From contig NC_011027.1 in the NCBI RefSeq assembly GCF_000020505.1, forward strand, positions 418,001-482,000: a stretch of 64,000 bases of DNA. Direction: 5' to 3'. Every line of letters starts with the position of its first letter. Within the stretch, counting starts at the first letter, position 1. The DNA is from Chlorobaculum parvum NCIB 8327. GTDB lineage: Bacteria; Bacteroidota; Chlorobiia; Chlorobiales; Chlorobiaceae. The position numbers were made by a program, and so were the translations under genes. Positions 1-64,000 of this stretch are shown here, one piece after another. The notes under the pieces are model-generated. The model ran no database searches and was not told where the DNA came from. It was given only the letters and a program-made list of their open reading frames with translations.

Positions 1-9
1 GCCCCCCTC

Positions 10-1248
10 ATGCAAATCATCGTCTTTGAAGATCAGGCCGTGTTGCGGTTTTCACCGCTTGTTGACCTGAAACCGGTTTATGATCTGGTCACCGGTTGCC
101 ATTCTCTCCGCCAGCGCTTTGTCGCGAACCTTTCCGCATCGCACAACCTGAGCTGGCATCTTCGCCGCCGTTGCGCTGCGTGGTTCAGCGAGGCCAATCC
201 CGGCGCGGTGGTCAATCGCGTGACTGAGGATGACGTGCTGCTTGTCAACGGGCGGCTCATCTGCGATGCGGCGGTGATGCAGTTCATCAACTCGGGTCGG
301 ATCGAGCCGGGCGAGGCCGTTATCCAGAACGGCAACCTCCTGTTCTGCCGCACCACGGCGGAGCCGCTTCCTTTTGCGGGAACGGTGTTTCCGGATACCA
401 TCAATGGCATGGTGCTGGCCGGTGCGTTCTCCTGCGTCGAAGTTTCCGGGTTCCGGTTGATCGAAAACCTCTGGGAGCCCGTGGCGATGCACCCGGAGAT
501 GATGCAGCTTGATGGCGAGTCGCTCGATCTCGGGCGCATCGAAGGCGAGGTGCACCCTTCGGCGATTCTGGTCAATCCGTCTGCGATCACTGTCGAAAAG
601 GGGGCGGAGGTCAAGGCTGGCGCGGTGCTCGACGCCAGCGACGGGTTCATTTACATCGGCGCGGGTGCGTTGGTGGAGCCGATGGCGCTCTTGATGCAGA
701 ACGTGTATATCGCGCCGGGCGCGCGGGTCAAGAGTGGCGCGCGGATTTACAGCAACGTCTGCATCGGCAGCGGGGCGAAGGCGGGCGGCGAGATCGAGGA
801 TTCGATCATGGAGCCCTTCTCCAACAAGCAGCACGACGGCTTCCTCGGCCACTCCTACATCTCAAGCTGGTGCAACCTCGGCGCGGGCACCGACACCTCC
901 GACCTCAAGAACAACTACAGCGCAGTCTCCATCGATACCGGACGCGGCCCGGTCAAAACTGGTCAGCAATTTCTCGGCCTGCTGATGGCCGAACATGCCA
1001 AATGCTCCATCGGCACCCGCTTCAACACCGGCACGGTCGTTGGCACCTCGTCGAACGTCTTCGGCGACGGAATGCCCGCCAAGCACATATCCTCATTCTG
1101 CTGGGGCGACGGCAAATCCGACTCCGAAGCCTATGAAATCGGCAAAGCCGTCGAGACTGCAAGAAAAGTCATGGCTCGCCGCAAGGTTGAGATGAGCGCC
1201 GCCTACGAGGCGATGTTTTGTACCGCAGCGCAGCAGAGTGGGCGGTAG
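10..1248 (+). CDS. GlmU-like sugar-phosphate nucleotidylyltransferase/acyltransferase
   Basis: The 412-residue protein has the arrangement of the Bacteroidetes/Chlorobi variant of GlmU. A divergent nucleotidyltransferase-like N-terminal half (about residues 1-185) is followed by a left-handed beta-helix of hexapeptide repeats (about 190-370), seen as recurring patterns such as IYIGAGALVEP and VYIAPGARVKSGARI. The family is expected to make UDP-N-acetylglucosamine, or a related sugar nucleotide, for the cell envelope in the cytoplasm. The start at the window edge fits the family, which opens with a short strand like IVFEDQ. The substrate cannot be settled from sequence alone. Confidence 0.75.
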   Translation: MQIIVFEDQAVLRFSPLVDLKPVYDLVTGCHSLRQRFVANLSASHNLSWHLRRRCAAWFSEANPGAVVNRVTEDDVLLVNGRLICDAAVMQFINSGRIEPGEAVIQNGNLLFCRTTAEPLPFAGTVFPDTINGMVLAGAFSCVEVSGFRLIENLWEPVAMHPEMMQLDGESLDLGRIEGEVHPSAILVNPSAITVEKGAEVKAGAVLDASDGFIYIGAGALVEPMALLMQNVYIAPGARVKSGARIYSNVCIGSGAKAGGEIEDSIMEPFSNKQHDGFLGHSYISSWCNLGAGTDTSDLKNNYSAVSIDTGRGPVKTGQQFLGLLMAEHAKCSIGTRFNTGTVVGTSSNVFGDGMPAKHISSFCWGDGKSDSEAYEIGKAVETARKVMARRKVEMSAAYEAMFCTAAQQSGR

Positions 1249-1292
1249 GTTTTCATGCTCGCAGGTGAGAGTTTAGAGGCCTGGATTTGTAA

Positions 1293-1311
1293 GGGCGCAC
1301 GCCATGCGCCC
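1293..1311. repeat. GGGCGCA palindrome, GTAGGGGC-type repeat
   Basis: The arms gggcgca (1293-1299) and tgcgccc (1305-1311) form a short hairpin after the GlmU-like gene. The flanks (tttgtaagggcgc and cgtgtgtg) resemble the palindromes at 4650, 29492, 53306 and 62525. No T-run follows, so it is described as a repeat rather than a terminator. Confidence 0.5.
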
Positions 1312-1439
1312 GTGTGTGCCGGAGCGCTTTGCAGCAAAAAGACAATTGACAGGGTAATAAAGCGAAGTTGGCTTGTTTGCTGTTCGTTTTACGAATATAT
1401 TTCGTTAGTCTTAAATATTTGTTAATAAAATTCAATACT

Positions 1440-2867
1440 ATGAAGCTAAGTCAAATATACAACTTAGGGAAATCGCAAGCAGAATTGGATTTTGTTGATA
1501 TAGATCCAAGCGAAGATTTGCCTCTGTTTCTTGACCCATTTTTTCTAAGTATAAAAAAAGATAATTGGTCTCACGAGGCGACCTTAACACTTAGAAGCTT
1601 CTTTCAACAAGTTATTGACTTAATTAGAGTCAATGATGAGGATGGCGCAAAAGCTTTATTCGACCATCTTCATGAGCCGAATGTTACATGTTTAGGTATG
1701 TCGGTTGGTGATCCAAGAGGTAGAGGTGTGGGGAATCAAGATACGGATAAGATTTATGAAAGCTTGCTTCGTAGCCGAGCAATTCAAACAGGGCTTATTA
1801 GAGATATTGAGGACAATATTTTGTTTGTTGATAATTTTGGAAAAGATAAGTTGTCAGATATGACAACAAATATAATAACTAAGCATCTTATTGAGTATAC
1901 CCAAAATCAATGTAGATTGAATAATATTCCTTTGTTGGATGGTATAAATTCTGGGTTTTACTGGGATAGATATGAGGGTGAATGGGTTTCAAGTCATTCG
2001 CAGATGTTAGTTTATGGCGATAAGAAGCTGTTGTTGGTTCCAAAAGGAATAGTCTCTTTTAGTAAAGATTATACTCCAGATAAATACTATAATCAGTTTG
2101 TTCTTAATTTTCTTCAAAATGAGAATTTACGGTTAAATTCGGTATTGGTTCAGCGAAGAAGTAATGGTGATAGGTATGTTACTAAGAAAAGTCTTAAAGA
2201 GACTAACCCTCAATCTAAAGATTTTTTGAGAAGATTTACTCAGGAGCATCCTGAGGTTTTAGAGCAGTTCAAAGAAGAGACCGATGTTGATTCTGTAAAA
2301 AATATCGAAATATCTGATATAAGTATTGGCGATGTAACAAGAGGCTTAATCGAAAGATTAAGACAAATGCCTGCTGGCTCTGAGACGGCAAGTGATTATC
2401 ATAACATTATTATTGGTATTTTAGAGATTATGTTTTATCCTCATTTGATTAATCCAATAAAAGAACGAGAAATTCATGAGGGGAGAAAAAGAATTGATAT
2501 TTCATTTGATAATTCTGCAAAGCAAGGTATTTTTAGGAGGTTGTCTGAGAATATGAGGATTCCTTGCCCTTATGTTTTTGTTGAATGTAAAAATTATAGC
2601 CGCGAGATAGCTAATCCAGAGTTAGATCAAATTGGTGGTAGGTTTTCAATTAATCGAGGACAAGTTGGGTTTATTGTTTGTCGACAAATTGATAATTTTC
2701 AATTGTTTATTGAACGTTGTCGCGATACTTATAGAGATGGAAGAGGATTGATAATTCCATTGGTAGATCAAGACTTTATAGATATACTCCAAAACTATAC
2801 TGATCTGAATTCGGAGTTTATAGAAACATTTTTATCAGACAGAGTTCGAGAGATCGCTATAAATTAA
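1440..2867 (+). CDS. orphan AT-rich gene with a PD-(D/E)XK nuclease signature
   Basis: This 475-residue protein belongs to no family I can name. Its C-terminal third has the layout of a restriction-endonuclease fold: E329 (LEIMF), D353 in RKRIDISFD, E382-x-K384 in FVECKNYS, and Q397 in LDQIGGRF, which is the expected E...D...ExK...Q order. The N-terminal 300 residues show no motif I recognise and could be a target-sensing domain. The gene is far more AT-rich than its neighbours and uses AT-ending codons heavily, which suggests recent transfer. I start at ATG 1440 (MKLSQIYN); the frame is open upstream from 1368, but that stretch looks non-coding. No methylase, helicase or integrase lies nearby, so a single-gene defence function or a relic of an element are both possible. 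Nuclease activity is inferred. Confidence 0.75.
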   Translation: MKLSQIYNLGKSQAELDFVDIDPSEDLPLFLDPFFLSIKKDNWSHEATLTLRSFFQQVIDLIRVNDEDGAKALFDHLHEPNVTCLGMSVGDPRGRGVGNQDTDKIYESLLRSRAIQTGLIRDIEDNILFVDNFGKDKLSDMTTNIITKHLIEYTQNQCRLNNIPLLDGINSGFYWDRYEGEWVSSHSQMLVYGDKKLLLVPKGIVSFSKDYTPDKYYNQFVLNFLQNENLRLNSVLVQRRSNGDRYVTKKSLKETNPQSKDFLRRFTQEHPEVLEQFKEETDVDSVKNIEISDISIGDVTRGLIERLRQMPAGSETASDYHNIIIGILEIMFYPHLINPIKEREIHEGRKRIDISFDNSAKQGIFRRLSENMRIPCPYVFVECKNYSREIANPELDQIGGRFSINRGQVGFIVCRQIDNFQLFIERCRDTYRDGRGLIIPLVDQDFIDILQNYTDLNSEFIETFLSDRVREIAIN

Positions 2868-3238
2868 CAACACATAATAGTATGTCATACTTGATGGACG
2901 GGATAGTCGTACCTTATATCAAAGTATACAGCTCGCATTAAAAATCGGCGACCTCACAGGTTACAGTTTATACTGGCTACGCTAATCCTTCGACATCAGT
3001 TAGTACAGTTCCATTCTAAAATTCATCCTTTTTCCGCAATTACTCCTTTTTTTCTAGCCAGCCTACTTACTCCTGCTTCATTTCCTGAGCCACAACCCAA
3101 ACAACACATTTGAGTTTCGAGCCCAAACGGAACTATATTGCGCCTTGAAGTCCGCCAGCGGCTCTCATGAGGCTCCGAGGCGGGCGTCATCCGTAAGAAT
3201 TTTTTAAGTCTTTATTCAATAGTGTTTTACGTGCTCTC
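2868..3238. other. gene-free stretch before trpG
   Basis: About 370 bases without a convincing gene. The first half is AT-rich like the gene before it and could be the tail of the transferred segment. The last 100 bases, with gcggctctcatgaggctccg and an AT-rich run at 3197-3230, probably hold the trpG promoter. I see no tRNA, no integrase site and no clear terminator. Confidence 0.4.
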
Positions 3239-3802
3239 ATGATTCTTGTTATAGATAATTACGACTCGTTTACGTACAACCTTGTTCAGTACATCGGCGA
3301 ACTTGGTGCTGAGGTGGTGGTGTACCGGAACGATGAACTCACCGTCGAACAGGCGCTGGCGCTCAAGCCGGAGAAGATTGTTATTTCGCCTGGTCCCGGC
3401 ACGCCTGCCGATGCGGGAATTTCCATTCCGCTCATCAACGCCGTGAAAGGCAAGATTCCGCTCTTCGGCGTCTGCCTCGGCCATCAGGCCATCGGCGAAG
3501 CGCTTGGCGGCAAGGTGGTTCGCGCTGGACAGATCATGCACGGCAAGACCTCGGAGGTCTATCACAACAACAAAGGCGTGTTCCGCGGCCTTCCCAATCC
3601 CTTTATCGCTACCCGCTACCACTCGCTCGTTGTGGAGCGCGAAAGCCTGCCTGCCGAGCTTGAAATCACCGCTTGGACCGAGGACGAGGTCATCATGGGC
3701 CTTCAGTCCAGCGAACTCGGGTTGCATGGCGTGCAGTTCCATCCCGAATCGATCATGACCTCTGTCGGCCACGATCTCATCAAAAATTTCTTGGACATCT
3801 GA
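3239..3802 (+). CDS. trpG: anthranilate/aminodeoxychorismate synthase glutamine amidotransferase
   Basis: A class I glutamine amidotransferase of 187 residues that supplies ammonia to anthranilate synthase (tryptophan) or aminodeoxychorismate synthase (folate). The start [18 protein letters not shown] is typical. The nucleophile is C79 in GVCLGHQ, and H168/E170 in QFHPES complete the triad. PGPGTP is the oxyanion region. No trpE or pabB is adjacent, so the partner is not shown by context. The next gene starts 6 bases downstream, so the two are probably co-transcribed. Confidence 0.9.
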
Positions 3803-3808
3803 TTTGTC

Positions 3809-4546
3809 ATGGGAGAGCCAAAGAAACGCAAACCGGAGTGGGCTGTCAGGGCTGCTGAAACCCCCGTGCCGCAAGCGCCGCTGCTTGCCGGAAGCGAGTT
3901 CATGGCCGATGGCTGGCGCGTGTTCAAGATCATGGCCGAATTCGTCAACGGCTTTGAAATGATGTCGAATACGGGGCCAGCCGTTACGGTGTTCGGTTCG
4001 ACCAGGGTCAAAGAGGGCGACGCCGAATATCAGCTTGCCGAAACAATGGGTCGGATGCTCGTCGAGTCGGGTTTCGGCGTCATTACCGGCGGTGGGCCGG
4101 GCGCAATGGAGGGGGCCAACAAAGGGGCGCAGCAGCATGGCGGGGCATCAATCGGTTTCAACATCAAGCTGCCGAACCAGCAGCACCCCAACCCCTACGT
4201 CGATTACGACAAGCTGGTGACCTTCGAGTACTTCTTCGTGCGCAAAGTCATGTTCCTCAAATACTCCCAGGCTTTCATCGTGCTGCCCGGTGGCTTTGGC
4301 ACGCTCGACGAATTTTCCGAAGCGATCACGCTCATCCAGACCGGCAAGAGCCAGAAATTTCCGGTGATTATGATGGGCAGCGACTATTGGGGCGACCTGT
4401 ACCGCTGGTTCAAAACGCGGATGCTTGAGGAGAAAGGGTTTATCAGCGAAAAAGACCTCGATTTCATCTTCCTTGAAGACGATCCCGACAAGGTGATTGA
4501 GATCATTCACAGCTTCTATCCCGAAGGGTACTCGGTCAACTTCTGA
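3809..4546 (+). CDS. LOG-family Rossmann protein (TIGR00730-like)
   Basis: The 245-residue protein carries both signatures of the LOG/lysine-decarboxylase-like family: GGGPGAMEGAN and PGGFGTLDEF. Characterised members are phosphoribohydrolases that release free bases, such as cytokinins or purines, from nucleoside 5'-monophosphates. Many were earlier misnamed lysine decarboxylases. The 60-residue N-terminal extension is longer than in the shortest members. It follows trpG by 6 bases, but no functional link to tryptophan or folate synthesis is evident. Confidence 0.82.
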   Translation: MGEPKKRKPEWAVRAAETPVPQAPLLAGSEFMADGWRVFKIMAEFVNGFEMMSNTGPAVTVFGSTRVKEGDAEYQLAETMGRMLVESGFGVITGGGPGAMEGANKGAQQHGGASIGFNIKLPNQQHPNPYVDYDKLVTFEYFFVRKVMFLKYSQAFIVLPGGFGTLDEFSEAITLIQTGKSQKFPVIMMGSDYWGDLYRWFKTRMLEEKGFISEKDLDFIFLEDDPDKVIEIIHSFYPEGYSVNF

Positions 4547-4649
4547 GTTCAGCATTTCCGAAATATCGCATCAGGCAGCATTTCCACTGCTGTTGGGGTG
4601 ATCTCTTGCGATTGCCCGTTTACAAATGTTTGGTGTCGAGACGAGGGAA

Positions 4650-4679
4650 GGGCAGCCGCAAGGGCTGCCCCTACAAGGA
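4650..4679. repeat. GGGCAGCC palindrome with CCCCTACA flank
   Basis: Arms gggcagcc (4650-4657) and ggctgccc (4663-4670) are followed by cctacaagg. The right flank is the complement of the GTAGGGGC edge seen at 29490 and 62521, so this is a copy of the same dispersed palindrome in the opposite orientation. It lies between convergent genes. Confidence 0.55.
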
Positions 4680-4781
4680 TGGTTTGATCTTCATGATCAT
4701 TTCCGGCAATTCCTTGCGGTTGCCCATTTTTCTTTGTTCGCGCTTTTAACTCTGCGATGAATTGTTTATTGTTTTAGTCCG

Positions 4782-5228
4782 TTAACGATTGTTATTTCGG
4801 CTCCACTCGATGAGCGTCTTCCGTTCAGGTTCGGTCATCATGATCTTCGGAAATCCCGGAATCCGGCCATGACTGCTGAGGTCGGTTGAGCCGATGAATC
4901 CGGCAACCTCATTGCGAAGCTGCTGGCGTGCGGTGTCAGACAGTGCGTCGTAGTTCGAGAAGTTCAGCGCCTTGCGGGCCTCTTTGACTTTGCCTGTGAC
5001 ATACCAGGAGAGTGGAGCGAAGTATGCGGTTTTGGGCCAGTCGGTCTGTTCGGAATGGCACTGAAAGCAGTGGGCTTCAAGCACGCCGCGCACATTGTCC
5101 GGAATAGCAGTGACCGGCGCAGGCTTTTGATTGAAGCGGTCGAGCGGCACGAACTGGCAAAGGATGAGGGCAAGAACAACCCATGCGGCACCGTTTCTGA
5201 GGCGTGTTTTCGGGTGTTTCATAGGCAT
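4782..5228 (-). CDS. haem-binding domain protein (c-type, single CXXCH)
   Basis: A 148-residue exported protein with an N-terminal membrane segment (about residues 13-26) and one haem-attachment site in HCFQCHSEQTDWPKTAY. The conserved surroundings (PLSWYV, N-F-S-N-Y, a C-terminal WSRNNNR-like end) match the small Haem_bd family found in Chlorobi and Bacteroidetes. It presumably sits in the periplasm, anchored by an uncleaved signal, and binds one haem c. The nearby cytochrome c maturation genes (5.7-7.7 kb) could serve it, though they are on the other strand. An alternative start lies at the second Met (5222). Confidence 0.78.
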   Translation of the reverse strand: MPMKHPKTRLRNGAAWVVLALILCQFVPLDRFNQKPAPVTAIPDNVRGVLEAHCFQCHSEQTDWPKTAYFAPLSWYVTGKVKEARKALNFSNYDALSDTARQQLRNEVAGFIGSTDLSSHGRIPGFPKIMMTEPERKTLIEWSRNNNR

Positions 5229-5364
5229 ATGAACACAGAAATGTTAACTTTGTTAATAAATTTATCATAATTTAATGCAAAAGAGCCCTTTAATTCGAGG
5301 CGCCTGCCAAGTGGAGTTTCTGCCAGAAGCGAAGAGCGACCTTGTTCAACTGAATGCATGATCG

Positions 5365-5697
5365 ATGATTTTTCCTTGTGAAAAAGCTGTTTGGTACTAT
5401 CTGCCGCAGATCAGGGCGGATCTGGCCAAAGAGCTGGTTAAAACCGGTATGACCCAGTCAAGCGCGGCAAAAGTGCTCGGAGTGACGCCGGCGGCAGTTT
5501 CCCAGTATCTGCACAAAAAGCGCGGCGGTCAGACCGTCAAGTCACGCGATTACAAGCAGGAAATCAAGAAAGCTGTGGACAGGATTCGTGAAGGCGCATC
5601 GGGCACCGACCTGTATGGTATCGTGTGCCGGTGTTGTCAGATTTTGAAAAAAGATGATACGGAAATTGGTACGAATTGTGGCGATATAGTGCTTTAA
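5365..5697 (+). CDS. archaeal-type (COG2522-like) HTH transcriptional regulator
   Basis: A 110-residue protein. FPCEKAVWYYLPQIRADLAK leads into a helix-turn-helix (MTQSSAAKVLGVTPAAVSQYL, about residues 30-50). This layout is best known from archaeal COG2522 proteins, including the DNA-binding part of archaeal thiamine regulators. The C-terminal end carries a cysteine pattern (GIVCRCCQ and a later TNC) after a helix, which could bind a metal or Fe-S cluster or sense thiols. It lies 4 bases before the ResB gene, so it is probably co-transcribed with the cytochrome c maturation pair. Its target is unknown. Confidence 0.72.
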   Translation: MIFPCEKAVWYYLPQIRADLAKELVKTGMTQSSAAKVLGVTPAAVSQYLHKKRGGQTVKSRDYKQEIKKAVDRIREGASGTDLYGIVCRCCQILKKDDTEIGTNCGDIVL

Positions 5698-5701
5698 GTG
5701 T

Positions 5702-6949
5702 ATGATGGAAAAAGAGATAACCGGCTCTGCCGGTTCTGAACCAGCGGCCGGGTTCAAGGAGTCGGCTGTTTTTACCCTCACGGCCATTCTTGCGGGATTT
5801 GTTATCGAGTTGTTTACTTCGGGCAGAGGCATCGAATTTCCCGGCTGGCCGTTCAACCTCATCTTCCTGCTCCTTTTCGGCGTGCTGATTGCCGCCGTCG
5901 GGCTGCTGTTCAGGAGCCGTCCATTGATGGCCTGGCTCGGTGGCATTCCCATGGGGCTGAGCCTGATTATCGGTCTCGCCCTGCTCTCCCTTGTGGGCGG
6001 TGTGGTTCCGCAGGACGCCATGCCTCCCGATTCGTTTGCGGCTTCGTTGCGGCTCAACGGCATGTTTTCAAGCTGGCCTTTTGCGCTGGTGACTCTGCTG
6101 TTCCTGTTCAACCTCGGTCTCTCCCTCGTCTGGAAAATCGTGCCGTTCAAAGCGGCCAACCTTCAGTTCATCCTGTTCCACGGCGGCTTCTGGCTGGCGC
6201 TGGCCTGTGGCCTTGCGGGTGCCACGCAGCTTCAGCGGCTGGTGGTGCCGATCTACGAGGGGCGCTCCAGCAACAAGGCTTACGACCGCAAGCATGACCG
6301 GATGGTCGAGCTTCCGTTTTCGATCTATCTCAAGGATTTTCAGATCGACCAGTACGTTCACCAGTTCGCGTTGTACGATCCGAAGCAGGATCGGCTCGTC
6401 GAAACCAGCTCGAAGCTGCTGCCGGAAGTTCGCAAAGGGGTGAAGGCCGAGTGGCCGGGCATCGGTTCGGTTACCGTGCTCGACTACCTGCCTCAGGCGC
6501 TGCACCGCCCGGACGGGGTACCGGTGGCAGTCAACAGCGACATGGGCGTGCCATTCGCCAAAATACGCATCGAGTCCGGTGGCAAGGTTGCGGAGCGCTG
6601 GATCAGTTCCGGAGGGCCGAACGTCAGGCCACAATTCGTCTCGATTGGCGAGTACTTTGTCGTGATGCTCGAAGGCCAGCCGAAGGCGTTCAGGTCGATT
6701 GTCACGCTGAATGCCGACAAAGGTGAGAGCAAGTCAGCTACGCTCGAAGTGAACAAGCCGGTCGATTTCAAAGGGTGGAAGCTCTATCAGGCCAGTTACG
6801 ACGAAAAGGCCGGGCGGTGGTCAACTCTCAGCCTGGTCGAGGCGATTCGTGACCCGTGGCTTCCGGCGGTCTATGTCGGCTTTTTCATGATCATGGCAGG
6901 GAACGTGCTCTTTTTCTGGAAGGGCATTAAAAAGATGGAGGCGGCATGA
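5702..6949 (+). CDS. resB: ResB-like cytochrome c biogenesis protein
   Basis: A 415-residue membrane protein. Hydrophobic segments at about 25-45, 55-70, 80-100, 120-145 and 155-175 are followed by a large periplasmic domain (about 190-380) and a final transmembrane helix (YVGFFMIMAGNVLFFW). This is the System II (Ccs/Res) ResB/Ccs1 arrangement, which with CcsA moves and ligates haem to apocytochromes c outside the membrane. Translation is coupled to ccsA by a 4-base ATGA overlap. Sequence identity to the family is low, as is usual for ResB, so the neighbour strengthens the call. Confidence 0.82.
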   Translation: MMEKEITGSAGSEPAAGFKESAVFTLTAILAGFVIELFTSGRGIEFPGWPFNLIFLLLFGVLIAAVGLLFRSRPLMAWLGGIPMGLSLIIGLALLSLVGGVVPQDAMPPDSFAASLRLNGMFSSWPFALVTLLFLFNLGLSLVWKIVPFKAANLQFILFHGGFWLALACGLAGATQLQRLVVPIYEGRSSNKAYDRKHDRMVELPFSIYLKDFQIDQYVHQFALYDPKQDRLVETSSKLLPEVRKGVKAEWPGIGSVTVLDYLPQALHRPDGVPVAVNSDMGVPFAKIRIESGGKVAERWISSGGPNVRPQFVSIGEYFVVMLEGQPKAFRSIVTLNADKGESKSATLEVNKPVDFKGWKLYQASYDEKAGRWSTLSLVEAIRDPWLPAVYVGFFMIMAGNVLFFWKGIKKMEAA

Positions 6950-7743
6950 CCCTGGTCGACTTTCCAACGATGGCCTTTGCAGCAGTAGTTTGCTGGACGA
7001 CTGGCAGCTTCTTGCAGTTTCCGGCGAAGCGCTCAAAAGCTTTCAGCGTCGCCTCCTGGCTGCTCATGATTTCCGGCACGGTTGTGCTGACCTGGTTCCT
7101 GGCGTCCTACTGGATCGCCCTCGAACGTCCGCCGCTGCGCACGCTTGGCGAGACGCGGCTCTGGTACGCCACCTTTATTCCGGTGATCGGATTTCTGGTG
7201 GAGTACCGCTACGGCATCCGCTGGCTCAAGTACTACTGCATGGCTCTGGCCGCACTGTTCCTCGGGATCAACTACATGCACCCCGACGTTTTCCAGAAGG
7301 CGCTCATGCCTGCGTTGCAGAGCGTGTGGTTTGTGCCGCACGTGGTGGTTTATCTTGTCGCTTACGCGCTGCTGGCGGCCTCGGCGGTCTCCGGGTGGCA
7401 CAATGTGATTCTCAACTTCCGGAACAAGCGTTCCGACAAGTCGGAGTCGATGTCGCACTACCTCGCGTTGCTGGGATTCGTGCTGTTGACCTTCGGGCTG
7501 ATTTTTGGCGCGCTCTGGGCCAAGGAGGCGTGGGGGCACTACTGGACGTGGGATCCGAAAGAGACCTGGGCTTTCATCTCGTGGCTGGCCTACCTCGGCT
7601 ACCTGCATCTGGTTTCCATGAAGACCGATTCGCGGAAGCTCCAGTGGTATCTTGGCCTGGCCTTCATCGTGCTGCTGGTCTGCTGGTTCGGCGTCAACTA
7701 CCTGCCCTCAGCGCAGAACAGCGTGCACACCTACTCGGGGTGA
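6946..7743 (+). CDS. ccsA: cytochrome c biogenesis protein CcsA/ResC
   Basis: A 265-residue polytopic membrane protein with the tryptophan-rich WWD motif of haem handling proteins (WGHYWTWDPKETWAF, about residues 195-209), flanked by likely haem-ligand histidines (PHVVVY and YLHLVS). It forms the haem channel and synthetase of System II with ResB. The start codon overlaps the ResB stop. Green sulfur bacteria need many c-type cytochromes for sulfide and thiosulfate oxidation, so an intact pair is expected. Confidence 0.9.
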   Translation: MTLVDFPTMAFAAVVCWTTGSFLQFPAKRSKAFSVASWLLMISGTVVLTWFLASYWIALERPPLRTLGETRLWYATFIPVIGFLVEYRYGIRWLKYYCMALAALFLGINYMHPDVFQKALMPALQSVWFVPHVVVYLVAYALLAASAVSGWHNVILNFRNKRSDKSESMSHYLALLGFVLLTFGLIFGALWAKEAWGHYWTWDPKETWAFISWLAYLGYLHLVSMKTDSRKLQWYLGLAFIVLLVCWFGVNYLPSAQNSVHTYSG

Positions 7744-7767
7744 GAGCGGGAGAAAGTGTTTCTGTCC

Positions 7768-7837
7768 GTCATTCCCGCGAAAGCGGGAACCCATGTACGT
7801 ATTCCGGATTCTGGATTCCCGCTTTCGCGGGAATGAC
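7768..7837. repeat. perfect 21-bp inverted repeat of the CATTCCCGC type
   Basis: Arms at 7768-7788 and 7817-7837 are exact reverse complements (arm 1 begins gtcattcccgcgaaagcg) with a 28-base spacer. Each arm is itself partly palindromic (cccgcgaaagcggg-like). This sequence type is widespread as a small non-autonomous or REP-like repeat in unrelated bacteria. It lies just downstream of ccsA. Confidence 0.8.
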
Positions 7838-7906
7838 GAGGAAACGGCATTTTAATTGATACATGAATGATCTGGAATTGGAATAAGTGCACGATGCGGA
7901 CAAGGG

Positions 7907-7950
7907 TGGACAAGAGTGCCTGTTAACAGCACCTTGTCCATTTTGCTTTT
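7907..7950. terminator. hairpin terminator between convergent ccsA and bshC
   Basis: tggacaag (7907-7914) pairs with cttgtcca (7933-7940), with inner pairing gtgc/gcac. On the plus strand TTTTGCTTTT follows, which fits a terminator for the ccsA operon. The hairpin touches the 3' end of bshC and may also help stop minus-strand transcripts. Confidence 0.65.
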
Positions 7951-9640
7951 ACAGCTCCACGATCAGGTGTGACTCCGTTGAATATCCCTGCAAGACCCGT
8001 TCGAGATCGTCGATGAGCGACGGGCCGTACTTGTTCAGATAGTAGAAGATGTTAATGAGCCGCTCCTGCGGTACGCCTTCGGGGAAGAGGTTCAGCTCGG
8101 CCTTGTCGAGCTGCTGCAACAGTTCATCGTGTTTTCTGCGGCCTGCGCGGTAGGTCTTTTCCCGGATGTTGCCGATGATTTTGGCGATCTGTCCCGAGGA
8201 GCCCGCCAGAGCCTGCTGCAGGGTCGGATCCATTTTGACCAGTGCCGGTTCAAGCGTCGAAAGCGACCGGGTGACCTCTGATTCGACCTGCTCGAACAGG
8301 GCGTCGAGATTCTGGTTCTCCGCACCTGAAACCATCGATTTGCGCAGTTCCTGCAAATTCCCGAACAACGCTTCGTACACCTGTCGCCGCGAAAAGCTCG
8401 GCTTGCCGGTGACTTTGAGCACCTTGTCCATCGTGCGGGTGATTTTCGGCTCCACCAGTGTGAAGCTGCCGCGCGGAATCACGAAGGGCATCACCAGCCC
8501 GAACCGTTCGTACACCTTGCGGAACTGCGACAGATAACTGACCTCGCCGGGGCCGCCGATGTAGGCGAAGGTGGGCAGCACTGCGTCCTGCACGATCGGG
8601 CGCAGGATGACGTTCGGGCTGAACCGCTCCGGATGATCCTGGCAGAATTCGAGCAACTGGTGGCGCGTGTAGCGTTGGCGGTCGGGCAGAATCATGAAGT
8701 TTTCGGGCGATGGCTGCTCGATTTTCAGCCGCTGGCCGAGCTGGTTGAGGTAGAAGAGATTGACTGCGCGCGGCTTGGTCTGTGCCGGGTAGCCCATCGA
8801 TTCGAGCGTTGAGCTTTGTGCCACGACGTCGTACGACGAGGCAGGCGCGCTTTCGATCTCCTTGCAGAGCATCGGCGCGGCCAGTCGCTTGAACTCGGCG
8901 TCCTGCGTGGAGAGCAGAATCAGCGGATGGTTGCTGAAAAGCCGGTTCATCGTTGTTGCAAACGCGATTTCGAAAGTGCTCTCCGGGGTGTAGGCGGAGT
9001 GCAGAAGCTCGGCGATCTCCGGCTTGAAATCGGAGTCGGGCAGGAGGTCGAGGAACTCCCGCACTGTTTCAGTGATGCCGGAGCCGAGCGGCGTGGGACC
9101 TGCCATCTGATCCTGCTGGCGGTGGCCACCTTCGGCTTGTATGGTTTCCAGTCCGGCACCGGCAAAGAGTGCGGTGGCCGAGGCCTCGTCGAAATCGTGG
9201 TCTTCGCTTTCGATCCAGAATACCGGTACGAAATCGTATTCGGGGAACAGCTCCTTCTGCTTCCGGGCGATCACCACGGCGCTCAGCGCCTTGTAAATCG
9301 TGTACATCGGGCCGGTGAACAGGCCGGTCTGCTGGCCGGTGACGATGGCCATGCAGCGGGATGAGCGGAGCTTTTCGATCTCCTGCCGCTGCCGTTCCGA
9401 ACCGCCGAACCGGCTGTTCTGTTTCAACAGCAGCTCGACCAAGGCATTCCGTTTGAAGTCGCGCGAAGCCAGGAGCCCGAGGTGGCGGTAGTAGTCCGCA
9501 TCCTTGCGGTAATCGAGATGAAAGCAGTTAGAAACGAGCTTCGCCCGGGCTTCCGTGTCGGAGGTGTAGTCACAGAACAGGCGGGAAAAGCCCTTTTTGG
9601 GAGTCTGAATCCGCTGGTAGTCGATGAGGAAGGTGTTCAC
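7949..9640 (-). CDS. bshC: bacillithiol biosynthesis cysteine-adding enzyme BshC
   Basis: The 563-residue protein matches BshC along its length. It has the nucleotide-binding-like core motif [18 protein letters not shown] (about residues 98-115), [17 protein letters not shown], and the C-terminal coiled-coil half. BshC joins cysteine to GlcN-malate to make bacillithiol in the cytoplasm. Chlorobaculum is known to use N-methyl-bacillithiol, so the gene fits the host. It lies 4 bases after surE on the same strand. Confidence 0.92.
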
Positions 9641-9644
9641 GTGC

Positions 9645-10430
9645 TTACTTGTTAAGTCCCCAGGTTTCGAGTTCGCTCCGGAAGCGATGATCGGTCCAGT
9701 CGCAGTTCAGTGGCGTGACGGCCACATAGTTGTGCCGCACGGCATATTCGTCCTGCGTCAGCTCTTCGTCGTGCAGCAAAAGGGTGCCGCCGAGCCAGTA
9801 GTACGGGTTGCCATAGACGTCGTGTCGTTCGATGGCCGACTCTTCCCACCGCGATTTTCCCTGCCGGGTAATGAGGATGCCTTTAATCTCATCTTCAGGG
9901 ACGTTCGGAATGTTAGCCGACAGGATGGTGTCGGTCGGCAGGCCGCGCTTGAGCGTCTCGCGGGCAAGTTGCCGGGCGAATTTTGCCGCGTAGGTGAAGT
10001 CTGCGTTCTCGTAGGTGGTCAGCGAAAAGGCGAGCGACGGCACGCCCTGAATCACCCCTTCGATCGCCGCAGCAACCGTACCGGAGTAGAGGGTGTTCAT
10101 GGCCGTATTGCTGCCATAATTGATGCCCGAGACGATCAGGTCGGGCTTCTCGTCGAGAATGTGGCTCAGGGCCACCTTGATGCAGTCCACTGGCGTGCCC
10201 GAGACGGTGTGCCCGTAAAAGCGGTTGTTTTTCCGGTACTCCCGGATGCGTAGCGGTTCGCCGAGCGTCATGGCGTGGCTCATGCCGCTGTGCGGATCGG
10301 CTGGCGCAACAATCGTCACGGAGCCGAGCTTTTTCATTGAAGCGGCAAGGGCGTGCAGGCCGGGGCCTTCGATGCCGTCATCGTTGCAGACCAGGATATG
10401 CGGTTTTTTCGGTTTGTTTCGTGCTGTCAA
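9645..10430 (-). CDS. surE: 5'/3'-nucleotidase SurE
   Basis: A 261-residue metal-dependent nucleoside monophosphate phosphatase. The N-terminal metal-binding pair is D17-D18 in [21 protein letters not shown] and the [11 protein letters not shown] segment are also family features. SurE dephosphorylates nucleotides in stationary phase or stress. It sits between the patatin-like gene and bshC with short gaps on both sides, suggesting one transcript. Confidence 0.93.
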
Positions 10431-10451
10431 AAGATTTCGTGGCTATCAGGT

Positions 10452-13244
10452 TCAAAAATCGTGTCCGAGGCTGAAGTAGAAAAGCGTTTCTGAAAAGTCG
10501 ATACGCGCCGAGTCGTTGATTTCATCGTTTTCAAACGCGAAGGGTCTGGCTACCGTAAACTGCGCCGGTCCGAGGGGCGTTTCCCACACCAGTCCCGCAC
10601 CTGCACCTTGCACCAGTTCATCGAGCGACATGTCGGCGCGCTGCTCCCACACATTGCCGATGTTGTAGACCAGGATGAACGAGGTCGGGAAGATCAGCTG
10701 CACCGGCGACTTGTAGCGCAGCATGGCGCTGAGAACGGCGATGTTCTCACCGATCAGGTCGCTGTCCTTCAATCCGATGAACCGGTAGCTGTATGCGTTG
10801 CCGGTTCCGCCAAGGAAAAACTTTTCGGTCAGCGGAATGCTTTTGCTGCTGATGCCGGCCAGGGCCGAGAGCTGGAGCGTGGTTGCTGAGCCGATCGAGA
10901 GGTTCTCTTCATGCTGAGCATCGAGTTGCCAGAACGCTTCGGGATTGTTCAGATAGGCCGGTGTGGAGCAGTAGCGGATGTTGGTATATCGTCCCTCGGA
11001 AGGCAGGAACGAACTGTCGCGATTGTCGAAGGTGAACTGGCCGCCGAACGAGAGCAGGTTGAGATTGCCGGTTTCATAAGACTGCGAAAGATTGTCCCTG
11101 AGATACGACTGCGCATTCTGGAGCGTGACGTTGGCCGTCAGGCGCCCGTTTTTGCTGACTCTCGTGCCGAATGCGGCGGTCAGGCCATAGCGCTGGATGC
11201 CAAGCTGACGGGGCTCTCCGGTTGCCTGCAAGCCCTGCTGTTCGGTAAAGGCCAGCTGGCGCGTGTCGATGTCCCGCTGGTCGAAAAAGAGCCTGGTGAA
11301 CATGGTCAGCGGCGTATGGCCGATCCGCGGCTGGTTGTATTCGAGGTTCAGGCGGTTGTTTTTCTGTCCGATTTTGGTCCAGGCGCCAAGGGAGTTGCCT
11401 GTCCCGTGCACATTTTCGTTCCTGAAATCGAGCAGGAGCTGCGCGTTGGAGGTTTCGTCGTAACGAACGCCGATACGAAGCACATTGGCCGGTTTTTCAT
11501 CCAGCCGCACCATGAGGGTGTTGCTGAAGGGCGAGCCTTGCGATTGCGGGGTTTCGGTGCCGAGGGAGACCCTGTTGAAGACCCCGGTACCATAGAGATT
11601 GTCGATCGTCTTTTCAGCATCGGCGTAGCGGAAGGCTCTGTCGGTATCGATTGCAATCTCGCGCTTGATGGGCAACGGCTTGGTGATATGTTTGTCCTGC
11701 TCGACCTCAACCTGTTCGATTTTACCGGATGAGAGTTGTACGGCAAGAGTTGTGCCGTTCACCGAGCAGTTCTCGATCTGGACGAGGCTGTAGCCTTGCT
11801 GCCGGTAGAGGCGGATCAGCTTTTCAAGTGCGCTGGTCGCCACGGCGTTGGTGTAGAGCCGGTCGAGGATTGGCTCGAAGGCCTGGTCGATCTTTTTTTG
11901 TGAAACAGCATTCGAAGGGCCGCCGGTGAGTTCGACCCGCTCAAGCCGGGGGAGTGGTTCAAGTACGAAAGCGGCGGTTCCGGCTTTTTTATCGATTCTG
12001 GTCCAGGCACGGCTGAACAGACCGGTTTCCAGAAGTTCTTGCAGGATTTTTTTCGCGTGGGTTCCGCTGCGTACGATGGCGTTGGCCGTTCTGGCCTGTT
12101 CGAGATAGGCTGCCGTCGCCGGGATGCCTTCGATGGTTTTGCGATAGCCGGAGAGTGCGATGTCGTGCTTCGGCTCGACCTGGATGCTCCGTTTGATGAC
12201 GGGGGCGAGCAGGCGGCCTTTGGCGTAGCCGGCGTCGATCAGTTCCGGGATGTCTGAGAAATCGGTCGCCTTGTGGTTTTCGAGGTCGGGCGCGATGACC
12301 AGGTCGGCCTGTTCGAGCTGCTGGGGGTACTGCACCTGGGTCAGAATGGTCATGGCCTGGTCGGCGGCCTTCCAGGGAACGTCGAGTTCGCTGCTGTCAG
12401 TGTACATCCTGCCGTGCGTGTCCACGGCGACCTTGTAGTCTGCCCCGGCGTTTTCAAGCTCATCAATGGGCAGGTTGGCCACCAGACCGCCGTCGGCAAG
12501 TCTCCGGCCGCCCCGCTCGATGGGCTGGTTAAGGATCGGCACCGTGCTGCTGGCCCGCATCGCTTCCGAGAGTGGCCCTGAGGTGAGCGTGACCCGGCGG
12601 CCGGAGAGCAGATCAGTCGTGACCGCTCTGAACGAAACCGGCAGATCGGAAAATGAGCTGCCGGTGTGGTACGGTGCGTTGAGCACCAGCAGGTCGATGG
12701 TTCGGGTGAAGGTTTGGGCCGCGCTCAGCGATTTGGGCACGACGAGCTTGAATTTTTCAAAACGGATGGCGATGGAGGCCCGGTCACGGATCGCTTTCTG
12801 TTCCAGATAGCTGTTGGTTCTGGGCGTTTCGCTATTGAGCGACGTCAGTTTTTCCCAGGGCAGGGCGTGGGCGAGCGAATCGAGCTCTGCGGCTGAGTAG
12901 CCTGAACTGTACAGTCCACCGACCAGCGCACCCATGCTGGTGCCGGCGATGCGGTCGATGGGCACCTGCGCCTCTTCCAATGCTTTGAGCACGCCGATCT
13001 GGGCAATGCCGTTGGCTCCTCCACCCGAGAGCGCGAGTCCGACGGTTTTGCGCAGGGGGCGCATGGCTGGTAATATTTCGTAACGCTGGCAGGGCGTGGC
13101 AAGCGTGTCGGGCCAGACGGTCACAGGCTCGGCGCTGGCGCGTCCGGCCGGGATGAGCTCGAGCACGATCGACAGCAGCAGGGCCAGCCCAATGAAAATC
13201 GGGCGTCTGCTCAAGCGCTTGTGCTGTTGATGATTGCAGTTCAC
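10452..13244 (-). CDS. patatin-like phospholipase fused to POTRA and Omp85-type barrel (PlpD-like)
   Basis: A 930-residue envelope protein in three parts. After a signal peptide (about residues 1-38) comes a patatin domain (about 65-260) with the oxyanion motif SGGGANG, nucleophile motif GTSMG and ADGG, giving the Ser-Asp dyad. A region of about 390-550 has POTRA-like repeats. The last 370 residues have alternating hydrophobic strands ending in F, typical of the bacterial surface antigen (D15) barrel. PlpD of Pseudomonas has the same order and is thought to hold or export its own lipase domain. The exact substrate (phospholipid or lysophospholipid) is unknown. Confidence 0.88.
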
Positions 13245-13334
13245 AGGAGACTCCGGCAGCAGCCTGTTTTTGAGATGTCGTGGCGAGTTTATATCTTGAA
13301 TTCCAAAGTAAACTCTTTAGTGGTAATAATAAAA

Positions 13335-14174
13335 ATGGTCTGGTTCAAACGGGGGATACCCTCCATCAAGACAACGGACAAGCGCGACACCCCTGAAGGG
13401 TTGTGGTCCAAATGCGACGAATGCGGCGCTGCGTTGCACAAAAAACAGCTCGAAGATCACCTCTACACCTGCCCGGAGTGTGGTCATCACTTCCGAATCA
13501 GTCCTGATCTCTACTTCTCGTTCCTGTTCGACGATGGGGCGTGGGATGAATTCGACGGCCAGCTCAGAGCTGCCGATCCGCTTACCTTTGTCGATACGAA
13601 AAAGTATCCCGATCGCGTGCGCGACACGATGCAGAAATCGGGAAAGAGCGAAGCGTGCCGGAACGCTACCGGTTCGATGGGTGGTTCCGCTGCGGTTATT
13701 TCCGCGATGGATTTCGGTTTCATCGGCGGCTCGATGGGCTCGGTGGTAGGTGAAAAGATTTCGCGGGCGGCTGACAAGAGCGTCGAATTGAACGCACCGC
13801 TCATATTGATTTCTCAATCCGGCGGCGCACGCATGATGGAGGGCGCGTTCAGCCTCATGCAGATGGCCAAGACCTCAGCCCGTCTGACGCGACTCGGTGA
13901 ACGGAACATTCCATTCATCTCGCTCATGACCGATCCGACGATGGGCGGCATCAGCGCTTCGTATGCCATGCTTGGCGATCTGAACATCAGCGAGCCGAAA
14001 GCGCTCATCGGCTTTGCCGGCCCGCGAGTTATCCGCGATACCATCAAGCGCGACCTGCCCGAAGGCTTCCAGCGCGCCGAGTTTCTCAAGGAGCACGGTT
14101 TCGTCGATATGATCGTTCACCGCAAGGACTTGCGCTTGCAGCTCATCAAGCTGTTCAAGCACCTGCGGGGGTAA
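13335..14174 (+). CDS. accD: acetyl-CoA carboxylase carboxyltransferase beta subunit
   Basis: The 279-residue AccD has a four-cysteine zinc ribbon (C27, C30, C46, C49) at the N-terminus and a crotonase-like carboxyltransferase core, with [11 protein letters not shown] and [15 protein letters not shown]. With AccA it transfers carboxyl from biotin to acetyl-CoA, the first step of fatty acid synthesis. I use ATG 13335 (MVWFKRG) because it is the usual AccD N-terminus; the open frame extends upstream to 13221 without homology. A terminator follows at 14201. Confidence 0.95.
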
Positions 14175-14202
14175 ACGGAGTGGTATCGGATAGTGTTCTT
14201 CA

Positions 14203-14231
14203 AGGGCGGTTTGTGAACCGCCCTTTTTTTT
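14203..14231 (+). terminator. rho-independent terminator after accD
   Basis: aagggcggtt, a short loop and aaccgccctt form a strong GC hairpin, directly followed by a run of T (14224-14231). It sits about 30 bases after the accD stop. Confidence 0.85.
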
Positions 14232-14324
14232 GTGGGCTGAGGAGGGAAATGGACTGAGTGGACAGTGAAAATGTATGATACTCGGGTATGTTCAGGGCAT
14301 CCCGACTTGTCGGGATGTCCTTGC

Positions 14325-14361
14325 TATTGTCAACTATCCATTATCAACTCTCAACTGTTTT
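14325..14361. repeat. GTTGACAATGGATAATTGA-type repeat at the thyX 3' end
   Basis: The segment attgtcaactatccattatc and the following aactctcaactg is the complement of the elements at 19880, 29441 and 44300. It supplies the stop codon and last few codons of thyX, so the element has written over the gene's 3' edge. Confidence 0.6.
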
Positions 14362-15006
14362 CCAGCCCATTGCCTTGCTGATGACCGGGAACTGTTCCAT
14401 GAAAATCGATTTGATGGCTTCGGCGATGTCGCGGTGCTCTTTCTGGGTGGTCGGGTCGGTGCGGACGTCGAGGTAGTGAATCCAGCTTCGCACGGAACCT
14501 TTCATGTAGAGCCGGGTCTGCGTGCCGAGCGGCAGCAGCACGCGGGCGCTCTCCTTGGCAATGCCCTTCTCCAGCGCCTCTTCGTAGCTGTCGAATGCGA
14601 GCTTCGCAATCTTCTCCTGCGCTTCGTCGAACCATGCCACGGTTGCTTCGTCGAGATCGTCCAGCGAGTTCTGCCGGTTCTTCGTATCCTGCCGCCTCGG
14701 CTGGTACTTTTCGGTCGTCTGCGCTTTGGCATAGCGCTGCGAGAACTCCTGGAAGCAGAAGCTCCGGTGCCGGAGAATCTGCGGGGAGATGGCACGGGAG
14801 GTGGTGATTTCGACGGTCATGTCAACCATCTCGAACACGCTCCAGTGCTTCTTGTCAATGCAGTAGGAGAGCAGCTTCTCGTAGTCCGGCGTCTCCTGAT
14901 GCGGGCTCGAAACCCTCGCGCAGTAGGCCATAAGGCCTTCGGGGGTAAGCTGGCGGTCGTCGATTTCGATGAGCGGATTGGTGACGGAAATGAGGCGTAC
15001 CTGCAT
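14344..15006 (-). CDS. thyX: flavin-dependent thymidylate synthase ThyX
   Basis: The 220-residue enzyme carries the ThyX signature RHR-x7-S-x-R in [16 protein letters not shown]. It methylates dUMP using methylene-tetrahydrofolate, with FAD and NAD(P)H as reductant, and replaces ThyA. No thyA is seen in the window. The last residues (TVES) are encoded within a dispersed repeat, so the C-terminus may differ in relatives. Confidence 0.95.
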
Positions 15007-15246
15007 GGCTATTTGGCGGTCTTGAGTGGTGGTATGAAGCGTTCAATATACCAAAAGTCGGAGAGGCGACGGAGGTGCTGTTTTATTAATTTAAGGAAAG
15101 CGGAACCGGATTTCAGGAATTCTTGTTTCGTCTCTGTATTTTAGGTGATCTTTTGCAGGGCTTCGTTACGATCTGGCAAGGATTTCTGCGAAGCTGTAAC
15201 ACACGGGGGCCTTATCGCCGGTTTCCGCAAAAAAAGTTTGAAGCAT

Positions 15247-15924
15247 ATGGCTAACATCAATTTCGGTTTCAATCATCACGCCAAGAAGCTCTACTCCGGA
15301 GCGATTGAAAACAGCATCAACAACCAGCTCGTGCCGATGGTTATCGAGACCTCGGGACGCGGCGAGCGTGCGTTCGACATCTTTTCCCGCCTTCTGCGTG
15401 AGCGCATCATCTTCCTCGGTTCTCCCATTGACGAGCACGTTGCGGGGCTGATCATGGCGCAGCTCATCTTCCTCGAATCGGAAGACCCGGAGCGCGACAT
15501 CTACATCTACGTCAACTCGCCCGGCGGAAGCGTATCGGCAGGTCTCGGCATCTACGACACGATGCAGTACATCCGTCCCGACATCTCGACGGTTTGCGTC
15601 GGCATGGCGGCCAGTATGGGCGCATTCCTGCTTGCCAGTGGAACGGCAGGCAAGCGCGCTTCGCTTCCGCACTCGCGCATCATGATTCACCAGCCTTCGG
15701 GCGGCGCGCAGGGTCAGGAGACCGACATTCTCATTCAGGCCCGCGAGATCGAGAAGATCCGCCACCTGCTCGAAGATCTGCTCGCCAAGCACACCGGCCA
15801 GAATGTCAAGACCATTCGCGAGGATTCCGAGCGCGACCGCTGGATGAACGCCACCGAGGCCAAGGAGTACGGACTGATCGACCAGATTTTCGAAAAACGT
15901 CCGGCTCCGGAAAACGCCGGCTGA
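15247..15924 (+). CDS. clpP: ATP-dependent Clp protease proteolytic subunit
   Basis: The 225-residue serine protease carries nucleophile S123 in [14 protein letters not shown] and H148 in [10 protein letters not shown]. It forms a tetradecameric chamber and degrades proteins delivered by ClpX or ClpA. I chose ATG 15247 ([10 protein letters not shown]), which leaves an N-terminal segment of about 28 residues before the conserved VPMVIE. The frame is open upstream to 15145, but that stretch does not look like ClpP. No clpX follows; valS comes next after 87 bases. Confidence 0.95.
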
Positions 15925-16011
15925 ACGGTTTTCTGATCAACATTTCGGGCGTCATCCTTTATCGAAGAGGGGTGGCGCCCGTCACCTTTAAATTCGCTTT
16001 GCACGATACTC

Positions 16012-18720
16012 ATGAGTGACCATTCCGCTGCGCAGAATCTTGACAAAACCTATAACCACCACGAAGTAGAAGAGCGTTGGAGAAGCGCGCACTGGGAGGC
16101 GCTCGGCACTTTCCACGCCGAACACTCGCGGGTGCAGGAGGGGGCGACGCCCTACACGGTGCTGATGCCGCCGCCGAACGTGACCGGCAGCCTGACGCTG
16201 GGCCACGTGCTGAACCACACGCTTCAGGACATCTTCATCCGCTACGCCCGCATGGGCGGCAAGGAGGCGCTGTGGCTGCCCGGCACCGACCACGCTGGCA
16301 TCGCGACGCAGACCGTGGTGGAGAAGAAGCTGCGCAAGGAGGGCGTCACGCGCCACGATCTCGGTCGGCGCGATTTTCTCGACAAGGTGTGGGAGTGGCG
16401 CGAGGAGTACGGCGGCCTGATTCTGCGCCAGCTCCGCAAGCTCGGCATTTCGTGCGACTGGCGGCGCAACCTCTTCACGATGGATGAGCGCGCCTCCGAA
16501 GCGGTCATCAATACTTTCGTGGCGCTCTACCGCGAAGGGCTGATCTACCGTGGCCGCCGCATCATCAACTGGTGCCCGGTGTCGCAGACGGCGTTGTCGG
16601 ACGAAGAGGTCATCATGAAGTCGCGGCGCGACAAGCTGGTCTATGTGAGCTACCCGCTCGCCAAGGATCCGTCGCGCTCGATCACCATCGCCACGGTGCG
16701 TCCCGAGACGATCTTGGCCGACGTGGCCATCGCGGTCAATCCGAACGATGAGCGCTATGCCGATCTCATCGGCGAGCTGGTGGTTGTGCCGATTGCCGGA
16801 CGCCACGTGCCGATCATTGCCGATGACTACGTCGATATCGAGTTCGGAACCGGCGCGCTGAAGATCACCCCGGCGCACGATCCGAACGACTACGAGGTGG
16901 CCAAGCGTCACAATCTGCCGGTCTTCTCGGTGATCGGCAAGGATGCCCGCATGACCGATGAGTGCGGCTATGCGGGGATGGATCGCTTCGAGGCCCGCGA
17001 CAAGATCGTTGCCGATCTCGAAGAGCTGGGCCATCTGGTCAAATCGGAGGAGTACGAGCACAACGTGGGCTACTCCGAACGCGCCGACGTGGTTGTCGAA
17101 CCGTACCTCTCCGAGCAGTGGTTCGTCAAGATGCAGCCGCTCGCCGAACCGGCGCTGAAGGCGGTCAACGACGGCGAAATCCGCTTCCATCCGGAGCACT
17201 GGATCAACACCTACCGCCACTGGATGGAGAATATTCAGGACTGGTGCATCTCCCGCCAGCTCTGGTGGGGCCACCGCATTCCGGCCTGGTACGACGATAA
17301 GGGCAACGTCTGGGTCGCCGCCTCCTACGACGAGGCGTGTCACCTCGCAGGCACCGACAAGCTCGTGCAGGAGGAGGATGTGCTCGACACCTGGTTCTCG
17401 TCCTGGCTCTGGCCGTTGACCACGCTCGGCTGGACGGGCCTGCACAGCGACAACGACGACCTCCGCGCCTTCTACCCAACCGACACGCTGGTGACCGGCC
17501 CGGACATCATCTTTTTCTGGGTGGCCCGCATGATTATGGCCGGGCTGCACTTCAAGGGCGACGTGCCGTTCCGCGACGTCTACTTCACCAGCATCATCCG
17601 CGACATGAAGGGGCGCAAGCTCTCCAAGTCGCTTGGCAACTCGCCCGACCCGCTCAAGGTGATCGACACCTACGGCACCGACGCCCTGCGCTTCACGATT
17701 GTCTATATCGCCCCTCTCGGCCAGGATGTGCTCTTTGGCGAGGAGAAGTGCGAGCTCGGCCGCAATTTCGCCACCAAAATCTGGAACGCCTCGCGCTTCG
17801 TCTTCATGCAGCGCGAAAAGCTTTTCGCCACCAGCGAAGAGTTCGTCGATGCCTTCACGAACTTCACGCCTCAGCGCGAGCTGATGTCCTCCGCCGGGCT
17901 CTGGCTGATGTCGCGCTACAACGCCATGCTCGAACGCTACCACCAGGCGATGGCGAACTTCAAGGTGAACGACATGGTGAAGATCGTGCACGAGTTCTTC
18001 TGGGGCGACTACTGCGACTGGTACGTCGAGGCGCTCAAAAGCGAGCTGGCGGGTGAAACCTCCGAAGAGCGTGGACGCCACGCGGTCTGCCTGGCGGTTT
18101 CAGTGCTCGAAGGAGTGCTCAAGGCGCTGCATCCGGTCATGCCATTCATCACCGATGAAATCTGGCACGCCATCGCGCCGCGCGGCACGGAGCAGACCAT
18201 CGCCAGGGAAACCATGCCGAAACCCGATGCGTCGTGGACGGCAGAAGATGCCGCCGCGTTTGACCTCGTGCGTAACATGGTTTCGGAAATCCGCAGCCTC
18301 CGCTCGGCCTTTAACGTGCCGCATGACTTGCGCGCGCAGGCGGTCGTCCGAGTCGCATCGCCCGAAGCGCTTGCGGCGTTTGAAGCCGGCCGCAGTATTT
18401 TCCCGGCTCTGACGAAGTGCGATGTGGAACTTGGCGAAACGGTCGAGCGACCGGCCCATTCAGCCGCATCAGTGGTGGATGGCAATGAACTTTTTATTCG
18501 TCTGGAAGGGTTAATATCGTTCGACAAAGAAAAATCCCGCTTGCAGAAAGAGATCTCGAAGGTGACAGCCTACATCGGATCGTTGGAGAAAAAACTTTCA
18601 AACGAGAAATTTGTATCCAACGCTCCAGCCGAGGTCGTTGAAAAAGAGAGGGAAAAGCTTGAAGAGTCGCGTACGCTGGTTCGTAAGCTTCAGGAGAACC
18701 TTGAAGTGCTGAGTCAGTAA
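16012..18720 (+). CDS. valS: valyl-tRNA synthetase
   Basis: A class I aminoacyl-tRNA synthetase of 902 residues. The HIGH-type motif is in [18 protein letters not shown], and KMSKS appears as KLSKS in [14 protein letters not shown] (about residue 537). It has the editing (CP1) insertion, a [16 protein letters not shown] segment and a C-terminal coiled coil (about 835-900), which is specific to ValRS among close relatives. It charges tRNA-Val. Very long open frames on the opposite strand are shadows of its GC-rich codons. Confidence 0.97.
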
Positions 18721-18895
18721 AACAGCGTTTTTTCAGGCTTGAGTCAAAAAAAGTCCGATTTTTTTCAGATATTCCGAGTTTGAACTCGTTTGTCCGGAGA
18801 GCCGCTGCTGCGGTCGATGGCTGTAATCCGACTGACAGGCCGTAGCGTTCAGTGCACCTGACAGTGTCGCGAAGTTCGAACGAGGAACTTATTCC

Positions 18896-19795
18896 ATGAG
18901 GCAATTGAAGATCAGTAAACAGATTACCAACAGGGAGAGCCTCTCCCTCGACCGTTACCTCCAGGAGATCGGCAAGTACGATCTTTTGACGGCCGAAGAC
19001 GAGGTGAAGCTTACGATGGCCATCAAGGAAGGCTATGACATGCCGGTTGATACCGTCGAGTACAAACGCGCCAAGCGTGCGCTCGACAAGCTGATCAAGG
19101 GTAACCTCCGGTTCGTTGTTTCGGTGGCCAAGCAATACCAGAACCAGGGCCTGACCCTCGGCGACCTGATCAACGAGGGGAACCTCGGGCTGATCAAGGC
19201 GGCCAAGCGCTTCGACGAAACCCGCGGCTTCAAGTTTATCTCTTACGCTGTGTGGTGGATTCGGCAGTCGATTCTGCAGGCACTTGCTGAGCAGTCGAGG
19301 ATTGTGCGTCTGCCGCTCAACCGTGTGGGCACGCTGAACAAGATCAGCAAGGCCTACAGCCAGCTTGAGCAGGAGTACGAGCGTGATCCGAACACCAAGG
19401 AGCTTGCCAATTTGCTCGACATGGACTCGCAGGATGTGGCCGATACCCTCAAGATCGCCGGACGCCATGTTTCGGTCGATGCGCCATTCGCGCAGGGTGA
19501 CGACAACCGCCTGCTCGACGTGTTGCAGAACGACGGCCACATGCCCGACCACACGCTGAATCGCGATTCGCTCACCCTCGAAGTCGAGCGCTCGCTTTCT
19601 GTGCTTGCCCCGAGAGAGGCCGACGTCATCCGCTCCTACTTCGGCATCGGCATGGAAAACCCGCTGACCCTCGAAGAGATCGGTGAAAAGTTCAAACTCA
19701 CCCGCGAGCGCGTCCGCCAGATCAAGGAAAAAGCGATCCGTCGCCTGCGTCAGTCCGCCTACAAAGAGGTGCTCAAGGAGTACATCGGAAGCTGA
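18896..19795 (+). CDS. rpoD: primary RNA polymerase sigma factor (sigma-70, short form)
   Basis: The 299-residue protein has sigma region 1.2 ([20 protein letters not shown]), region 2 with [33 protein letters not shown] and [13 protein letters not shown], region 3, and region 4 ending in the HTH ([29 protein letters not shown]). It lacks region 1.1 and the non-conserved insert, as is usual for the housekeeping sigma of Chlorobi and Bacteroidetes. It directs transcription from most promoters. A 175-base leader precedes it. Confidence 0.93.
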
Positions 19796-19823
19796 TTTCC
19801 AGTTCGAGACAGACAAATTCATC

Positions 19824-19860
19824 AAAGCCGGTGGTAGTTTCGCCGGCTTTGGTGTTTTAT
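19824..19860 (+). terminator. probable terminator after rpoD
   Basis: aaagccgg (19824-19831) pairs with ccggcttt (19843-19850), followed by a mixed T-rich tract ggtgttttat. The stem is good but the T-run is weak. Confidence 0.5.
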
Positions 19861-19875
19861 GGAGTGAAGGGAAGA

Positions 19876-19912
19876 ATTGATAGTTGACAGTTGACAATGG
19901 ATAGTTGAGGGA
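19876..19912. repeat. GTTGACAATGGATAATTGA-type repeat after rpoD
   Basis: tgatagttgacagttgacaa and the following tggatagttgagg is a copy of the dispersed element also seen at 14325, 29441, 44300, 44437 and 62430. It lies between convergent genes. Confidence 0.6.
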
Positions 19913-19953
19913 ATTGGAGGGACGCATGGTGGGCGCTTTTTCCCAAACTGCCC

Positions 19954-20757
19954 CTACACATCAACCCCGTCTGATCTCCACCAGCCCCCCTCGCCAATTC
20001 CCAGCTCCGCTTTTGTATTGCCGTTCCGTATCGCAATCTCGATCATTCCGCTGCTGCCGATGTAGGCGAGTGGTTTGCCCTGCTCGACTTCGCCGTAGGT
20101 TCGGAGGATTGGCAGCGGCTCAGCGTTTGCAACCGTAACCATCCAGTTCCCCCTATCCGCAAGCATCTCGGCTTCAAAGGAGGTGATGAGGTTGCCGAAG
20201 TGGTCGGTAGCGATGATTTCCCCTGTCCATCCTTTTCCATCATCGAACGGTTTGTTTTGCCAGAGCTCGATCCTTGCGCATTCCGCGACGTCAATCGCCG
20301 GGCCGAAATCCTCCAGCGGGACTCCGGCGGCGAGGTGGGCGGCGGCTGGGGTGAAGAGATCGCGGCCGTGGAAGGTGGCGCTCGGGTTGGCGAACTGGTA
20401 GTTCGCGTTCGTCAGCTCGTGGCATTTGGCATCCGGCCAGCGCTCGAAGATCGGGGTGAGCAGGCCGTTGTCCGGTGCGATGAATCGGTATGGCCCCGCT
20501 TCGATGCCGATAGCTCGGCGGGTGGTGCCGACGCCGGGATCGACGACGCAGATAAAGATCGTGCCGTCCGGGAAGTAATCGATGGAGCGGTCGAGGTGAA
20601 AGGCTGCTTGCCGGACGTTCTGGGCGCTGATCGAGTGAGTCAGATCGATCACTTGCGCGTTGCGGCAGATGGTGGCGATAACCCCTTTCATCACGCCGAC
20701 GAAGGCGTCTTCGAGGCCGAAATCGGTCATGAGCGCGATGACGGGTGGCTGGTGCAT
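19954..20757 (-). CDS. SAM hydroxide adenosyltransferase (DUF62 family)
   Basis: The 267-residue protein has the family hallmarks: LMTDFGLEDAFVGVMKG near the N-terminus, VVDPGVGTTRRAIGIE and APDNGLLTPIF. Characterised members hydrolyse S-adenosylmethionine to adenosine and methionine; relatives are fluorinases and chlorinases. The start at 20757 (MHQPPVIALMTDFG) sits 4 bases after the permease gene stop, so the two are co-transcribed. Its physiological purpose is unclear. Confidence 0.88.
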   Translation of the reverse strand: MHQPPVIALMTDFGLEDAFVGVMKGVIATICRNAQVIDLTHSISAQNVRQAAFHLDRSIDYFPDGTIFICVVDPGVGTTRRAIGIEAGPYRFIAPDNGLLTPIFERWPDAKCHELTNANYQFANPSATFHGRDLFTPAAAHLAAGVPLEDFGPAIDVAECARIELWQNKPFDDGKGWTGEIIATDHFGNLITSFEAEMLADRGNWMVTVANAEPLPILRTYGEVEQGKPLAYIGSSGMIEIAIRNGNTKAELGIGEGGWWRSDGVDV

Positions 20758-20761
20758 GGCG

Positions 20762-21913
20762 TCAGTTGTTTGCCGACCGGTACAGAAGCGCACCGGCCAG
20801 AAGAATGAGCAGGTTGGGCAGCCAGGCGGCAAGCACGGGGTTTATCAGACCGTCGTAACCGAGGCTGCCGATGGTTTTGAGCATGCCGAGATAGAAGAGC
20901 CCGATGAGCAGGCTGGTGGCCGCTTCGAGCGCCAGCCCGCTACGCTTTTTGCGCGTGGAGAGCGGCACGCCGATCAGCACGATGAGCATGCTGGCCAGCG
21001 GCAGAGCGATCTTGGTTTGCAGCTCGACTTCGGCGCGTTCGAGGCCCGGAAGGCCTGAGCGTTTCTTTTGGGCGATGAAAGCGAGATGCTGCACGAGGTT
21101 CATCTCGTCCGGGTCGGCGTCGATCATCGTGAAGGTGTTTTTCGCCAGTGCCAACTTGAGGGTGTCCGCGCCCGGATTGGCGACGAGCGTTTCACGGCCA
21201 TTGACGAACGTTCGCTGTTTCGTGTTGTAGAACACCCAATGCCTGCCGTTCGAGCTGATCCGAAGCGAGTCGGCGTCAAGGCGCGAAGCCAACCGACTGC
21301 CGTCGAAGGTTTCAAGCGAAACCGAAACGGCGCTCTGCCGATCCCGGTTGATCTGACCAACAGTCAGGATGCGGTTTTTCGACTCCCTGATGTGCACAGC
21401 CTCTTCCTGCTGTTCTTTCTGACTTTTCAGATAGCGCTTTTCGTACCCTTTGGACAGGTCGTACATCGCTGGGGTGATGAAGCAGGAGTTCACCAGATTG
21501 AACGCGGTGATGAAAAAGGTGGCGAGCAGAAACGGCTTCATCAGGCGCGACAGGCTCATGCCCGCCGCCTTGAGTGCCGGAAGTTCGCTCTGCATCGAGA
21601 GCTTGCCGGTGACGAAGAGCGAGGCGAGCAGCACGCTCAGCGGACTGGTCAAGAGAAAGGTGTCCGGCAGGCCGCTCAGATAGTAAATGATGATCTGGCC
21701 GACCGGAATCTGCCGGCTCATGAACCTGTCGAGGTTTTCGATAAGGTTGATGATGATGAAGAGCGCGGCAAAGCTGGCCAGCGAGAAGAAAAAGATGGTC
21801 AGAAATTGCCGGATGATGTAGCGGTCGATGATCGACAGCTTGCCGAGGCCGGGCAGCCGCAGGTTTGTTTTCCCGTGGCTGTCCGTGTTTTGTTTGTCCT
21901 GTTGCGCACTCAT
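20762..21913 (-). CDS. LptF/LptG family lipopolysaccharide export permease
   Basis: A 383-residue inner-membrane protein of the YjgP/YjgQ family. It has two groups of three transmembrane helices (N-terminal about 28-110, C-terminal about 300-380) around a periplasmic beta-jellyroll domain (about 130-280). With LptB and LptC it extracts lipopolysaccharide from the inner membrane. Whether it is LptF or LptG is not clear from one copy. An LptE-like gene is also in the window (52752). It follows the M16 protease gene by 16 bases on the same strand. Confidence 0.87.
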   Translation of the reverse strand: MSAQQDKQNTDSHGKTNLRLPGLGKLSIIDRYIIRQFLTIFFFSLASFAALFIIINLIENLDRFMSRQIPVGQIIIYYLSGLPDTFLLTSPLSVLLASLFVTGKLSMQSELPALKAAGMSLSRLMKPFLLATFFITAFNLVNSCFITPAMYDLSKGYEKRYLKSQKEQQEEAVHIRESKNRILTVGQINRDRQSAVSVSLETFDGSRLASRLDADSLRISSNGRHWVFYNTKQRTFVNGRETLVANPGADTLKLALAKNTFTMIDADPDEMNLVQHLAFIAQKKRSGLPGLERAEVELQTKIALPLASMLIVLIGVPLSTRKKRSGLALEAATSLLIGLFYLGMLKTIGSLGYDGLINPVLAAWLPNLLILLAGALLYRSANN

Positions 21914-21929
21914 CCGGCAGGTTCCCCGC

Positions 21930-24884
21930 TCAGTAGCCGAAAATCTCCTCGAGCGTCAGGAAGCTGACCTCGCCGTACTTGCCGAGCGTTTCAAGGTCGA
22001 GGTTGTTTTTTTTGCCGAGCACGAGCATGGTGTGCGGCTTGTTCCTGAGGCGGGTTTCATGGAACTTCTCGATATCCTCGAACGTCATGCCGGGCACCTC
22101 GCGGAACACATCTTTCCGGATGTCGTAATTGAGCCCGAGCTTGCGCATCTCTTCGAGCGAGAAGAGGATGTCGGCTTTGGTGATGTGCTCCGTGCGGATT
22201 TTCTGGTCGATGCCCGCCTTGGCCGAGGCGAACAGCTCCGGCGATTCAGGGAGCTTCTGCATCAGCTCGCCGAAGCCTTCGAGCGCCTCGGGCAGCTTGT
22301 CAGCCTGCGTGCCGATGTAGCTGAAGATGTAGCTGTGCTTGTTCTTCTCCTTCGGTTGGCGATAGACCGAAAAGACCGAGTAGGCGAGCGCCTTGGCTTC
22401 GCGCATCTCCTGGAACACTACTGAAGACATGCCGCCGCCGTAGTATTCGTTGAAGAGCGTGATGAGCGGCACCATTGAGGCATCATAGGTTTCGCCGCGC
22501 GAGAGCATGATGATTTCGGCCTGGTTCATATCGTAATCGACCACGTAAACGCGGTTTTTCGCAGTCTCCAGCTCCGTGAAGGGTTCGGATTCGGGCACTG
22601 GCTGGAACTGTTGGCCGAAGTGGCTCATGGTGCGCAGCTCTTTCATGAGAATTTCCGGCGAGTCCGGGCCGTAGTAGAGTACCCGGTGGCGGTAGCTCAT
22701 GAAACGCTTGATTTCGGCGATCAGCTCTTCGGGCGTGAGGCGTTCGAGCTCTTCTTCGCTCAATACGTTGGTGAAGGGCGATTTTGGCCCGTACTTGCCG
22801 TAGCTCACCATCGCCTCGAAGAGGATTTTGCGCTTCGCGAGCTTGTCGTCCGCCCGCTCCTTGCGAATGCCCTCCTTGAGCTTCTCCAGCGCGGGAGCAT
22901 CCGGCTGGGCGTCGGCAAGCAGCTCGTCGAGCAGCGCAATCGCCTGCGGGAAGTTCTCCCTCAGTCCCGAGAGCTTCAGATAGACGCGGTCGTCGGCGGT
23001 CAGCACGGTGAACTCCGCGCCGAGGCGGTACAGCTCCTGACTGAACTCGGCGGGCGTGAGCCGCGAGGTGCCGAGGTAGGAGAGGTAGTCGAGCGCCGTG
23101 TCGATTTTCCGGTTCTGGTTCGAGCCGGTGTCGAACAGGAAGTAGAGGTTGTACATCTCGTTTTCCCGGTTCGGCACGGTGTGCAGCCTGATTTCCGGCG
23201 TCAGGTCGTAGTAGCCGATGTCCTTTTTGAAATCGAGGAAATCGGGTTTCAGCTCCTTGCTTTTTTTCGACAGCAACTGTTCGGCGAAGGCCGACGAGCG
23301 GTCGCGGTTTACCTTGATCGGCGTGATCGGGGGTTTCTGGATTTTGCCTTCACTTTTGCGCTCGCCATGCTTTTTGTACACCGCCACGTAGTTCGAGCCG
23401 TAGTGCTTTTTCGCGAACTCGACGAGCTGTTCTTTGGTGATCGATTCGAGACGCGCGAAACGGTTGACGTATCGCTGCCAATCCATGCCCCAGACGAAGG
23501 CATCGACGAACGCTTCCGAGCGGCCACGGTTCGATTCGAGCGCTTTCAGATCTTCAAGCTTCAGGTCGTTGATGACGGCCTGGAGCAGCCAGTCGGGGAA
23601 TTCGCCCTTTTTGACAAGGTCGAGCTGTTCGAGCAGCAGCTCCCTGACCTCGTCGAGGCTCTGGCCGTCGCGGGGCTTGGCGCTGAGAATGTGCGTCGAG
23701 TAGTCCTTCATCAGCACCAGCATCGAGCCGCCTTCCAGCACCTTTTGTTGCTGGTTGAGGTTCAGGTCGATCAGGCCTGCGGTCTGGTTGTAGAGGATTT
23801 TGTCGATCAGCGTCAGCATGTCGGCGTCGTCCGAATCGGCTCCGCCAAACCTGAAGCCAAGCACCAGCTCTTCGGCCTCCGGGCCGGTGACGGTCTTGAT
23901 GACCGGCGCAGCGATGGCTGGTTCGACCGGCGGCACGAACTCGGGAACCGCTTTCGGTTCGAGCTTCGAGAACTTCTGGTCGATCATGCGGATCGTTTCG
24001 TCAGGATCGAAGTCACCCGCGATGCAGATCGCCATGTTGTTCGGCACATACCACGAGCGGTAGTAGTTGATGACGTTCTTGATCGACGGCTTTTTCAGGT
24101 GCTCCGCCAGGCCGATGGTGGTCTGCGTGCCGTAGGTGTGCTTCGTGAACAGCCCCTCGAACAGCTCCTCCCAGAGCTTGCGGCTGTCGCTGTCCATCGT
24201 CATGTTCTTCTCTTCGTACACCGTTTCCAGCTCCGTGTGGAACAGGCGCATCACCGGATTGCGGAAGCGCTCGGCCTCGATGGTGAGCCAGCGGTCGAGC
24301 TCGTTGGACGGAATGTCGTTGATGTAGACGGTTTGCTCCACCCAGGTGTAGGCGTTGGTACCCTTCGCGCCGATGGAGTTGAGCAACTTGTCGTACTCGT
24401 TCGGTACGGTGTACTGCGCGGCCACGTTCGAGAGGCTGTCGATGTCGCGGTAGATCGCCGCACGGCGCTCCGGATCGCTGGTGGCGCGGTACTTTTCGTA
24501 CAGCTCGATGATCTTTTCAAGCTCCGTGTGCTCCTTTGCGTAGTCGAGCGAGCCGATGGAGTCTGTGCCCTTGAAGAGCATGTGTTCGAGGTAGTGCGCC
24601 AGTCCGGTGGTTTCGGCGGGGTCGTTCTTGCTGCCCGCGCGCACGGCGATGGAGGTGTAGATTCTCGGCTCGTCGTGGTAGGGGCTCATGTACACCGTGA
24701 GGCCGTTCTTCAGGGTGTAAATCCGCGTGTGCAGAGAATCGCCGGGCACGGTGGTGTATGGATACTGCTTGCTCTGGGTCGTTGTGTGTTCAGTCGTCAT
24801 GGAGGTACAGGAAATGAGATGGAGCAACGCCGCGCCGATGGCGAGCATCTTGCCCGTGGATTTCAGAAAAGAGCTGTTGAACAT
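21930..24884 (-). CDS. M16-family zinc metalloprotease, lipoprotein, two-halved
   Basis: The 984-residue protein is a fused pitrilysin-type peptidase. The N-terminal half has the inverted zinc motif H97-x-x-E100-H101 ([11 protein letters not shown]) and the second half is a degenerate, inactive copy. A signal peptide ends in a lipobox (LISC, Cys26), so it is probably a periplasmic lipoprotein. Such enzymes degrade peptides. It is followed by the Lpt permease and SAM hydrolase genes in one minus-strand run. Confidence 0.9.
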
Positions 24885-25092
24885 AGGTTCTCATCGTATT
24901 CAGTAAAGATCAGTCCGTCGCTCGTTCCGGTTCAAACAAAGCCGTAGATTACGAAAAATCCGGCAAAGTGACGGGAAAAAACCGTCAGTCGTGCTGGTCA
25001 TGACACATCGTGTCTGAGGCTTGAAGAACTATAAGCAGGCGTTATTAGTTCTTTGTGAGGTATTTGTCATCGTTATCATCGAAGAGTTATCT

Positions 25093-27147
25093 ATGCGGAA
25101 TGTTGTGCATCGGGGAGGAGAGTTCAAACTTGAAAGTCCGTACGGGCCGACGGGGGATCAGCCCTCGGCCATCAAGGCGCTGACCGAGGGGGTGCTGCGG
25201 GGCGACCGCTGGCAGACGCTGCTAGGCGTAACCGGTTCGGGCAAGACCTTCACGGTCTCGAACGTCATCGCCCAGATCAATCGCCCCACGTTGGTGCTGA
25301 GTCACAACAAGACCCTCGCCGCGCAGCTCTACGGCGAACTGAAGCAGTTCTTCCCGCACAACGCGGTCGAGTACTTTATCAGCTACTACGACTTCTACCA
25401 GCCCGAGGCGTACATCCCGTCGATGGACAAGTACATTGCCAAGGACCTGAAGATCAACGACGAGATTGAGCGCTTGCGGCTGCGGGCGACCAGCGCGTTG
25501 CTCAGCGGTCGGAACGACGTGATCGTAGTCAGCTCGGTGAGCTGCATTTACGGCCTCGGCTCGCCGGAGGATTGGTTGGCCCAAATCATCGAGTTGCGGC
25601 AGGGCATGGAGATGGATCGCGACGAGTTCCTGCAGATGCTCGTGTCGCTGCACTACTTCCGGGACGACGTCGATCTTTCGCCCGGGCGGTTCCGGGTGCG
25701 TGGTGACGTGATCGATCTGGTGCCGGGCCACGAGGAGCTGGCACTGCGCATCGAGTTCTTCGGCAGCGAGATCTACTCCATCCAGACCTTCGATCCCAAA
25801 ACCGGCGAAATCATCAGTCGCGACGAGTACGCTTTCATCTACCCGGCGCGCCAGTTCGTGGCCGACACCGAAAAGCTGGAGACGGCGATGCTGGCCATCG
25901 AGGACGAGCTGGCCGGACGGTTGAACGTTCTGCGCGGCGAGGACAAGCTGGTCGAAGCACAGCGGCTCGAAGAGCGTACGCGCTACGATCTCGAAATGAT
26001 GAAAGAATTGGGCTACTGCTCCGGCATTGAGAACTACGCTCGCCACATCGCCGGTCGCAAACCGGGCGAGCGGCCGTGGTGCCTGCTCGACTATTTCCCG
26101 GAGGATTACCTCGTTGTCGTGGACGAATCGCACGTCACCCTGCCGCAGATTCGCGGCATGTACGGCGGCGACCGGTCGCGCAAGACGGTGCTCGTCGAGC
26201 ACGGATTCCGCCTGCCGTCGGCGCTCGACAACCGTCCACTGCGCTTCGAGGAGTTCGAGGAGAAGGTGCCGCAGGTGCTCTGCGTCTCAGCCACGCCCGC
26301 AGAGCATGAACTGATGCGCTCCGAGGGGGTGGTTGTCGAGCAGCTCATCCGCCCGACGGGTCTGCTCGATCCGCAGATCGAGGTGCATCCGGTCGCCGGG
26401 CAGATCGACCACCTCCTGGCGCGGGTCAGGGAGCGCATAGCGAAAGGCCAGAAGTCGCTGGTGCTGACGCTTACCAAGCGCATGTCCGAGGATCTGCACG
26501 CTTACTTCCGCAAGCTCGGGCTGCGGTCGCAGTACCTCCACTCCGAGATCAAGAGCCTCGAACGGATGCAGATTCTGCGCGAACTCCGTGCGGGCGACAT
26601 CGACGTGCTGGTCGGAGTCAACCTCCTGCGCGAAGGACTCGACCTGCCGGAGGTAGCGCTGGTGGCGATTCTCGACGCCGACAAGGAGGGGTTCCTGCGC
26701 AACAACAAATCGCTCATGCAGATCGCCGGTCGCGCGGCTCGCAACGTCGAGGGGCTGGTGCTCTTCTACGCCGACAAGATCACCGCCTCGATGCGTGAGG
26801 TGATCGACGAAACCGAGCGCCGTCGCCGCATCCAGCAGGCCTACAACGAAAAACATGGCATCGAGCCGCGCTCCATCATCAAATCGGTCGATCAGGTGCT
26901 CAACACTACCAGCGTGGCCGACGCCGAGGAGCGCTACCGCCGCAAGCGCCTCGGGTTGCAGAAACGCCCCGAACTCGAACTTCAGGGCCTGCTCGATACC
27001 CTGAGCCGCAACGAGGTGGTGAAGATGGTGGCCGAGATGAACACCGAAATGCAGAAGGCTGCCAAGGAAACCGATTACGAAAAAGCGGCTTACCTGCGTG
27101 ACGAAATTCTCATGCTCGAAGAGCGAATCGAACGGATGCCAGGCTGA
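25093..27147 (+). CDS. uvrB: excinuclease ABC subunit B
   Basis: The 684-residue UvrB has Walker [11 protein letters not shown] (about residues 44-53), the damage-verifying beta-hairpin region ([12 protein letters not shown]), helicase motifs ([15 protein letters not shown]) and a C-terminal UVR motif for UvrC contact. It checks DNA lesions in nucleotide excision repair. I start at ATG 25093 ([11 protein letters not shown]); a TTG at 25021 in frame would add 24 hydrophobic residues with no counterpart in UvrB. Confidence 0.96.
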
Positions 27148-27239
27148 AATGGCATTGACACTGTACGGCATATTTCCTATATAGATTGATAGCACTAAAA
27201 TGTAGCCGTTAACAATATTTACCGGAAAGGTGAACCTCC

Positions 27240-29435
27240 ATGCTGGCCCAGATAGAACAGGAACATTACCAGAAACTGCACGAAATTCTTCGGCTCTGCC
27301 GGGCGAATCTCAAGAACTACGACGAGTCGCTTATCCAGCGTGCATTTTTCATGTGCTATCGCGCTCATGAGGGGGAGAAACGCGCTTCCGGCGAGCCGTT
27401 CTTCTACCATCCGGTGGAGGTTGCCAAGCTGCTGGTGACCGAGCTTCCGCTTGATGGCGTTTCCGTTGCGGCGGCGCTGCTGCACGATGTCATCGAGGAC
27501 AGCGGCTATACCTACGAAGACATCGCTGCCGAGCTGGGCACTGAAGTAGCCGACATCGTCGAGGGGCTCACCAAGATCTCCGGCATCATGGTCAATCGTG
27601 AGACCACCGAGGCCGAAGGGTTCCGCAAGATGCTGCTCTCGATGGTCAAGGATATCCGCGTCATCCTCATCAAGTTCTGCGACCGACTGCACAACATGCG
27701 CACGCTCGACTCCCTGCCGGAGCATCGCCGCTTGCGCATGGCGCTCGAAACGCGCGACATCTACGCGCCGCTCGCCCACCGGTTCGGTCTCGGTAAAATG
27801 AAGGTCGATCTGGAGAATCTCGCCTTCAAGTACATCGACCCCAAGATGTACGATTACCTGCTCAAGAAGGTGCGCCTGAGCCGCAACGAGCGCATGGCCT
27901 ATCTGAACAAGATGATCGCGCCGATCAAGGATGACCTCGAAAAACAGGGGTTCAACGTGGAAGTGCAGGGCCGCGCCAAGCATCTTTTTTCGATCTACAA
28001 CAAGATGCGCCTGAAGAACAAGCAGTTCGATGATATCCACGATCTGTATGGCATTCGCGTCATCATCGATACGGACAAGCTGTCTGACTGTTTTGCGGTG
28101 TACGGCTACATCACGCAGAAGTATCCGCCAATTCCGCAGCACTTCAAGGATTACATCTCCATTCCGAAGCACAACGGCTATCAGTCGCTGCACTCGGCGA
28201 TTATCGGCCCCAAAGGCCACGTCATCGAGTTGCAGATCCGCACGCGCCGGATGCACGAATTTGCCGAGCTTGGTGTCGCGGCTCACTGGCGCTACAAGGA
28301 GAAGATTTCCAAGGATGACGCCGCCGTCGATTCGTTCCTCAAGTGGGCGCGCGAGCTGATCAAGGATGCCGACACGGCCTCCGCCTTCATGGAGGGGTTC
28401 AAGCTCAACCTCTACCACGACGAGATTTACGTTTTCACCCCGAAGGGCGACATGAAGATTCTGCCCGCCGGGGCAACGCCGATCGACTTCGCCTATGCGA
28501 TTCACACCGAAATCGGCAACGGCTGCATCGGCGCAAAGGTTAACGGCAAGATTGTGCGTCTGAACGCCGAGTTGCGGTCCGGTGACCGGGTCGAGGTGAT
28601 TACCTCCAAGAACCAGAAGCCCAAGCCGGACTGGCTCAAGATTGTGGTGACCCATCGTGCCAAGCTCAAGATTCGCGCGGCCATCAACGAAGAGCGGCGC
28701 AAGGAGATCGAGAAGGGGCGCAACATCTTTGACAAGATGCTCACTGGTACCAAGCGGCTGTTTACCGAAAACGATGCTATCCGCGCCATCCGCAAGCATG
28801 GCATCAAAACCCCTGCCGACCTGTTCAGTGCCTTGGCCAACCAGCAGATCAGCAGCGAAGAGGTGATGGAGAGCATCACCCGTCCGCACGGCAAGGGCGC
28901 CGAACATGAAGGCGACGTTCAGGGCAAGGCTCCGCACAAGGAGTTCGCCGAGATCGCCCGTGAAGTGCAGGAACGCCCCACCTCTCACAAGGATGAGGTG
29001 ACCATTGCCGGAATGAACAACATCGCCTACTCTTATGCGAAGTGCTGCAATCCGGTGCCCGGCGACGACATCATCGGCTTTGTGACCACCGAAGGCGCGG
29101 TCAAGATCCACCGCAAGAACTGCTTCAACGTCACCAACGAAAACTCCGTTAAAAGTGAGCGGATCGTTTCGGTCGCCTGGAACCGCAAGCTCAACACTGA
29201 ATTCCTGGCGGGTATCCGCATCGTCGGTGAAGACAAGGTTGGCATGACCAACCAGATTACCGGTGTCATCTCCAAATTCGACACCAATATCCGCACTATC
29301 ACACTGCACGCAAAAGACGGCATTTTTGTGTGCAACCTCATGATCTTCGTCAAGAACACCGACAAGCTCACGACGCTGATGGACAAGCTGAAAAAGGTGC
29401 AGGGCGTGTTTACGGTGGAGCGTATGTCGGCGTAG
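27240..29435 (+). CDS. relA: RelA/SpoT homologue, bifunctional (p)ppGpp synthetase/hydrolase
   Basis: The 731-residue protein has the full long-RSH layout. An HD hydrolase domain (HPVEVAKLL, LHDVIEDSGYTYED) is followed by a synthetase domain (DLYGIRVI, HNGYQSLHSAI), a TGS domain (YVFTPKGDMKILPAGATPIDFAYAIH), a conserved Cys region (YAKCCNPVPGDDIIGFVT) and a C-terminal ACT domain. Both enzyme halves look intact, so it probably makes and removes the alarmone. A repeat-type terminator follows at 29492. Confidence 0.95.
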   Translation: MLAQIEQEHYQKLHEILRLCRANLKNYDESLIQRAFFMCYRAHEGEKRASGEPFFYHPVEVAKLLVTELPLDGVSVAAALLHDVIEDSGYTYEDIAAELGTEVADIVEGLTKISGIMVNRETTEAEGFRKMLLSMVKDIRVILIKFCDRLHNMRTLDSLPEHRRLRMALETRDIYAPLAHRFGLGKMKVDLENLAFKYIDPKMYDYLLKKVRLSRNERMAYLNKMIAPIKDDLEKQGFNVEVQGRAKHLFSIYNKMRLKNKQFDDIHDLYGIRVIIDTDKLSDCFAVYGYITQKYPPIPQHFKDYISIPKHNGYQSLHSAIIGPKGHVIELQIRTRRMHEFAELGVAAHWRYKEKISKDDAAVDSFLKWARELIKDADTASAFMEGFKLNLYHDEIYVFTPKGDMKILPAGATPIDFAYAIHTEIGNGCIGAKVNGKIVRLNAELRSGDRVEVITSKNQKPKPDWLKIVVTHRAKLKIRAAINEERRKEIEKGRNIFDKMLTGTKRLFTENDAIRAIRKHGIKTPADLFSALANQQISSEEVMESITRPHGKGAEHEGDVQGKAPHKEFAEIAREVQERPTSHKDEVTIAGMNNIAYSYAKCCNPVPGDDIIGFVTTEGAVKIHRKNCFNVTNENSVKSERIVSVAWNRKLNTEFLAGIRIVGEDKVGMTNQITGVISKFDTNIRTITLHAKDGIFVCNLMIFVKNTDKLTTLMDKLKKVQGVFTVERMSA

Positions 29436-29440
29436 GGGAT

Positions 29441-29475
29441 AGTTGACAATGGATAATTGATAATTAATTATCCAT
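29441..29475. repeat. GTTGACAATGGATAATTGA-type repeat after the RSH gene
   Basis: gatagttgacaatggataat and the following tgataattaattatcc is the cleanest copy of the dispersed element, beginning within 10 bases of the stop codon. Confidence 0.65.
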
Positions 29476-29486
29476 CAGGCGTGATT

Positions 29487-29520
29487 TGTAGGGGCGGGCC
29501 AGTGTGTCCGCCCTTTTGCG
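29487..29520 (+). terminator. GTAGGGGC palindrome acting as terminator
   Basis: gggcgg (29492-29497) pairs with ccgccc (29508-29513), followed by ttttgcg. The segment tgtaggggcg...cgcccttttgcg matches 53306 and 62521, so a repeat family supplies the terminator. Confidence 0.65.
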
Positions 29521-29676
29521 TTATGTCATGGGCAACCCGCACAGTCGGCATCATCCTGTTGGCCGGTTACTCCTGAATAACGGAGCTTTTCGGGAATCAA
29601 GGCGTATCGTTCATTGTTGGTGAAACGAATGGGGGAATTTCAGGATGTAAGGAATGCAAAACGAGAGGAGGAGTGT

Positions 29677-30699
29677 ATGGACAGCGAGAAACTTCGTGCA
29701 GTAGCATCAGCTATTGTGTCGAACGGAAAAGGTGTTCTGGCGGCTGATGAGAGTACCCCGACCATCAAAAAGCGGCTTGATTCGATCAATGTCGAGTCCA
29801 CTGAGCCCACCCGGCGTCGGTATCGTGAACTTCTTTTTACCACCGATGGCATCGAGAGCTACATTGGTGGTGTAATCCTTTTCGATGAAACGATTCGCCA
29901 ATCCACAATTGACGGTGTTCCTTTCGCGAGAGTGCTTTCCGAACGGGGGATTGTGCCCGGAATCAAGGTTGACAAAGGGGCAAAAGCGCTGGCACAGTAT
30001 CCCGGCGAAAAGGTCACCGAGGGGCTGGATGGCCTGCGTGACCGGCTGATCGAGTATCGGGAACTTGGCGCAGGATTTGCGAAGTGGCGGGCAGTGATCC
30101 AGATCGATGAACACGATATTCCGTCGCCGTCCGGCATCCGTGCGAATGCCCATGCGCTGGCTCGTTACGCCGCGCTTTGCCAGGAGCAGGACCTTGTGCC
30201 GATCGTCGAGCCCGAGGTGCTCATGGACGGCGCCCACGGCATCGAGCGGTGCGAGGAGGTGACTTCAAGGGTGCTTGAGGCTGTGTTTTCCGAACTTGAC
30301 GCGCATCGCGTACTGTTCGAGGGGATGTTGCTGAAGCCGAATATGGTGATCGCCGGCAAAAAATGCGCTCGCCAGAATAGCCCGGAAGAGGTTGCCGAAG
30401 CTACGATCCGCTGCTTGAACCGTTACGTTCCGGCTGCCGTGCCGGGCATCGTGTTTCTTTCCGGCGGTCAGAGCGCCGAGGAGGCCACCGCCAACCTGAA
30501 TGCCATGAACGCGATGGGTTCGCATCCGTGGGAGGTCAGCTTCTCGTACGGACGCGCATTGCAGACCCCCGTGCTTGCTGCCTGGCAAGGACAGGAGAGA
30601 AATGTGGCCGCTGCACAGCAAGCGCTCTTCAAACGTAGCCGCCTGAACGGTCTTGCCCGATATGGCAAATACTCACAGGAGATGGAAGCTGAAGCGTGA
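29677..30699 (+). CDS. class I fructose-bisphosphate aldolase (animal/plant type)
   Basis: The 340-residue enzyme resembles eukaryotic-type class I aldolase. GKGVLAADEST is near the N-terminus, the Schiff-base lysine is K220 in GMLLKPNMVIAGKK, and FLSGGQSAEEAT is present. It splits or forms fructose-1,6-bisphosphate, a gluconeogenic step for a CO2-fixing reverse-TCA organism. The start at 29677 follows a strong ribosome-binding site (gaggaggag). It is unrelated to the LsrF-like gene at 49592. Confidence 0.93.
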   Translation: MDSEKLRAVASAIVSNGKGVLAADESTPTIKKRLDSINVESTEPTRRRYRELLFTTDGIESYIGGVILFDETIRQSTIDGVPFARVLSERGIVPGIKVDKGAKALAQYPGEKVTEGLDGLRDRLIEYRELGAGFAKWRAVIQIDEHDIPSPSGIRANAHALARYAALCQEQDLVPIVEPEVLMDGAHGIERCEEVTSRVLEAVFSELDAHRVLFEGMLLKPNMVIAGKKCARQNSPEEVAEATIRCLNRYVPAAVPGIVFLSGGQSAEEATANLNAMNAMGSHPWEVSFSYGRALQTPVLAAWQGQERNVAAAQQALFKRSRLNGLARYGKYSQEMEAEA

Positions 30700-30751
30700 A
30701 CTTGTTTTTTTATGTTCAACTTTCCCCTGTCGGTTCAGCAATGATCTGATT

Positions 30752-31573
30752 TTACCAGCCCGCCTCCAGCCCGAACGAGCTGGTCGTGCCGAGGTCAAGA
30801 TTCCGGCTTACAGCAATCGTCGCTTTGATGGCGTTGGTGCCGAAGCTGAAACCTCCGGAGATGAGCGACGGGTTTGTCCCCACCCCGATCATGACGTGCG
30901 TCATCGGTGCGACCACGAAATCTCCGGCTGCGAGCAGGCGGCTCGAGCGGTCGGGGTCGGTCAGGGCGTTGACGGTCAGGAAGCTTCCGGTCGGAAAATG
31001 AAAAGCCAGGCCGGTGAGCGTGGTTCTTGGCAGGTGGGTGTTGGATCCGCCGATAGTCGGGGAGTTAAGGTTCATCGAGCTGATGCCGAGGCTCACGATG
31101 GGAGTGAGCTCCGCTTGGATGCCTGCGTTGACTCCCGTCGCTGAATCGTCCCCGAAGCCATCGAACTTCTGAGTCATCCGGGAAATCGAGACGCCAAGCC
31201 GAACCGATGGTAGAATCTCCCGTCCGTATCCGACGATGCAGGTGGTCTCATGATAATCGTCAGCAGAATAACGGTTAATGCCGACCGAGATGGTGCCTTT
31301 GGCATCGAAAGAGAGCCGGGAAATGTTCACCGCTCCGGCAATGTCGCCGAGATCGGAATCTCCGTAAGGAATGGTGTAGTTCACAGCTGCGCTGGATCGA
31401 TGGCCTGTCGCTGCCGGATTGGAGAAGATGCCCCAGGTGTTGTCAGACAGGGCTGTTGTAGCTCCCGATAGGGCAGTTCCCCGTGCATCGACCGGCAGAT
31501 AGTCGAACGCAGCGTAAAGAGGGGATGCGAAAAACAGGGACAACAGGACGGCGTGAAGAGCATATTTCTTCAT
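30752..31573 (-). CDS. predicted outer-membrane beta-barrel protein (PorV/UPF0164-like)
   Basis: The 273-residue protein has a signal peptide (cleavage near SPLYA-AFD) and the opening pattern of PorV/UPF0164-type barrels: ARGTALSGATTALSDNTWGIFSNPAATG. It continues with alternating hydrophobic strands and ends in an aromatic residue (W). It probably sits in the outer membrane. Function is unknown; some relatives in Bacteroidetes support type IX secretion, but no secretion genes are near. Confidence 0.65.
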   Translation of the reverse strand: MKKYALHAVLLSLFFASPLYAAFDYLPVDARGTALSGATTALSDNTWGIFSNPAATGHRSSAAVNYTIPYGDSDLGDIAGAVNISRLSFDAKGTISVGINRYSADDYHETTCIVGYGREILPSVRLGVSISRMTQKFDGFGDDSATGVNAGIQAELTPIVSLGISSMNLNSPTIGGSNTHLPRTTLTGLAFHFPTGSFLTVNALTDPDRSSRLLAAGDFVVAPMTHVMIGVGTNPSLISGGFSFGTNAIKATIAVSRNLDLGTTSSFGLEAGW

Positions 31574-31760
31574 GGCGATCAGGGGTAGGGGTTCAGGGGT
31601 ATTGTGTGCCGTTTTCTGGCAGTGCTTCCAAGTTATTGTAATTGGAGTAGATATACAATGATATTACCTGAAAAATTCGCTGCTTCGATTTTGCGGCGGG
31701 GCATCGATTATTATATTTTCATGAACAATGCCTGAACTATCAATCACGAAACGAACAGCT

Positions 31761-32360
31761 ATGATCCGATCATATTTTCGCTCTGTTTCCAGAGTTTTGC
31801 CTTTTCTGGTGGCCCTTGTCATGCTCAGCGGGTGTGGCTACAATGTCATGCAGCAGAATGAAGAGGCGGTGAACCGCGCATGGGGCGATCTTGAATCGCA
31901 GCTCCAGCGGCGCGCCGATCTGGTGCCGAACCTCGTGGCCACGGTGAAGGGTGCGGCCAATTTCGAGAAGGAGACGCTTCAGGCGGTGGTCGAAGCCCGC
32001 GCCAAAGCGACCTCTGTACAGCTTACGCCCGAGATGCTGAGCGACCAGGCGGCCATGTCGAAGTTCCAGGCGGCGCAGGGCCAGCTCTCTTCGGCACTAT
32101 CGCGATTGCTGGTGACCGTCGAGCGTTATCCCGAACTGAAGGCTACCCAGAATTTCAGGGATTTGCAGGTACAGCTCGAAGGCACCGAAAACCGCATCAG
32201 CGTGGCGCGTCAGCGCTATAACCAGGCGGTTCAGGTGTTCAACTTCTCGATCCGCAAGTTTCCCAATTCTCTCACCAACAGCGTGGCGCTCAAGCTGAAG
32301 CCCAAGGAGTATTTCAAGGCTGACGAGGCCGCCAGGGCGGTGCCGGAGGTGAAATTCTGA
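31761..32360 (+). CDS. LemA-family lipoprotein
   Basis: A LemA protein of 199 residues. The N-terminal signal ends in a lipobox (LSGC, followed by [20 protein letters not shown]), then long amphipathic helices ([16 protein letters not shown]) typical of the family. The frame is open from ATG 31728, but ATG 31761 gives a proper signal sequence. LemA genes often stand next to TPM-domain genes, as here, suggesting a shared envelope role that is still poorly known. Confidence 0.87.
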
Positions 32361-32362
32361 GC

Positions 32363-33133
32363 TTGCCGGTCAGACATAATCGCTCCGCTTTTCGATGGCT
32401 GCTGGCACCGCTTCTTGTGCTGGCAGCCTTGCTTTCAGCCGTGCCGCTTCTGGCCGATTTCCCGCCTGTCCCGGCGTTGACGCAGCGGGTGAACGATTAC
32501 GCCTCGATGATGTCGCCTTCAGCGCGTGCGGAGATCGAACGGAAACTTGCCGCTCTTGAGGCCGAGGACGGGACGCAGATTGCCATTCTGACGGTGCCAT
32601 CGCTCCAAGGAGAGCCGATCGAGGATTTTTCAATTCGCGTCGCCGATGCCTGGAAGATCGGCGAAAAGGGTCGGGATAACGGCGTACTGCTTATCGTTTC
32701 GAAAGGTGACCGCAAGGTGCGCATTGAGGTGGGCTATGGACTTGAGGGTACGCTGACCGATCTCGAATCAGGCCGCATTATTCGCGGCGTTATCCAACCG
32801 GCGTTTGCCAAAGGCCAGTTCGACGCGGGCTTTATCGGCGCAGCCGATGCGCTTGTGGCCGCCGTCAAGGGCGAGTACCAAGCTGATCCTTCCGCACAGG
32901 CGAAAGGCAGGGGCGACAAGCCATCGATTCCGGTCGTCTTCATTATTCTGGTTATTCTCTACTTCTATCTTCGCCAGTTCGGCGGCCGCCATCGTGGCGG
33001 GCCGTATGTCTCCGGTGGTTATCCGGGGCCGGGTGGCGGAATCTTTACCTCCGGTGGTGGCTTCGGCGGCTCTGGTGGTTTCGGTGGAGGCGGCGGCGGT
33101 TTCGGCGGTGGCGGAGCCTCGGGCGACTGGTAG
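32363..33133 (+). CDS. TPM-domain protein with signal peptide and Gly-rich tail
   Basis: A 256-residue protein with a signal sequence, a TPM domain (VNDYASMMSPSARAEIE to about residue 175, including RVADAWKIGEKGRDNGVLLIVSK), one transmembrane helix (PVVFIILVILYFYL) and a C-terminal glycine/phenylalanine/serine tail ending in SGDW. The start is TTG 32363, two bases after the lemA stop, preceded by ggaggtg at 32345. Related YgcG/Psb32-type proteins are linked to membrane protein maintenance. Confidence 0.85.
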   Translation: MPVRHNRSAFRWLLAPLLVLAALLSAVPLLADFPPVPALTQRVNDYASMMSPSARAEIERKLAALEAEDGTQIAILTVPSLQGEPIEDFSIRVADAWKIGEKGRDNGVLLIVSKGDRKVRIEVGYGLEGTLTDLESGRIIRGVIQPAFAKGQFDAGFIGAADALVAAVKGEYQADPSAQAKGRGDKPSIPVVFIILVILYFYLRQFGGRHRGGPYVSGGYPGPGGGIFTSGGGFGGSGGFGGGGGGFGGGGASGDW

Positions 33134-33162
33134 GCAGTAACGGACTATTTCGGGATTATGTC

Positions 33163-33816
33163 ATGAAAGAGAAGATTCAGAAGTTTCTGACCGACGAAGA
33201 GCGCCGCCAGATCGAAGAGAAGGTCAGGGAGGCGGAAGCTTCCACGTCGGGCGAAATCGTCGTGATGGCGGTCGGCGAGAGCAGCAACTACCCTTCGGCG
33301 ATTATGGCCGCGAGCGGCGCTATTTCCCTCGTGCTCGCCATCGGTGGCGCCATGACAATCGGGCACAAAATGGGGTATGGCAGCGAGAACATGTGGTTTT
33401 TTCTCATGCTGTTCGCCCTCTTTTTCATGGTTTCGAACGAGGCTGTCAAGCGTTTCCCTGTGCTGAAGCGTCCGTTCGTTAGCCGCGAAGAGATTGCCGA
33501 AGAGGTCGAAGAGGCGGCCATCCACTCTTTTTACCATCGCAAGGTGCATGAAACCCGTGACCGCACAGGCATCCTCATCTACATCTCGCTGTACGAGCAC
33601 AGCGTCCGGGTGCTGGCCGATACCGGCATCGACGCCGTTGTTGGCAAGCAGGCCTGGCAGGGGGTGGTCGAGACCATCACGAAAGGGATTCGCTATCAGC
33701 GGCAGGGCGAGGCCATCGCTTCAGCTGTCGAACAGTGCGGCAAGCTTTTGAGCCGCCATTTCCCCCGGAAACCGGACGATACCAACGAGCTGAATGACGC
33801 CGTTATCCTCGGCTGA
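33163..33816 (+). CDS. second TPM-domain membrane protein
   Basis: The 217-residue protein opens with a TPM-like start (FLTDEERRQIEEKVREAEASTSGEIVVMAVGES), has two adjacent transmembrane helices (about 45-90) and a second soluble part including HETRDRTGILIYISLYEHSVRVLAD. This split TPM layout, without a signal peptide, usually follows a lemA-TPM pair. The three genes are close-set on one strand and likely form an operon. Confidence 0.82.
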   Translation: MKEKIQKFLTDEERRQIEEKVREAEASTSGEIVVMAVGESSNYPSAIMAASGAISLVLAIGGAMTIGHKMGYGSENMWFFLMLFALFFMVSNEAVKRFPVLKRPFVSREEIAEEVEEAAIHSFYHRKVHETRDRTGILIYISLYEHSVRVLADTGIDAVVGKQAWQGVVETITKGIRYQRQGEAIASAVEQCGKLLSRHFPRKPDDTNELNDAVILG

Positions 33817-33929
33817 ATGGCAGAGGCTAACCTGTTACGGGGCTTGCGAAAAAGTGCTTTGAACTTTACGGCTAAATGTTTTTTTAGAAGGCATTCCAAC
33901 ATATTCATCCAATCAGGTAAAGGAGATTA

Positions 33930-35027
33930 ATGAAAAAGACAGCGCTCTCTGCCTGGCATGAAGGTGCCGGTGCGAAAATGATCGATTTCGGCGGCTTTCT
34001 GATGCCGGTGCAGTATTCCGGAATCATCGCCGAACACAAGGCGGTGCGTGAAGCTGCCGGACTGTTCGATGTTTCGCACATGGGGAATTTCTACGTCAGG
34101 GGCGAGCGTGCGCTGGAGTTTCTCCAGTACGTCACCACCAACGATCTCGGCAAGATCGTGGACGGGCAGGCGCAGTACACGCTGATGCTTTATCCGGACG
34201 GCGGCATCGTCGATGACCTCATCATCTACCGCGTCAGCGCCGACACCTTTTTCCTGATCGTCAACGCGAGCAACTGCGAAAAGGATTTCGCCTGGCTCAG
34301 CGACCATGTCGGCGGCTTCGAGGGCGTGACGCTCGAAAACCGCACCAGCGAGCTGTCGCTGATCGCTCTGCAGGGCCCGAAAGCGTTCGAGGTACTCGGG
34401 CGTGTATTTCCGGAGGCCGGGCTCGACAAGCTGGCTTCGTTCCATTTCGCGACCGTGCCTTTCGGTGGCGCGGAGGCCATGGTAGCCCGCACCGGCTACA
34501 CCGGCGAGGCTGGCGTGGAGATCTGCCTGCCGAACGAAGAGGCTGAGGCGTTGTGGACGGCTCTTATGGCCGCCGGAAAAAATGACGGCATTCAGCCCAT
34601 CGGCCTCGGCGCGCGCGACACCCTTCGCCTTGAAATGGGTTATTCGCTCTATGGCCACGAGATCGACCAGACGGTGAACCCGCTCGAAGCGCGTTTGAAA
34701 TGGGTGGTCAAGATGGACAAGCCCAACTTCATCGGCAAGCAGGCCTGCCAGCAGGTCGAGCTTGATCCGCGCAAGAGCGTGGTCGGTTTCAGCCTCGACG
34801 GCCGTGCCATTCCGCGCCAGCATTTCAAGGTCTACAACTCCGACAAGCAGGAGATCGGCGAGGTGTGCAGCGGCACGGTTTCGCCGACGCTTCAGGAGCC
34901 TATCGGTACGGCCAGCCTTCTGCGCGACTATGCGAAAACCGGCACGCCGATCTTCGTTGAGATTCGCGGCACCTTTCAACCCGGTACGGTCAGGCGTCTT
35001 CCGTTCGTGCATGCCGACCGTCCCTGA
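33930..35027 (+). CDS. gcvT: aminomethyltransferase (glycine cleavage T protein)
   Basis: The 365-residue GcvT has the folate-binding fold with [15 protein letters not shown], the catalytic region [28 protein letters not shown] and [14 protein letters not shown]. It releases ammonia from aminomethyl-lipoyl-H and makes methylene-THF. The start follows aaaggagatta. gcvH and gcvP are not in the window. The following ftsK begins 15 bases later. Confidence 0.95.
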
Positions 35028-35042
35028 TCCGGCAAATTGACG

Positions 35043-37511
35043 ATGCCCAGATCGAAAAACAAAACGACGCCGAAGTCTGTGCGCAGGAGTGGCTTCGGCC
35101 TGGAAATCGGGGGTATCGTCCTGATGCTTGTGGCGTTGTTCTGCATTGCCGCAGTGTTCGGTTTTCATACCGCTGACGAACCGTACATTGCGAACCTGCC
35201 ATGGTACGAGCTGTTTTCCAAAGGCGCCCAGGCGATTGCCGAGACCATCCAGAACCCTTTCGGACTGTTCGGTGCCAGAGTGTCGCGCTTTTTTGTGCGT
35301 CTGCTGCTTGGCTACCCGTCGGTGCTGCCGCTTTTCGGGTTTTTCCTTTTGGGGTGGCGTCTTCTCAGACGGGCACCGCTCAAGCCGGCGCTGCTTTTTC
35401 TCCTCTACAGCCTGCTGATTGCGCTTGACCTTTCGGCCATGTTTGGGCTCTCCACGGCCTCGTTTGCCGATGTCATGTCTGGCGCAACCGGCAGGATGAT
35501 GGCTTCGTTCCTTTCCACGGTCATCGGATATGCCGGAGCCTGGACGCTGACGGTGGTGCTCGGTTCGGCGCTCACTTTTTACATGGGCCGGAAATTTATT
35601 ACGGAGACGGTTGCCGGGGCGCATTCCTTCGTTTCAAAAGTCTCGTCTGCCGTGCGTGGCTTCCGGGATGGGCAGGCGAAGAAGCGTCGCGAAAAAGAGG
35701 AGGCCAAAGCCAGGAAAAAGGCTGAGCAGTTGGCCGCATCGCTTGAGAAAAGACGGAAAAAGTCTGACAAGGCCGAAGCGTCGAGAATCGAAAATGCTCC
35801 GGCTCAACCAGCTCCGGTTGAAAAACCTGTCGAGCCGGAGTTTGTGACTACGCCGTTGCAGTCGGAAGCAGCTCCCATGACGTTCTCTGAACCCGAGCAG
35901 CCAGTTGTTCCCGAGGAACTCGAACCAGTGTTCGAACCTTCTCTTGCTCAGGAGTCGGGAAACGGTCCGGAGATGACCATCAGCAAGGGTGTGCAGGAGC
36001 GCGAAGCCGATCTGGACGAACGGAAGCTCAAGGTCAGGACGCATGACCATGTCAAGTACCGTTTTCCGTCGATCGACCTGTTGCAGCGCCGAGGACGATG
36101 ATGAGAGCTTCGATGAACGGCACCTGGCTGAGACCAAGGATCGGCTGCTTGAAAAGCTTAAAATTTATAAGATCGATGTCGTGCGGATTGCCACGACCGT
36201 CGGCCCGCGAGTGGCGCTCTTCGAGCTGGAGCTGGCTCCGGAGGTGAAGATCAGCCGCATCAAGTCGCTCGAAAACGATCTGGCGATGGCGATGGCCGCA
36301 CGCGGCATCAGGATCATCGCGCCCATTCCCGGCAAGAACGCGGTCGGCGTGGAGATTCCGGTCAACAAGCCGCGTCCGGTGCTGATGCGCCCGGTGCTGT
36401 CGGTCGAGAAGTTCAAGAACAGCACCATGAAGCTGCCGATCGTGCTCGGCAAAAGCATCTCCAACGAAGTTGTCGTCGATGACCTCACCACCATGCCGCA
36501 CCTTCTCATCGCCGGCGCGACCGGTGCGGGCAAGTCGGTGGCGATCAACGTCATTCTTACCAGCCTGCTCTACTCGAAGCGCCCCGACGAGGTGAAGTTT
36601 GTGCTGATCGATCCGAAGCGCGTCGAGCTGTTCCAGTATCAGCACCTGAAGAACCACTTTCTCGCAAAATTCCCCGGCTTTGACGAACAGATCGTCACCG
36701 ATCCGCAGAAAGCGGTGATGGCGCTCAAGTCGGTGGTGCGTGAAATGGAGCACCGCTATGCCATGCTCGAACAGAATGGTGTGCGTAATATCGGGGACTA
36801 CAACAAAAAGATGACCGACGAGCCACTCTGCTACCTTGTGGTGGTGATTGACGAGCTTGCCGACCTGATGATCACCGCTGGCCGCGAGGTCGAAGAGCCG
36901 ATCATCCGGCTTGCCCAGCTTGCGCGCGCGGTGGGTATTCATCTGATCGTGGCTACGCAGCGCCCGTCGGTGGACATCATCACCGGTATCATCAAGGCTA
37001 ACTTCCCGTCGCGCATCGCCTTTCAGGTGGCCAGCAAGGTCGATTCTCGCACCATTCTCGACGTGTCGGGCGCGAGCAGTTGCTCGGCAATGGCGACATG
37101 CTTTTCCAGCCCGCCAACCTGCCCAAGCCGATTCGCATCCAGTGCCCCTTCGTCTCCACGCAGGAGGTCGAAGCGATCACCTCCTTTATCGGCGAGCAGC
37201 CCGCGCTGAAAGAGGAGTGTGTGCTGCCCGAGCCTCCGGCAGGCAACGGTGGTTCGTCGTCCGGCAACGGACAGGATCGGGAAAAGCGCGACAGTATGTT
37301 TGAAGAGGCTGCCCGTCTCGTCGTTGCGCACCAGCAGGCCAGCGTCTCGCTTCTGCAGCGCCGCCTCAGGCTCGGTTTCAGCCGTGCCGGACGAGTGATG
37401 GACCAGCTCGAACAAAACGGCATTGTCAGCCCTGCGGACGGCAGTAAGCCTCGCGAGGTACTCGTCAAAAATGATGATTCTCTGGAGCTGTTACTCAGGA
37501 ATCTCGACTGA
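35043..37511 (+). pseudogene. ftsK: ftsK/spoIIIE DNA translocase interrupted by frameshifts
   Basis: The coding signal runs continuously but changes frame twice. Part 1 (35043-about 36090) has four membrane helices and a charged linker, ending in SIDLLQ. Part 2 (about 36091-37070) holds the motor with Walker A GATGAGKSVAINV, Walker B LVVVIDELADLM and DVSGA. Part 3 (about 37071-37511) continues at EQLLGNGDMLFQPA and ends with the winged-helix gamma domain (ARLVVAHQQASVSLLQRRLRLGFSRAGRVMDQLE). All three shifts are explained by single missing Gs: two near 36087-36091 (restoring LLQAPEDDDE) and one near 37071 (restoring SGAEQLLGNG). FtsK is normally essential for chromosome segregation, so sequence error is more likely than true loss. 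Repaired length would be about 823 residues. Confidence 0.88.
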
Positions 37512-37542
37512 AGCGCAGGGTCAAGTTACAGCTACAAAACAC

Positions 37543-37580
37543 AAACGGCTGCCTCGGTAACTTCCGGGCAGCCGTTTTGC
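37543..37580. terminator. bidirectional terminator between ftsK and nfu
   Basis: aaacggctgcc (37543-37553) pairs with ggcagccgttt (37567-37577) followed by tgcatttt; the complement also ends in a T-rich tract. It separates convergent genes. Confidence 0.75.
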
Positions 37581-37600
37581 ATTTTGTGTTTTTCAGCGTC

Positions 37601-37852
37601 TCAGACCTGCTCGACGCGGGCGATTTCGGGGATGGCTTTTTTGATGGCCTGTTCCACGCCGGCGCGGAGGGTGAGGGTGCTCATTGGGCAGGAACCGCAT
37701 GCGCCGAGGAGCTTCACATCGACCACCATATCCTTGGTGATGCCGATGAGCTGGCAGTCTCCACCATCAACCTGCAGGTAGGGACGGACGGTTTCAAGGG
37801 CGCTGATGACTCTGTCGTACAATGGGTCGCTGTTTGGCAGATAATCCTTCAT
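37601..37852 (-). CDS. NifU C-terminal-domain (Nfu) iron-sulfur scaffold
   Basis: An 83-residue Nfu domain protein. Its C-x-x-C motif (LLGACGSCPMSTLTL) binds a [4Fe-4S] cluster between two subunits for delivery to target proteins. VRPYLQVDGGDCQL is also typical. It lies 127 bases downstream of mrp, another Fe-S carrier, on the same strand, so the pair may work together. Confidence 0.92.
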   Translation of the reverse strand: MKDYLPNSDPLYDRVISALETVRPYLQVDGGDCQLIGITKDMVVDVKLLGACGSCPMSTLTLRAGVEQAIKKAIPEIARVEQV

Positions 37853-37979
37853 GATACTTGAACTTGTTAGGGTGCGTTAAAAATAGACGGGTTGGCTGTG
37901 CCTTCCTGAACTAATCCTGAATATATGCAACGGAAGGATAACCCTGAAAAGTTCAAGGGCTATCCTTCGTTTCGTTGTT

Positions 37980-39119
37980 TCACTCGGTCGCGCAGGCCGC
38001 GTTGTGAATCGATACCTGCCGGGCGATTTCGCCGGCGACCTTGCTTGCCGCCACGGAGGTCGGTGCGTCCGGATTGGCGATGATCGATGGCGTACCGATG
38101 TCGCCGCCCTCGCGAACCTTGCTGCTGATCGGGATCGATCCGAGGAACGGCAGGGCGTTGATCTTGGCGAACTTTTCACCGCCGCCTTTGCCGAAGATGT
38201 AATCTTTCGAGCCGTCGGGCAGCTCGTACCAGCTCATGTTTTCCACGACACCGAGGATCGACACGTCCACTTTCCGGAACATGGTGACCGCTTTGGCGAC
38301 ATCGGCAAGCGCCACGTCCTGCGGGGTGGTGACGACAACTGCGCCGCTGAGCGGCAGGGCCTGCACAAGCGTGAGCTGGATGTCGCCAGTGCCCGGAGGC
38401 AGGTCGAAGATCAGATAGTCGAGCTCCTGCCAGTCCACATCGCTGATGAGCTGGCGGATGGCGCTGGAGGCCATCGGGCCTCGCCAGATCAGTGCGGTCT
38501 CCGGATCGACGAGGAAGCCGATGGACATCAGCTTGACGCCGAACTTTTCGATTGGCATGATCTTGTTGTTCTTGACCTCGGGCTTGACGTTCTGCAAGCC
38601 GAACAGGGTCGGAATGCTCGGGCCGTACAGATCGGCGTCGATCAGGCCGACCTTCGCGCCCGAAGCGGCGAGGCTGACGGCGAGGTTCACCGAGACGGTG
38701 GACTTGCCGACACCGCCCTTGCCGGAAGCAACGGCGATGATGTTCTTGACGTTCGGCAGATCGATCTTCTGCGGCGCACCATGCCCACCATGGCCGCCGT
38801 GCGCGCCATTGCCACCATGCGCTCCGTGACTACCGTGTCCACCACCGTGGCTGCACGAGGAGGTCACCTTCGAGGTCATGTTCACGTTGATCGCGCCGAC
38901 TTCAGGTACAGCCTGCTTGATGGCGTTGATGCAGGACTGTTTGATCGACTCCTTCATCGGGCAGGCCGGTGTGGTAAGCACCACGGTGAACGAGACGTTG
39001 CCAGCCTCATCGACTGCGATATCCTCAACCATGCCGAGCGTCATGAGGTCTCTGCCAAGATCGGGTTCCATAACCGTGCCGAGCGCGGCTTCGATCTGTG
39101 ATTTCTGTATTGAAGACAT
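37980..39119 (-). CDS. mrp: Mrp/ApbC Fe-S carrier ATPase with His-Gly-rich linker
   Basis: The 379-residue protein has an N-terminal DUF59 domain (about 1-85) and a deviant Walker A P-loop (SGKGGVGKST, about 132-141) typical of Fe-S cluster carriers. The C-terminal part lacks an obvious CxxC pair in the window's translation. A linker at about 89-118 contains seven histidines in HGG/HGA repeats, an unusual metal-binding-looking insertion. It probably transfers clusters with Nfu. der lies 107 bases upstream on the same strand. Confidence 0.92.
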   Translation of the reverse strand: MSSIQKSQIEAALGTVMEPDLGRDLMTLGMVEDIAVDEAGNVSFTVVLTTPACPMKESIKQSCINAIKQAVPEVGAINVNMTSKVTSSCSHGGGHGSHGAHGGNGAHGGHGGHGAPQKIDLPNVKNIIAVASGKGGVGKSTVSVNLAVSLAASGAKVGLIDADLYGPSIPTLFGLQNVKPEVKNNKIMPIEKFGVKLMSIGFLVDPETALIWRGPMASSAIRQLISDVDWQELDYLIFDLPPGTGDIQLTLVQALPLSGAVVVTTPQDVALADVAKAVTMFRKVDVSILGVVENMSWYELPDGSKDYIFGKGGGEKFAKINALPFLGSIPISSKVREGGDIGTPSIIANPDAPTSVAASKVAGEIARQVSIHNAACATE

Positions 39120-39226
39120 AGTATTGATTTAAAAGTTATCAGATTCGACGGATCGGCCAGAGCTGATCGATCTTATTGTTAAAGCCGTTACAAGAACTGA
39201 CTCGCACCTTCCGCCGTTCCCGCGCG

Positions 39227-40543
39227 TTACTTTCGTAAAAAGCGCATGGTGATCGGCAGGCCTTCGAAATCGAAGCTCTCGCGCAGGCGCTTTTCGAGGA
39301 AGCGCTTGAAGTTGTTTTCAAGCAGCTGCGGGTCGTTGCAGAAAAACGCGAACACCGGATGGCCAGCTTCGATCTGCGTCATGTATTTGATCTTCAGCTC
39401 CTTGCCCGATTTGCTCGCCGGGTGCCGCATGGCGAGCGCCTCCTGAAGGAAGCGATTCAGATTGCTGGTGCTGATTTTCTGCCGGCGGTTGATGGCGATC
39501 TGTGCTGCCGTGTCGATGGCGCGGTAGCAGTTCTTTTTGGTCAATGCCGAGGTGAAGATGATCGGAATGTAACCGATGTTGCCGAGCTGCATCATCAGAT
39601 TGTCGGTGAACTTCTTGCTGGTTTTGGAATCTTTCTCGACGAGGTCCCACTTGTTGACCAGAATCAGTACACCCTTTTTGCGCTCGATCGCCATGTGGAT
39701 GATCTTCATATCCTGGCTTTCGAGTCCCAGCTGGGCGTCGAGCAGCACGAGGGCGACCTGGCAGCGTTCGATGGCGCGCTCTGTGCGGAGTGAACTGTAA
39801 TATTCAATACCGGGATCGATTTTGGTGCGCTTGCGGAGTCCGGCCGTGTCGATGAGGATGTACTCCTTGCCGTTGCGTTTCAGCACGGAGTCGATGGCAT
39901 CGCGCGTGGTTCCGGGTACGTCCGAGACGATCTGCCGGTCGGTGCCGAGCAGTGCGTTGACCAAGCTCGATTTGCCGACGTTCGGGCGGCCGAGCACGGC
40001 GAGCTTGATCGAGTCGTCGTCGAGCTCCTCATCTTCGCTTTCCGGGCAGGGCAGGGTTTCCAGAATGTCGTCAAGCATATCAGCCACGCCGCCGCCGTCA
40101 CGGGCCGAAATGAGGTACGGTTCGGTGAAACCGCTTCTGACCATTGCCGCGGCTTCGAGCGCAAGCTGCGGGTTGTCAACCTTGTTGATGGCAAAGAAAA
40201 TCTTTTTGTCGCTGAAGGTCTGTTTCAGGATTTTAGCGATGTCGAGATCCAGATAGGTCAGCCCTGAACGTGCATCAACCATGAAGATGATCGCATCGGC
40301 ATCTGCGATGGCGCGCATGGTCTGATCGAGCATGGCTACGCTGAGCGAGTCGTTTTCAGGCGCGTAACCGCCGGTGTCCATGAGCAGGAACTGCTTGCCC
40401 TGCCACTCTCCGGGGTTGATGTGCCGGTCTCTGGTTACCCCCGGCGTGGGATCGACGATGGCGCTTTTCTGCCTGAGAATGCGGTTGAACAGGGTCGATT
40501 TACCGACGTTGGGTCGGCCAACCAGAGCGATCAATGGTTTCAT
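39227..40543 (-). CDS. der: ribosome-associated GTPase Der (EngA)
   Basis: The 438-residue protein has two tandem GTPase domains, each starting with GRPNVGKS (about residues 8-15 and 185-192), with DTGGYAP and DTAGLRKR switch II motifs, NKVD and NKWD base motifs, and a C-terminal KH-like domain. Der is needed for 50S subunit assembly. The nearby ribosomal protein genes are on the opposite strand. Confidence 0.96.
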
Positions 40544-40729
40544 GTTTGAACAGCGCGGGAGCGTTTACTGGACGTCCGCTATTTAATTATAGAGCGCGAT
40601 CAAAAAATGGTGGAGCAGCGCCCTGAATATTCTCCAAGGAGAACAAGGTAATAGTTTGTAGAATTAATCGAAATAAATTACATTGTTCGACCTTATTTTT
40701 CGGAATAGACCAGATAATCATTGAGAAGC

Positions 40730-41182
40730 ATGAGCAAGACGTTAAGTTTTAAAACATACTCAGCCAAACCGGGCGAGGTGGAAAGGGCATGGTATGTCAT
40801 CGATGCGGAGAACCAGGTGCTCGGAAGACTGGCCGCCCAGGTTGCGACCGTTCTGAGAGGCAAGCACAAGCCGCAGTTCACCCCTCACGTCGATACCGGC
40901 GATTTCGTGGTCGTGACCAATGCCGGCAAAATTGCGCTGAGCGGTAAAAAACACGACGACAAGACCTACTTCTCGCACTCTCATTATCCCGGCGGCGCCA
41001 AGTTCGAGCAGGCCAAAGATCTGCTCCAGAAAAAGCCTGAAAAGGTGATCGAGCACGCCGTGTGGGGTATGCTTCCGCACAATAACCTTGGCCGTCAGCT
41101 TTTCAAAAAGCTGAAAGTGTACGCCGGGCCGGAGCATCCGCATGCCGCACAGATGCCGGTGGAAATGAAAGTCAATCAATAA
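40730..41182 (+). CDS. rplM: 50S ribosomal protein L13
   Basis: The 150-residue L13 has [38 protein letters not shown] and [25 protein letters not shown]. It binds 23S rRNA early in 50S assembly. ATG 40730 (MSKTLSF) is chosen over the TTG nine bases upstream. rpsI follows after 15 bases, the conserved pair. Confidence 0.97.
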
Positions 41183-41197
41183 CAATAACGAATACTG

Positions 41198-41587
41198 ATG
41201 AAAGAGGTTATCGATACCGTAGGCCGTCGCAAGACTTCGGTAGCAAGAGTATTTATGTCGCCGGGCAAAGGCAAGATCGTGGTCAACAAGCTGCCGGTCG
41301 AAGAGTATTTCAAGGATGAGTTCAAGCGCAGCCAGGCGCTCAAGCCGCTGGTTACCGCCGAAAAGCAGGATGAGTTCGATATCAAGGTCAACGTGAAAGG
41401 CGGCGGTCTGACCGGTCAGTCCGGAGCGGTCTGCCTGGCTATTGCCAGGGCACTGGTCGAGTTCGACGAGTCGATTCGCCCGACGCTCAGGACGGAACGA
41501 CTGCTCACCCGCGACCCCCGCATGGTCGAGAGGAAGAAATATGGCAAGAAAAAGGCCCGCAAATCCTTCCAGTTCTCGAAACGCTGA
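41198..41587 (+). CDS. rpsI: 30S ribosomal protein S9
   Basis: The 129-residue S9 begins [17 protein letters not shown] and ends in the basic tail [12 protein letters not shown], whose last residues reach the P-site tRNA. It is co-transcribed with rplM. Confidence 0.97.
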
Positions 41588-41764
41588 TTTTTTCTTAGCA
41601 CTACACAACTCACATACTCTGTCATTCCGGCTTGCCGGATGAAGCCCCGGGGAAGTGTCCCGAGCATGCTCAGGATCCCCCGGAGGCGCTGTGAGGTCAG
41701 GCAACTGGCCGAGCAGATGCCGCTGGCGGCAGGGTAGAGGATCAACTAAACAAAGGAGACAATC
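41588..41764 (+). other. GC-rich, possibly structured leader before rpsB
   Basis: This 177-base spacer holds several complementary GC blocks (ccggcttgccgg at 41628-41639; ccccgggg near 41645; ccccccgg near 41685; gccgctggcggc near 41718) and ends in aaaggagaca before rpsB. It could be a regulatory leader for S2/EF-Ts or contain a repeat element. No known leader is recognised. Confidence 0.35.
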
Positions 41765-42520
41765 ATGTCAAAATTCCAGCTCGAGCAGATGCTTCGCGCA
41801 GGCGTGCACTTCGGTCACCTCGCCCGCCGTTGGAGCCCGAAAATGAAGCCGTATATCTTCATGGAGAAGAACGGCGTTCACATCATCGACCTCAAAAAGA
41901 CCCTCGTCATGGCCGACGAGGCGCTCAAGGCTATCGAGGCTATCGCTTCGACCGGCCGCGAAATCATGCTGGTCGGCACCAAGAAACAGGCCAAGGTTAT
42001 CATCGCCGAACAGGCAGAGCGCGCCGGTATGCCGTACGTCTGCGAGCGCTGGCTCGGCGGTATGCTGACCAACTTCTCGACCATTCGCCAGAGCATCCGT
42101 CGCATGAACGCTATCGATCGCATGGAGACCGACGGCACCTTCGACATGATCACCAAGAAAGAGCGCCTCATGCTGCTCCGCGAAAAGGACAAGCTTGTAC
42201 GCATTCTCGGTGGTATCGCCAACATGAATCGTCTTCCCGCCGCGCTGTTCGTGGTCGATATCAAGAAAGAGCACATCGCTATCAAGGAAGCTCGCTCGCT
42301 CGGGATTCCGATCTTCGCAATGGTCGATACCAACTGCGATCCTGACGAGGTCGATTACATCATCCCGGCCAACGACGACGCTATCCGCTCCATCGAGCTG
42401 ATGGTCAAGGCTGTTGCCGATACCATCATCGAAGCCCGTTCGCTTCAGGAAGAGCAGGAAGCGATTGCCGAAATGGACGAGCAGGTCGAAGAGGACGCAG
42501 AAGAAGCTTCCAACGACTGA
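41765..42520 (+). CDS. rpsB: 30S ribosomal protein S2
   Basis: The 251-residue S2 has [45 protein letters not shown] and [19 protein letters not shown]. An acidic C-terminal tail ([12 protein letters not shown]) is an extension. It binds the 30S platform side. tsf follows after 83 bases in the conserved order. Confidence 0.97.
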
Positions 42521-42603
42521 TCTTAACGCTTGACGCGGCCGGAACCCCCGCTGTTCCGGTCGCGCCTTTCGCAACATTCACGATATAATTTCTACAGACT
42601 ACT

Positions 42604-43470
42604 ATGAGCCAGATTTCTGCCAAGGACGTCAAGGAACTCAGGGACACCACCGGCGTCGGCATGATGGAGTGCAAGAAAGCCCTCGAAGAGACCGGGGGAG
42701 ATATGCAGAAAGCCGTCGAATACCTTCGCAAGAAAGGCGCAGCTATGGCTGCAAAGCGTGCTGATCGCGAAGCTTCCGAAGGCGCCGTCTGCATTCTGAT
42801 GAGCGACGACCAGAAAACCGGCGTCATTCTCGAACTCAACTGCGAAACCGACTTCGTGGCTCGCGGTGAAGTGTTTACCGGTTTTGCCAATGAGCTTGCC
42901 GAACTGGCACTCGCCAACAACTGTGAGTCCAGAGAGGATCTGCTTGCCATCAATCTCGGTGAAGCCTACGGCAACGAGAAGGTCGAAGACGCCCTCAAGT
43001 CGATGACCGGTAAGGTCGGCGAGAAGCTCGAACTCAAGCGTCTTGCGATGCTCAAGGCCGAAGATGGCGTGCTTGAAAGCTATATTCACCCCGGCTCGCA
43101 GCTCGGTGCTCTGATCGCTGTCGAAACCGACAAGCCGGAAGAGACCAAGGCGCTCGCCAAAGACCTCGCCATGCAGGTTGCTGCCGCTTCCCCGATCGAA
43201 GTCGGTCGTGATGCTGTGCCGGCAGAACTCGTTGAGAAGGAGAAAGAGATTTACCGTCAGCAGGCTCTTGCCGAAGGCAAGAAAGAGGAGTTCGTTGATA
43301 AAATCGTCATGGGCCGTATCAACAAGTACTACCAGGAGGTGGTGCTGACCGAGCAGACCTTCATCAAGGATCAGAACGCCCGCGTTTCCGGCGTGCTTGA
43401 CGACTTTATGAAGAAGAACCAGGCGCAAGTCAAAATCAAAGCCTTTGTCAGGTATCAGTTAGGAGCCTGA
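42604..43470 (+). CDS. tsf: elongation factor Ts
   Basis: The 288-residue EF-Ts has the N-terminal UBA-like start ([27 protein letters not shown]), the TDFVAR motif in [12 protein letters not shown], and a full core. It regenerates EF-Tu-GTP by releasing GDP. Its terminator follows immediately. Confidence 0.97.
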
Positions 43471-43477
43471 AGCTGAA

Positions 43478-43511
43478 AAAAGCCTCGTTGATACGAGGCT
43501 TTTTTTTTTGC
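43478..43511 (+). terminator. rho-independent terminator after tsf
   Basis: aaaaaagcctcg, loop and cgaggctttttttttt form a textbook hairpin with a long T-run, right after the tsf stop. Confidence 0.9.
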
Positions 43512-43573
43512 TTATTACTTATTAAGAGCAGTTAAGTTTGTCGCTTAGCCAACCAGTAGAAGGAGATGCAGGT

Positions 43574-44293
43574 ATGCTAAAGTACAGGAGAATCCTGTTC
43601 AAGATCAGCGGCGAGTCGCTTGCAGGAGAGAGTGGATACGGAATTGATGCCGGTGTACTTGTAAAGTTTGCCGAAGAGATAAAGGAGGCCAGCGACCTCG
43701 GTGCTGAAATCGCACTGGTCATCGGTGGTGGCAATATCTTCAGGGGTTTGTCGAAAGCAGCCGCTTCGATGGACCGTGTTCAGGCCGATTATATGGGGAT
43801 GCTTGCTACCGTCATCAACTCGCTTGCCCTTCAGGACGCTCTCGAACGGCAGGGAATTTACACTCGCCTGCTGACAGCTATCAAGATGGAGCAGATCGCC
43901 GAGCCGTTCATAAGACGCCGTGCGGTAAGGCATCTCGAAAAAGGACGAGTTGTCATTTTTGGGGCAGGCACGGGTAACCCCTATTTTACCACCGATACGG
44001 CGGCCTCTCTGCGAGCTATCGAAATCGAAGCCGACGTCATCATCAAGGGCACCAGGGTCGAAGGTGTGTATGATTCAGATCCGGAGAAAAATCCCGATGC
44101 GGAGTTCTTCCCGAGAATCTCCTATTTCGACGTGATCAGGAAAAATCTCAGGGTAATGGATATGACCGCCATCACGCTTTGCCGCGAAAACACCCTTCCA
44201 ATTGTGGTGATGAACATGAACACGAAAGGCAATTTCACCCGCTTGCTCAAAGGCGAGCCGATCGGTACGCTCGTGCATATCGGGGAGGAGTAG
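43574..44293 (+). CDS. pyrH: UMP kinase
   Basis: The 239-residue enzyme is an amino-acid-kinase-fold UMP kinase: [15 protein letters not shown] at the start, [26 protein letters not shown]. It phosphorylates UMP to UDP and is controlled by GTP and UTP in the family. ATG 43574 follows aaggagatgcaggt; an upstream TTG at 43538 is in frame but less likely. The order rpsB-tsf-pyrH is conserved, although a terminator separates tsf from pyrH. Confidence 0.95.
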
Positions 44294-44295
44294 CA

Positions 44296-44327
44296 GTTGA
44301 TACTGGATAATTGACAGTTGATAATTG
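44296..44327. repeat. GTTGACAATGGATAATTGA-type repeat after pyrH
   Basis: gttgatactggataattgac and agttgataattg form a variant copy of the dispersed element, directly after the pyrH stop and before its terminator. Confidence 0.55.
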
Positions 44328-44363
44328 AAAAAGGCGATCCAGATAAATCAGGGTCGCCTTTTT
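44328..44363 (+). terminator. terminator after pyrH
   Basis: aaaaaggcgatcc (44328-44340) pairs with gggtcgcctttttt (44351 on), giving a GC stem and T-run. Confidence 0.8.
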
Positions 44364-44436
44364 GCATTGGGGGGAGCAGGTGGGTCGGTCTGATCTGAAA
44401 GGAAAAAGTTTAAGCTGGCCGCTTATTCCTTCTGTA

Positions 44437-44475
44437 ATTATCAATTATCCATTGTCAACTATCAATTCATTGACT
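44437..44475. repeat. GTTGACAATGGATAATTGA-type repeat at the recX 3' end
   Basis: attatcaattatccattgtc and aactatcaattcattgactg is the element in the opposite orientation to 44296. It contains the recX stop codon and last codons (ELIVDNG), so two inverted copies lie between convergent pyrH and recX. Confidence 0.6.
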
Positions 44476-44909
44476 GTTTCCTTGATCGTGCTCCAATCGA
44501 AGCCGCGGTTTCGGAGGAAGGTAAAGAGCTTTTTTCTGATGGTATCGGGTGGGCCGGAGAGGGTGCGGAGTTTGCGTTCGGCGGCGTTGCGGCACAGTTC
44601 AGTCTGGTCGTATCCTGCAATGGTTTCTTCGATAATTTCGTCGCTCAAGCCCTTCTGCTTCAGCCGTGCACGGGTTTTGAACTTTCCTTCGGGACGGCGG
44701 CGCGCCATGCTTGCCATGCAGCTTCCAGCAAAAGTGCGGTCGTTGAGGAGGCTGAGCTGATCGAGCCGCTCCATTGCCGAAGCGATTGCATTTGAGTCGA
44801 ATCCCTTCTTTTTGAGTTTTCCTTCGAGTTCGGCTCTGCCATGATCCCTTGCGGCCAGAAGCCGCATGGCGTGTTCGAGTGCGTTTTTCCTGTCGCGCTC
44901 GTCAGCCAT
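44445..44909 (-). CDS. recX: RecA regulator RecX
   Basis: The 154-residue helical protein matches Rec[29 protein letters not shown] at the start, [34 protein letters not shown] and [12 protein letters not shown]. RecX caps or destabilises RecA filaments. It overlaps the end of the bchQ-like gene by 8 bases, so it is expressed from the pigment gene's transcript. Confidence 0.86.
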
Positions 44910-46326
44910 TTGCTTCCCGGGGTTTCACTCCGGTCAGCATGGCGGGATTCATGTTGTGTTCTCGCTCGAACGCCTTGAGCTGCGCGGTAAGGTGGGTTTT
45001 GAACGCGATGCTGGTGACGAGGTTGATCATCTTGCGCGGATTGACCCAGGTTCTGGCCAGGATGTGCCGCCAGGAGTAAACCTTCACGTAGCTTGAGAGC
45101 ACCTTGTACTGGAAAAGCAGCGGATCGTAGCGATCCGACTTGATGACCAGGTGCAGCGCGTTGTATTTCTCCCAGTCCTCATCGGTGATGAGCCCGCTGT
45201 CCTTGTACTCATGGTACATCTGCGTACCCGGATAGGGCGTGATGATCTGGAAGATGGGCATGAAGATGCGGTTTTTCTCCACGAATTGCACCAGCTCGTC
45301 GATGTCTTCGAAAGTGTCGATGGCCGGGTTGAACAGGAAGTTGCCCTGGATGTTCAAACCTGCCTGGCGGCAATCCTCGATGATTTTCGTGTACTTCTCC
45401 GCTGAGTTGACGTGCCCCTTGTTGTAGTGCTCAAGGGTGCTCTGCTTGATCGATTCGAGGCCGGCCAAGACGAAGTTGCAGCCTGCATCCACCAGTTTCT
45501 TGACCGTTACCGGGTCTTCGAGGAAGTTGATGCTGAGGAAGACGCTGAAGGTGATGTCACACTCTTTCAAGAGGTCGAGCGCTTCCCAGAGCTTCTTCTT
45601 GTTGATGCCGAGGTTTTCGTCGGTCAGCATGAACCACGGCTTGGAGTTCTTGCCGTTGGCTTTGAAGAAGTACTTCTTGGCTTCTTCGACCTGCTGTTTC
45701 AGCGATTCCGGATTTTGCGCCCGATACTTCTTGCCAGTGAAGTTCGGCGTCACGCAGAACGAGCAGTTGAACGGGCAACCCCTGGTTACGTAGATCGGGA
45801 TAGACTTGGTTCCGTCGACCTTGGTGCGTTTTGAAGCCTCGGCGATACGGGCGTAATTGATCGGCGTGATCGATTTGACCGGTGGAAAATCGTCGGCATC
45901 GTAGCGCTCCTTGAGCCTGTTGTTTGCCACATCGTCGAGCAACGTCGTCCACAGATTATCGGCCTCTCCGACCACAATACAATCCGCGTGCTTTGCGGCC
46001 TCTTCCGGATTGAACGAAATGTGCAGTCCCCCCAGAATAACGGTCTTGCCGTGGCGCCGGAACTCGTCAGCGATCTCGTAAGCGCGGGTCGCTTCGAGAG
46101 TCCTTGATGTGATGCCGACCATATCGTAGTCGCCATCGTAGTTGATTTCGTCGTGGAAGTGCTCGTCCACCATTTCGAGCTTGTGCTGCGGGGGCGTCAG
46201 GCTGGCCAAGACGCCGAGCGCCATGTGGAACAGAGGTTTCTGGTTGCTGTCGTCATCCATTTTGCCCTGCGGGGAAACGAGCAGGATTTTCAGCGGCCGG
46301 GTGGCTTCTGGGTCGGGAAATTGCAT
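44902..46326 (-). CDS. bchQ: B12-binding-type radical SAM enzyme, probably BchQ (C-8 side-chain methyltransferase)
   Basis: The 474-residue protein has an N-terminal Rossmann-like cobalamin-binding-type domain (about 12-140, without an obvious DxHxxG motif) and a radical SAM core with C184-x3-C188-x2-C191 ([11 protein letters not shown]). In green sulfur bacteria, BchQ and BchR are such enzymes that methylate bacteriochlorophyll c precursors at C-8(2) and C-12(1). Divergence from the bchV-like gene and the order down to the RLP match the bchQ locus as I recall it (CT1777), so BchQ is preferred; the exact carbon is inferred. Confidence 0.78.
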
Positions 46327-46630
46327 CAGGAGATAAAAACCGGATTTTCGGAAAAAACCATCTCTCTAAACAGCAGGGTAGCTCCGTTTCGACTGGCGAT
46401 AGAAGGCGGACGTACAACCTGTCTGGTGAAACCTACGAAACCTGCCGAATTTAGCAAAATATTCCTTTCTCGTTGTTGGGCGAAGTGACGTAAAAACAGG
46501 TTTGTTCCGACTCTGTAATTTCAGTTTTTCCGTGTTTTTCAGCGGAGCGGGATTTTGCTATATTCCCTCCTTCGTACAGCCGGTGCAGGCTGATCTATCG
46601 TCAAATTCAGTTGCAAGCTATAAAGAATCT
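46327..46630. promoter_or_regulatory. divergent promoter region of bchQ and bchV
   Basis: About 300 bases lie between two outward-facing pigment genes. It must hold both promoters. AT-rich patches are at 46327-46365 and 46450-46530. I see no clear palindromic operator. Confidence 0.45.
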
Positions 46631-47104
46631 ATGCCTCGCTATACGCCTGAACAGCTCGCCAAACGTAACGCATCGGTCTGGACCGACATTCAGATTATTC
46701 TGGCTCCGCTTCAGTTTTTCATTTTCCTTGGTGGCGTAACGCTCAATACCCTCTACTATTTTAATCTGGCCAGCATCGATTTTTACTGGATCAGCGTAGC
46801 CATTCTTTTCAAGACGCTCTTTTTTGCCATCCTGTTCATCACCGGCATGTTTTTCGAAAAGGAGATTTTCGATAAGTGGGTCTATTCAAAGGAGTTTCTC
46901 TGGGAAGATGTGGGCAGTACGGTGGCGGCCTTTTTCCACTTGCTTTACTTCGTGATGGCATGGGTGGGTTTTTCTGAAGAGGTGCTGGTCAAGGAGGCGT
47001 ATATAGCCTACCTGACCTACGTGCTCAACGCCTTACAGTATCTGGTGAGGATCATTCTCGAAAAAAACAACGAACGAAAGCTGCAGAAACAGGAGAGCTT
47101 CTGA
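46631..47104 (+). CDS. bchV: bacteriochlorophyllide C-3 vinyl hydratase, BchF/BchV family
   Basis: The 157-residue integral membrane protein has the family opening [27 protein letters not shown] and four likely transmembrane helices. BchF and BchV hydrate the C-3 vinyl group to 1-hydroxyethyl in bacteriochlorophyll synthesis. The position opposite bchQ fits bchV (recalled as CT1776), the paralogue preferring highly alkylated substrates; bchF lies elsewhere in this group. I use ATG 46631; the frame is open from 46502 but the extra part is not family-like. Confidence 0.85.
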
Positions 47105-47150
47105 TCGAGCCTCTCTGTTTGCCAGCTTTCGGTACAGTGTATCACAGAAG

Positions 47151-47372
47151 ATGAATTACAGTTTCAAGACGCTCTGGAATGCGATGTTTGTGGTTGTCGG
47201 ACCGCTCTGGTTCGGACTTGTCTGGATGATCTGGTCGTCCGGACAGCTCAAAACGCCCTACGATCATACGATCTTTCTATCCCTGATCATTCCGGGTTTC
47301 ATCCTGATCTATCTCATGGGATTTCTCATTCAGAAGCGTCATTCCCGGAAGATGCAGAATATGCAGTCCTGA
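47151..47372 (+). CDS. small two-helix membrane protein of unknown function
   Basis: The 73-residue protein has two hydrophobic helices (about 11-30 and 41-61) with a short polar loop and a basic, Met-rich C-terminal tail (QKRHSRKMQNMQS). I recognise no family. It lies 46 bases after bchV and 48 before the aldolase/SDR gene, in line with both, and could belong to either unit. Codon use is like its neighbours. Confidence 0.65.
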   Translation: MNYSFKTLWNAMFVVVGPLWFGLVWMIWSSGQLKTPYDHTIFLSLIIPGFILIYLMGFLIQKRHSRKMQNMQS

Positions 47373-47420
47373 ATCGTGCAATTGCCTTGTTAACCGTGCT
47401 CAAAGGAATATTCAATCAGT

Positions 47421-49541
47421 ATGCTGAATCTCTGGAACGAGTCCGATCTTGAAAAGATAGCGGCAGGCCGTATCAACGCTGCCGATACACCCGAGGAACT
47501 GGTCGATCTTGTGTATGCTTCGAGGTTACTGGGCAAGGACGACCGCTTGGTCATGCACGGTGGCGGCAACACTTCCGTCAAGAGCGTGCTGACCGACTTT
47601 ATCGGCAACAAGGTCAACGTGATTTTCATCAAGGCAAGCGGCGTGAACCTTGCTTCGGTCGATGCCGGGGACTTCACTCCGGTTCGTCTCGATCCGCTTC
47701 GCAAGCTGCAACAGATGTACGCGTCCGGCCAGCGCCACAGCGAGGATGATATCAAGCGCTTTTCGACCAGGGAGTTCAAGAATTTCCTCTATCTCAACCT
47801 CTTTACCCTGACCGACCACATGGTGAGCCGGTCGCTGAGCCCGTCGATCGAGACGCTGCTCCATGCCTTTCTGCCGCACCGCTACATTCTCCATACCCAC
47901 TCGCTGGCCCTGCTCACGCTGAGCAACCAGACCGAAGGCGACCGCATGTGCCGCGAGGCGCTCGGCGATGGCTACGGCATGGTTCCGTACATCCAGCCTG
48001 GCCTCGGGCTTGCCAAGTCAGCTTTCGAGGCTTACGAAGAGAACCCTTCAATCGAAGGCATGGTGCTGCACAAGCACGGTCTGGTGACCTTCGGTGATTC
48101 GGCCAAAGAGGCTTACGACCGCATGATTGACGGGGTGAACCGCATCGAAGAACGCATTTCTTCAGCCGAGCGCAAGGTGTTCGCTTCGGTTCCGATGCCC
48201 GCCTCCATCGCTACAGTCGAGCAGGTTGCTCCGATTGTGCGAGGCGCATGCTCCTTCGAGAAGACGCCCGGAGAAAAGGATTACCAGAGCTTCGTGCTCG
48301 AATTCCGCAACTCGCCCGCGTTGCTCGACTATCTCAAAATCGCCGATCTCGAAACGTTTGCCCGCAAAGGCGCGATGACGCCTGATTTCATCATCCGAAC
48401 CAAGAACCATCCGCTCGTAGCACCTGCGCCGGATGCCGCTGATCTGGAGGGATTCGGCAAGGCGTTGAGGGAGCGCGTCGAGCGCTACGTTGAGGAGTAT
48501 CGTGCTTACTACGAGCGCCAGCAGCAGGCGACAGGAATGGAGGTCTCCATGATCGATCCGATGCCGCGCGTGGTTCTTGTGCCGGGGCTGGGGCTGTTCG
48601 GCCTGGGCCTGTCTGCAGTCGACGCGAAGCTCACGGCGGACATCGCCGAGCATTCGGCGCTGGCGATGCTCGATGCCGAATCGATCGGCTGTTTCGAGTC
48701 GATCTCGGAGCGCGACGCATTCGAAATCGAGTACTGGGACATGGAGCAGGCCAAGGTGCGCAAGAACCGAAATGGTGGCGAGTTCGCCGGCAAGGTGGTG
48801 ATGGTCACCGGCGGCGCTGGGGCTATCGGCCTCGCTACGGCAAAGGCTTTCAAGCAGAAAGGCGCGGAGCTGGTGATCATGGATCTCGATCCGACGGCGC
48901 TCAACAAAGCTGCCGAAGAGCTCGGCGCTGGTACGCTGGCGATACCCTGCGATGTGACCGACGCCTCAGTCGTACGCAGTGCGTTCGATACGATCTGCCG
49001 CACCTACGGCGGTATTGACATCATCGTTTCCAACGTCGGTGTCGCTTTGCAAGGTCGGATTGGCGATGTTTCCGACGAGCTGCTCCGCAAGAGCTTTGAG
49101 ATCAACTTCTTCTCGCACCAGACGGTCGCGCAGAACGCGGTTAAAATCATGCGTGCTCAGAAGATCGGCGGTTCGCTGCTCTTCAACGTTTCGAAGCAGG
49201 CGGTCAATCCCGGTGCCGATTTCGGCCCGTACGGTCTGCCCAAGGCGGCTACGCTCTTTCTCGTCCGCCAGTACGCACTCGATCACGGACGTGACGGCAT
49301 TCGTGCCAACGGCGTCAATGCGGACAGGATCCGCAGCGGCCTGCTTACGCCGGAGATGATCAAGGCTCGTTCGGCAGCACGCGGACTGAGCGAAAAAGAT
49401 TATATGGCCGGCAACCTGCTCGGCCTTGAGGTGACGGCTGAAGATGTGGCCGATGCGTTCGTGCATCTGGCGCTCGAAGCCAAGACGACCGGCTCGATCA
49501 CCACGGTCGATGGTGGCAACATCGCTGCCGCGCTCAGGTGA
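47421..49541 (+). CDS. bifunctional class II aldolase/short-chain dehydrogenase
   Basis: A fusion of 706 residues. The N-terminal part (about 1-430) is a class II aldolase/adducin domain with HGGGNTSVKS and the zinc motif ILHTHSLAL. The C-terminal part (about 450-706) is an SDR with VTGGAGAIGLATAKAF and active site YGLPK. Relatives (RhaD/RhaE type) split a sugar 1-phosphate such as rhamnulose-1-phosphate and oxidise the released lactaldehyde. Here it precedes an LsrF-like enzyme and the RLP by short gaps, so it may act on a deoxy-pentulose or similar phosphate. The substrate is unknown. Confidence 0.88.
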   Translation: MLNLWNESDLEKIAAGRINAADTPEELVDLVYASRLLGKDDRLVMHGGGNTSVKSVLTDFIGNKVNVIFIKASGVNLASVDAGDFTPVRLDPLRKLQQMYASGQRHSEDDIKRFSTREFKNFLYLNLFTLTDHMVSRSLSPSIETLLHAFLPHRYILHTHSLALLTLSNQTEGDRMCREALGDGYGMVPYIQPGLGLAKSAFEAYEENPSIEGMVLHKHGLVTFGDSAKEAYDRMIDGVNRIEERISSAERKVFASVPMPASIATVEQVAPIVRGACSFEKTPGEKDYQSFVLEFRNSPALLDYLKIADLETFARKGAMTPDFIIRTKNHPLVAPAPDAADLEGFGKALRERVERYVEEYRAYYERQQQATGMEVSMIDPMPRVVLVPGLGLFGLGLSAVDAKLTADIAEHSALAMLDAESIGCFESISERDAFEIEYWDMEQAKVRKNRNGGEFAGKVVMVTGGAGAIGLATAKAFKQKGAELVIMDLDPTALNKAAEELGAGTLAIPCDVTDASVVRSAFDTICRTYGGIDIIVSNVGVALQGRIGDVSDELLRKSFEINFFSHQTVAQNAVKIMRAQKIGGSLLFNVSKQAVNPGADFGPYGLPKAATLFLVRQYALDHGRDGIRANGVNADRIRSGLLTPEMIKARSAARGLSEKDYMAGNLLGLEVTAEDVADAFVHLALEAKTTGSITTVDGGNIAAALR

Positions 49542-49591
49542 GCATCACAGTTTTACTATTCATTCAATAACCGAATCAGGAGGTCACGACG

Positions 49592-50473
49592 ATGGCGGAG
49601 TACGATAAGGACAAACAGGCCAAAGAGTATTACACCGATATTCCGGTCGATACCCATGGCTTTTTTCTGAAAGGCGCCCACTCGCTCGACTGGGGCATGA
49701 AGAATCGCCTTTCGAGGATTTTCCGCCCCGATACGGGCAAGACGGTCATGTTCGCCATCGACCACGGTTACTTCCAGGGTCCGACCACCGGTCTGGAACG
49801 CCCTGACGTGAACATCGTGCCGCTCATGAAGCACGCCGATGCTATCATGCTGACCCGTGGTATCCTTCGTACCACCGTTCCGCCGAGCCTCACCAAAGCG
49901 GTCGTGATGCGGTGCAGCGGCGGGCCGAGCATTCTCAAGGAGCTGTCCGACGAGGAGCTGGCCGTTGACATCGAGGACGCCATCCGTATGAACGTTGCCT
50001 GCATCACGCTTCAGGTCTTCATCGGCGGCGAGTACGAGACCCGTTCGATTCACAACATGACCAAGCTGGTTGACATGGGCCTCCGCTATGGCATTCCTAC
50101 CATGGCCGTGACCGCTGTCGGCAAGGACATGGTGCGCGACGCCAAATACTTCCGCCTGGCCACGCGCATCTGCGCTGAACTCGGCGCACAGCTCGTCAAA
50201 ACCTACTACGTGCCGGAAGATTTCGAGACCGTCGTGGCCTCCTGCCCGGTGCCGATCGTTATGGCTGGCGGCAAGAAGCTCCCCGAGCTCGACGCGCTGA
50301 CCATGTCGTACAACGCGATCCAGGAGGGTGCTGCTGGCGTCGATATGGGCCGTAACATCTTCCAGAGCGACAACCCCGAGGAGATGATGCTGGCTGTCAA
50401 CAAGATCGTGCACGAAGGCTACAACCCTAACGAGGCTTACGAGTACTTCAACTCGCTCGTCGCCGGAAAGTAA
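49592..50473 (+). CDS. LsrF-like thiolase/class I aldolase-fold enzyme (DhnA family)
   Basis: The 293-residue protein resembles E. coli LsrF over nearly its full length as I remember that sequence: ALDWGM-like start ([14 protein letters not shown]), [50 protein letters not shown] with K203 at the LsrF catalytic lysine position, and [12 protein letters not shown]. LsrF transfers acetyl from 3-hydroxy-2,4-pentanedione-5-phosphate to CoA, ending autoinducer-2 breakdown. No lsrK, lsr transporter or luxS is in the window, so the substrate may be another phosphorylated C5 diketone. A terminator-like hairpin follows. Confidence 0.85.
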
Positions 50474-50507
50474 CTGTCGGGCGGCACTGACCGCCTTCAC
50501 CGTCAAA

Positions 50508-50542
50508 CGGGAGGCAGCGCGAACACTGCCTCCCGCGTTTTT
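50508..50542 (+). terminator. hairpin with T-run between LsrF-like gene and RLP
   Basis: cgggaggcag (50508-50517) pairs perfectly with ctgcctcccg (50526-50535), followed by cgttttta. It lies 30 bases before the RLP start, so it ends or attenuates the aldolase-LsrF transcript. Confidence 0.82.
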
Positions 50543-50571
50543 ATAACTGCAGCGGCTGATCGAATCGAATT

Positions 50572-51876
50572 ATGAATGCTGAAGACGTCAAAGGTTTTTT
50601 TGCTTCAAGGGAATCGCTCGACATGGAGCAATACCTTGTTCTCGACTACTATCTCGAAACCGTAGGCGAGATCGAGACGGCGCTTGCCCATTTCTGCAGC
50701 GAGCAGTCAACCGCTCAGTGGAAACGGGTCGATGTCGATGAGGATTTCCGTCCTGTGCATGCCGCCAGGGTGATTGGCCTCGACGTGCTCGGCGAGCTTG
50801 AGCAGCTAAGCTACCCGGTCAAGCATTCAGAGTCCGGCAAGATTCACGCCTGCCGGGTGACGATCGCTCATCCGCACTGCAATTTCGGTCCCAAGCTGCC
50901 CAACCTCTTGACTGCGGTATGCGGCGAAGGAACCTTCTTCACGCCGGGCGTGCCGGTGGTGAAGCTGATGGACATTCAGTTTCCCGACAGCTACCTGGCC
51001 GAATTCGCCGGCCCGAAGTTCGGCATCGAGGGGCTGCGCGACGTGCTCAACGCGCATAACCGCCCGATCTTTTTCGGCGTCGTCAAGCCGAACATCGGCC
51101 TGAGTCCGGAAGAGTTTGCTGAAATCGCCTACCAGAGCTGGCTCGGCGGTCTCGACATTGCCAAGGATGACGAGATGCTGGCCGACGTGACCTGGTCGTC
51201 CATCGACGAACGTTCGGCGTTTCTCGGCAAGGCGCGGCGCAAAGCCGAGGCCGAGACCGGTGATCCCAAAGTTTATCTGGCCAACATCACCGACGAAGTT
51301 GACAGCCTGATCGACAAGCACGATATCGCCGTGCGCAATGGCGCGAATGCGCTGCTGATCAACGCCCTGCCGGTCGGTCTGAGCGCCGTCAGGATGCTCA
51401 GCGACTACACGCAAGTACCGCTGATTGGCCACTTCCCGTTCATTGCCGCCTTCAGCCGCATGGAGAAATTCGGCATCCACTCCAAAGTGATGACCAAGCT
51501 GCAACGCCTTGCCGGTCTGGACGCTATCATCATGCCCGGCTTTGGTGGGCGCATGATGACCCCCGAGGAGGAGGTGCTCGAAAACGTCGAGGAGTGCACC
51601 AAGCCGATGGGCCATATCAAACCGAGCTTGCCCGTGCCGGGTGGCAGCGATTCAGCCCTGACGCTTCAGACCGTGTACGAAAAGGTCGGTAGCGTTGACT
51701 TCGGTTTCGTGCCGGGACGCGGCATCTTCGGTCATCCGATGGGCCCCAAAGCCGGTGCACAAAGCATTCGGCAGGCCTGGGAGGCGATCGAGCAGGGCAT
51801 TCCGCTCGAAACCTACGGCGAAAGCCATCCGGAACTTCAGGCGATGATCGATCAGGCCGCCAAAAAGCAGGACTGA
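50572..51876 (+). CDS. form IV RuBisCO-like protein (Photo-type RLP)
   Basis: A 434-residue RuBisCO-fold protein. It keeps K172 (RuBisCO K175) in VVKPNIGLS, the metal site K198-D-D-E201 in [10 protein letters not shown], and H287. It replaces K177 by N174 and the loop-6 K334 by R327 (PGFGGRMM), so it should not fix CO2. From the literature, loss of the C. tepidum orthologue (CT1772) impairs thiosulfate oxidation and triggers oxidative stress, but its substrate is not known. Other form IV proteins are enolases or isomerases of 5-methylthioribulose-type phosphates. Context is LsrF-like upstream and an SDR downstream. Confidence 0.95.
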
Positions 51877-51923
51877 TCGGCTTCGGCGCTCCCGGAAGCT
51901 GACCTGGAAATCACCACGTTGAG

Positions 51924-52748
51924 ATGAAACAGCTCGAAAACAGGGTCGCCATCATCACCGGTTCTACCAAGGGAATCGGCCGGGCGATTGCCCATGCGTT
52001 CGTCAAAGAGGGGGCCAAAGTGGTCATCACTTCCAGCCGCCAGGCAAATGTCGATGCCTCCCTCCGAGAGTTTCCCGATGGTTCGGCCTGGGGCCACGTC
52101 TGCGACGTTTCCTCATACGAGGCGGTCGAGGAGCTGGTGCAGGCTTCAGTCAAACGGTTCGGCGCCATCGACTGCTTTGTGAACAACGCCGGGATTTCCG
52201 ACCCTTTCACCAGCGTCTGCGATAGCGATCCGGAAGCGTGGAGCCGCGTGATCGACATCAACCTCAAGGGAACCTACCACGGCAGCCGCGCAGCTGCCCG
52301 CTATTTTCTGTCCTCCGGCAGGGCGGGCAAGATCATCAACACGGCCGGATCGGGTACCGACAAGGGCTCGAATACTCCTTTTATTTCCGCCTACGGATCG
52401 ACCAAATCTGCCATCGCCCGCTTCACCTTTGCTATGGCCGAGGAGTACAAAAAGACGCCGCTCTCCATTATGCTGCTACATCCGGGTCTGGTCAGAACCG
52501 AGATCAACCATCCGGAAGAGGCGACTCCAGAGCTGCAAAAACAGCTGAAGACCTTCAACGTGATTCTCGACATTTTCGCGCAGAGCCCCGATCTTGCCGC
52601 TCGTTACGCCGTGAAGATGGCCTCCTCATGGAGTGACGGCAAGACCGGGCAGTACCTGTCCGCGCTCGATGGAAAACGCAAGAAGATGATGCTGTTGAGC
52701 TATCCGTTTCGTAAACTGACCGGTAGCATCGATCGAACAATTTATTGA
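51924..52748 (+). CDS. short-chain dehydrogenase/reductase next to RLP
   Basis: The 274-residue SDR has cofactor motif TGSTKGIGRAIA, NNAG, and active-site Y-x3-K in SAYGSTKSA with an upstream Ser (GSGTDKG). It is a classical NAD(P)-dependent oxidoreductase; the substrate is unknown. It lies 47 bases after the RLP and 3 before the LptE-like gene, so it is likely co-transcribed with both. Chlorobaculum relatives have an SDR at this position as I recall. Confidence 0.88.
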   Translation: MKQLENRVAIITGSTKGIGRAIAHAFVKEGAKVVITSSRQANVDASLREFPDGSAWGHVCDVSSYEAVEELVQASVKRFGAIDCFVNNAGISDPFTSVCDSDPEAWSRVIDINLKGTYHGSRAAARYFLSSGRAGKIINTAGSGTDKGSNTPFISAYGSTKSAIARFTFAMAEEYKKTPLSIMLLHPGLVRTEINHPEEATPELQKQLKTFNVILDIFAQSPDLAARYAVKMASSWSDGKTGQYLSALDGKRKKMMLLSYPFRKLTGSIDRTIY

Positions 52749-52751
52749 CCA

Positions 52752-53270
52752 ATGAACGCCATGCACAAGCGAACCGGAACCCTGTTGCTTCTTTTCGGCC
52801 TGCTGACCGTTATTCTGCAAGGTTGTTACAGCTTTTCGGGGGCCTCGATTCCGGAGCATCTGCACACCGTTGCCGTGCCGCTTTTCGATGATGCCTCGCA
52901 GGCCGGCATCGCCGAGTTCCGTGAGCGATGCACGCGGCGGCTGGTCAACAAAGTCGAGGCGCAGAGCGACCTCTCCATCGAACCTGATTTGTCCAGAGCC
53001 AACGCTGTGCTCAAGGGTGTCATCCTTTCCTACGCCGACGAACCGAGCCAGTTGGGCAGCTCGACCGAGCGCGCAGTCACGAACCGTGTCACCATTGTGC
53101 TCAAGGCTGAGTTCGAAGACATGGTCAAGCACGAGCAGCTATTTTCGCAAACCTTTGTCGGTTTTGCCGATTATCAGGCCGGCAGTTATTCAGCGCAGCA
53201 AGGCGCCATCGACAGCGCTATCGACATGGCTGTCGATGAACTGTTCAACCGTATGATTTCAAACTGGTAA
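52752..53270 (+). CDS. lptE: LptE-like lipopolysaccharide-assembly lipoprotein
   Basis: The 172-residue protein has a signal peptide with lipobox (LQGC, followed by YSFSGASIPEHLHTVAVPLF), which is the typical LptE-family opening in Chlorobi and Bacteroidetes. LptE plugs the LptD barrel in the outer membrane. A second Met nine bases on is an alternative start. It is 3 bases after the SDR, and a terminator follows. Confidence 0.85.
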   Translation: MNAMHKRTGTLLLLFGLLTVILQGCYSFSGASIPEHLHTVAVPLFDDASQAGIAEFRERCTRRLVNKVEAQSDLSIEPDLSRANAVLKGVILSYADEPSQLGSSTERAVTNRVTIVLKAEFEDMVKHEQLFSQTFVGFADYQAGSYSAQQGAIDSAIDMAVDELFNRMISNW

Positions 53271-53305
53271 GAGATGGCGAACTGACAAATGCTTAGAAAA
53301 AAATG

Positions 53306-53335
53306 AGGGCGGACCTGTGTGGCCGCCCTTTTTGC
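53306..53335 (+). terminator. terminator after lptE, GTAGGGGC-type palindrome
   Basis: agggcgg (53306-53312) pairs with ccgccct (53323-53329), followed by ttttt. The core (gggcggacctgtgtggccgccc) resembles the repeats at 29492 and 62525. Confidence 0.78.
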
Positions 53336-53384
53336 GTGGGATTGATTTGTTGGTATGCTCAGGCCGCAGTTTCTTCCGCAGGGT

Positions 53385-53813
53385 TCAGGCCGGCTTCCTG
53401 GTTTTGGATTCAACGCGGCTCTTGACCCAGGTTATCGCCAGATCCTTACCGGTGTTCAGCAGTTCGATGCCGATAGAACCCAGGGCTACTTTAAGTGGCG
53501 ACAGTTCGGGTGGGATGGTCGCTTTTTTTGTTGCGGGCTCGCCGGTCGTTACTTTCTTTTTGGCTGCTTTTGGCTTCCTCGGGCTGATGAGTCCCCTGAC
53601 GGCACGACCAGCGAGAATGCCGGTGACGAAAGAGATTCCCGCAGACTCCACGGGATGTCTTTTGACAAGCTCGACAGGCGAAAGCTCATCCTGCAGATCC
53701 TTCTTCAACTGATGAGTTCTCGATTTGATCTGTTCCCCTCTTTCGCTGATGGTCTGTTCAAGTTCGTCGATTCTCGACTGGATGCTTTTCAGTGGGTCAT
53801 TAGCCTTAGTCAT
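53385..53813 (-). CDS. DUF883/YqjD-like membrane-anchored protein
   Basis: The 142-residue protein starts with a coiled-coil helix (KSIQSRIDELEQTISERGEQIKS), then a DUF883-like anchor (HPVESAGISFVTGILAGRAVRGL), then a basic Lys/Thr-rich stretch and a second amphipathic helix. E. coli YqjD-type proteins bind ribosomes at the inner membrane in stationary phase. It overlaps the holin-like gene by 8 bases and is last in the three-gene set. Confidence 0.62.
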   Translation of the reverse strand: MTKANDPLKSIQSRIDELEQTISERGEQIKSRTHQLKKDLQDELSPVELVKRHPVESAGISFVTGILAGRAVRGLISPRKPKAAKKKVTTGEPATKKATIPPELSPLKVALGSIGIELLNTGKDLAITWVKSRVESKTRKPA

Positions 53814-54204
53814 GGGCGGAGAGAAGGATTTTATGGATGAAGTTTTTCAGCGCCTCGGGTTTGACTTTGGTGAAGAACGCGAAACAGCCGAGGAATACCA
53901 GGCTGACGATGAAATAGCCGAGCCAGGGATGGCTGAGCAGTTCACCAATCAGCAGAGCAGACGAAGTGAGCATATAGGCCGCTCCGATCAGCAAGACCAC
54001 TGCGAGTATCAGCACGGCACTGGCCAGCGCCACTTTTTCAGTCATCTCGATGCGGAACAGCTCCAGTTTGGCATCGACAATGGCCTTCATATCATCGACG
54101 GTCGAGGTAATCGTATCCTCGATCAGCCCCGGCACGCCCTTGCGGCTCTGTGTTTGCTTCTGGTCTCGATTTTTCTGCTGTGGTTCCATGCGATGGCGGT
54201 TCAC
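53806..54204 (-). CDS. phage-holin-family (DUF1469, YqjE-like) membrane protein
   Basis: A 132-residue protein with two transmembrane helices (about 60-83 and 94-115) after a helical region rich in Asp/Glu/Lys. DUF1469 members are called holin-like but usually sit in YqjD-YqjE-type chromosomal cassettes, as here. The GTG start at 54204 overlaps the upstream stop and has gagg eight bases before; an ATG at 54189 is the alternative. I see no phage genes. Confidence 0.72.
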   Translation of the reverse strand: MNRHRMEPQQKNRDQKQTQSRKGVPGLIEDTITSTVDDMKAIVDAKLELFRIEMTEKVALASAVLILAVVLLIGAAYMLTSSALLIGELLSHPWLGYFIVSLVFLGCFAFFTKVKPEALKNFIHKILLSAHD

Positions 54205-54473
54205 TATTTGTTCCTCTTCAGAATAAAGCCCAGAACGGTTCCTGCGCCGAGGGCATAGAAAAAGGATTTTACCGGATTTTCGGTAATGTAATTGTGCGCC
54301 TTCTCCTTTGCATCAAGAATCTGCTCGTACGTTTCGCTCTGCTTGAACTCGTTGAGCGCTTCGGAGGCCATCTGCCCGACCTCCCTGATCGGTTCGGGAA
54401 GTTCATCGAAAGCGGATGGGCTTTTTTCAGGCTGCTCCTGCGGCATCGGGTTGACCGGTATCTGCTGTTCCAT
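54204..54473 (-). CDS. small DUF883-like membrane-anchored protein
   Basis: The 89-residue protein has a proline-rich start, a helix (EVGQMASEALNEFKQSETYEQILDAKEKA) and a C-terminal anchor with NPVKSFFYALGAGTVLGFILKR, the DUF883/ElaB-type ending. It is first in the trio that also encodes the holin-like and second DUF883-like proteins. All three probably form an inner-membrane stress or ribosome-tethering system. Confidence 0.66.
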   Translation of the reverse strand: MEQQIPVNPMPQEQPEKSPSAFDELPEPIREVGQMASEALNEFKQSETYEQILDAKEKAHNYITENPVKSFFYALGAGTVLGFILKRNK

Positions 54474-54621
54474 GGGAGGTTATGGGGTCTGGTTGAACGA
54501 GTCTGTTCTTGCCTAAATATAGAAAAAATAACAGATGCAACGGCTGGCCCGTTCCCGTATAGCGGTTCACGCAACCTCCGTGGTGGGCCTGCGGGATTTA
54601 TTCATCACCGCTCACTATTCA

Positions 54622-55359
54622 TCAATAGAGCAACCGGCCGCCGTCAACGTTGATGATCTGACCGGTGATGTATTCGCTCTCCATCAGGAAACGGATCGCA
54701 CCGACGATGTCCATCGGGTCGCCGAAGCGCTGCAAGGGGATTTTGTCGAGCAGGTTGGCTTCCGGCTCATCCGCCCGGATGGGGTAGGCGGAAATGGTGC
54801 CCGGCGCGATGGAGTTCACCAGAATGTTCGGCGCGGTCTCTCGTGCGAAGATTCTCGTCAGATGCTGGATGCCAGATTTCGAGACCGTGTAGGGCGCATA
54901 ATTCCTCCACACCATGCCGGCTGAAATATCGGTCATGGTGATGATGCGCGAGACGAACGGCTGCTTCGTCATGATCCGGGCAGCCGCCTGCATCGTGAAG
55001 AAGGTGCCTTTGAGGTTGGTGTCGATCAGGCTGTCCCAGTCCTGCTCGCTTACTTCGAGGAGGTTGGTGCGGTAGAAGTTCGACGCGCTGGTGATGAGCA
55101 GGTCGAGGCGGTCGAAGTGGTCGCTGAAGGCAGTAAAAGCCTGTTCGATTTCATCCACTTTCGACACGTCGCACTGCACCATCTGTGATTCCGGGCTTAC
55201 CCACCTGACTTTTTCCAGTGTTTCTTTAGCCTTCTCTTCTGAATGGCCCCAGGTGAAAAAAATCGAATACCCTTGTCCGGCAACAGCCAGAGCGATCTCC
55301 GCGCCGAGCTTGCCGGAGGCGCCGGTCATGAAACAGACTTTTTTTCCTGAATTTGGCAT
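54622..55359 (-). CDS. short-chain dehydrogenase (FabG/pteridine-reductase-like)
   Basis: The 245-residue SDR has the cofactor motif MTGASGKLGAEIA and Y-x3-K in PYTVSKSG, and ends with GRLLY. The pattern of TSASNFYRTNLLEVSEQDWDSL resembles pteridine reductase and FolM-like enzymes as well as FabG. Function in lipid or pterin metabolism is possible, but the substrate is unknown. It is not linked to the neighbours. Confidence 0.8.
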   Translation of the reverse strand: MPNSGKKVCFMTGASGKLGAEIALAVAGQGYSIFFTWGHSEEKAKETLEKVRWVSPESQMVQCDVSKVDEIEQAFTAFSDHFDRLDLLITSASNFYRTNLLEVSEQDWDSLIDTNLKGTFFTMQAAARIMTKQPFVSRIITMTDISAGMVWRNYAPYTVSKSGIQHLTRIFARETAPNILVNSIAPGTISAYPIRADEPEANLLDKIPLQRFGDPMDIVGAIRFLMESEYITGQIINVDGGRLLY

Positions 55360-55395
55360 GGCAGTCGGAGTTGGTTGAGAAGGCTTTTTTCAAGG

Positions 55396-55441
55396 TAAAA
55401 AAAATAGGACTTACAGGCTTATGCGACCTGTAAGTCCTTTG
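55396..55441 (-). terminator. terminator of the molbindin gene (minus strand)
   Basis: Read on the minus strand, aaaggacttacaggtcgcat and aagcctgtaagtcctatttt form a strong stem followed by TTTTTT. It lies about 30 bases after the molbindin stop. Confidence 0.85.
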
Positions 55442-55472
55442 GAAGAAGTTCTTACTCGGTGAGACGATTTGC

Positions 55473-55898
55473 TTACTCCACGCCGATAATCACGCTGGAT
55501 GCTTTGAAGATGGCGCAGGCGTGTCCGCCTTCGGCAAGGCCGAGATTCTTCGCGCTGCCGTGCGTGATGACTGCCGAAAGCGTCTCGCCGCCGCCGATTT
55601 CAAGATCGACTTCGCAGCTCACCGGCCCGTCGATCAGGCGGGTGATGGTGCCGCAGAGGATGTTCCGGGCGCTCACCTTCGCATCGTGCAGGTCGGTGCC
55701 GAGAATGATCGTGCTGGCCTTGATAATTGCGCTGGCTTCCATACCCTTCTTGAGGCCGAGCCGCTCGACAGCACCGATGGTGACGGTCGAAACAATCGGG
55801 GCACCGCTGGTAAGGGAGATGGTCACTTCGGCATTGACCGCGCCTTTGGCGATGGAGGTGATGGTGCCCTTGAAGATGTTACGTGCGCTGATGTTCAT
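55473..55898 (-). CDS. di-Mop molybdate-binding protein (molbindin/TOBE)
   Basis: The 141-residue protein consists of two Mop (TOBE) repeats, residues about 1-69 and 72-141, each with the core SARN-I-F/L-x-GT and a later A-I-I/F-KAS-x-I-I-G. Such proteins bind molybdate or tungstate and buffer it in the cytoplasm. The start MNISARN (55898) is chosen; the open frame extends upstream to 56099 without homology. It lies near but apart from the mod operon. Confidence 0.9.
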   Translation of the reverse strand: MNISARNIFKGTITSIAKGAVNAEVTISLTSGAPIVSTVTIGAVERLGLKKGMEASAIIKASTIILGTDLHDAKVSARNILCGTITRLIDGPVSCEVDLEIGGGETLSAVITHGSAKNLGLAEGGHACAIFKASSVIIGVE

Positions 55899-56250
55899 GG
55901 TTGTGCAGGGGTGATTTTTGTTGTTGGTACATCGGATGCGGCTTTGCCGGCAATCCTGATTCGTTATGTTCTTACAAATATAACGAATGTCTGTGGAAAC
56001 ATCATTGATGAGATGTTCTGAAGGTTGCCGTTTCGAGAAAAAAATCCTGTTCCATAGCCGGCAAGTTTCTTTTTGATTTTGCGCGCGGTGGGTTGTCAAA
56101 ACGTTGCAATTTTGTTGCCTTGGTACCGAGGCTTGCCGGATTTATTACATTTCAAAGAGCATGTGGGTTGCTATTTTTTTTGAAAGTAATTTTTTCGTTA
56201 ACCCGCGAGCACTACGAATCAATCTAACTGGTGTTCAGTTGTATCGAACT
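55899..56250. other. divergent gap between molbindin and aquaporin genes
   Basis: About 350 bases with no gene. It must hold promoters for both. AT-rich blocks are at 55972-55995 and 56140-56200. A possible palindrome is ccttggtaccgagg (56119-56132). I see no molybdate riboswitch. Confidence 0.4.
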
Positions 56251-56964
56251 ATGAAAAAAAATCTGTTTATCGCCGAAGCAATCGGAACCTTCGCGCTGGT
56301 GTTTGCCGGATGCGGAGCCATTGTGGTCAACGAAAGTTTCGGGGGAGCGCTCGGGCACCTGGGGGTTTCCACCGTTTTCGGGCTGGTGGTGATGGCCATG
56401 ATCTATTCGGTCGGGAACGTTTCTGGCGCGCATCTGAACCCTGCGGTGACGCTCGGCTTCGTGTTCGCAGGCCGTCTGGACAAGCGAAGCATTCCGGGGT
56501 ACATCGGTAGCCAGCTTATCGGGGCTCTTGCCGCAGCCGCCGCACTGCGCCTGCTTTTTCCGGAGAGCGCCACGCTGGGGTCTACGTTGCCGGGAATTGA
56601 TCTTGCTCGCGCATTCATCGTCGAGGTGCTGCTTTCGTTTGTGCTGATGTTCGTCATTCTGAACGTCTCAACGGGCCACATGGAGAAGGGCATCATGGCG
56701 GGTGTAGCTGTTGGCGGCACTATTGCGCTCGAAGCGCTGGTCGGCGGCCCGCTCACCGGAGCGTCGATGAACCCTGCCCGTTCGCTCGCCCCGGCGCTGC
56801 TGTCCGGTAACCTGTCGTCGATCTGGCTTTACCTGACCGCTCCCGTTGTGGGAACCTGGCTTGCCCATCCGACCTGCCGATGGATCCAGGGCCCGAACTG
56901 CTGTGTTTTGAAGCCGGAGGGTGAATCGTCGGAGGCTGATTGCAACGATAAGTCGTGCGGGTGA
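56251..56964 (+). CDS. aquaporin/MIP channel with Cys-rich C-terminal tail
   Basis: The 237-residue channel has six membrane helices and both NPA boxes: SGAHLNPAVT (N63) and GASMNPARS (N174, R177). Pore residues look closer to glycerol/NIP-type channels than to AqpZ; NIP-like and AqpS channels pass arsenite or other neutral acids. The tail is unusual, with NCC at 216-218, C231 and C236. I start at ATG 56251; the open frame extends to 56104. Neighbours are molybdenum genes; the arsenic-type cluster is 4 kb away. Confidence 0.85.
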   Translation: MKKNLFIAEAIGTFALVFAGCGAIVVNESFGGALGHLGVSTVFGLVVMAMIYSVGNVSGAHLNPAVTLGFVFAGRLDKRSIPGYIGSQLIGALAAAAALRLLFPESATLGSTLPGIDLARAFIVEVLLSFVLMFVILNVSTGHMEKGIMAGVAVGGTIALEALVGGPLTGASMNPARSLAPALLSGNLSSIWLYLTAPVVGTWLAHPTCRWIQGPNCCVLKPEGESSEADCNDKSCG

Positions 56965-57026
56965 GTGTCGAATTTGAATTTTCCTGCTGAGGCGTATTTT
57001 TTAAAAATCAGCGGACGATTTTTTGT

Positions 57027-58082
57027 TCACCCCAACTTTCTGAAAGCGGACGCTTTAATCGCCGCAAAAACCGTCGTGCCGGGATTGATGCCCAGCTCTT
57101 CGGCGGCGGCGCGGACTATTTCGGCGACGAGGGTTTTGCCGTCCGATTCGAGCACGACGCCCTTGCGTCCGTCGGCGTCGAAGAGTTCCATGACGTTGCA
57201 TTCGAGCAGGTTGCGGGCGCTGATGGCTTCGGGGTGATTTTTGAAGAGGATGATGTCGCGCGATGACAGTTCGAAAAGCGATGCGCCATCCTTCCGTCCA
57301 TCCGAAATAATCAGTTCCTGATCGCCCCAGGGGTAATGGTGGAGTCCTTCGCGCACGGACGGATTGCTGAGGCGCAGGAGGTTGAGGTAGCCGTGGGGGC
57401 TGAGCGCCATGTTGGCGCGTGCGAGTTTGTTCGGCGTCGTGATCTGGTCGAGCTGGCCCTGTTTGATGACCATCACCTGCTCGGTCATCAGGCGCATTTC
57501 GGTGAGCGAGTGCGAGATGAAGAGGCACGGAATGCCGAACTCTTCGCTGACGCTGCGCAGGTAGGGGATGATCTGGTAGCGCAGCGAGTCGTCGAGCGCC
57601 GAGAGCGGTTCGTCCATGACGAGCAGGCGCGGATTGGCCAGCACCGCCCGCCCGAGCGCCACGCGCTGCTTTTCGCCGCCGGAGAGCTTGTTGACCCCGC
57701 GTTCGACGAGGTGCTCCAGATTGAGCGCTTTCATGACTGCTTCGAGGTCGATACGCCGTTCTGATGGCTTGCAGCGCTTGTAACCGTAGAGCAGATTTGA
57801 TTTTACGCTGAGGTGTGGAAAAAGCGTCGCCTGCTGGAAGACGATGGCGATGCGCCGCTTTTCGGGCGACAGGTCGATCCCTTTTGTGCTGTCGAACAGG
57901 CAGTCGCCGTCAAGTTCAATCCGCCCGTTGTCGGGCTTCGTTAATCCGGAAATCAGGTGAATCAGCGTCGATTTGCCGCTGCCCGATGCGCCGAAAATGC
58001 CCACCCGTTCGCCGGAAAGTTCGGTCTTGACCTTGAGCGAAAAGTCGCCCTGCCGCTTCTCTATGTCGATTTTGAGCTTCAC
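57027..58082 (-). CDS. modC: molybdate ABC transporter ATP-binding protein
   Basis: The 351-residue ModC has Walker A GASGSGKST (31-39), signature LSGGEKQRVALGRA, Walker B LLVMDEPLSALD, and a C-terminal molybdate-binding (TOBE) domain (about 285-350, SARNLLECNVME). It powers ModB. It overlaps modB by 4 bases and ends the operon. GSB need molybdenum for nitrogenase. Confidence 0.95.
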   Translation of the reverse strand: MKLKIDIEKRQGDFSLKVKTELSGERVGIFGASGSGKSTLIHLISGLTKPDNGRIELDGDCLFDSTKGIDLSPEKRRIAIVFQQATLFPHLSVKSNLLYGYKRCKPSERRIDLEAVMKALNLEHLVERGVNKLSGGEKQRVALGRAVLANPRLLVMDEPLSALDDSLRYQIIPYLRSVSEEFGIPCLFISHSLTEMRLMTEQVMVIKQGQLDQITTPNKLARANMALSPHGYLNLLRLSNPSVREGLHHYPWGDQELIISDGRKDGASLFELSSRDIILFKNHPEAISARNLLECNVMELFDADGRKGVVLESDGKTLVAEIVRAAAEELGINPGTTVFAAIKASAFRKLG

Positions 58083-58765
58083 GCCTGCCCCCCGTGTTCG
58101 AGCTTTTTGCCGAGCACCTCATGCACGAAAAGTACCGATACCGACAGCGCAACCGAGACCAGGCAGAGCGACAGGGCCATCGAGGTGCCTGCCGGTGAGC
58201 TGGCGTAGTCGTAGATGGCGAGCGGAATCGTTTGGGTGAGGCCGGGGATGTTGCCCGCGACGATGATGGTCGCGCCGAATTCGCCGAGGCTGCGGGCGAA
58301 CATGAGCGACGATCCGGCCACCATGCCGCGCAGCGAGAGCGGCAGGATGACCGTTGCGAGCGTGTCGTACCATGGCGCGCCGAGGCTTCGGGAGGCTTCG
58401 AGGAGCTGGCGGTCGATCGACTCCATGCCGAGCCGGATGGAGCGCACCAGCAGCGGAAAACCTACGGTAGCCGAGGCGATGACGGCGGCTTTCCAGGTGA
58501 AGACCAGCTCGATGCCGACTGACGAGAGCGCCTGGCCAATCCAGCCGTTGCGCCCGAGCATGAGCAAGAGGAAGTAGCCGATCACCACCGGCGGCAGGGT
58601 GAGCGGCAGGTTCACCAGCACTTCGAGCAGCACCTTGCCCCGGAACGGCTTGAAGACCATCAGCCACGCCGTCGCGAAGCCGAACGGCAGCGAAATCACC
58701 GTTGCGGTGACGGCGATTTTCATCGACAGCGCGATGGCTGTAAGGTCGTCCGGAGTGAGGTTCAT
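58079..58765 (-). CDS. modB: molybdate ABC transporter permease
   Basis: The 228-residue membrane protein has five to six helices and the EAA loop EASRSLGAPWYDTLATVILP that contacts ModC. Gaps and overlaps (18 bases to modA, 4-base overlap with modC) show one transcript. Confidence 0.95.
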   Translation of the reverse strand: MNLTPDDLTAIALSMKIAVTATVISLPFGFATAWLMVFKPFRGKVLLEVLVNLPLTLPPVVIGYFLLLMLGRNGWIGQALSSVGIELVFTWKAAVIASATVGFPLLVRSIRLGMESIDRQLLEASRSLGAPWYDTLATVILPLSLRGMVAGSSLMFARSLGEFGATIIVAGNIPGLTQTIPLAIYDYASSPAGTSMALSLCLVSVALSVSVLFVHEVLGKKLEHGGQA

Positions 58766-58783
58766 CGTTGCACTCGTTGCTGC

Positions 58784-59533
58784 TTACTTCACTGAGAAGC
58801 CGTACTTTTTCAAAATCGTTTGAGCCTCATTGCCCTTCAGCCAGGCGTAAAAGCTTTTTGCATTAGTTTTCTTTGCGCCGGTTACCGTTAACGCCATCGG
58901 GTAGCTGATCTGCGGATAGAGCTTGCCGGGCACGACGAACAGAATTTTCGCTTGTTGCGCAAGTAGCGCGTCGGTGCGATAGACGAATGAGCCATCAACC
59001 TCACCGAGTTCAGCGTACATCAGGCTTTCGCGCACATCCTTGGCCATGATGAGCTTGCCCGCGAGCTTCTGCTGGAGGCCCGATTTTACGATGGCCTGCA
59101 TCGCGTACTCTCCGGCGGGCACGCTTTTCGGGCTGCCGATGCCGATCTTGCCGAGCTTCGGCAGGTCGTTCATGCCGGTGACTTTCTTTGCGGTCGTTCC
59201 GGCAAAGACCAGCTCATTGAAGGCGAAGGTGCGCACGCTCGACAGCTCAACCAGTCGCTGTTTTTTCAGATACTCCATCCACTTCACGTTGGCCGAAATG
59301 AACAGATCGGCAGGAGCACCCTGCTCGATCTGCCCCGCCAGTGCTCCCGAAGCCGCATAGTTTTTGCGGAAGGTCGTGTCGGGATGTGTGGCCTCATAAG
59401 CAGCGGTGATCTCGTTGAGTGCATCTTTCATGCTTGCAGCCGCGGAAAGGTTGACTTGCCCGGCCAGCGCGCTGGTTGCGGTCAGCATGATCGCCAAGAG
59501 TGCGGTCGTGATCGTGTGGAGGAGCTGCTTCAT
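58784..59533 (-). CDS. modA: molybdate-binding periplasmic protein
   Basis: The 249-residue protein has a signal peptide (cleavage near SALAGQ) and ModA features: LSAAASMKDALNEI at the N-terminus, ASGALAGQIEQGAPADLFISAN, GSPKSVPAGEYA. It captures molybdate or tungstate in the periplasm. It lies 15 bases after modD. Confidence 0.94.
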   Translation of the reverse strand: MKQLLHTITTALLAIMLTATSALAGQVNLSAAASMKDALNEITAAYEATHPDTTFRKNYAASGALAGQIEQGAPADLFISANVKWMEYLKKQRLVELSSVRTFAFNELVFAGTTAKKVTGMNDLPKLGKIGIGSPKSVPAGEYAMQAIVKSGLQQKLAGKLIMAKDVRESLMYAELGEVDGSFVYRTDALLAQQAKILFVVPGKLYPQISYPMALTVTGAKKTNAKSFYAWLKGNEAQTILKKYGFSVK

Positions 59534-59548
59534 GGTGTCTGGTGATAA

Positions 59549-60397
59549 TTATTTGGGGCCGATGACTGCCTTGATATCCGACGGTTTGCCGAAATAGACC
59601 GACGACATGACGATGATGTCGATGCCGGTTGCGGCGTAGGCAGCAGCGTTCTCCGGGTTAATTCCTCCCGCAGCGGACACCGCCACGCCGGGGCATGTTG
59701 TGCGGATCTCCTGCACCAGTGCGGTCAACTCGTCAACCGGCATCTTGTCCACCTGTACCACATCGGCCCCGGCTTTGGCGATCCGGAGCGCCTCTTCGGC
59801 GCTGTCCGCTTCGACGAGGATTTTCTGCTCGGGTGTCTTTTGTTGCAGCTCAGGGATCATCGCAAGGAATCCGTCGAGGCCACCAATAAAGGCTGTGTGC
59901 TGGGTGAAGACCAAAATCGACTCCGACAGCCCGAGCCTGTGCGGAAACGCGCCGCCAGCGAGGATTGCCTTGATGGCGATTTTCTTGGTGCCGGGGAAGG
60001 ACTTGCGGGTCGTGACGACGTTGACGCCCGGATTGGCCGCGCGTGCCCGCTCGACGATGGTGCCGGTACGAGTCGCGATGCCGGAAGCGTATTCGAGCAG
60101 GTTCAGCGCCACTTTCCAGGCGGCGTGCAGAGCGGCTGCCGGGCCTTCGGCTGTCAGGATCATCGTGCCGGGTTCGACCAGTGTTCCCGAAGGTATGGAG
60201 TCGAGCACGGTTGCTCCGCATTTCGCGAGCACCTTACCAGCCTCTTCAGTGCAGCAGACCACCGTGCGCTCGCGGGTCGTGAAGGTGATCTCGCCCGGCG
60301 TCAGGCCGAAGCCGAGCAGGGTAGTGGTGAGGTCGCCATAGGGGACGTCTTCTTCAATGAATTGGTCGATTTCGCTGTCGGGGATCGGGTAGTACAT
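59549..60397 (-). CDS. modD: ModD, nicotinate-nucleotide pyrophosphorylase-like
   Basis: The 282-residue protein resembles quinolinate phosphoribosyltransferase (NadC): ATRTGTIVERARAANPGVNVVTTRKSFPGTKKIAIKA, and VSAAGGINPENAAAYAATGIDIIV near the end. It begins EEDVPYGDLTTTLLG. ModD proteins sit in molybdate operons and their function is not established. It is first in the modDABC run. The AT-rich region upstream (60398-60480) should contain the operon promoter. Confidence 0.88.
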   Translation of the reverse strand: MYYPIPDSEIDQFIEEDVPYGDLTTTLLGFGLTPGEITFTTRERTVVCCTEEAGKVLAKCGATVLDSIPSGTLVEPGTMILTAEGPAAALHAAWKVALNLLEYASGIATRTGTIVERARAANPGVNVVTTRKSFPGTKKIAIKAILAGGAFPHRLGLSESILVFTQHTAFIGGLDGFLAMIPELQQKTPEQKILVEADSAEEALRIAKAGADVVQVDKMPVDELTALVQEIRTTCPGVAVSAAGGINPENAAAYAATGIDIIVMSSVYFGKPSDIKAVIGPK

Positions 60398-60680
60398 GAA
60401 AGAGTATTGCTCTGTTTTTCCTAATATTTTTAGGTAAATATAGTTTTAATCCTAAATAAATCCAGATTATTGTCAGTTTGTTGCTCTGAAAATATACGAT
60501 ATTGTCGGTAATTGTTGATTTCGATATGTCTTACAGGAAATAACGATTTCTTCCTGACTTTGGCAAAATGAGGGGTATTTTTGGCTGACTTAGGTGTTAT
60601 TGAGCATAGTTTGTTGCCAAAAAATATTTTGTCGTTGGGAAGGTTCATCGTATATTTGCGATGAACTAACAATAAAGTCC
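60398..60680. promoter_or_regulatory. divergent promoter region of modD and arsR
   Basis: This very AT-rich 280-base spacer separates the molybdate operon (minus) from the arsenic-type cluster (plus). It holds the ArsR-type site at 60644-60665. I see no ModE-type palindrome. Confidence 0.55.
60644..60665. promoter_or_regulatory. predicted ArsR operator, site 1
   Basis: ttcatcg (60644-60650) and cgatgaa (60659-60665) are exact inverted repeats around tatatttg. The 16-base core (60647-60662) matches a second site at 61034 in 15 of 16 positions. It lies 15 bases before arsR. Confidence 0.78.
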
Positions 60681-61013
60681 ATGCAGAGAACATCGATGCC
60701 ATTGAGCTACACCCAAGAGGAGGAGGCTTTGGCTGCAATTGCCAAGGCGCTGGCTCATCCGGTGCGGATCAGAATTCTGAAGCTGCTGGCAGGCCATGCT
60801 TGCTGCTTTACCGGCGAACTGACCGGGCTGATTCCGATGGCGCAGTCCACCATCTCCCAGCACCTGAAGGCGCTCAAGGAGGCTGAATTGATTCAGGGTG
60901 AAATCAGTCCGCCGAAGGTGAAGTACTGTATCAACCGGGAGCGGTGGGAACAGGCAAAAGAGCTGTTCGGGGCGTTTTTCGATTTTGAGGGTGACGGTGG
61001 TTGCTGCAGCTGA
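60681..61013 (+). CDS. arsR: ArsR-family metalloid-responsive repressor
   Basis: The 110-residue winged-helix repressor has ALAHPVRIRILKLLAGHACCFTGEL and recognition helix MAQSTISQHLKALKEAELI. C41-C42 and the C-terminal C108-C109 (GGCCS) are likely arsenite or metal ligands. It should bind the palindrome upstream and release on arsenite. Alternative start is MPLSYT (60696). Confidence 0.9.
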   Translation: MQRTSMPLSYTQEEEALAAIAKALAHPVRIRILKLLAGHACCFTGELTGLIPMAQSTISQHLKALKEAELIQGEISPPKVKYCINRERWEQAKELFGAFFDFEGDGGCCS

Positions 61014-61032
61014 CTTTCTTGTCTTTTTTATA

Positions 61033-61051
61033 AATCGTTTATTTGCGATAA
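61033..61051. promoter_or_regulatory. predicted ArsR operator, site 2
   Basis: The core ATCGTTTATTTGCGAT (61034-61049) is nearly identical to site 1 (one difference) and lies 26 bases before the thioredoxin-like gene, suggesting a second repressed promoter inside the cluster. Confidence 0.75.
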
Positions 61052-61075
61052 ACATAAACCAGAAGGAAAAGTACT

Positions 61076-61363
61076 ATGAAACAGGTTAAAATTCTTGGTA
61101 CCGGTTGCGCCAAATGCAACCAGCTCGCCGATGCCGTCAAAGCGGTGATTGCGTCCGAGGGCATCGACGCCGATGTGCAGAAGGTTGAGGACATTCAGGA
61201 GATCGTGTCGTACGGCGTGATGTCCACTCCCGGCCTCGTGGTCGATGGCGTGGTGGTGTGCAGCGGCAAAGTGCCGTCCAGCGATGAGCTTCGCGTGATG
61301 CTTGCCGCTGCTCCGAAGTCTTCGGGCTGCTGCGGTGGACATGGTGGAAGCTGCTGCTCCTGA
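61076..61363 (+). CDS. small thioredoxin-family protein with Cys-rich tail
   Basis: The 95-residue protein is of the small redox-active thioredoxin type (TM0996/MTH895-like), with GTGCAKC (C11, C14) and STPGLVVDG cis-proline. The tail SGCCGGHGGSCCS is unusual and metal-binding-looking. Such genes often accompany ArsP-type permeases and may deliver reduced arsenicals or reduce ArsC. The permease begins 4 bases after its stop. Confidence 0.9.
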   Translation: MKQVKILGTGCAKCNQLADAVKAVIASEGIDADVQKVEDIQEIVSYGVMSTPGLVVDGVVVCSGKVPSSDELRVMLAAAPKSSGCCGGHGGSCCS

Positions 61364-61367
61364 TCCG

Positions 61368-62429
61368 ATGAGCAACGCTGATAAGCATAGCTCCGGAGCC
61401 CTGCGCACTTCGACCCCGGCATGGCTTGCCGGGGTGGTTGCGGCTGTGGTGCTTTGGGTTCCGCTTTATCTCAATCTCGAAACAGGTGCCGATCTTGTGG
61501 TCGGCGCTTTCGGGTTGAGCCGCAGCACGGCGTTCGGTGAGGCGCTGCACTTTTTCCTCTATGAAGTGCCGAAGGTTTTGATGCTGCTGCTTGCCGTCGT
61601 TTTTGCGATGGGGGTGGTGCACACGTTCATCTCGCCGGAACGCACGAGGGCGCTGCTTTCGGGCCGTCGACTCGGCGTCGGCAACGCGATGGCCGCTTTG
61701 CTTGGTATCGTGACGCCTTTCTGTTCCTGCTCTGCGGTGCCACTCTTCATCGGTTTTTTGCAGGCGGGCGTGCCGCTCGGCGTTACCTTCTCCTTCCTCA
61801 TCTCCGCGCCGATGGTCAACGAGATTGCCCTCGGCTTGCTGTTCGGCCTGTTCGGCTGGCGGATCGCCTTGCTTTACATGGCGATGGGGCTGCTCGTGGC
61901 GATCACCGCCGGTATGGTGATCGGGCGGCTCGGCATGGAGCGCCATCTCGAAGAGTGGGTCCGCAAGCTCCAGAACAGCGCGGTTGGCGATTCGTTCGAG
62001 CAGGGCGAGCTCACCTGGCCGAAGCGCTTCGAGGAGGGGCTGCGCCACGTGCGTGAAATCGTTGGGCGCGTGTGGCTTTACATCGTGGCTGGCGTGGCGC
62101 TCGGGGCGGGCATTCACGGCTACGTGCCGCAGGATTTCATGGCTTCGCTGATGGGCAAGAGCGAGTGGTGGAGCGTTCCTGCTGCGGTGCTGCTCGGTGT
62201 GCCGATGTACTCCAATGCGGCGGGCATCGTGCCGGTGGTCGAAGCGCTGATTGGCAAAGGCGCTGCGCTTGGCACCGTGATGGCCTTCATGATGAGCGTC
62301 ATCGCGCTCTCGGCGCCCGAAATGCTCATCCTTCGCAAAGTGCTCCGCCCGACGCTCATCGCAGTGTTCGCCAGCGTCGTTGCAGCGGGAATCCTTGCGG
62401 TTGGGTATGTGTTCAATCTGGTGTTATAA
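61368..62429 (+). CDS. ArsP/DUF318-type permease
   Basis: The 353-residue permease has about eight helices and the signature TPFCSCSAVPLFIG (about residues 124-137), the cysteine motif of ArsP-like organoarsenical efflux proteins and related YraQ permeases. NAAGIVPVVEALI is the second-half repeat motif. The start ATG 61368 follows the thioredoxin stop. It most likely exports an arsenical or other thiol-reactive compound. Confidence 0.88.
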   Translation: MSNADKHSSGALRTSTPAWLAGVVAAVVLWVPLYLNLETGADLVVGAFGLSRSTAFGEALHFFLYEVPKVLMLLLAVVFAMGVVHTFISPERTRALLSGRRLGVGNAMAALLGIVTPFCSCSAVPLFIGFLQAGVPLGVTFSFLISAPMVNEIALGLLFGLFGWRIALLYMAMGLLVAITAGMVIGRLGMERHLEEWVRKLQNSAVGDSFEQGELTWPKRFEEGLRHVREIVGRVWLYIVAGVALGAGIHGYVPQDFMASLMGKSEWWSVPAAVLLGVPMYSNAAGIVPVVEALIGKGAALGTVMAFMMSVIALSAPEMLILRKVLRPTLIAVFASVVAAGILAVGYVFNLVL

Positions 62430-62837
62430 AGTTGATAACTGCCAGTTGATAGTCGACGGAATTGCCCATCTTCTCCTGTCAGAATAGGAATCGAGCGATT
62501 TCGTCGGTTCGCGTGGATTTGTAGGGGCGAACCTGTGTGTTCGCCCTTCCCCAGCTCGGCATGTCCGGCAAAGGGCAGACACACAGGCCTGCCCCTACAG
62601 GAAAGGGGACTGCATGGCTCTGCTGAACGATCCCTATGAAGAGGTTGGGCTGAAGCCCTTGATTTTTTAGTTCTATTATCCCGGCTTAAAAGCCGGGGCA
62701 ACAGAAACGCAAAATATATAGAATGTCAAGAGGGTTAAAACCCTCCTGAATGTAAGATTGGGTTCTGCGATTTCGATAAAATCTGACGACGGCTTTTTGT
62801 TCCTTCTGTTTGAAACAATCCCATAACTATTCATCCC
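62430..62837. other. gap with repeats between permease and arsC
   Basis: About 400 bases without a gene. The start holds a degenerate GTTGACA-type repeat (62430-62460), then the paired palindromes at 62520-62599, then a small hairpin at 62683-62698 (ccggcttaaaagccgg). The arsC promoter is expected in the AT-rich last 130 bases. No copy of the ArsR-type site is visible here. Confidence 0.5.
62520..62600. repeat. inverted pair of GTAGGGGC palindromes (MITE-like)
   Basis: The left part gtaggggcgaacctgtgtgt with tcgccctt (62521-62548) and the right part gggcagacacacaggcctgc with ccctac (62573-62598) are inverted copies of the same element. tgtaggggc/gcccctaca form terminal inverted repeats about 80 bases apart. 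Confidence 0.7.
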
Positions 62838-63269
62838 ATGTCCAATCAATCCATCCTGATTCTCTGCACCGGCAACTCGTGCCGCAGCCAGATGGCCGAG
62901 GGGTTTTTGAAAGCGTATGATCCTTCTCTTGAAGTACATTCGGCGGGCACTCGTCCTTCAGAAATGGTGCATCCGCTTGCCGTACAGGTCATGAAAGAGG
63001 TGGGGATCGACCTGTCATCGCATCGCCCGAAAAGTCTGAACGCTTTTCTCGATCGTCCGTTCGATTACGTTATCACGGTGTGCGACAACGCCAAAGAGTC
63101 GTGCCCGATCTTTACCGGCAAGGTGGGGCAGCGGTTGCATCTCGGTTTCGACGATCCGGCGGAGGCGACCGGTTCCGAGCAGGAGGTGCTGGCAGTATTC
63201 CGGCGGGTGCGGGACGAAATCGCTGCACGCTTCCGGCAATTTTTTGACGAAAATCTTCGTCGGGGCTAA
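62838..63269 (+). CDS. arsC: thioredoxin-type arsenate reductase
   Basis: The 143-residue enzyme has the low-molecular-weight phosphatase loop C10-TGNSC-R16, plus C82 and C89 (VCDNAKESCP), the three-cysteine set of thioredoxin-coupled ArsC. It reduces arsenate to arsenite. It could use the small thioredoxin of this cluster or a general one. Confidence 0.92.
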   Translation: MSNQSILILCTGNSCRSQMAEGFLKAYDPSLEVHSAGTRPSEMVHPLAVQVMKEVGIDLSSHRPKSLNAFLDRPFDYVITVCDNAKESCPIFTGKVGQRLHLGFDDPAEATGSEQEVLAVFRRVRDEIAARFRQFFDENLRRG

Positions 63270-63365
63270 ACGGTCGGGGTGTCCTTCAATGGGAGTTTTT
63301 TCTTATACTTGAAGGCCGGAGAGCTACGTCCGGGCACCAGTAAACGATGAACCAATCAAAGCTCG

Positions 63366-64000
63366 ATGGCCGAACCTATTCTCAGACTCAAAGGTATCCG
63401 CAGGGAACTCGAACTCTCGAAGGATGTTCGCCAGACGATCATTCCCAATCTTTCGCTCGACATCTTCAAGGGTGAGTTCGTGGCCATTACCGGGCCGTCC
63501 GGTTCGGGCAAATCCACGCTGCTCTACATCATGGGCGGGCTCGACAAGCCGACCTTTGGCGAGGTGTGGCTCGACGGGCAGGAGATCACCGCTATCAGCG
63601 AGGCCGAGATGACCGTCATCCGCAACGAAAAGATCGGTTTCATCTACCAGTTCCACTTCCTGCTTCCAGAGTTCAATTCGCTTGAAAACGTGATGATGCC
63701 GATGCTGATTCAGCGCAGGTTCAGCAAGAAGGAGATTCGAGACCGGGCCAAACACCTGCTCGACATGGTGGGTCTCGAAAACAAATACACCAACAAGCCC
63801 AGCCAGCTCTCCGGCGGCCAGCAGCAGCGTGTCGCTATCGCTCGGGCGCTGGCAAATGAGCCGAAGGTGTTGCTCGGCGACGAGCCGACCGGCAACCTCG
63901 ATTCGCGCTCGGCCAACAACGTCTATGAGCTGTTCGACCGCCTGAACCGTGAGCTGAACCAGACCGTCATTGTTGTCACGCACGACGAGGATTTCGCCAA
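63366..64000 (+). CDS. ABC transporter ATP-binding protein, LolD/MacB type (partial)
   Basis: The gene starts at ATG 63366 and runs off the window; about 211 residues are visible. They include Walker [10 protein letters not shown] (43-51), signature [14 protein letters not shown] and Walker [12 protein letters not shown]. The sequence fits the lipoprotein-releasing LolD group or MacB-type exporters. A permease gene is expected just after the window. Confidence 0.9.

Follow-up and report, generated by a model that had tools for sequence, protein, structure and literature searches.

Shedu (SduA, DUF4263) is a lone protein with a PD-(D/E)XK core and swappable N-terminal regulatory domains, that is, a nuclease core operating under diverse N-terminal regulators (PMC12137116). 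PDC-M36, in contrast, is a two-gene computational candidate already listed in PADLOC; a literature search by this PADLOC family name came back empty, and no experimental report on PDC-M36 was found. The gene described here lies in a 64,000-nucleotide stretch of the Chlorobaculum parvum NCIB 8327 chromosome (the window, meaning the whole stretch of DNA that was analysed). Its product, P0001, most probably serves as a one-gene nuclease defence against phages or plasmids, built on a plan like that of Shedu without belonging to it. The main features are as follows, in window positions:

10..1248, + strand: left flank, a sugar nucleotidyltransferase gene with NTP_transf_4 and hexapeptide repeats (Pfam; conserved in relatives)
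1255..3087, no strand: AT-rich inserted segment of about 1.83 kb, 35% GC, with this as its only gene (G312 alignment, empty sites, ORF list)
1440..2867, + strand: gene for the 475-aa two-domain protein P0001 (open frame, PADLOC, PHROG, end-to-end relatives)
1440..2300, + strand: N-terminal domain, residues 1-~287 (conservation, model, stand-alone plasmid copies)
2322..2864, + strand: predicted C-terminal PD-(D/E)XK nuclease domain, residues 295-475 (invariant residues, Foldseek)
3239..3802, + strand: right flank, which from its translation we take to be a trpG/pabA-type glutamine amidotransferase gene (conserved in relatives)

The frame at 1440-2867 translates as 475 codons with 0 stops, bearing out the 475-residue product of the first-pass annotation; an alternative upstream TTG start would give 499 aa, and the aligned relatives begin at the ATG at 1440. 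P0001 is present as a single copy in its 2.29-Mb genome. Pfam and NCBIfam searches with P0001 returned 0 matches. PHROG 27295 matches it over its full length (E 6.9e-98), and the PADLOC model PDC-M36A (PDLC04597) matches residues 2-455 (E 5.6e-34, 115.7 bits). As PDC-M36A is also matched by 30/30 aligned relatives, P0001 belongs to a broad PADLOC candidate family and is not the orphan that it had been called. The frame is unbroken in 23 further relatives of the window type, and dN/dS, taken where dS can be estimated but with dS near saturation, is 0.095 for the window gene compared with Flavobacterium L001 and 0.05 for the two Flavobacterium genes compared with each other. Intact frames together with dN/dS of 0.05-0.10 imply that the nuclease motif did not arise by chance.

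The C-terminal third of P0001 is supported as a PD-(D/E)XK nuclease by invariant catalytic residues and a predicted structure. The codons concerned, all on the + strand, are:

2496-2498: D353
2583-2585: E382
2589-2591: K384
2628-2630: Q397

D353, E382 and K384 are invariant in 30/30 full-length relatives, in the ordered D...(D/E)xK arrangement of the PD-(D/E)XK superfamily, and G313, D353, E382, K384, N385, Q397 and G407 are invariant in 23/23 nuclease domains, including those joined to other partners. These four catalytic-type positions of the signature first proposed (D353, E382, K384, Q397) therefore stand, but its opening residue, E329, does not, being T or S in most relatives beyond the closest ones; because E329 is not conserved, the signature is D353-x28-E382-C-K384-N385-x11-Q397. 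The model of full-length P0001 has a mean pLDDT of 84.4 and a pTM of 0.85. The first-pass annotation had named a model lacking a nuclease fold as counter-evidence to its proposal; the best Foldseek matches of the model are mostly PD-(D/E)XK enzymes, every E-value being >1e-3. In the PDB they include VC1899, EcoT38I (prob 0.82) and FokI (0.80), at prob 0.80-0.85, and in BFVD the model reaches prob 1.00 with a phage protein labelled ‘restriction endonuclease’, in neither database with an E-value below 1e-3. PDB sequence searches with P0001, A1, A4 and A5 gave nothing credible.

One may argue that P0001 is a stand-alone restriction enzyme, whose N-terminal domain (N-domain) would read a DNA sequence or modification in type IV style and whose nuclease would cut there, with no infection sensing. 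Restriction enzymes are indeed among the best Foldseek matches to the PD-(D/E)XK fold, Mrr_cat (Pfam) gives weak matches in 12/30 relatives (best E 0.0011; none for P0001), and the insert has no methylase. However, P0001 matches no restriction family in Pfam or PADLOC and the N-domain resembles none of the known DNA-reading folds, and we consider this reading unlikely. A type II restriction-modification enzyme was also looked for: the cognate methyltransferase is absent, the insert being single-gene and no methyltransferase being found among the 35 other window proteins scanned (PADLOC, E <= 1e-10), just as the first-pass annotation had seen no modification enzyme nearby. At this threshold these ordinary proteins, which also serve as a comparison for the PADLOC-scored neighbours of relatives described below, gave few matches, including the SspH, mads and LeoA models. 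An enzyme that had lost its methylase was rejected, since the insert is one gene and relatives have no constant neighbour, and a homing endonuclease was rejected as well, there being no such Pfam match and the gene being intergenic, not within another gene.

The N-domain had been left unassigned at first reading, and it is now seen to be a separable domain with no match in Pfam, NCBIfam or the PDB. Modelled alone, it reaches a pLDDT of 84.6 and a pTM of 0.80, with less confidence in the loop at 89-100; Foldseek found no relative of this model in the PDB (best E 1.2, prob 0.04), and a PDB sequence-profile search with the N-domain was empty. Residues D26, E79, G86, S88, G94 and G98, as well as E124, D136, S139, D140, T154 and P201, are invariant in 29-30 relatives. 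Six of these residues are encoded on the + strand as follows:

1515-1517: D26
1674-1676: E79
1809-1811: E124
1845-1847: D136
1854-1856: S139
1857-1859: D140

The N-domain profile also finds stand-alone proteins of ~300 aa encoded on plasmids (E 8e-71 to 2e-19, shuffled controls E >100), with hosts in Bacillus, Staphylococcus, Rhodococcus, Prescottella, Corynebacterium, Pseudarthrobacter and Acinetobacter. The genes for the N-domain alone are:

L096:5001-5948
L097:2955-3866
L098:4887-5795
L099:4863-5777
L102:4926-5786
L103:5543-6487
L104:3813-4712
L106:4863-5774
L107:4881-5774

These plasmid genes, hypothetical and spread over several phyla, have rep, partition or toxin-antitoxin genes close by and carry no attached nuclease. 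Conversely, the nuclease domain is joined to a different N-terminus in Paenibacillus (E 5e-53), stands at the C terminus of a QueC-like (QatC-type) protein (G219, L071:46-2016; E 4e-21), a fusion of which no description was found, and exists by itself as a 184-aa protein, next to a gene that can be read as TIR with a nuclease-like region (E 1e-11). The order in the last case (G077, L077:710-2091), a TIR and nuclease-like protein followed by the 184-aa nuclease domain, possibly represents a two-gene TIR system. Since the N-domain occurs alone on plasmids and the nuclease occurs with other partners, P0001 consists of two exchangeable modules, a build that would correspond to the usual sensor-plus-effector plan. 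It is also conceivable, although we give it only a small chance, that the N-domain is a new fold with an acidic ligand-binding or catalytic site (D26, E79, D136, S139, D140) acting as an exchangeable infection sensor, and that its plasmid-borne copies are a decoy, immunity or anti-defence factor against full-length nucleases.

The composition of the gene sets it apart from its surroundings, as had been noted at the outset (33.8% GC vs 56.4% for the window), and comparison with sister genomes shows where it sits. Matches to G312 stop at 1254 and resume at 3088, and empty sites were also compared in drawing the insert borders. In insert-free relatives (e.g. G149, G063, G189, G273, G102) the NTP_transf_4 gene and trpG are ~55-155 bp apart, and the site is empty in most sister genomes. 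Where it is occupied, the cargo differs: G312, which has both borders in common with the window, carries a 555-aa OLD/GajA-like ATPase-TOPRIM protein; G036 and G289 carry DEAD helicases of ~1000 aa; G169 carries an Xre-like gene and two ORFs, one of them weakly HEPN-like; and G106 carries a homologue of PD-lambda-5 A (E 3e-163), then a Dam-like methylase of which the contig, ending there, holds only the beginning. PD-lambda-5 itself has been validated by experiment (PMC9519451). Several of the genomes are drafts whose flanks fall on different contigs, so the cargo is visible beside one flank only. Thus, an imported nuclease occupying the same spot as antiviral cargo in sister genomes is probably an undescribed one-gene immune system.

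Several further observations concern this site. It is variable in the genus (window 1255-3087; L045-L051, L082-L095), with toxin-antitoxin-type or IS3 cargo as well. In G052, a single contig (L094, L095), the flanks lie ~770 kb from each other and face opposite ways, and each has IS3-type genes, which suggests that the hotspot has been rearranged:

G052:C1:557699-558116 and 1329754-1330155: the hotspot flanks in G052

The insert borders were examined for direct or inverted repeats revealing an integration mechanism, and none was convincing. ARAGORN called a tRNA-Leu(cag) at 929-1015 on the - strand, within the left-flank ORF and opposite to it; the call is not made in three relatives and is probably spurious. 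A literature search found no paper linking Chlorobium, phage and defense islands.

PD-(D/E)XK folds serve in DNA repair too, and on this ground P0001 might be a housekeeping nuclease of DNA repair or recombination. However, any relative, single-domain matches included, is found in only 11/395 genomes of the phylum, and this patchy distribution together with the empty sites in most sister genomes contradicts such a role, to which the foreign composition of the gene is equally ill suited; we regard it as extremely improbable.

The genomic contexts of relatives point in the same direction as the hotspot. P4-like satellites and P2-like phages bear known antiviral hotspots (PMC9122126), and the P2 defence hotspot has been surveyed with the P2 portal as an anchor (PMC9519451). 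The relative in E. coli TK3887, the sole near match among 5,426 E. coli genomes, lies in a P4-like element integrated at tRNA-Thr, after a DUF927 primase and an Ogr/Delta-like gene, and in L062 and L066 the gene directly follows a P2-type portal gene (portal and terminase recognised from sequence). Other neighbours scored with PADLOC include the following: L003 has two cytosine methylases together with AbiLi/AbiLii-like genes, L063 has genes for type I restriction and for methylase specificity, L018 has a type III methylase, L015 an OLD-like ATPase, L044 an NsnA-like gene and a type III restriction enzyme, L066 a type IIG enzyme, and L043 a type I methylase with a dCTPase-type deaminase. The last locus belongs to G221, where a 575-aa dCTPase/AvcD-type deaminase gene (L043:4788-6515; PADLOC E 2.4e-126) lies 151 bp upstream of the relative. 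These defence neighbours were picked by eye and are therefore context, not an enrichment statistic; Streptomyces L005/L006 and Flavobacterium L008 have no evident defence neighbour, and window-type relatives have no constant neighbour gene. Nevertheless, the homologues are not confined to housekeeping contexts, the outcome that the first-pass annotation had held against its own proposal: relatives occur in defence hotspots and beside defence genes.

IMG/VR contigs contain relatives, and tblastn against INPHARED phage records gave 0 matches. The presence of relatives in satellites and prophages, and the recurrence of the N-domain on small plasmids, would suit an element-against-element weapon, with which mobile elements shut out rival plasmids or phages, any protection of the host from phages being a side effect. 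Yet the window copy sits on the chromosome, in a hotspot that has no phage genes, and the plasmid copies of the N-domain are nuclease-free, so that such a weapon appears distinctly improbable.

The relation to PDC-M36 raises another question, namely the missing partner. The next PADLOC model, PDLC04599, is PDC-M36B. In G117, from the window's own genus, canonical A (826.6 bits) is followed by two tandem paralogous B copies (L042:216-2354), and sequence comparison reveals the same A-B-B order on a Methylobacterium plasmid (L105:4737-6867). PDC-M36B was not found in the window genome (G000), in G221 or in 14 genomes and viral records with other window-type relatives, some of them fragments; among the genomes and records searched, PDLC04599 is present only in G117. 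Moreover, a B-like ORF is absent from the 4 kb around 20 window-type relatives, some of these records being viral fragments. As B was found in none of the searched genomes and records that hold a window-type relative, these relatives form a one-gene branch. One could take P0001 for a decayed PDC-M36 system, deprived of its former B genes and now inactive, given that canonical A precedes two B paralogues in both G117 and the plasmid and none is present in the window. However, the B-less state is common to the whole window-type lineage, whose genes are unbroken and constrained in several phyla and in prophages, and P0001 is far from the M36A model, its 115.7 bits against 826.6 for G117 indicating an old branch rather than a recent loss; degeneration is thus very unlikely.

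In the phylogenetic tree, P0001 groups with Flavobacterium and Pedobacter in a clade of four (support 100/99, inner fork 90/76), and G221, the nearest member from the window's taxonomic family, is placed away from it. The tree position and the GC contrast together indicate horizontal acquisition, and the sequence data indicate that the gene was probably transferred recently, its closest kin being Flavobacterium and Pedobacter genes.

Taken together, we favour, as reasonably probable, a horizontally acquired single-gene immune nuclease whose N-domain senses an invader and restrains the nuclease until then, DNA cutting following. The defence role is inferred from genomic context, and the N-domain would be the sensor and DNA the substrate. 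According to this model, the N-domain would recognise a feature of the invading phage or plasmid, or a disturbance caused by the invader; it would keep the C-terminal PD-(D/E)XK nuclease off until recognition; and the licensed nuclease would cleave DNA via D353, E382 and K384. Because a modification enzyme is absent, either the N-domain or the kind of target attacked would have to account for self-protection.

Since a PDC-M36 candidate is already in PADLOC, the existence of the family is not new. What appears to be new is the B-less one-gene branch, the two-way module exchange, the unmatched fold of the N-domain and the NTP_transf_4-trpG defence hotspot. If the favoured model is true, an unnamed one-gene immune nuclease is common to Bacteroidota, Pseudomonadota, Actinomycetota, prophages and P4-like satellites, and a sensor-type domain exists without a structural relative in the PDB. 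Furthermore, PDC-M36 would become open to testing by comparison of its B-containing and B-less forms, and the NTP_transf_4-trpG site would mark a chromosomal defence hotspot in green-sulfur-type bacteria.

Among known systems, Shedu is, by analogy of plan, the closest functional analogue of P0001. Unlike Shedu, P0001 has an N-domain resembling no solved structure, and neither DUF4263 (Pfam) nor SduA (PADLOC) matches it at E <= 10; hence, P0001 may work like Shedu without being a member. With Mrr and type IV enzymes it has in common the PD-(D/E)XK domain and, through its relatives, the weak Mrr_cat similarity, whereas P0001 itself lacks a significant match and its N-domain does not correspond to any domain known to read DNA. 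Group 2 relatives (~497 aa, e.g. L013, L014, L015, L016, L018) have the same N-domain and a terminal D...ExK motif, several of them lying beside defence genes, but a search with the profile of the window-type nuclease does not recover their C-terminal domain; one of them has a weak KwaB match (E 3.4e-4). Finally, P0001 matches the A model of PDC-M36 and has its N-domain and nuclease type in common, whereas canonical loci are A-B-B and P0001 is B-less, with 21% identity to the A protein of G117.
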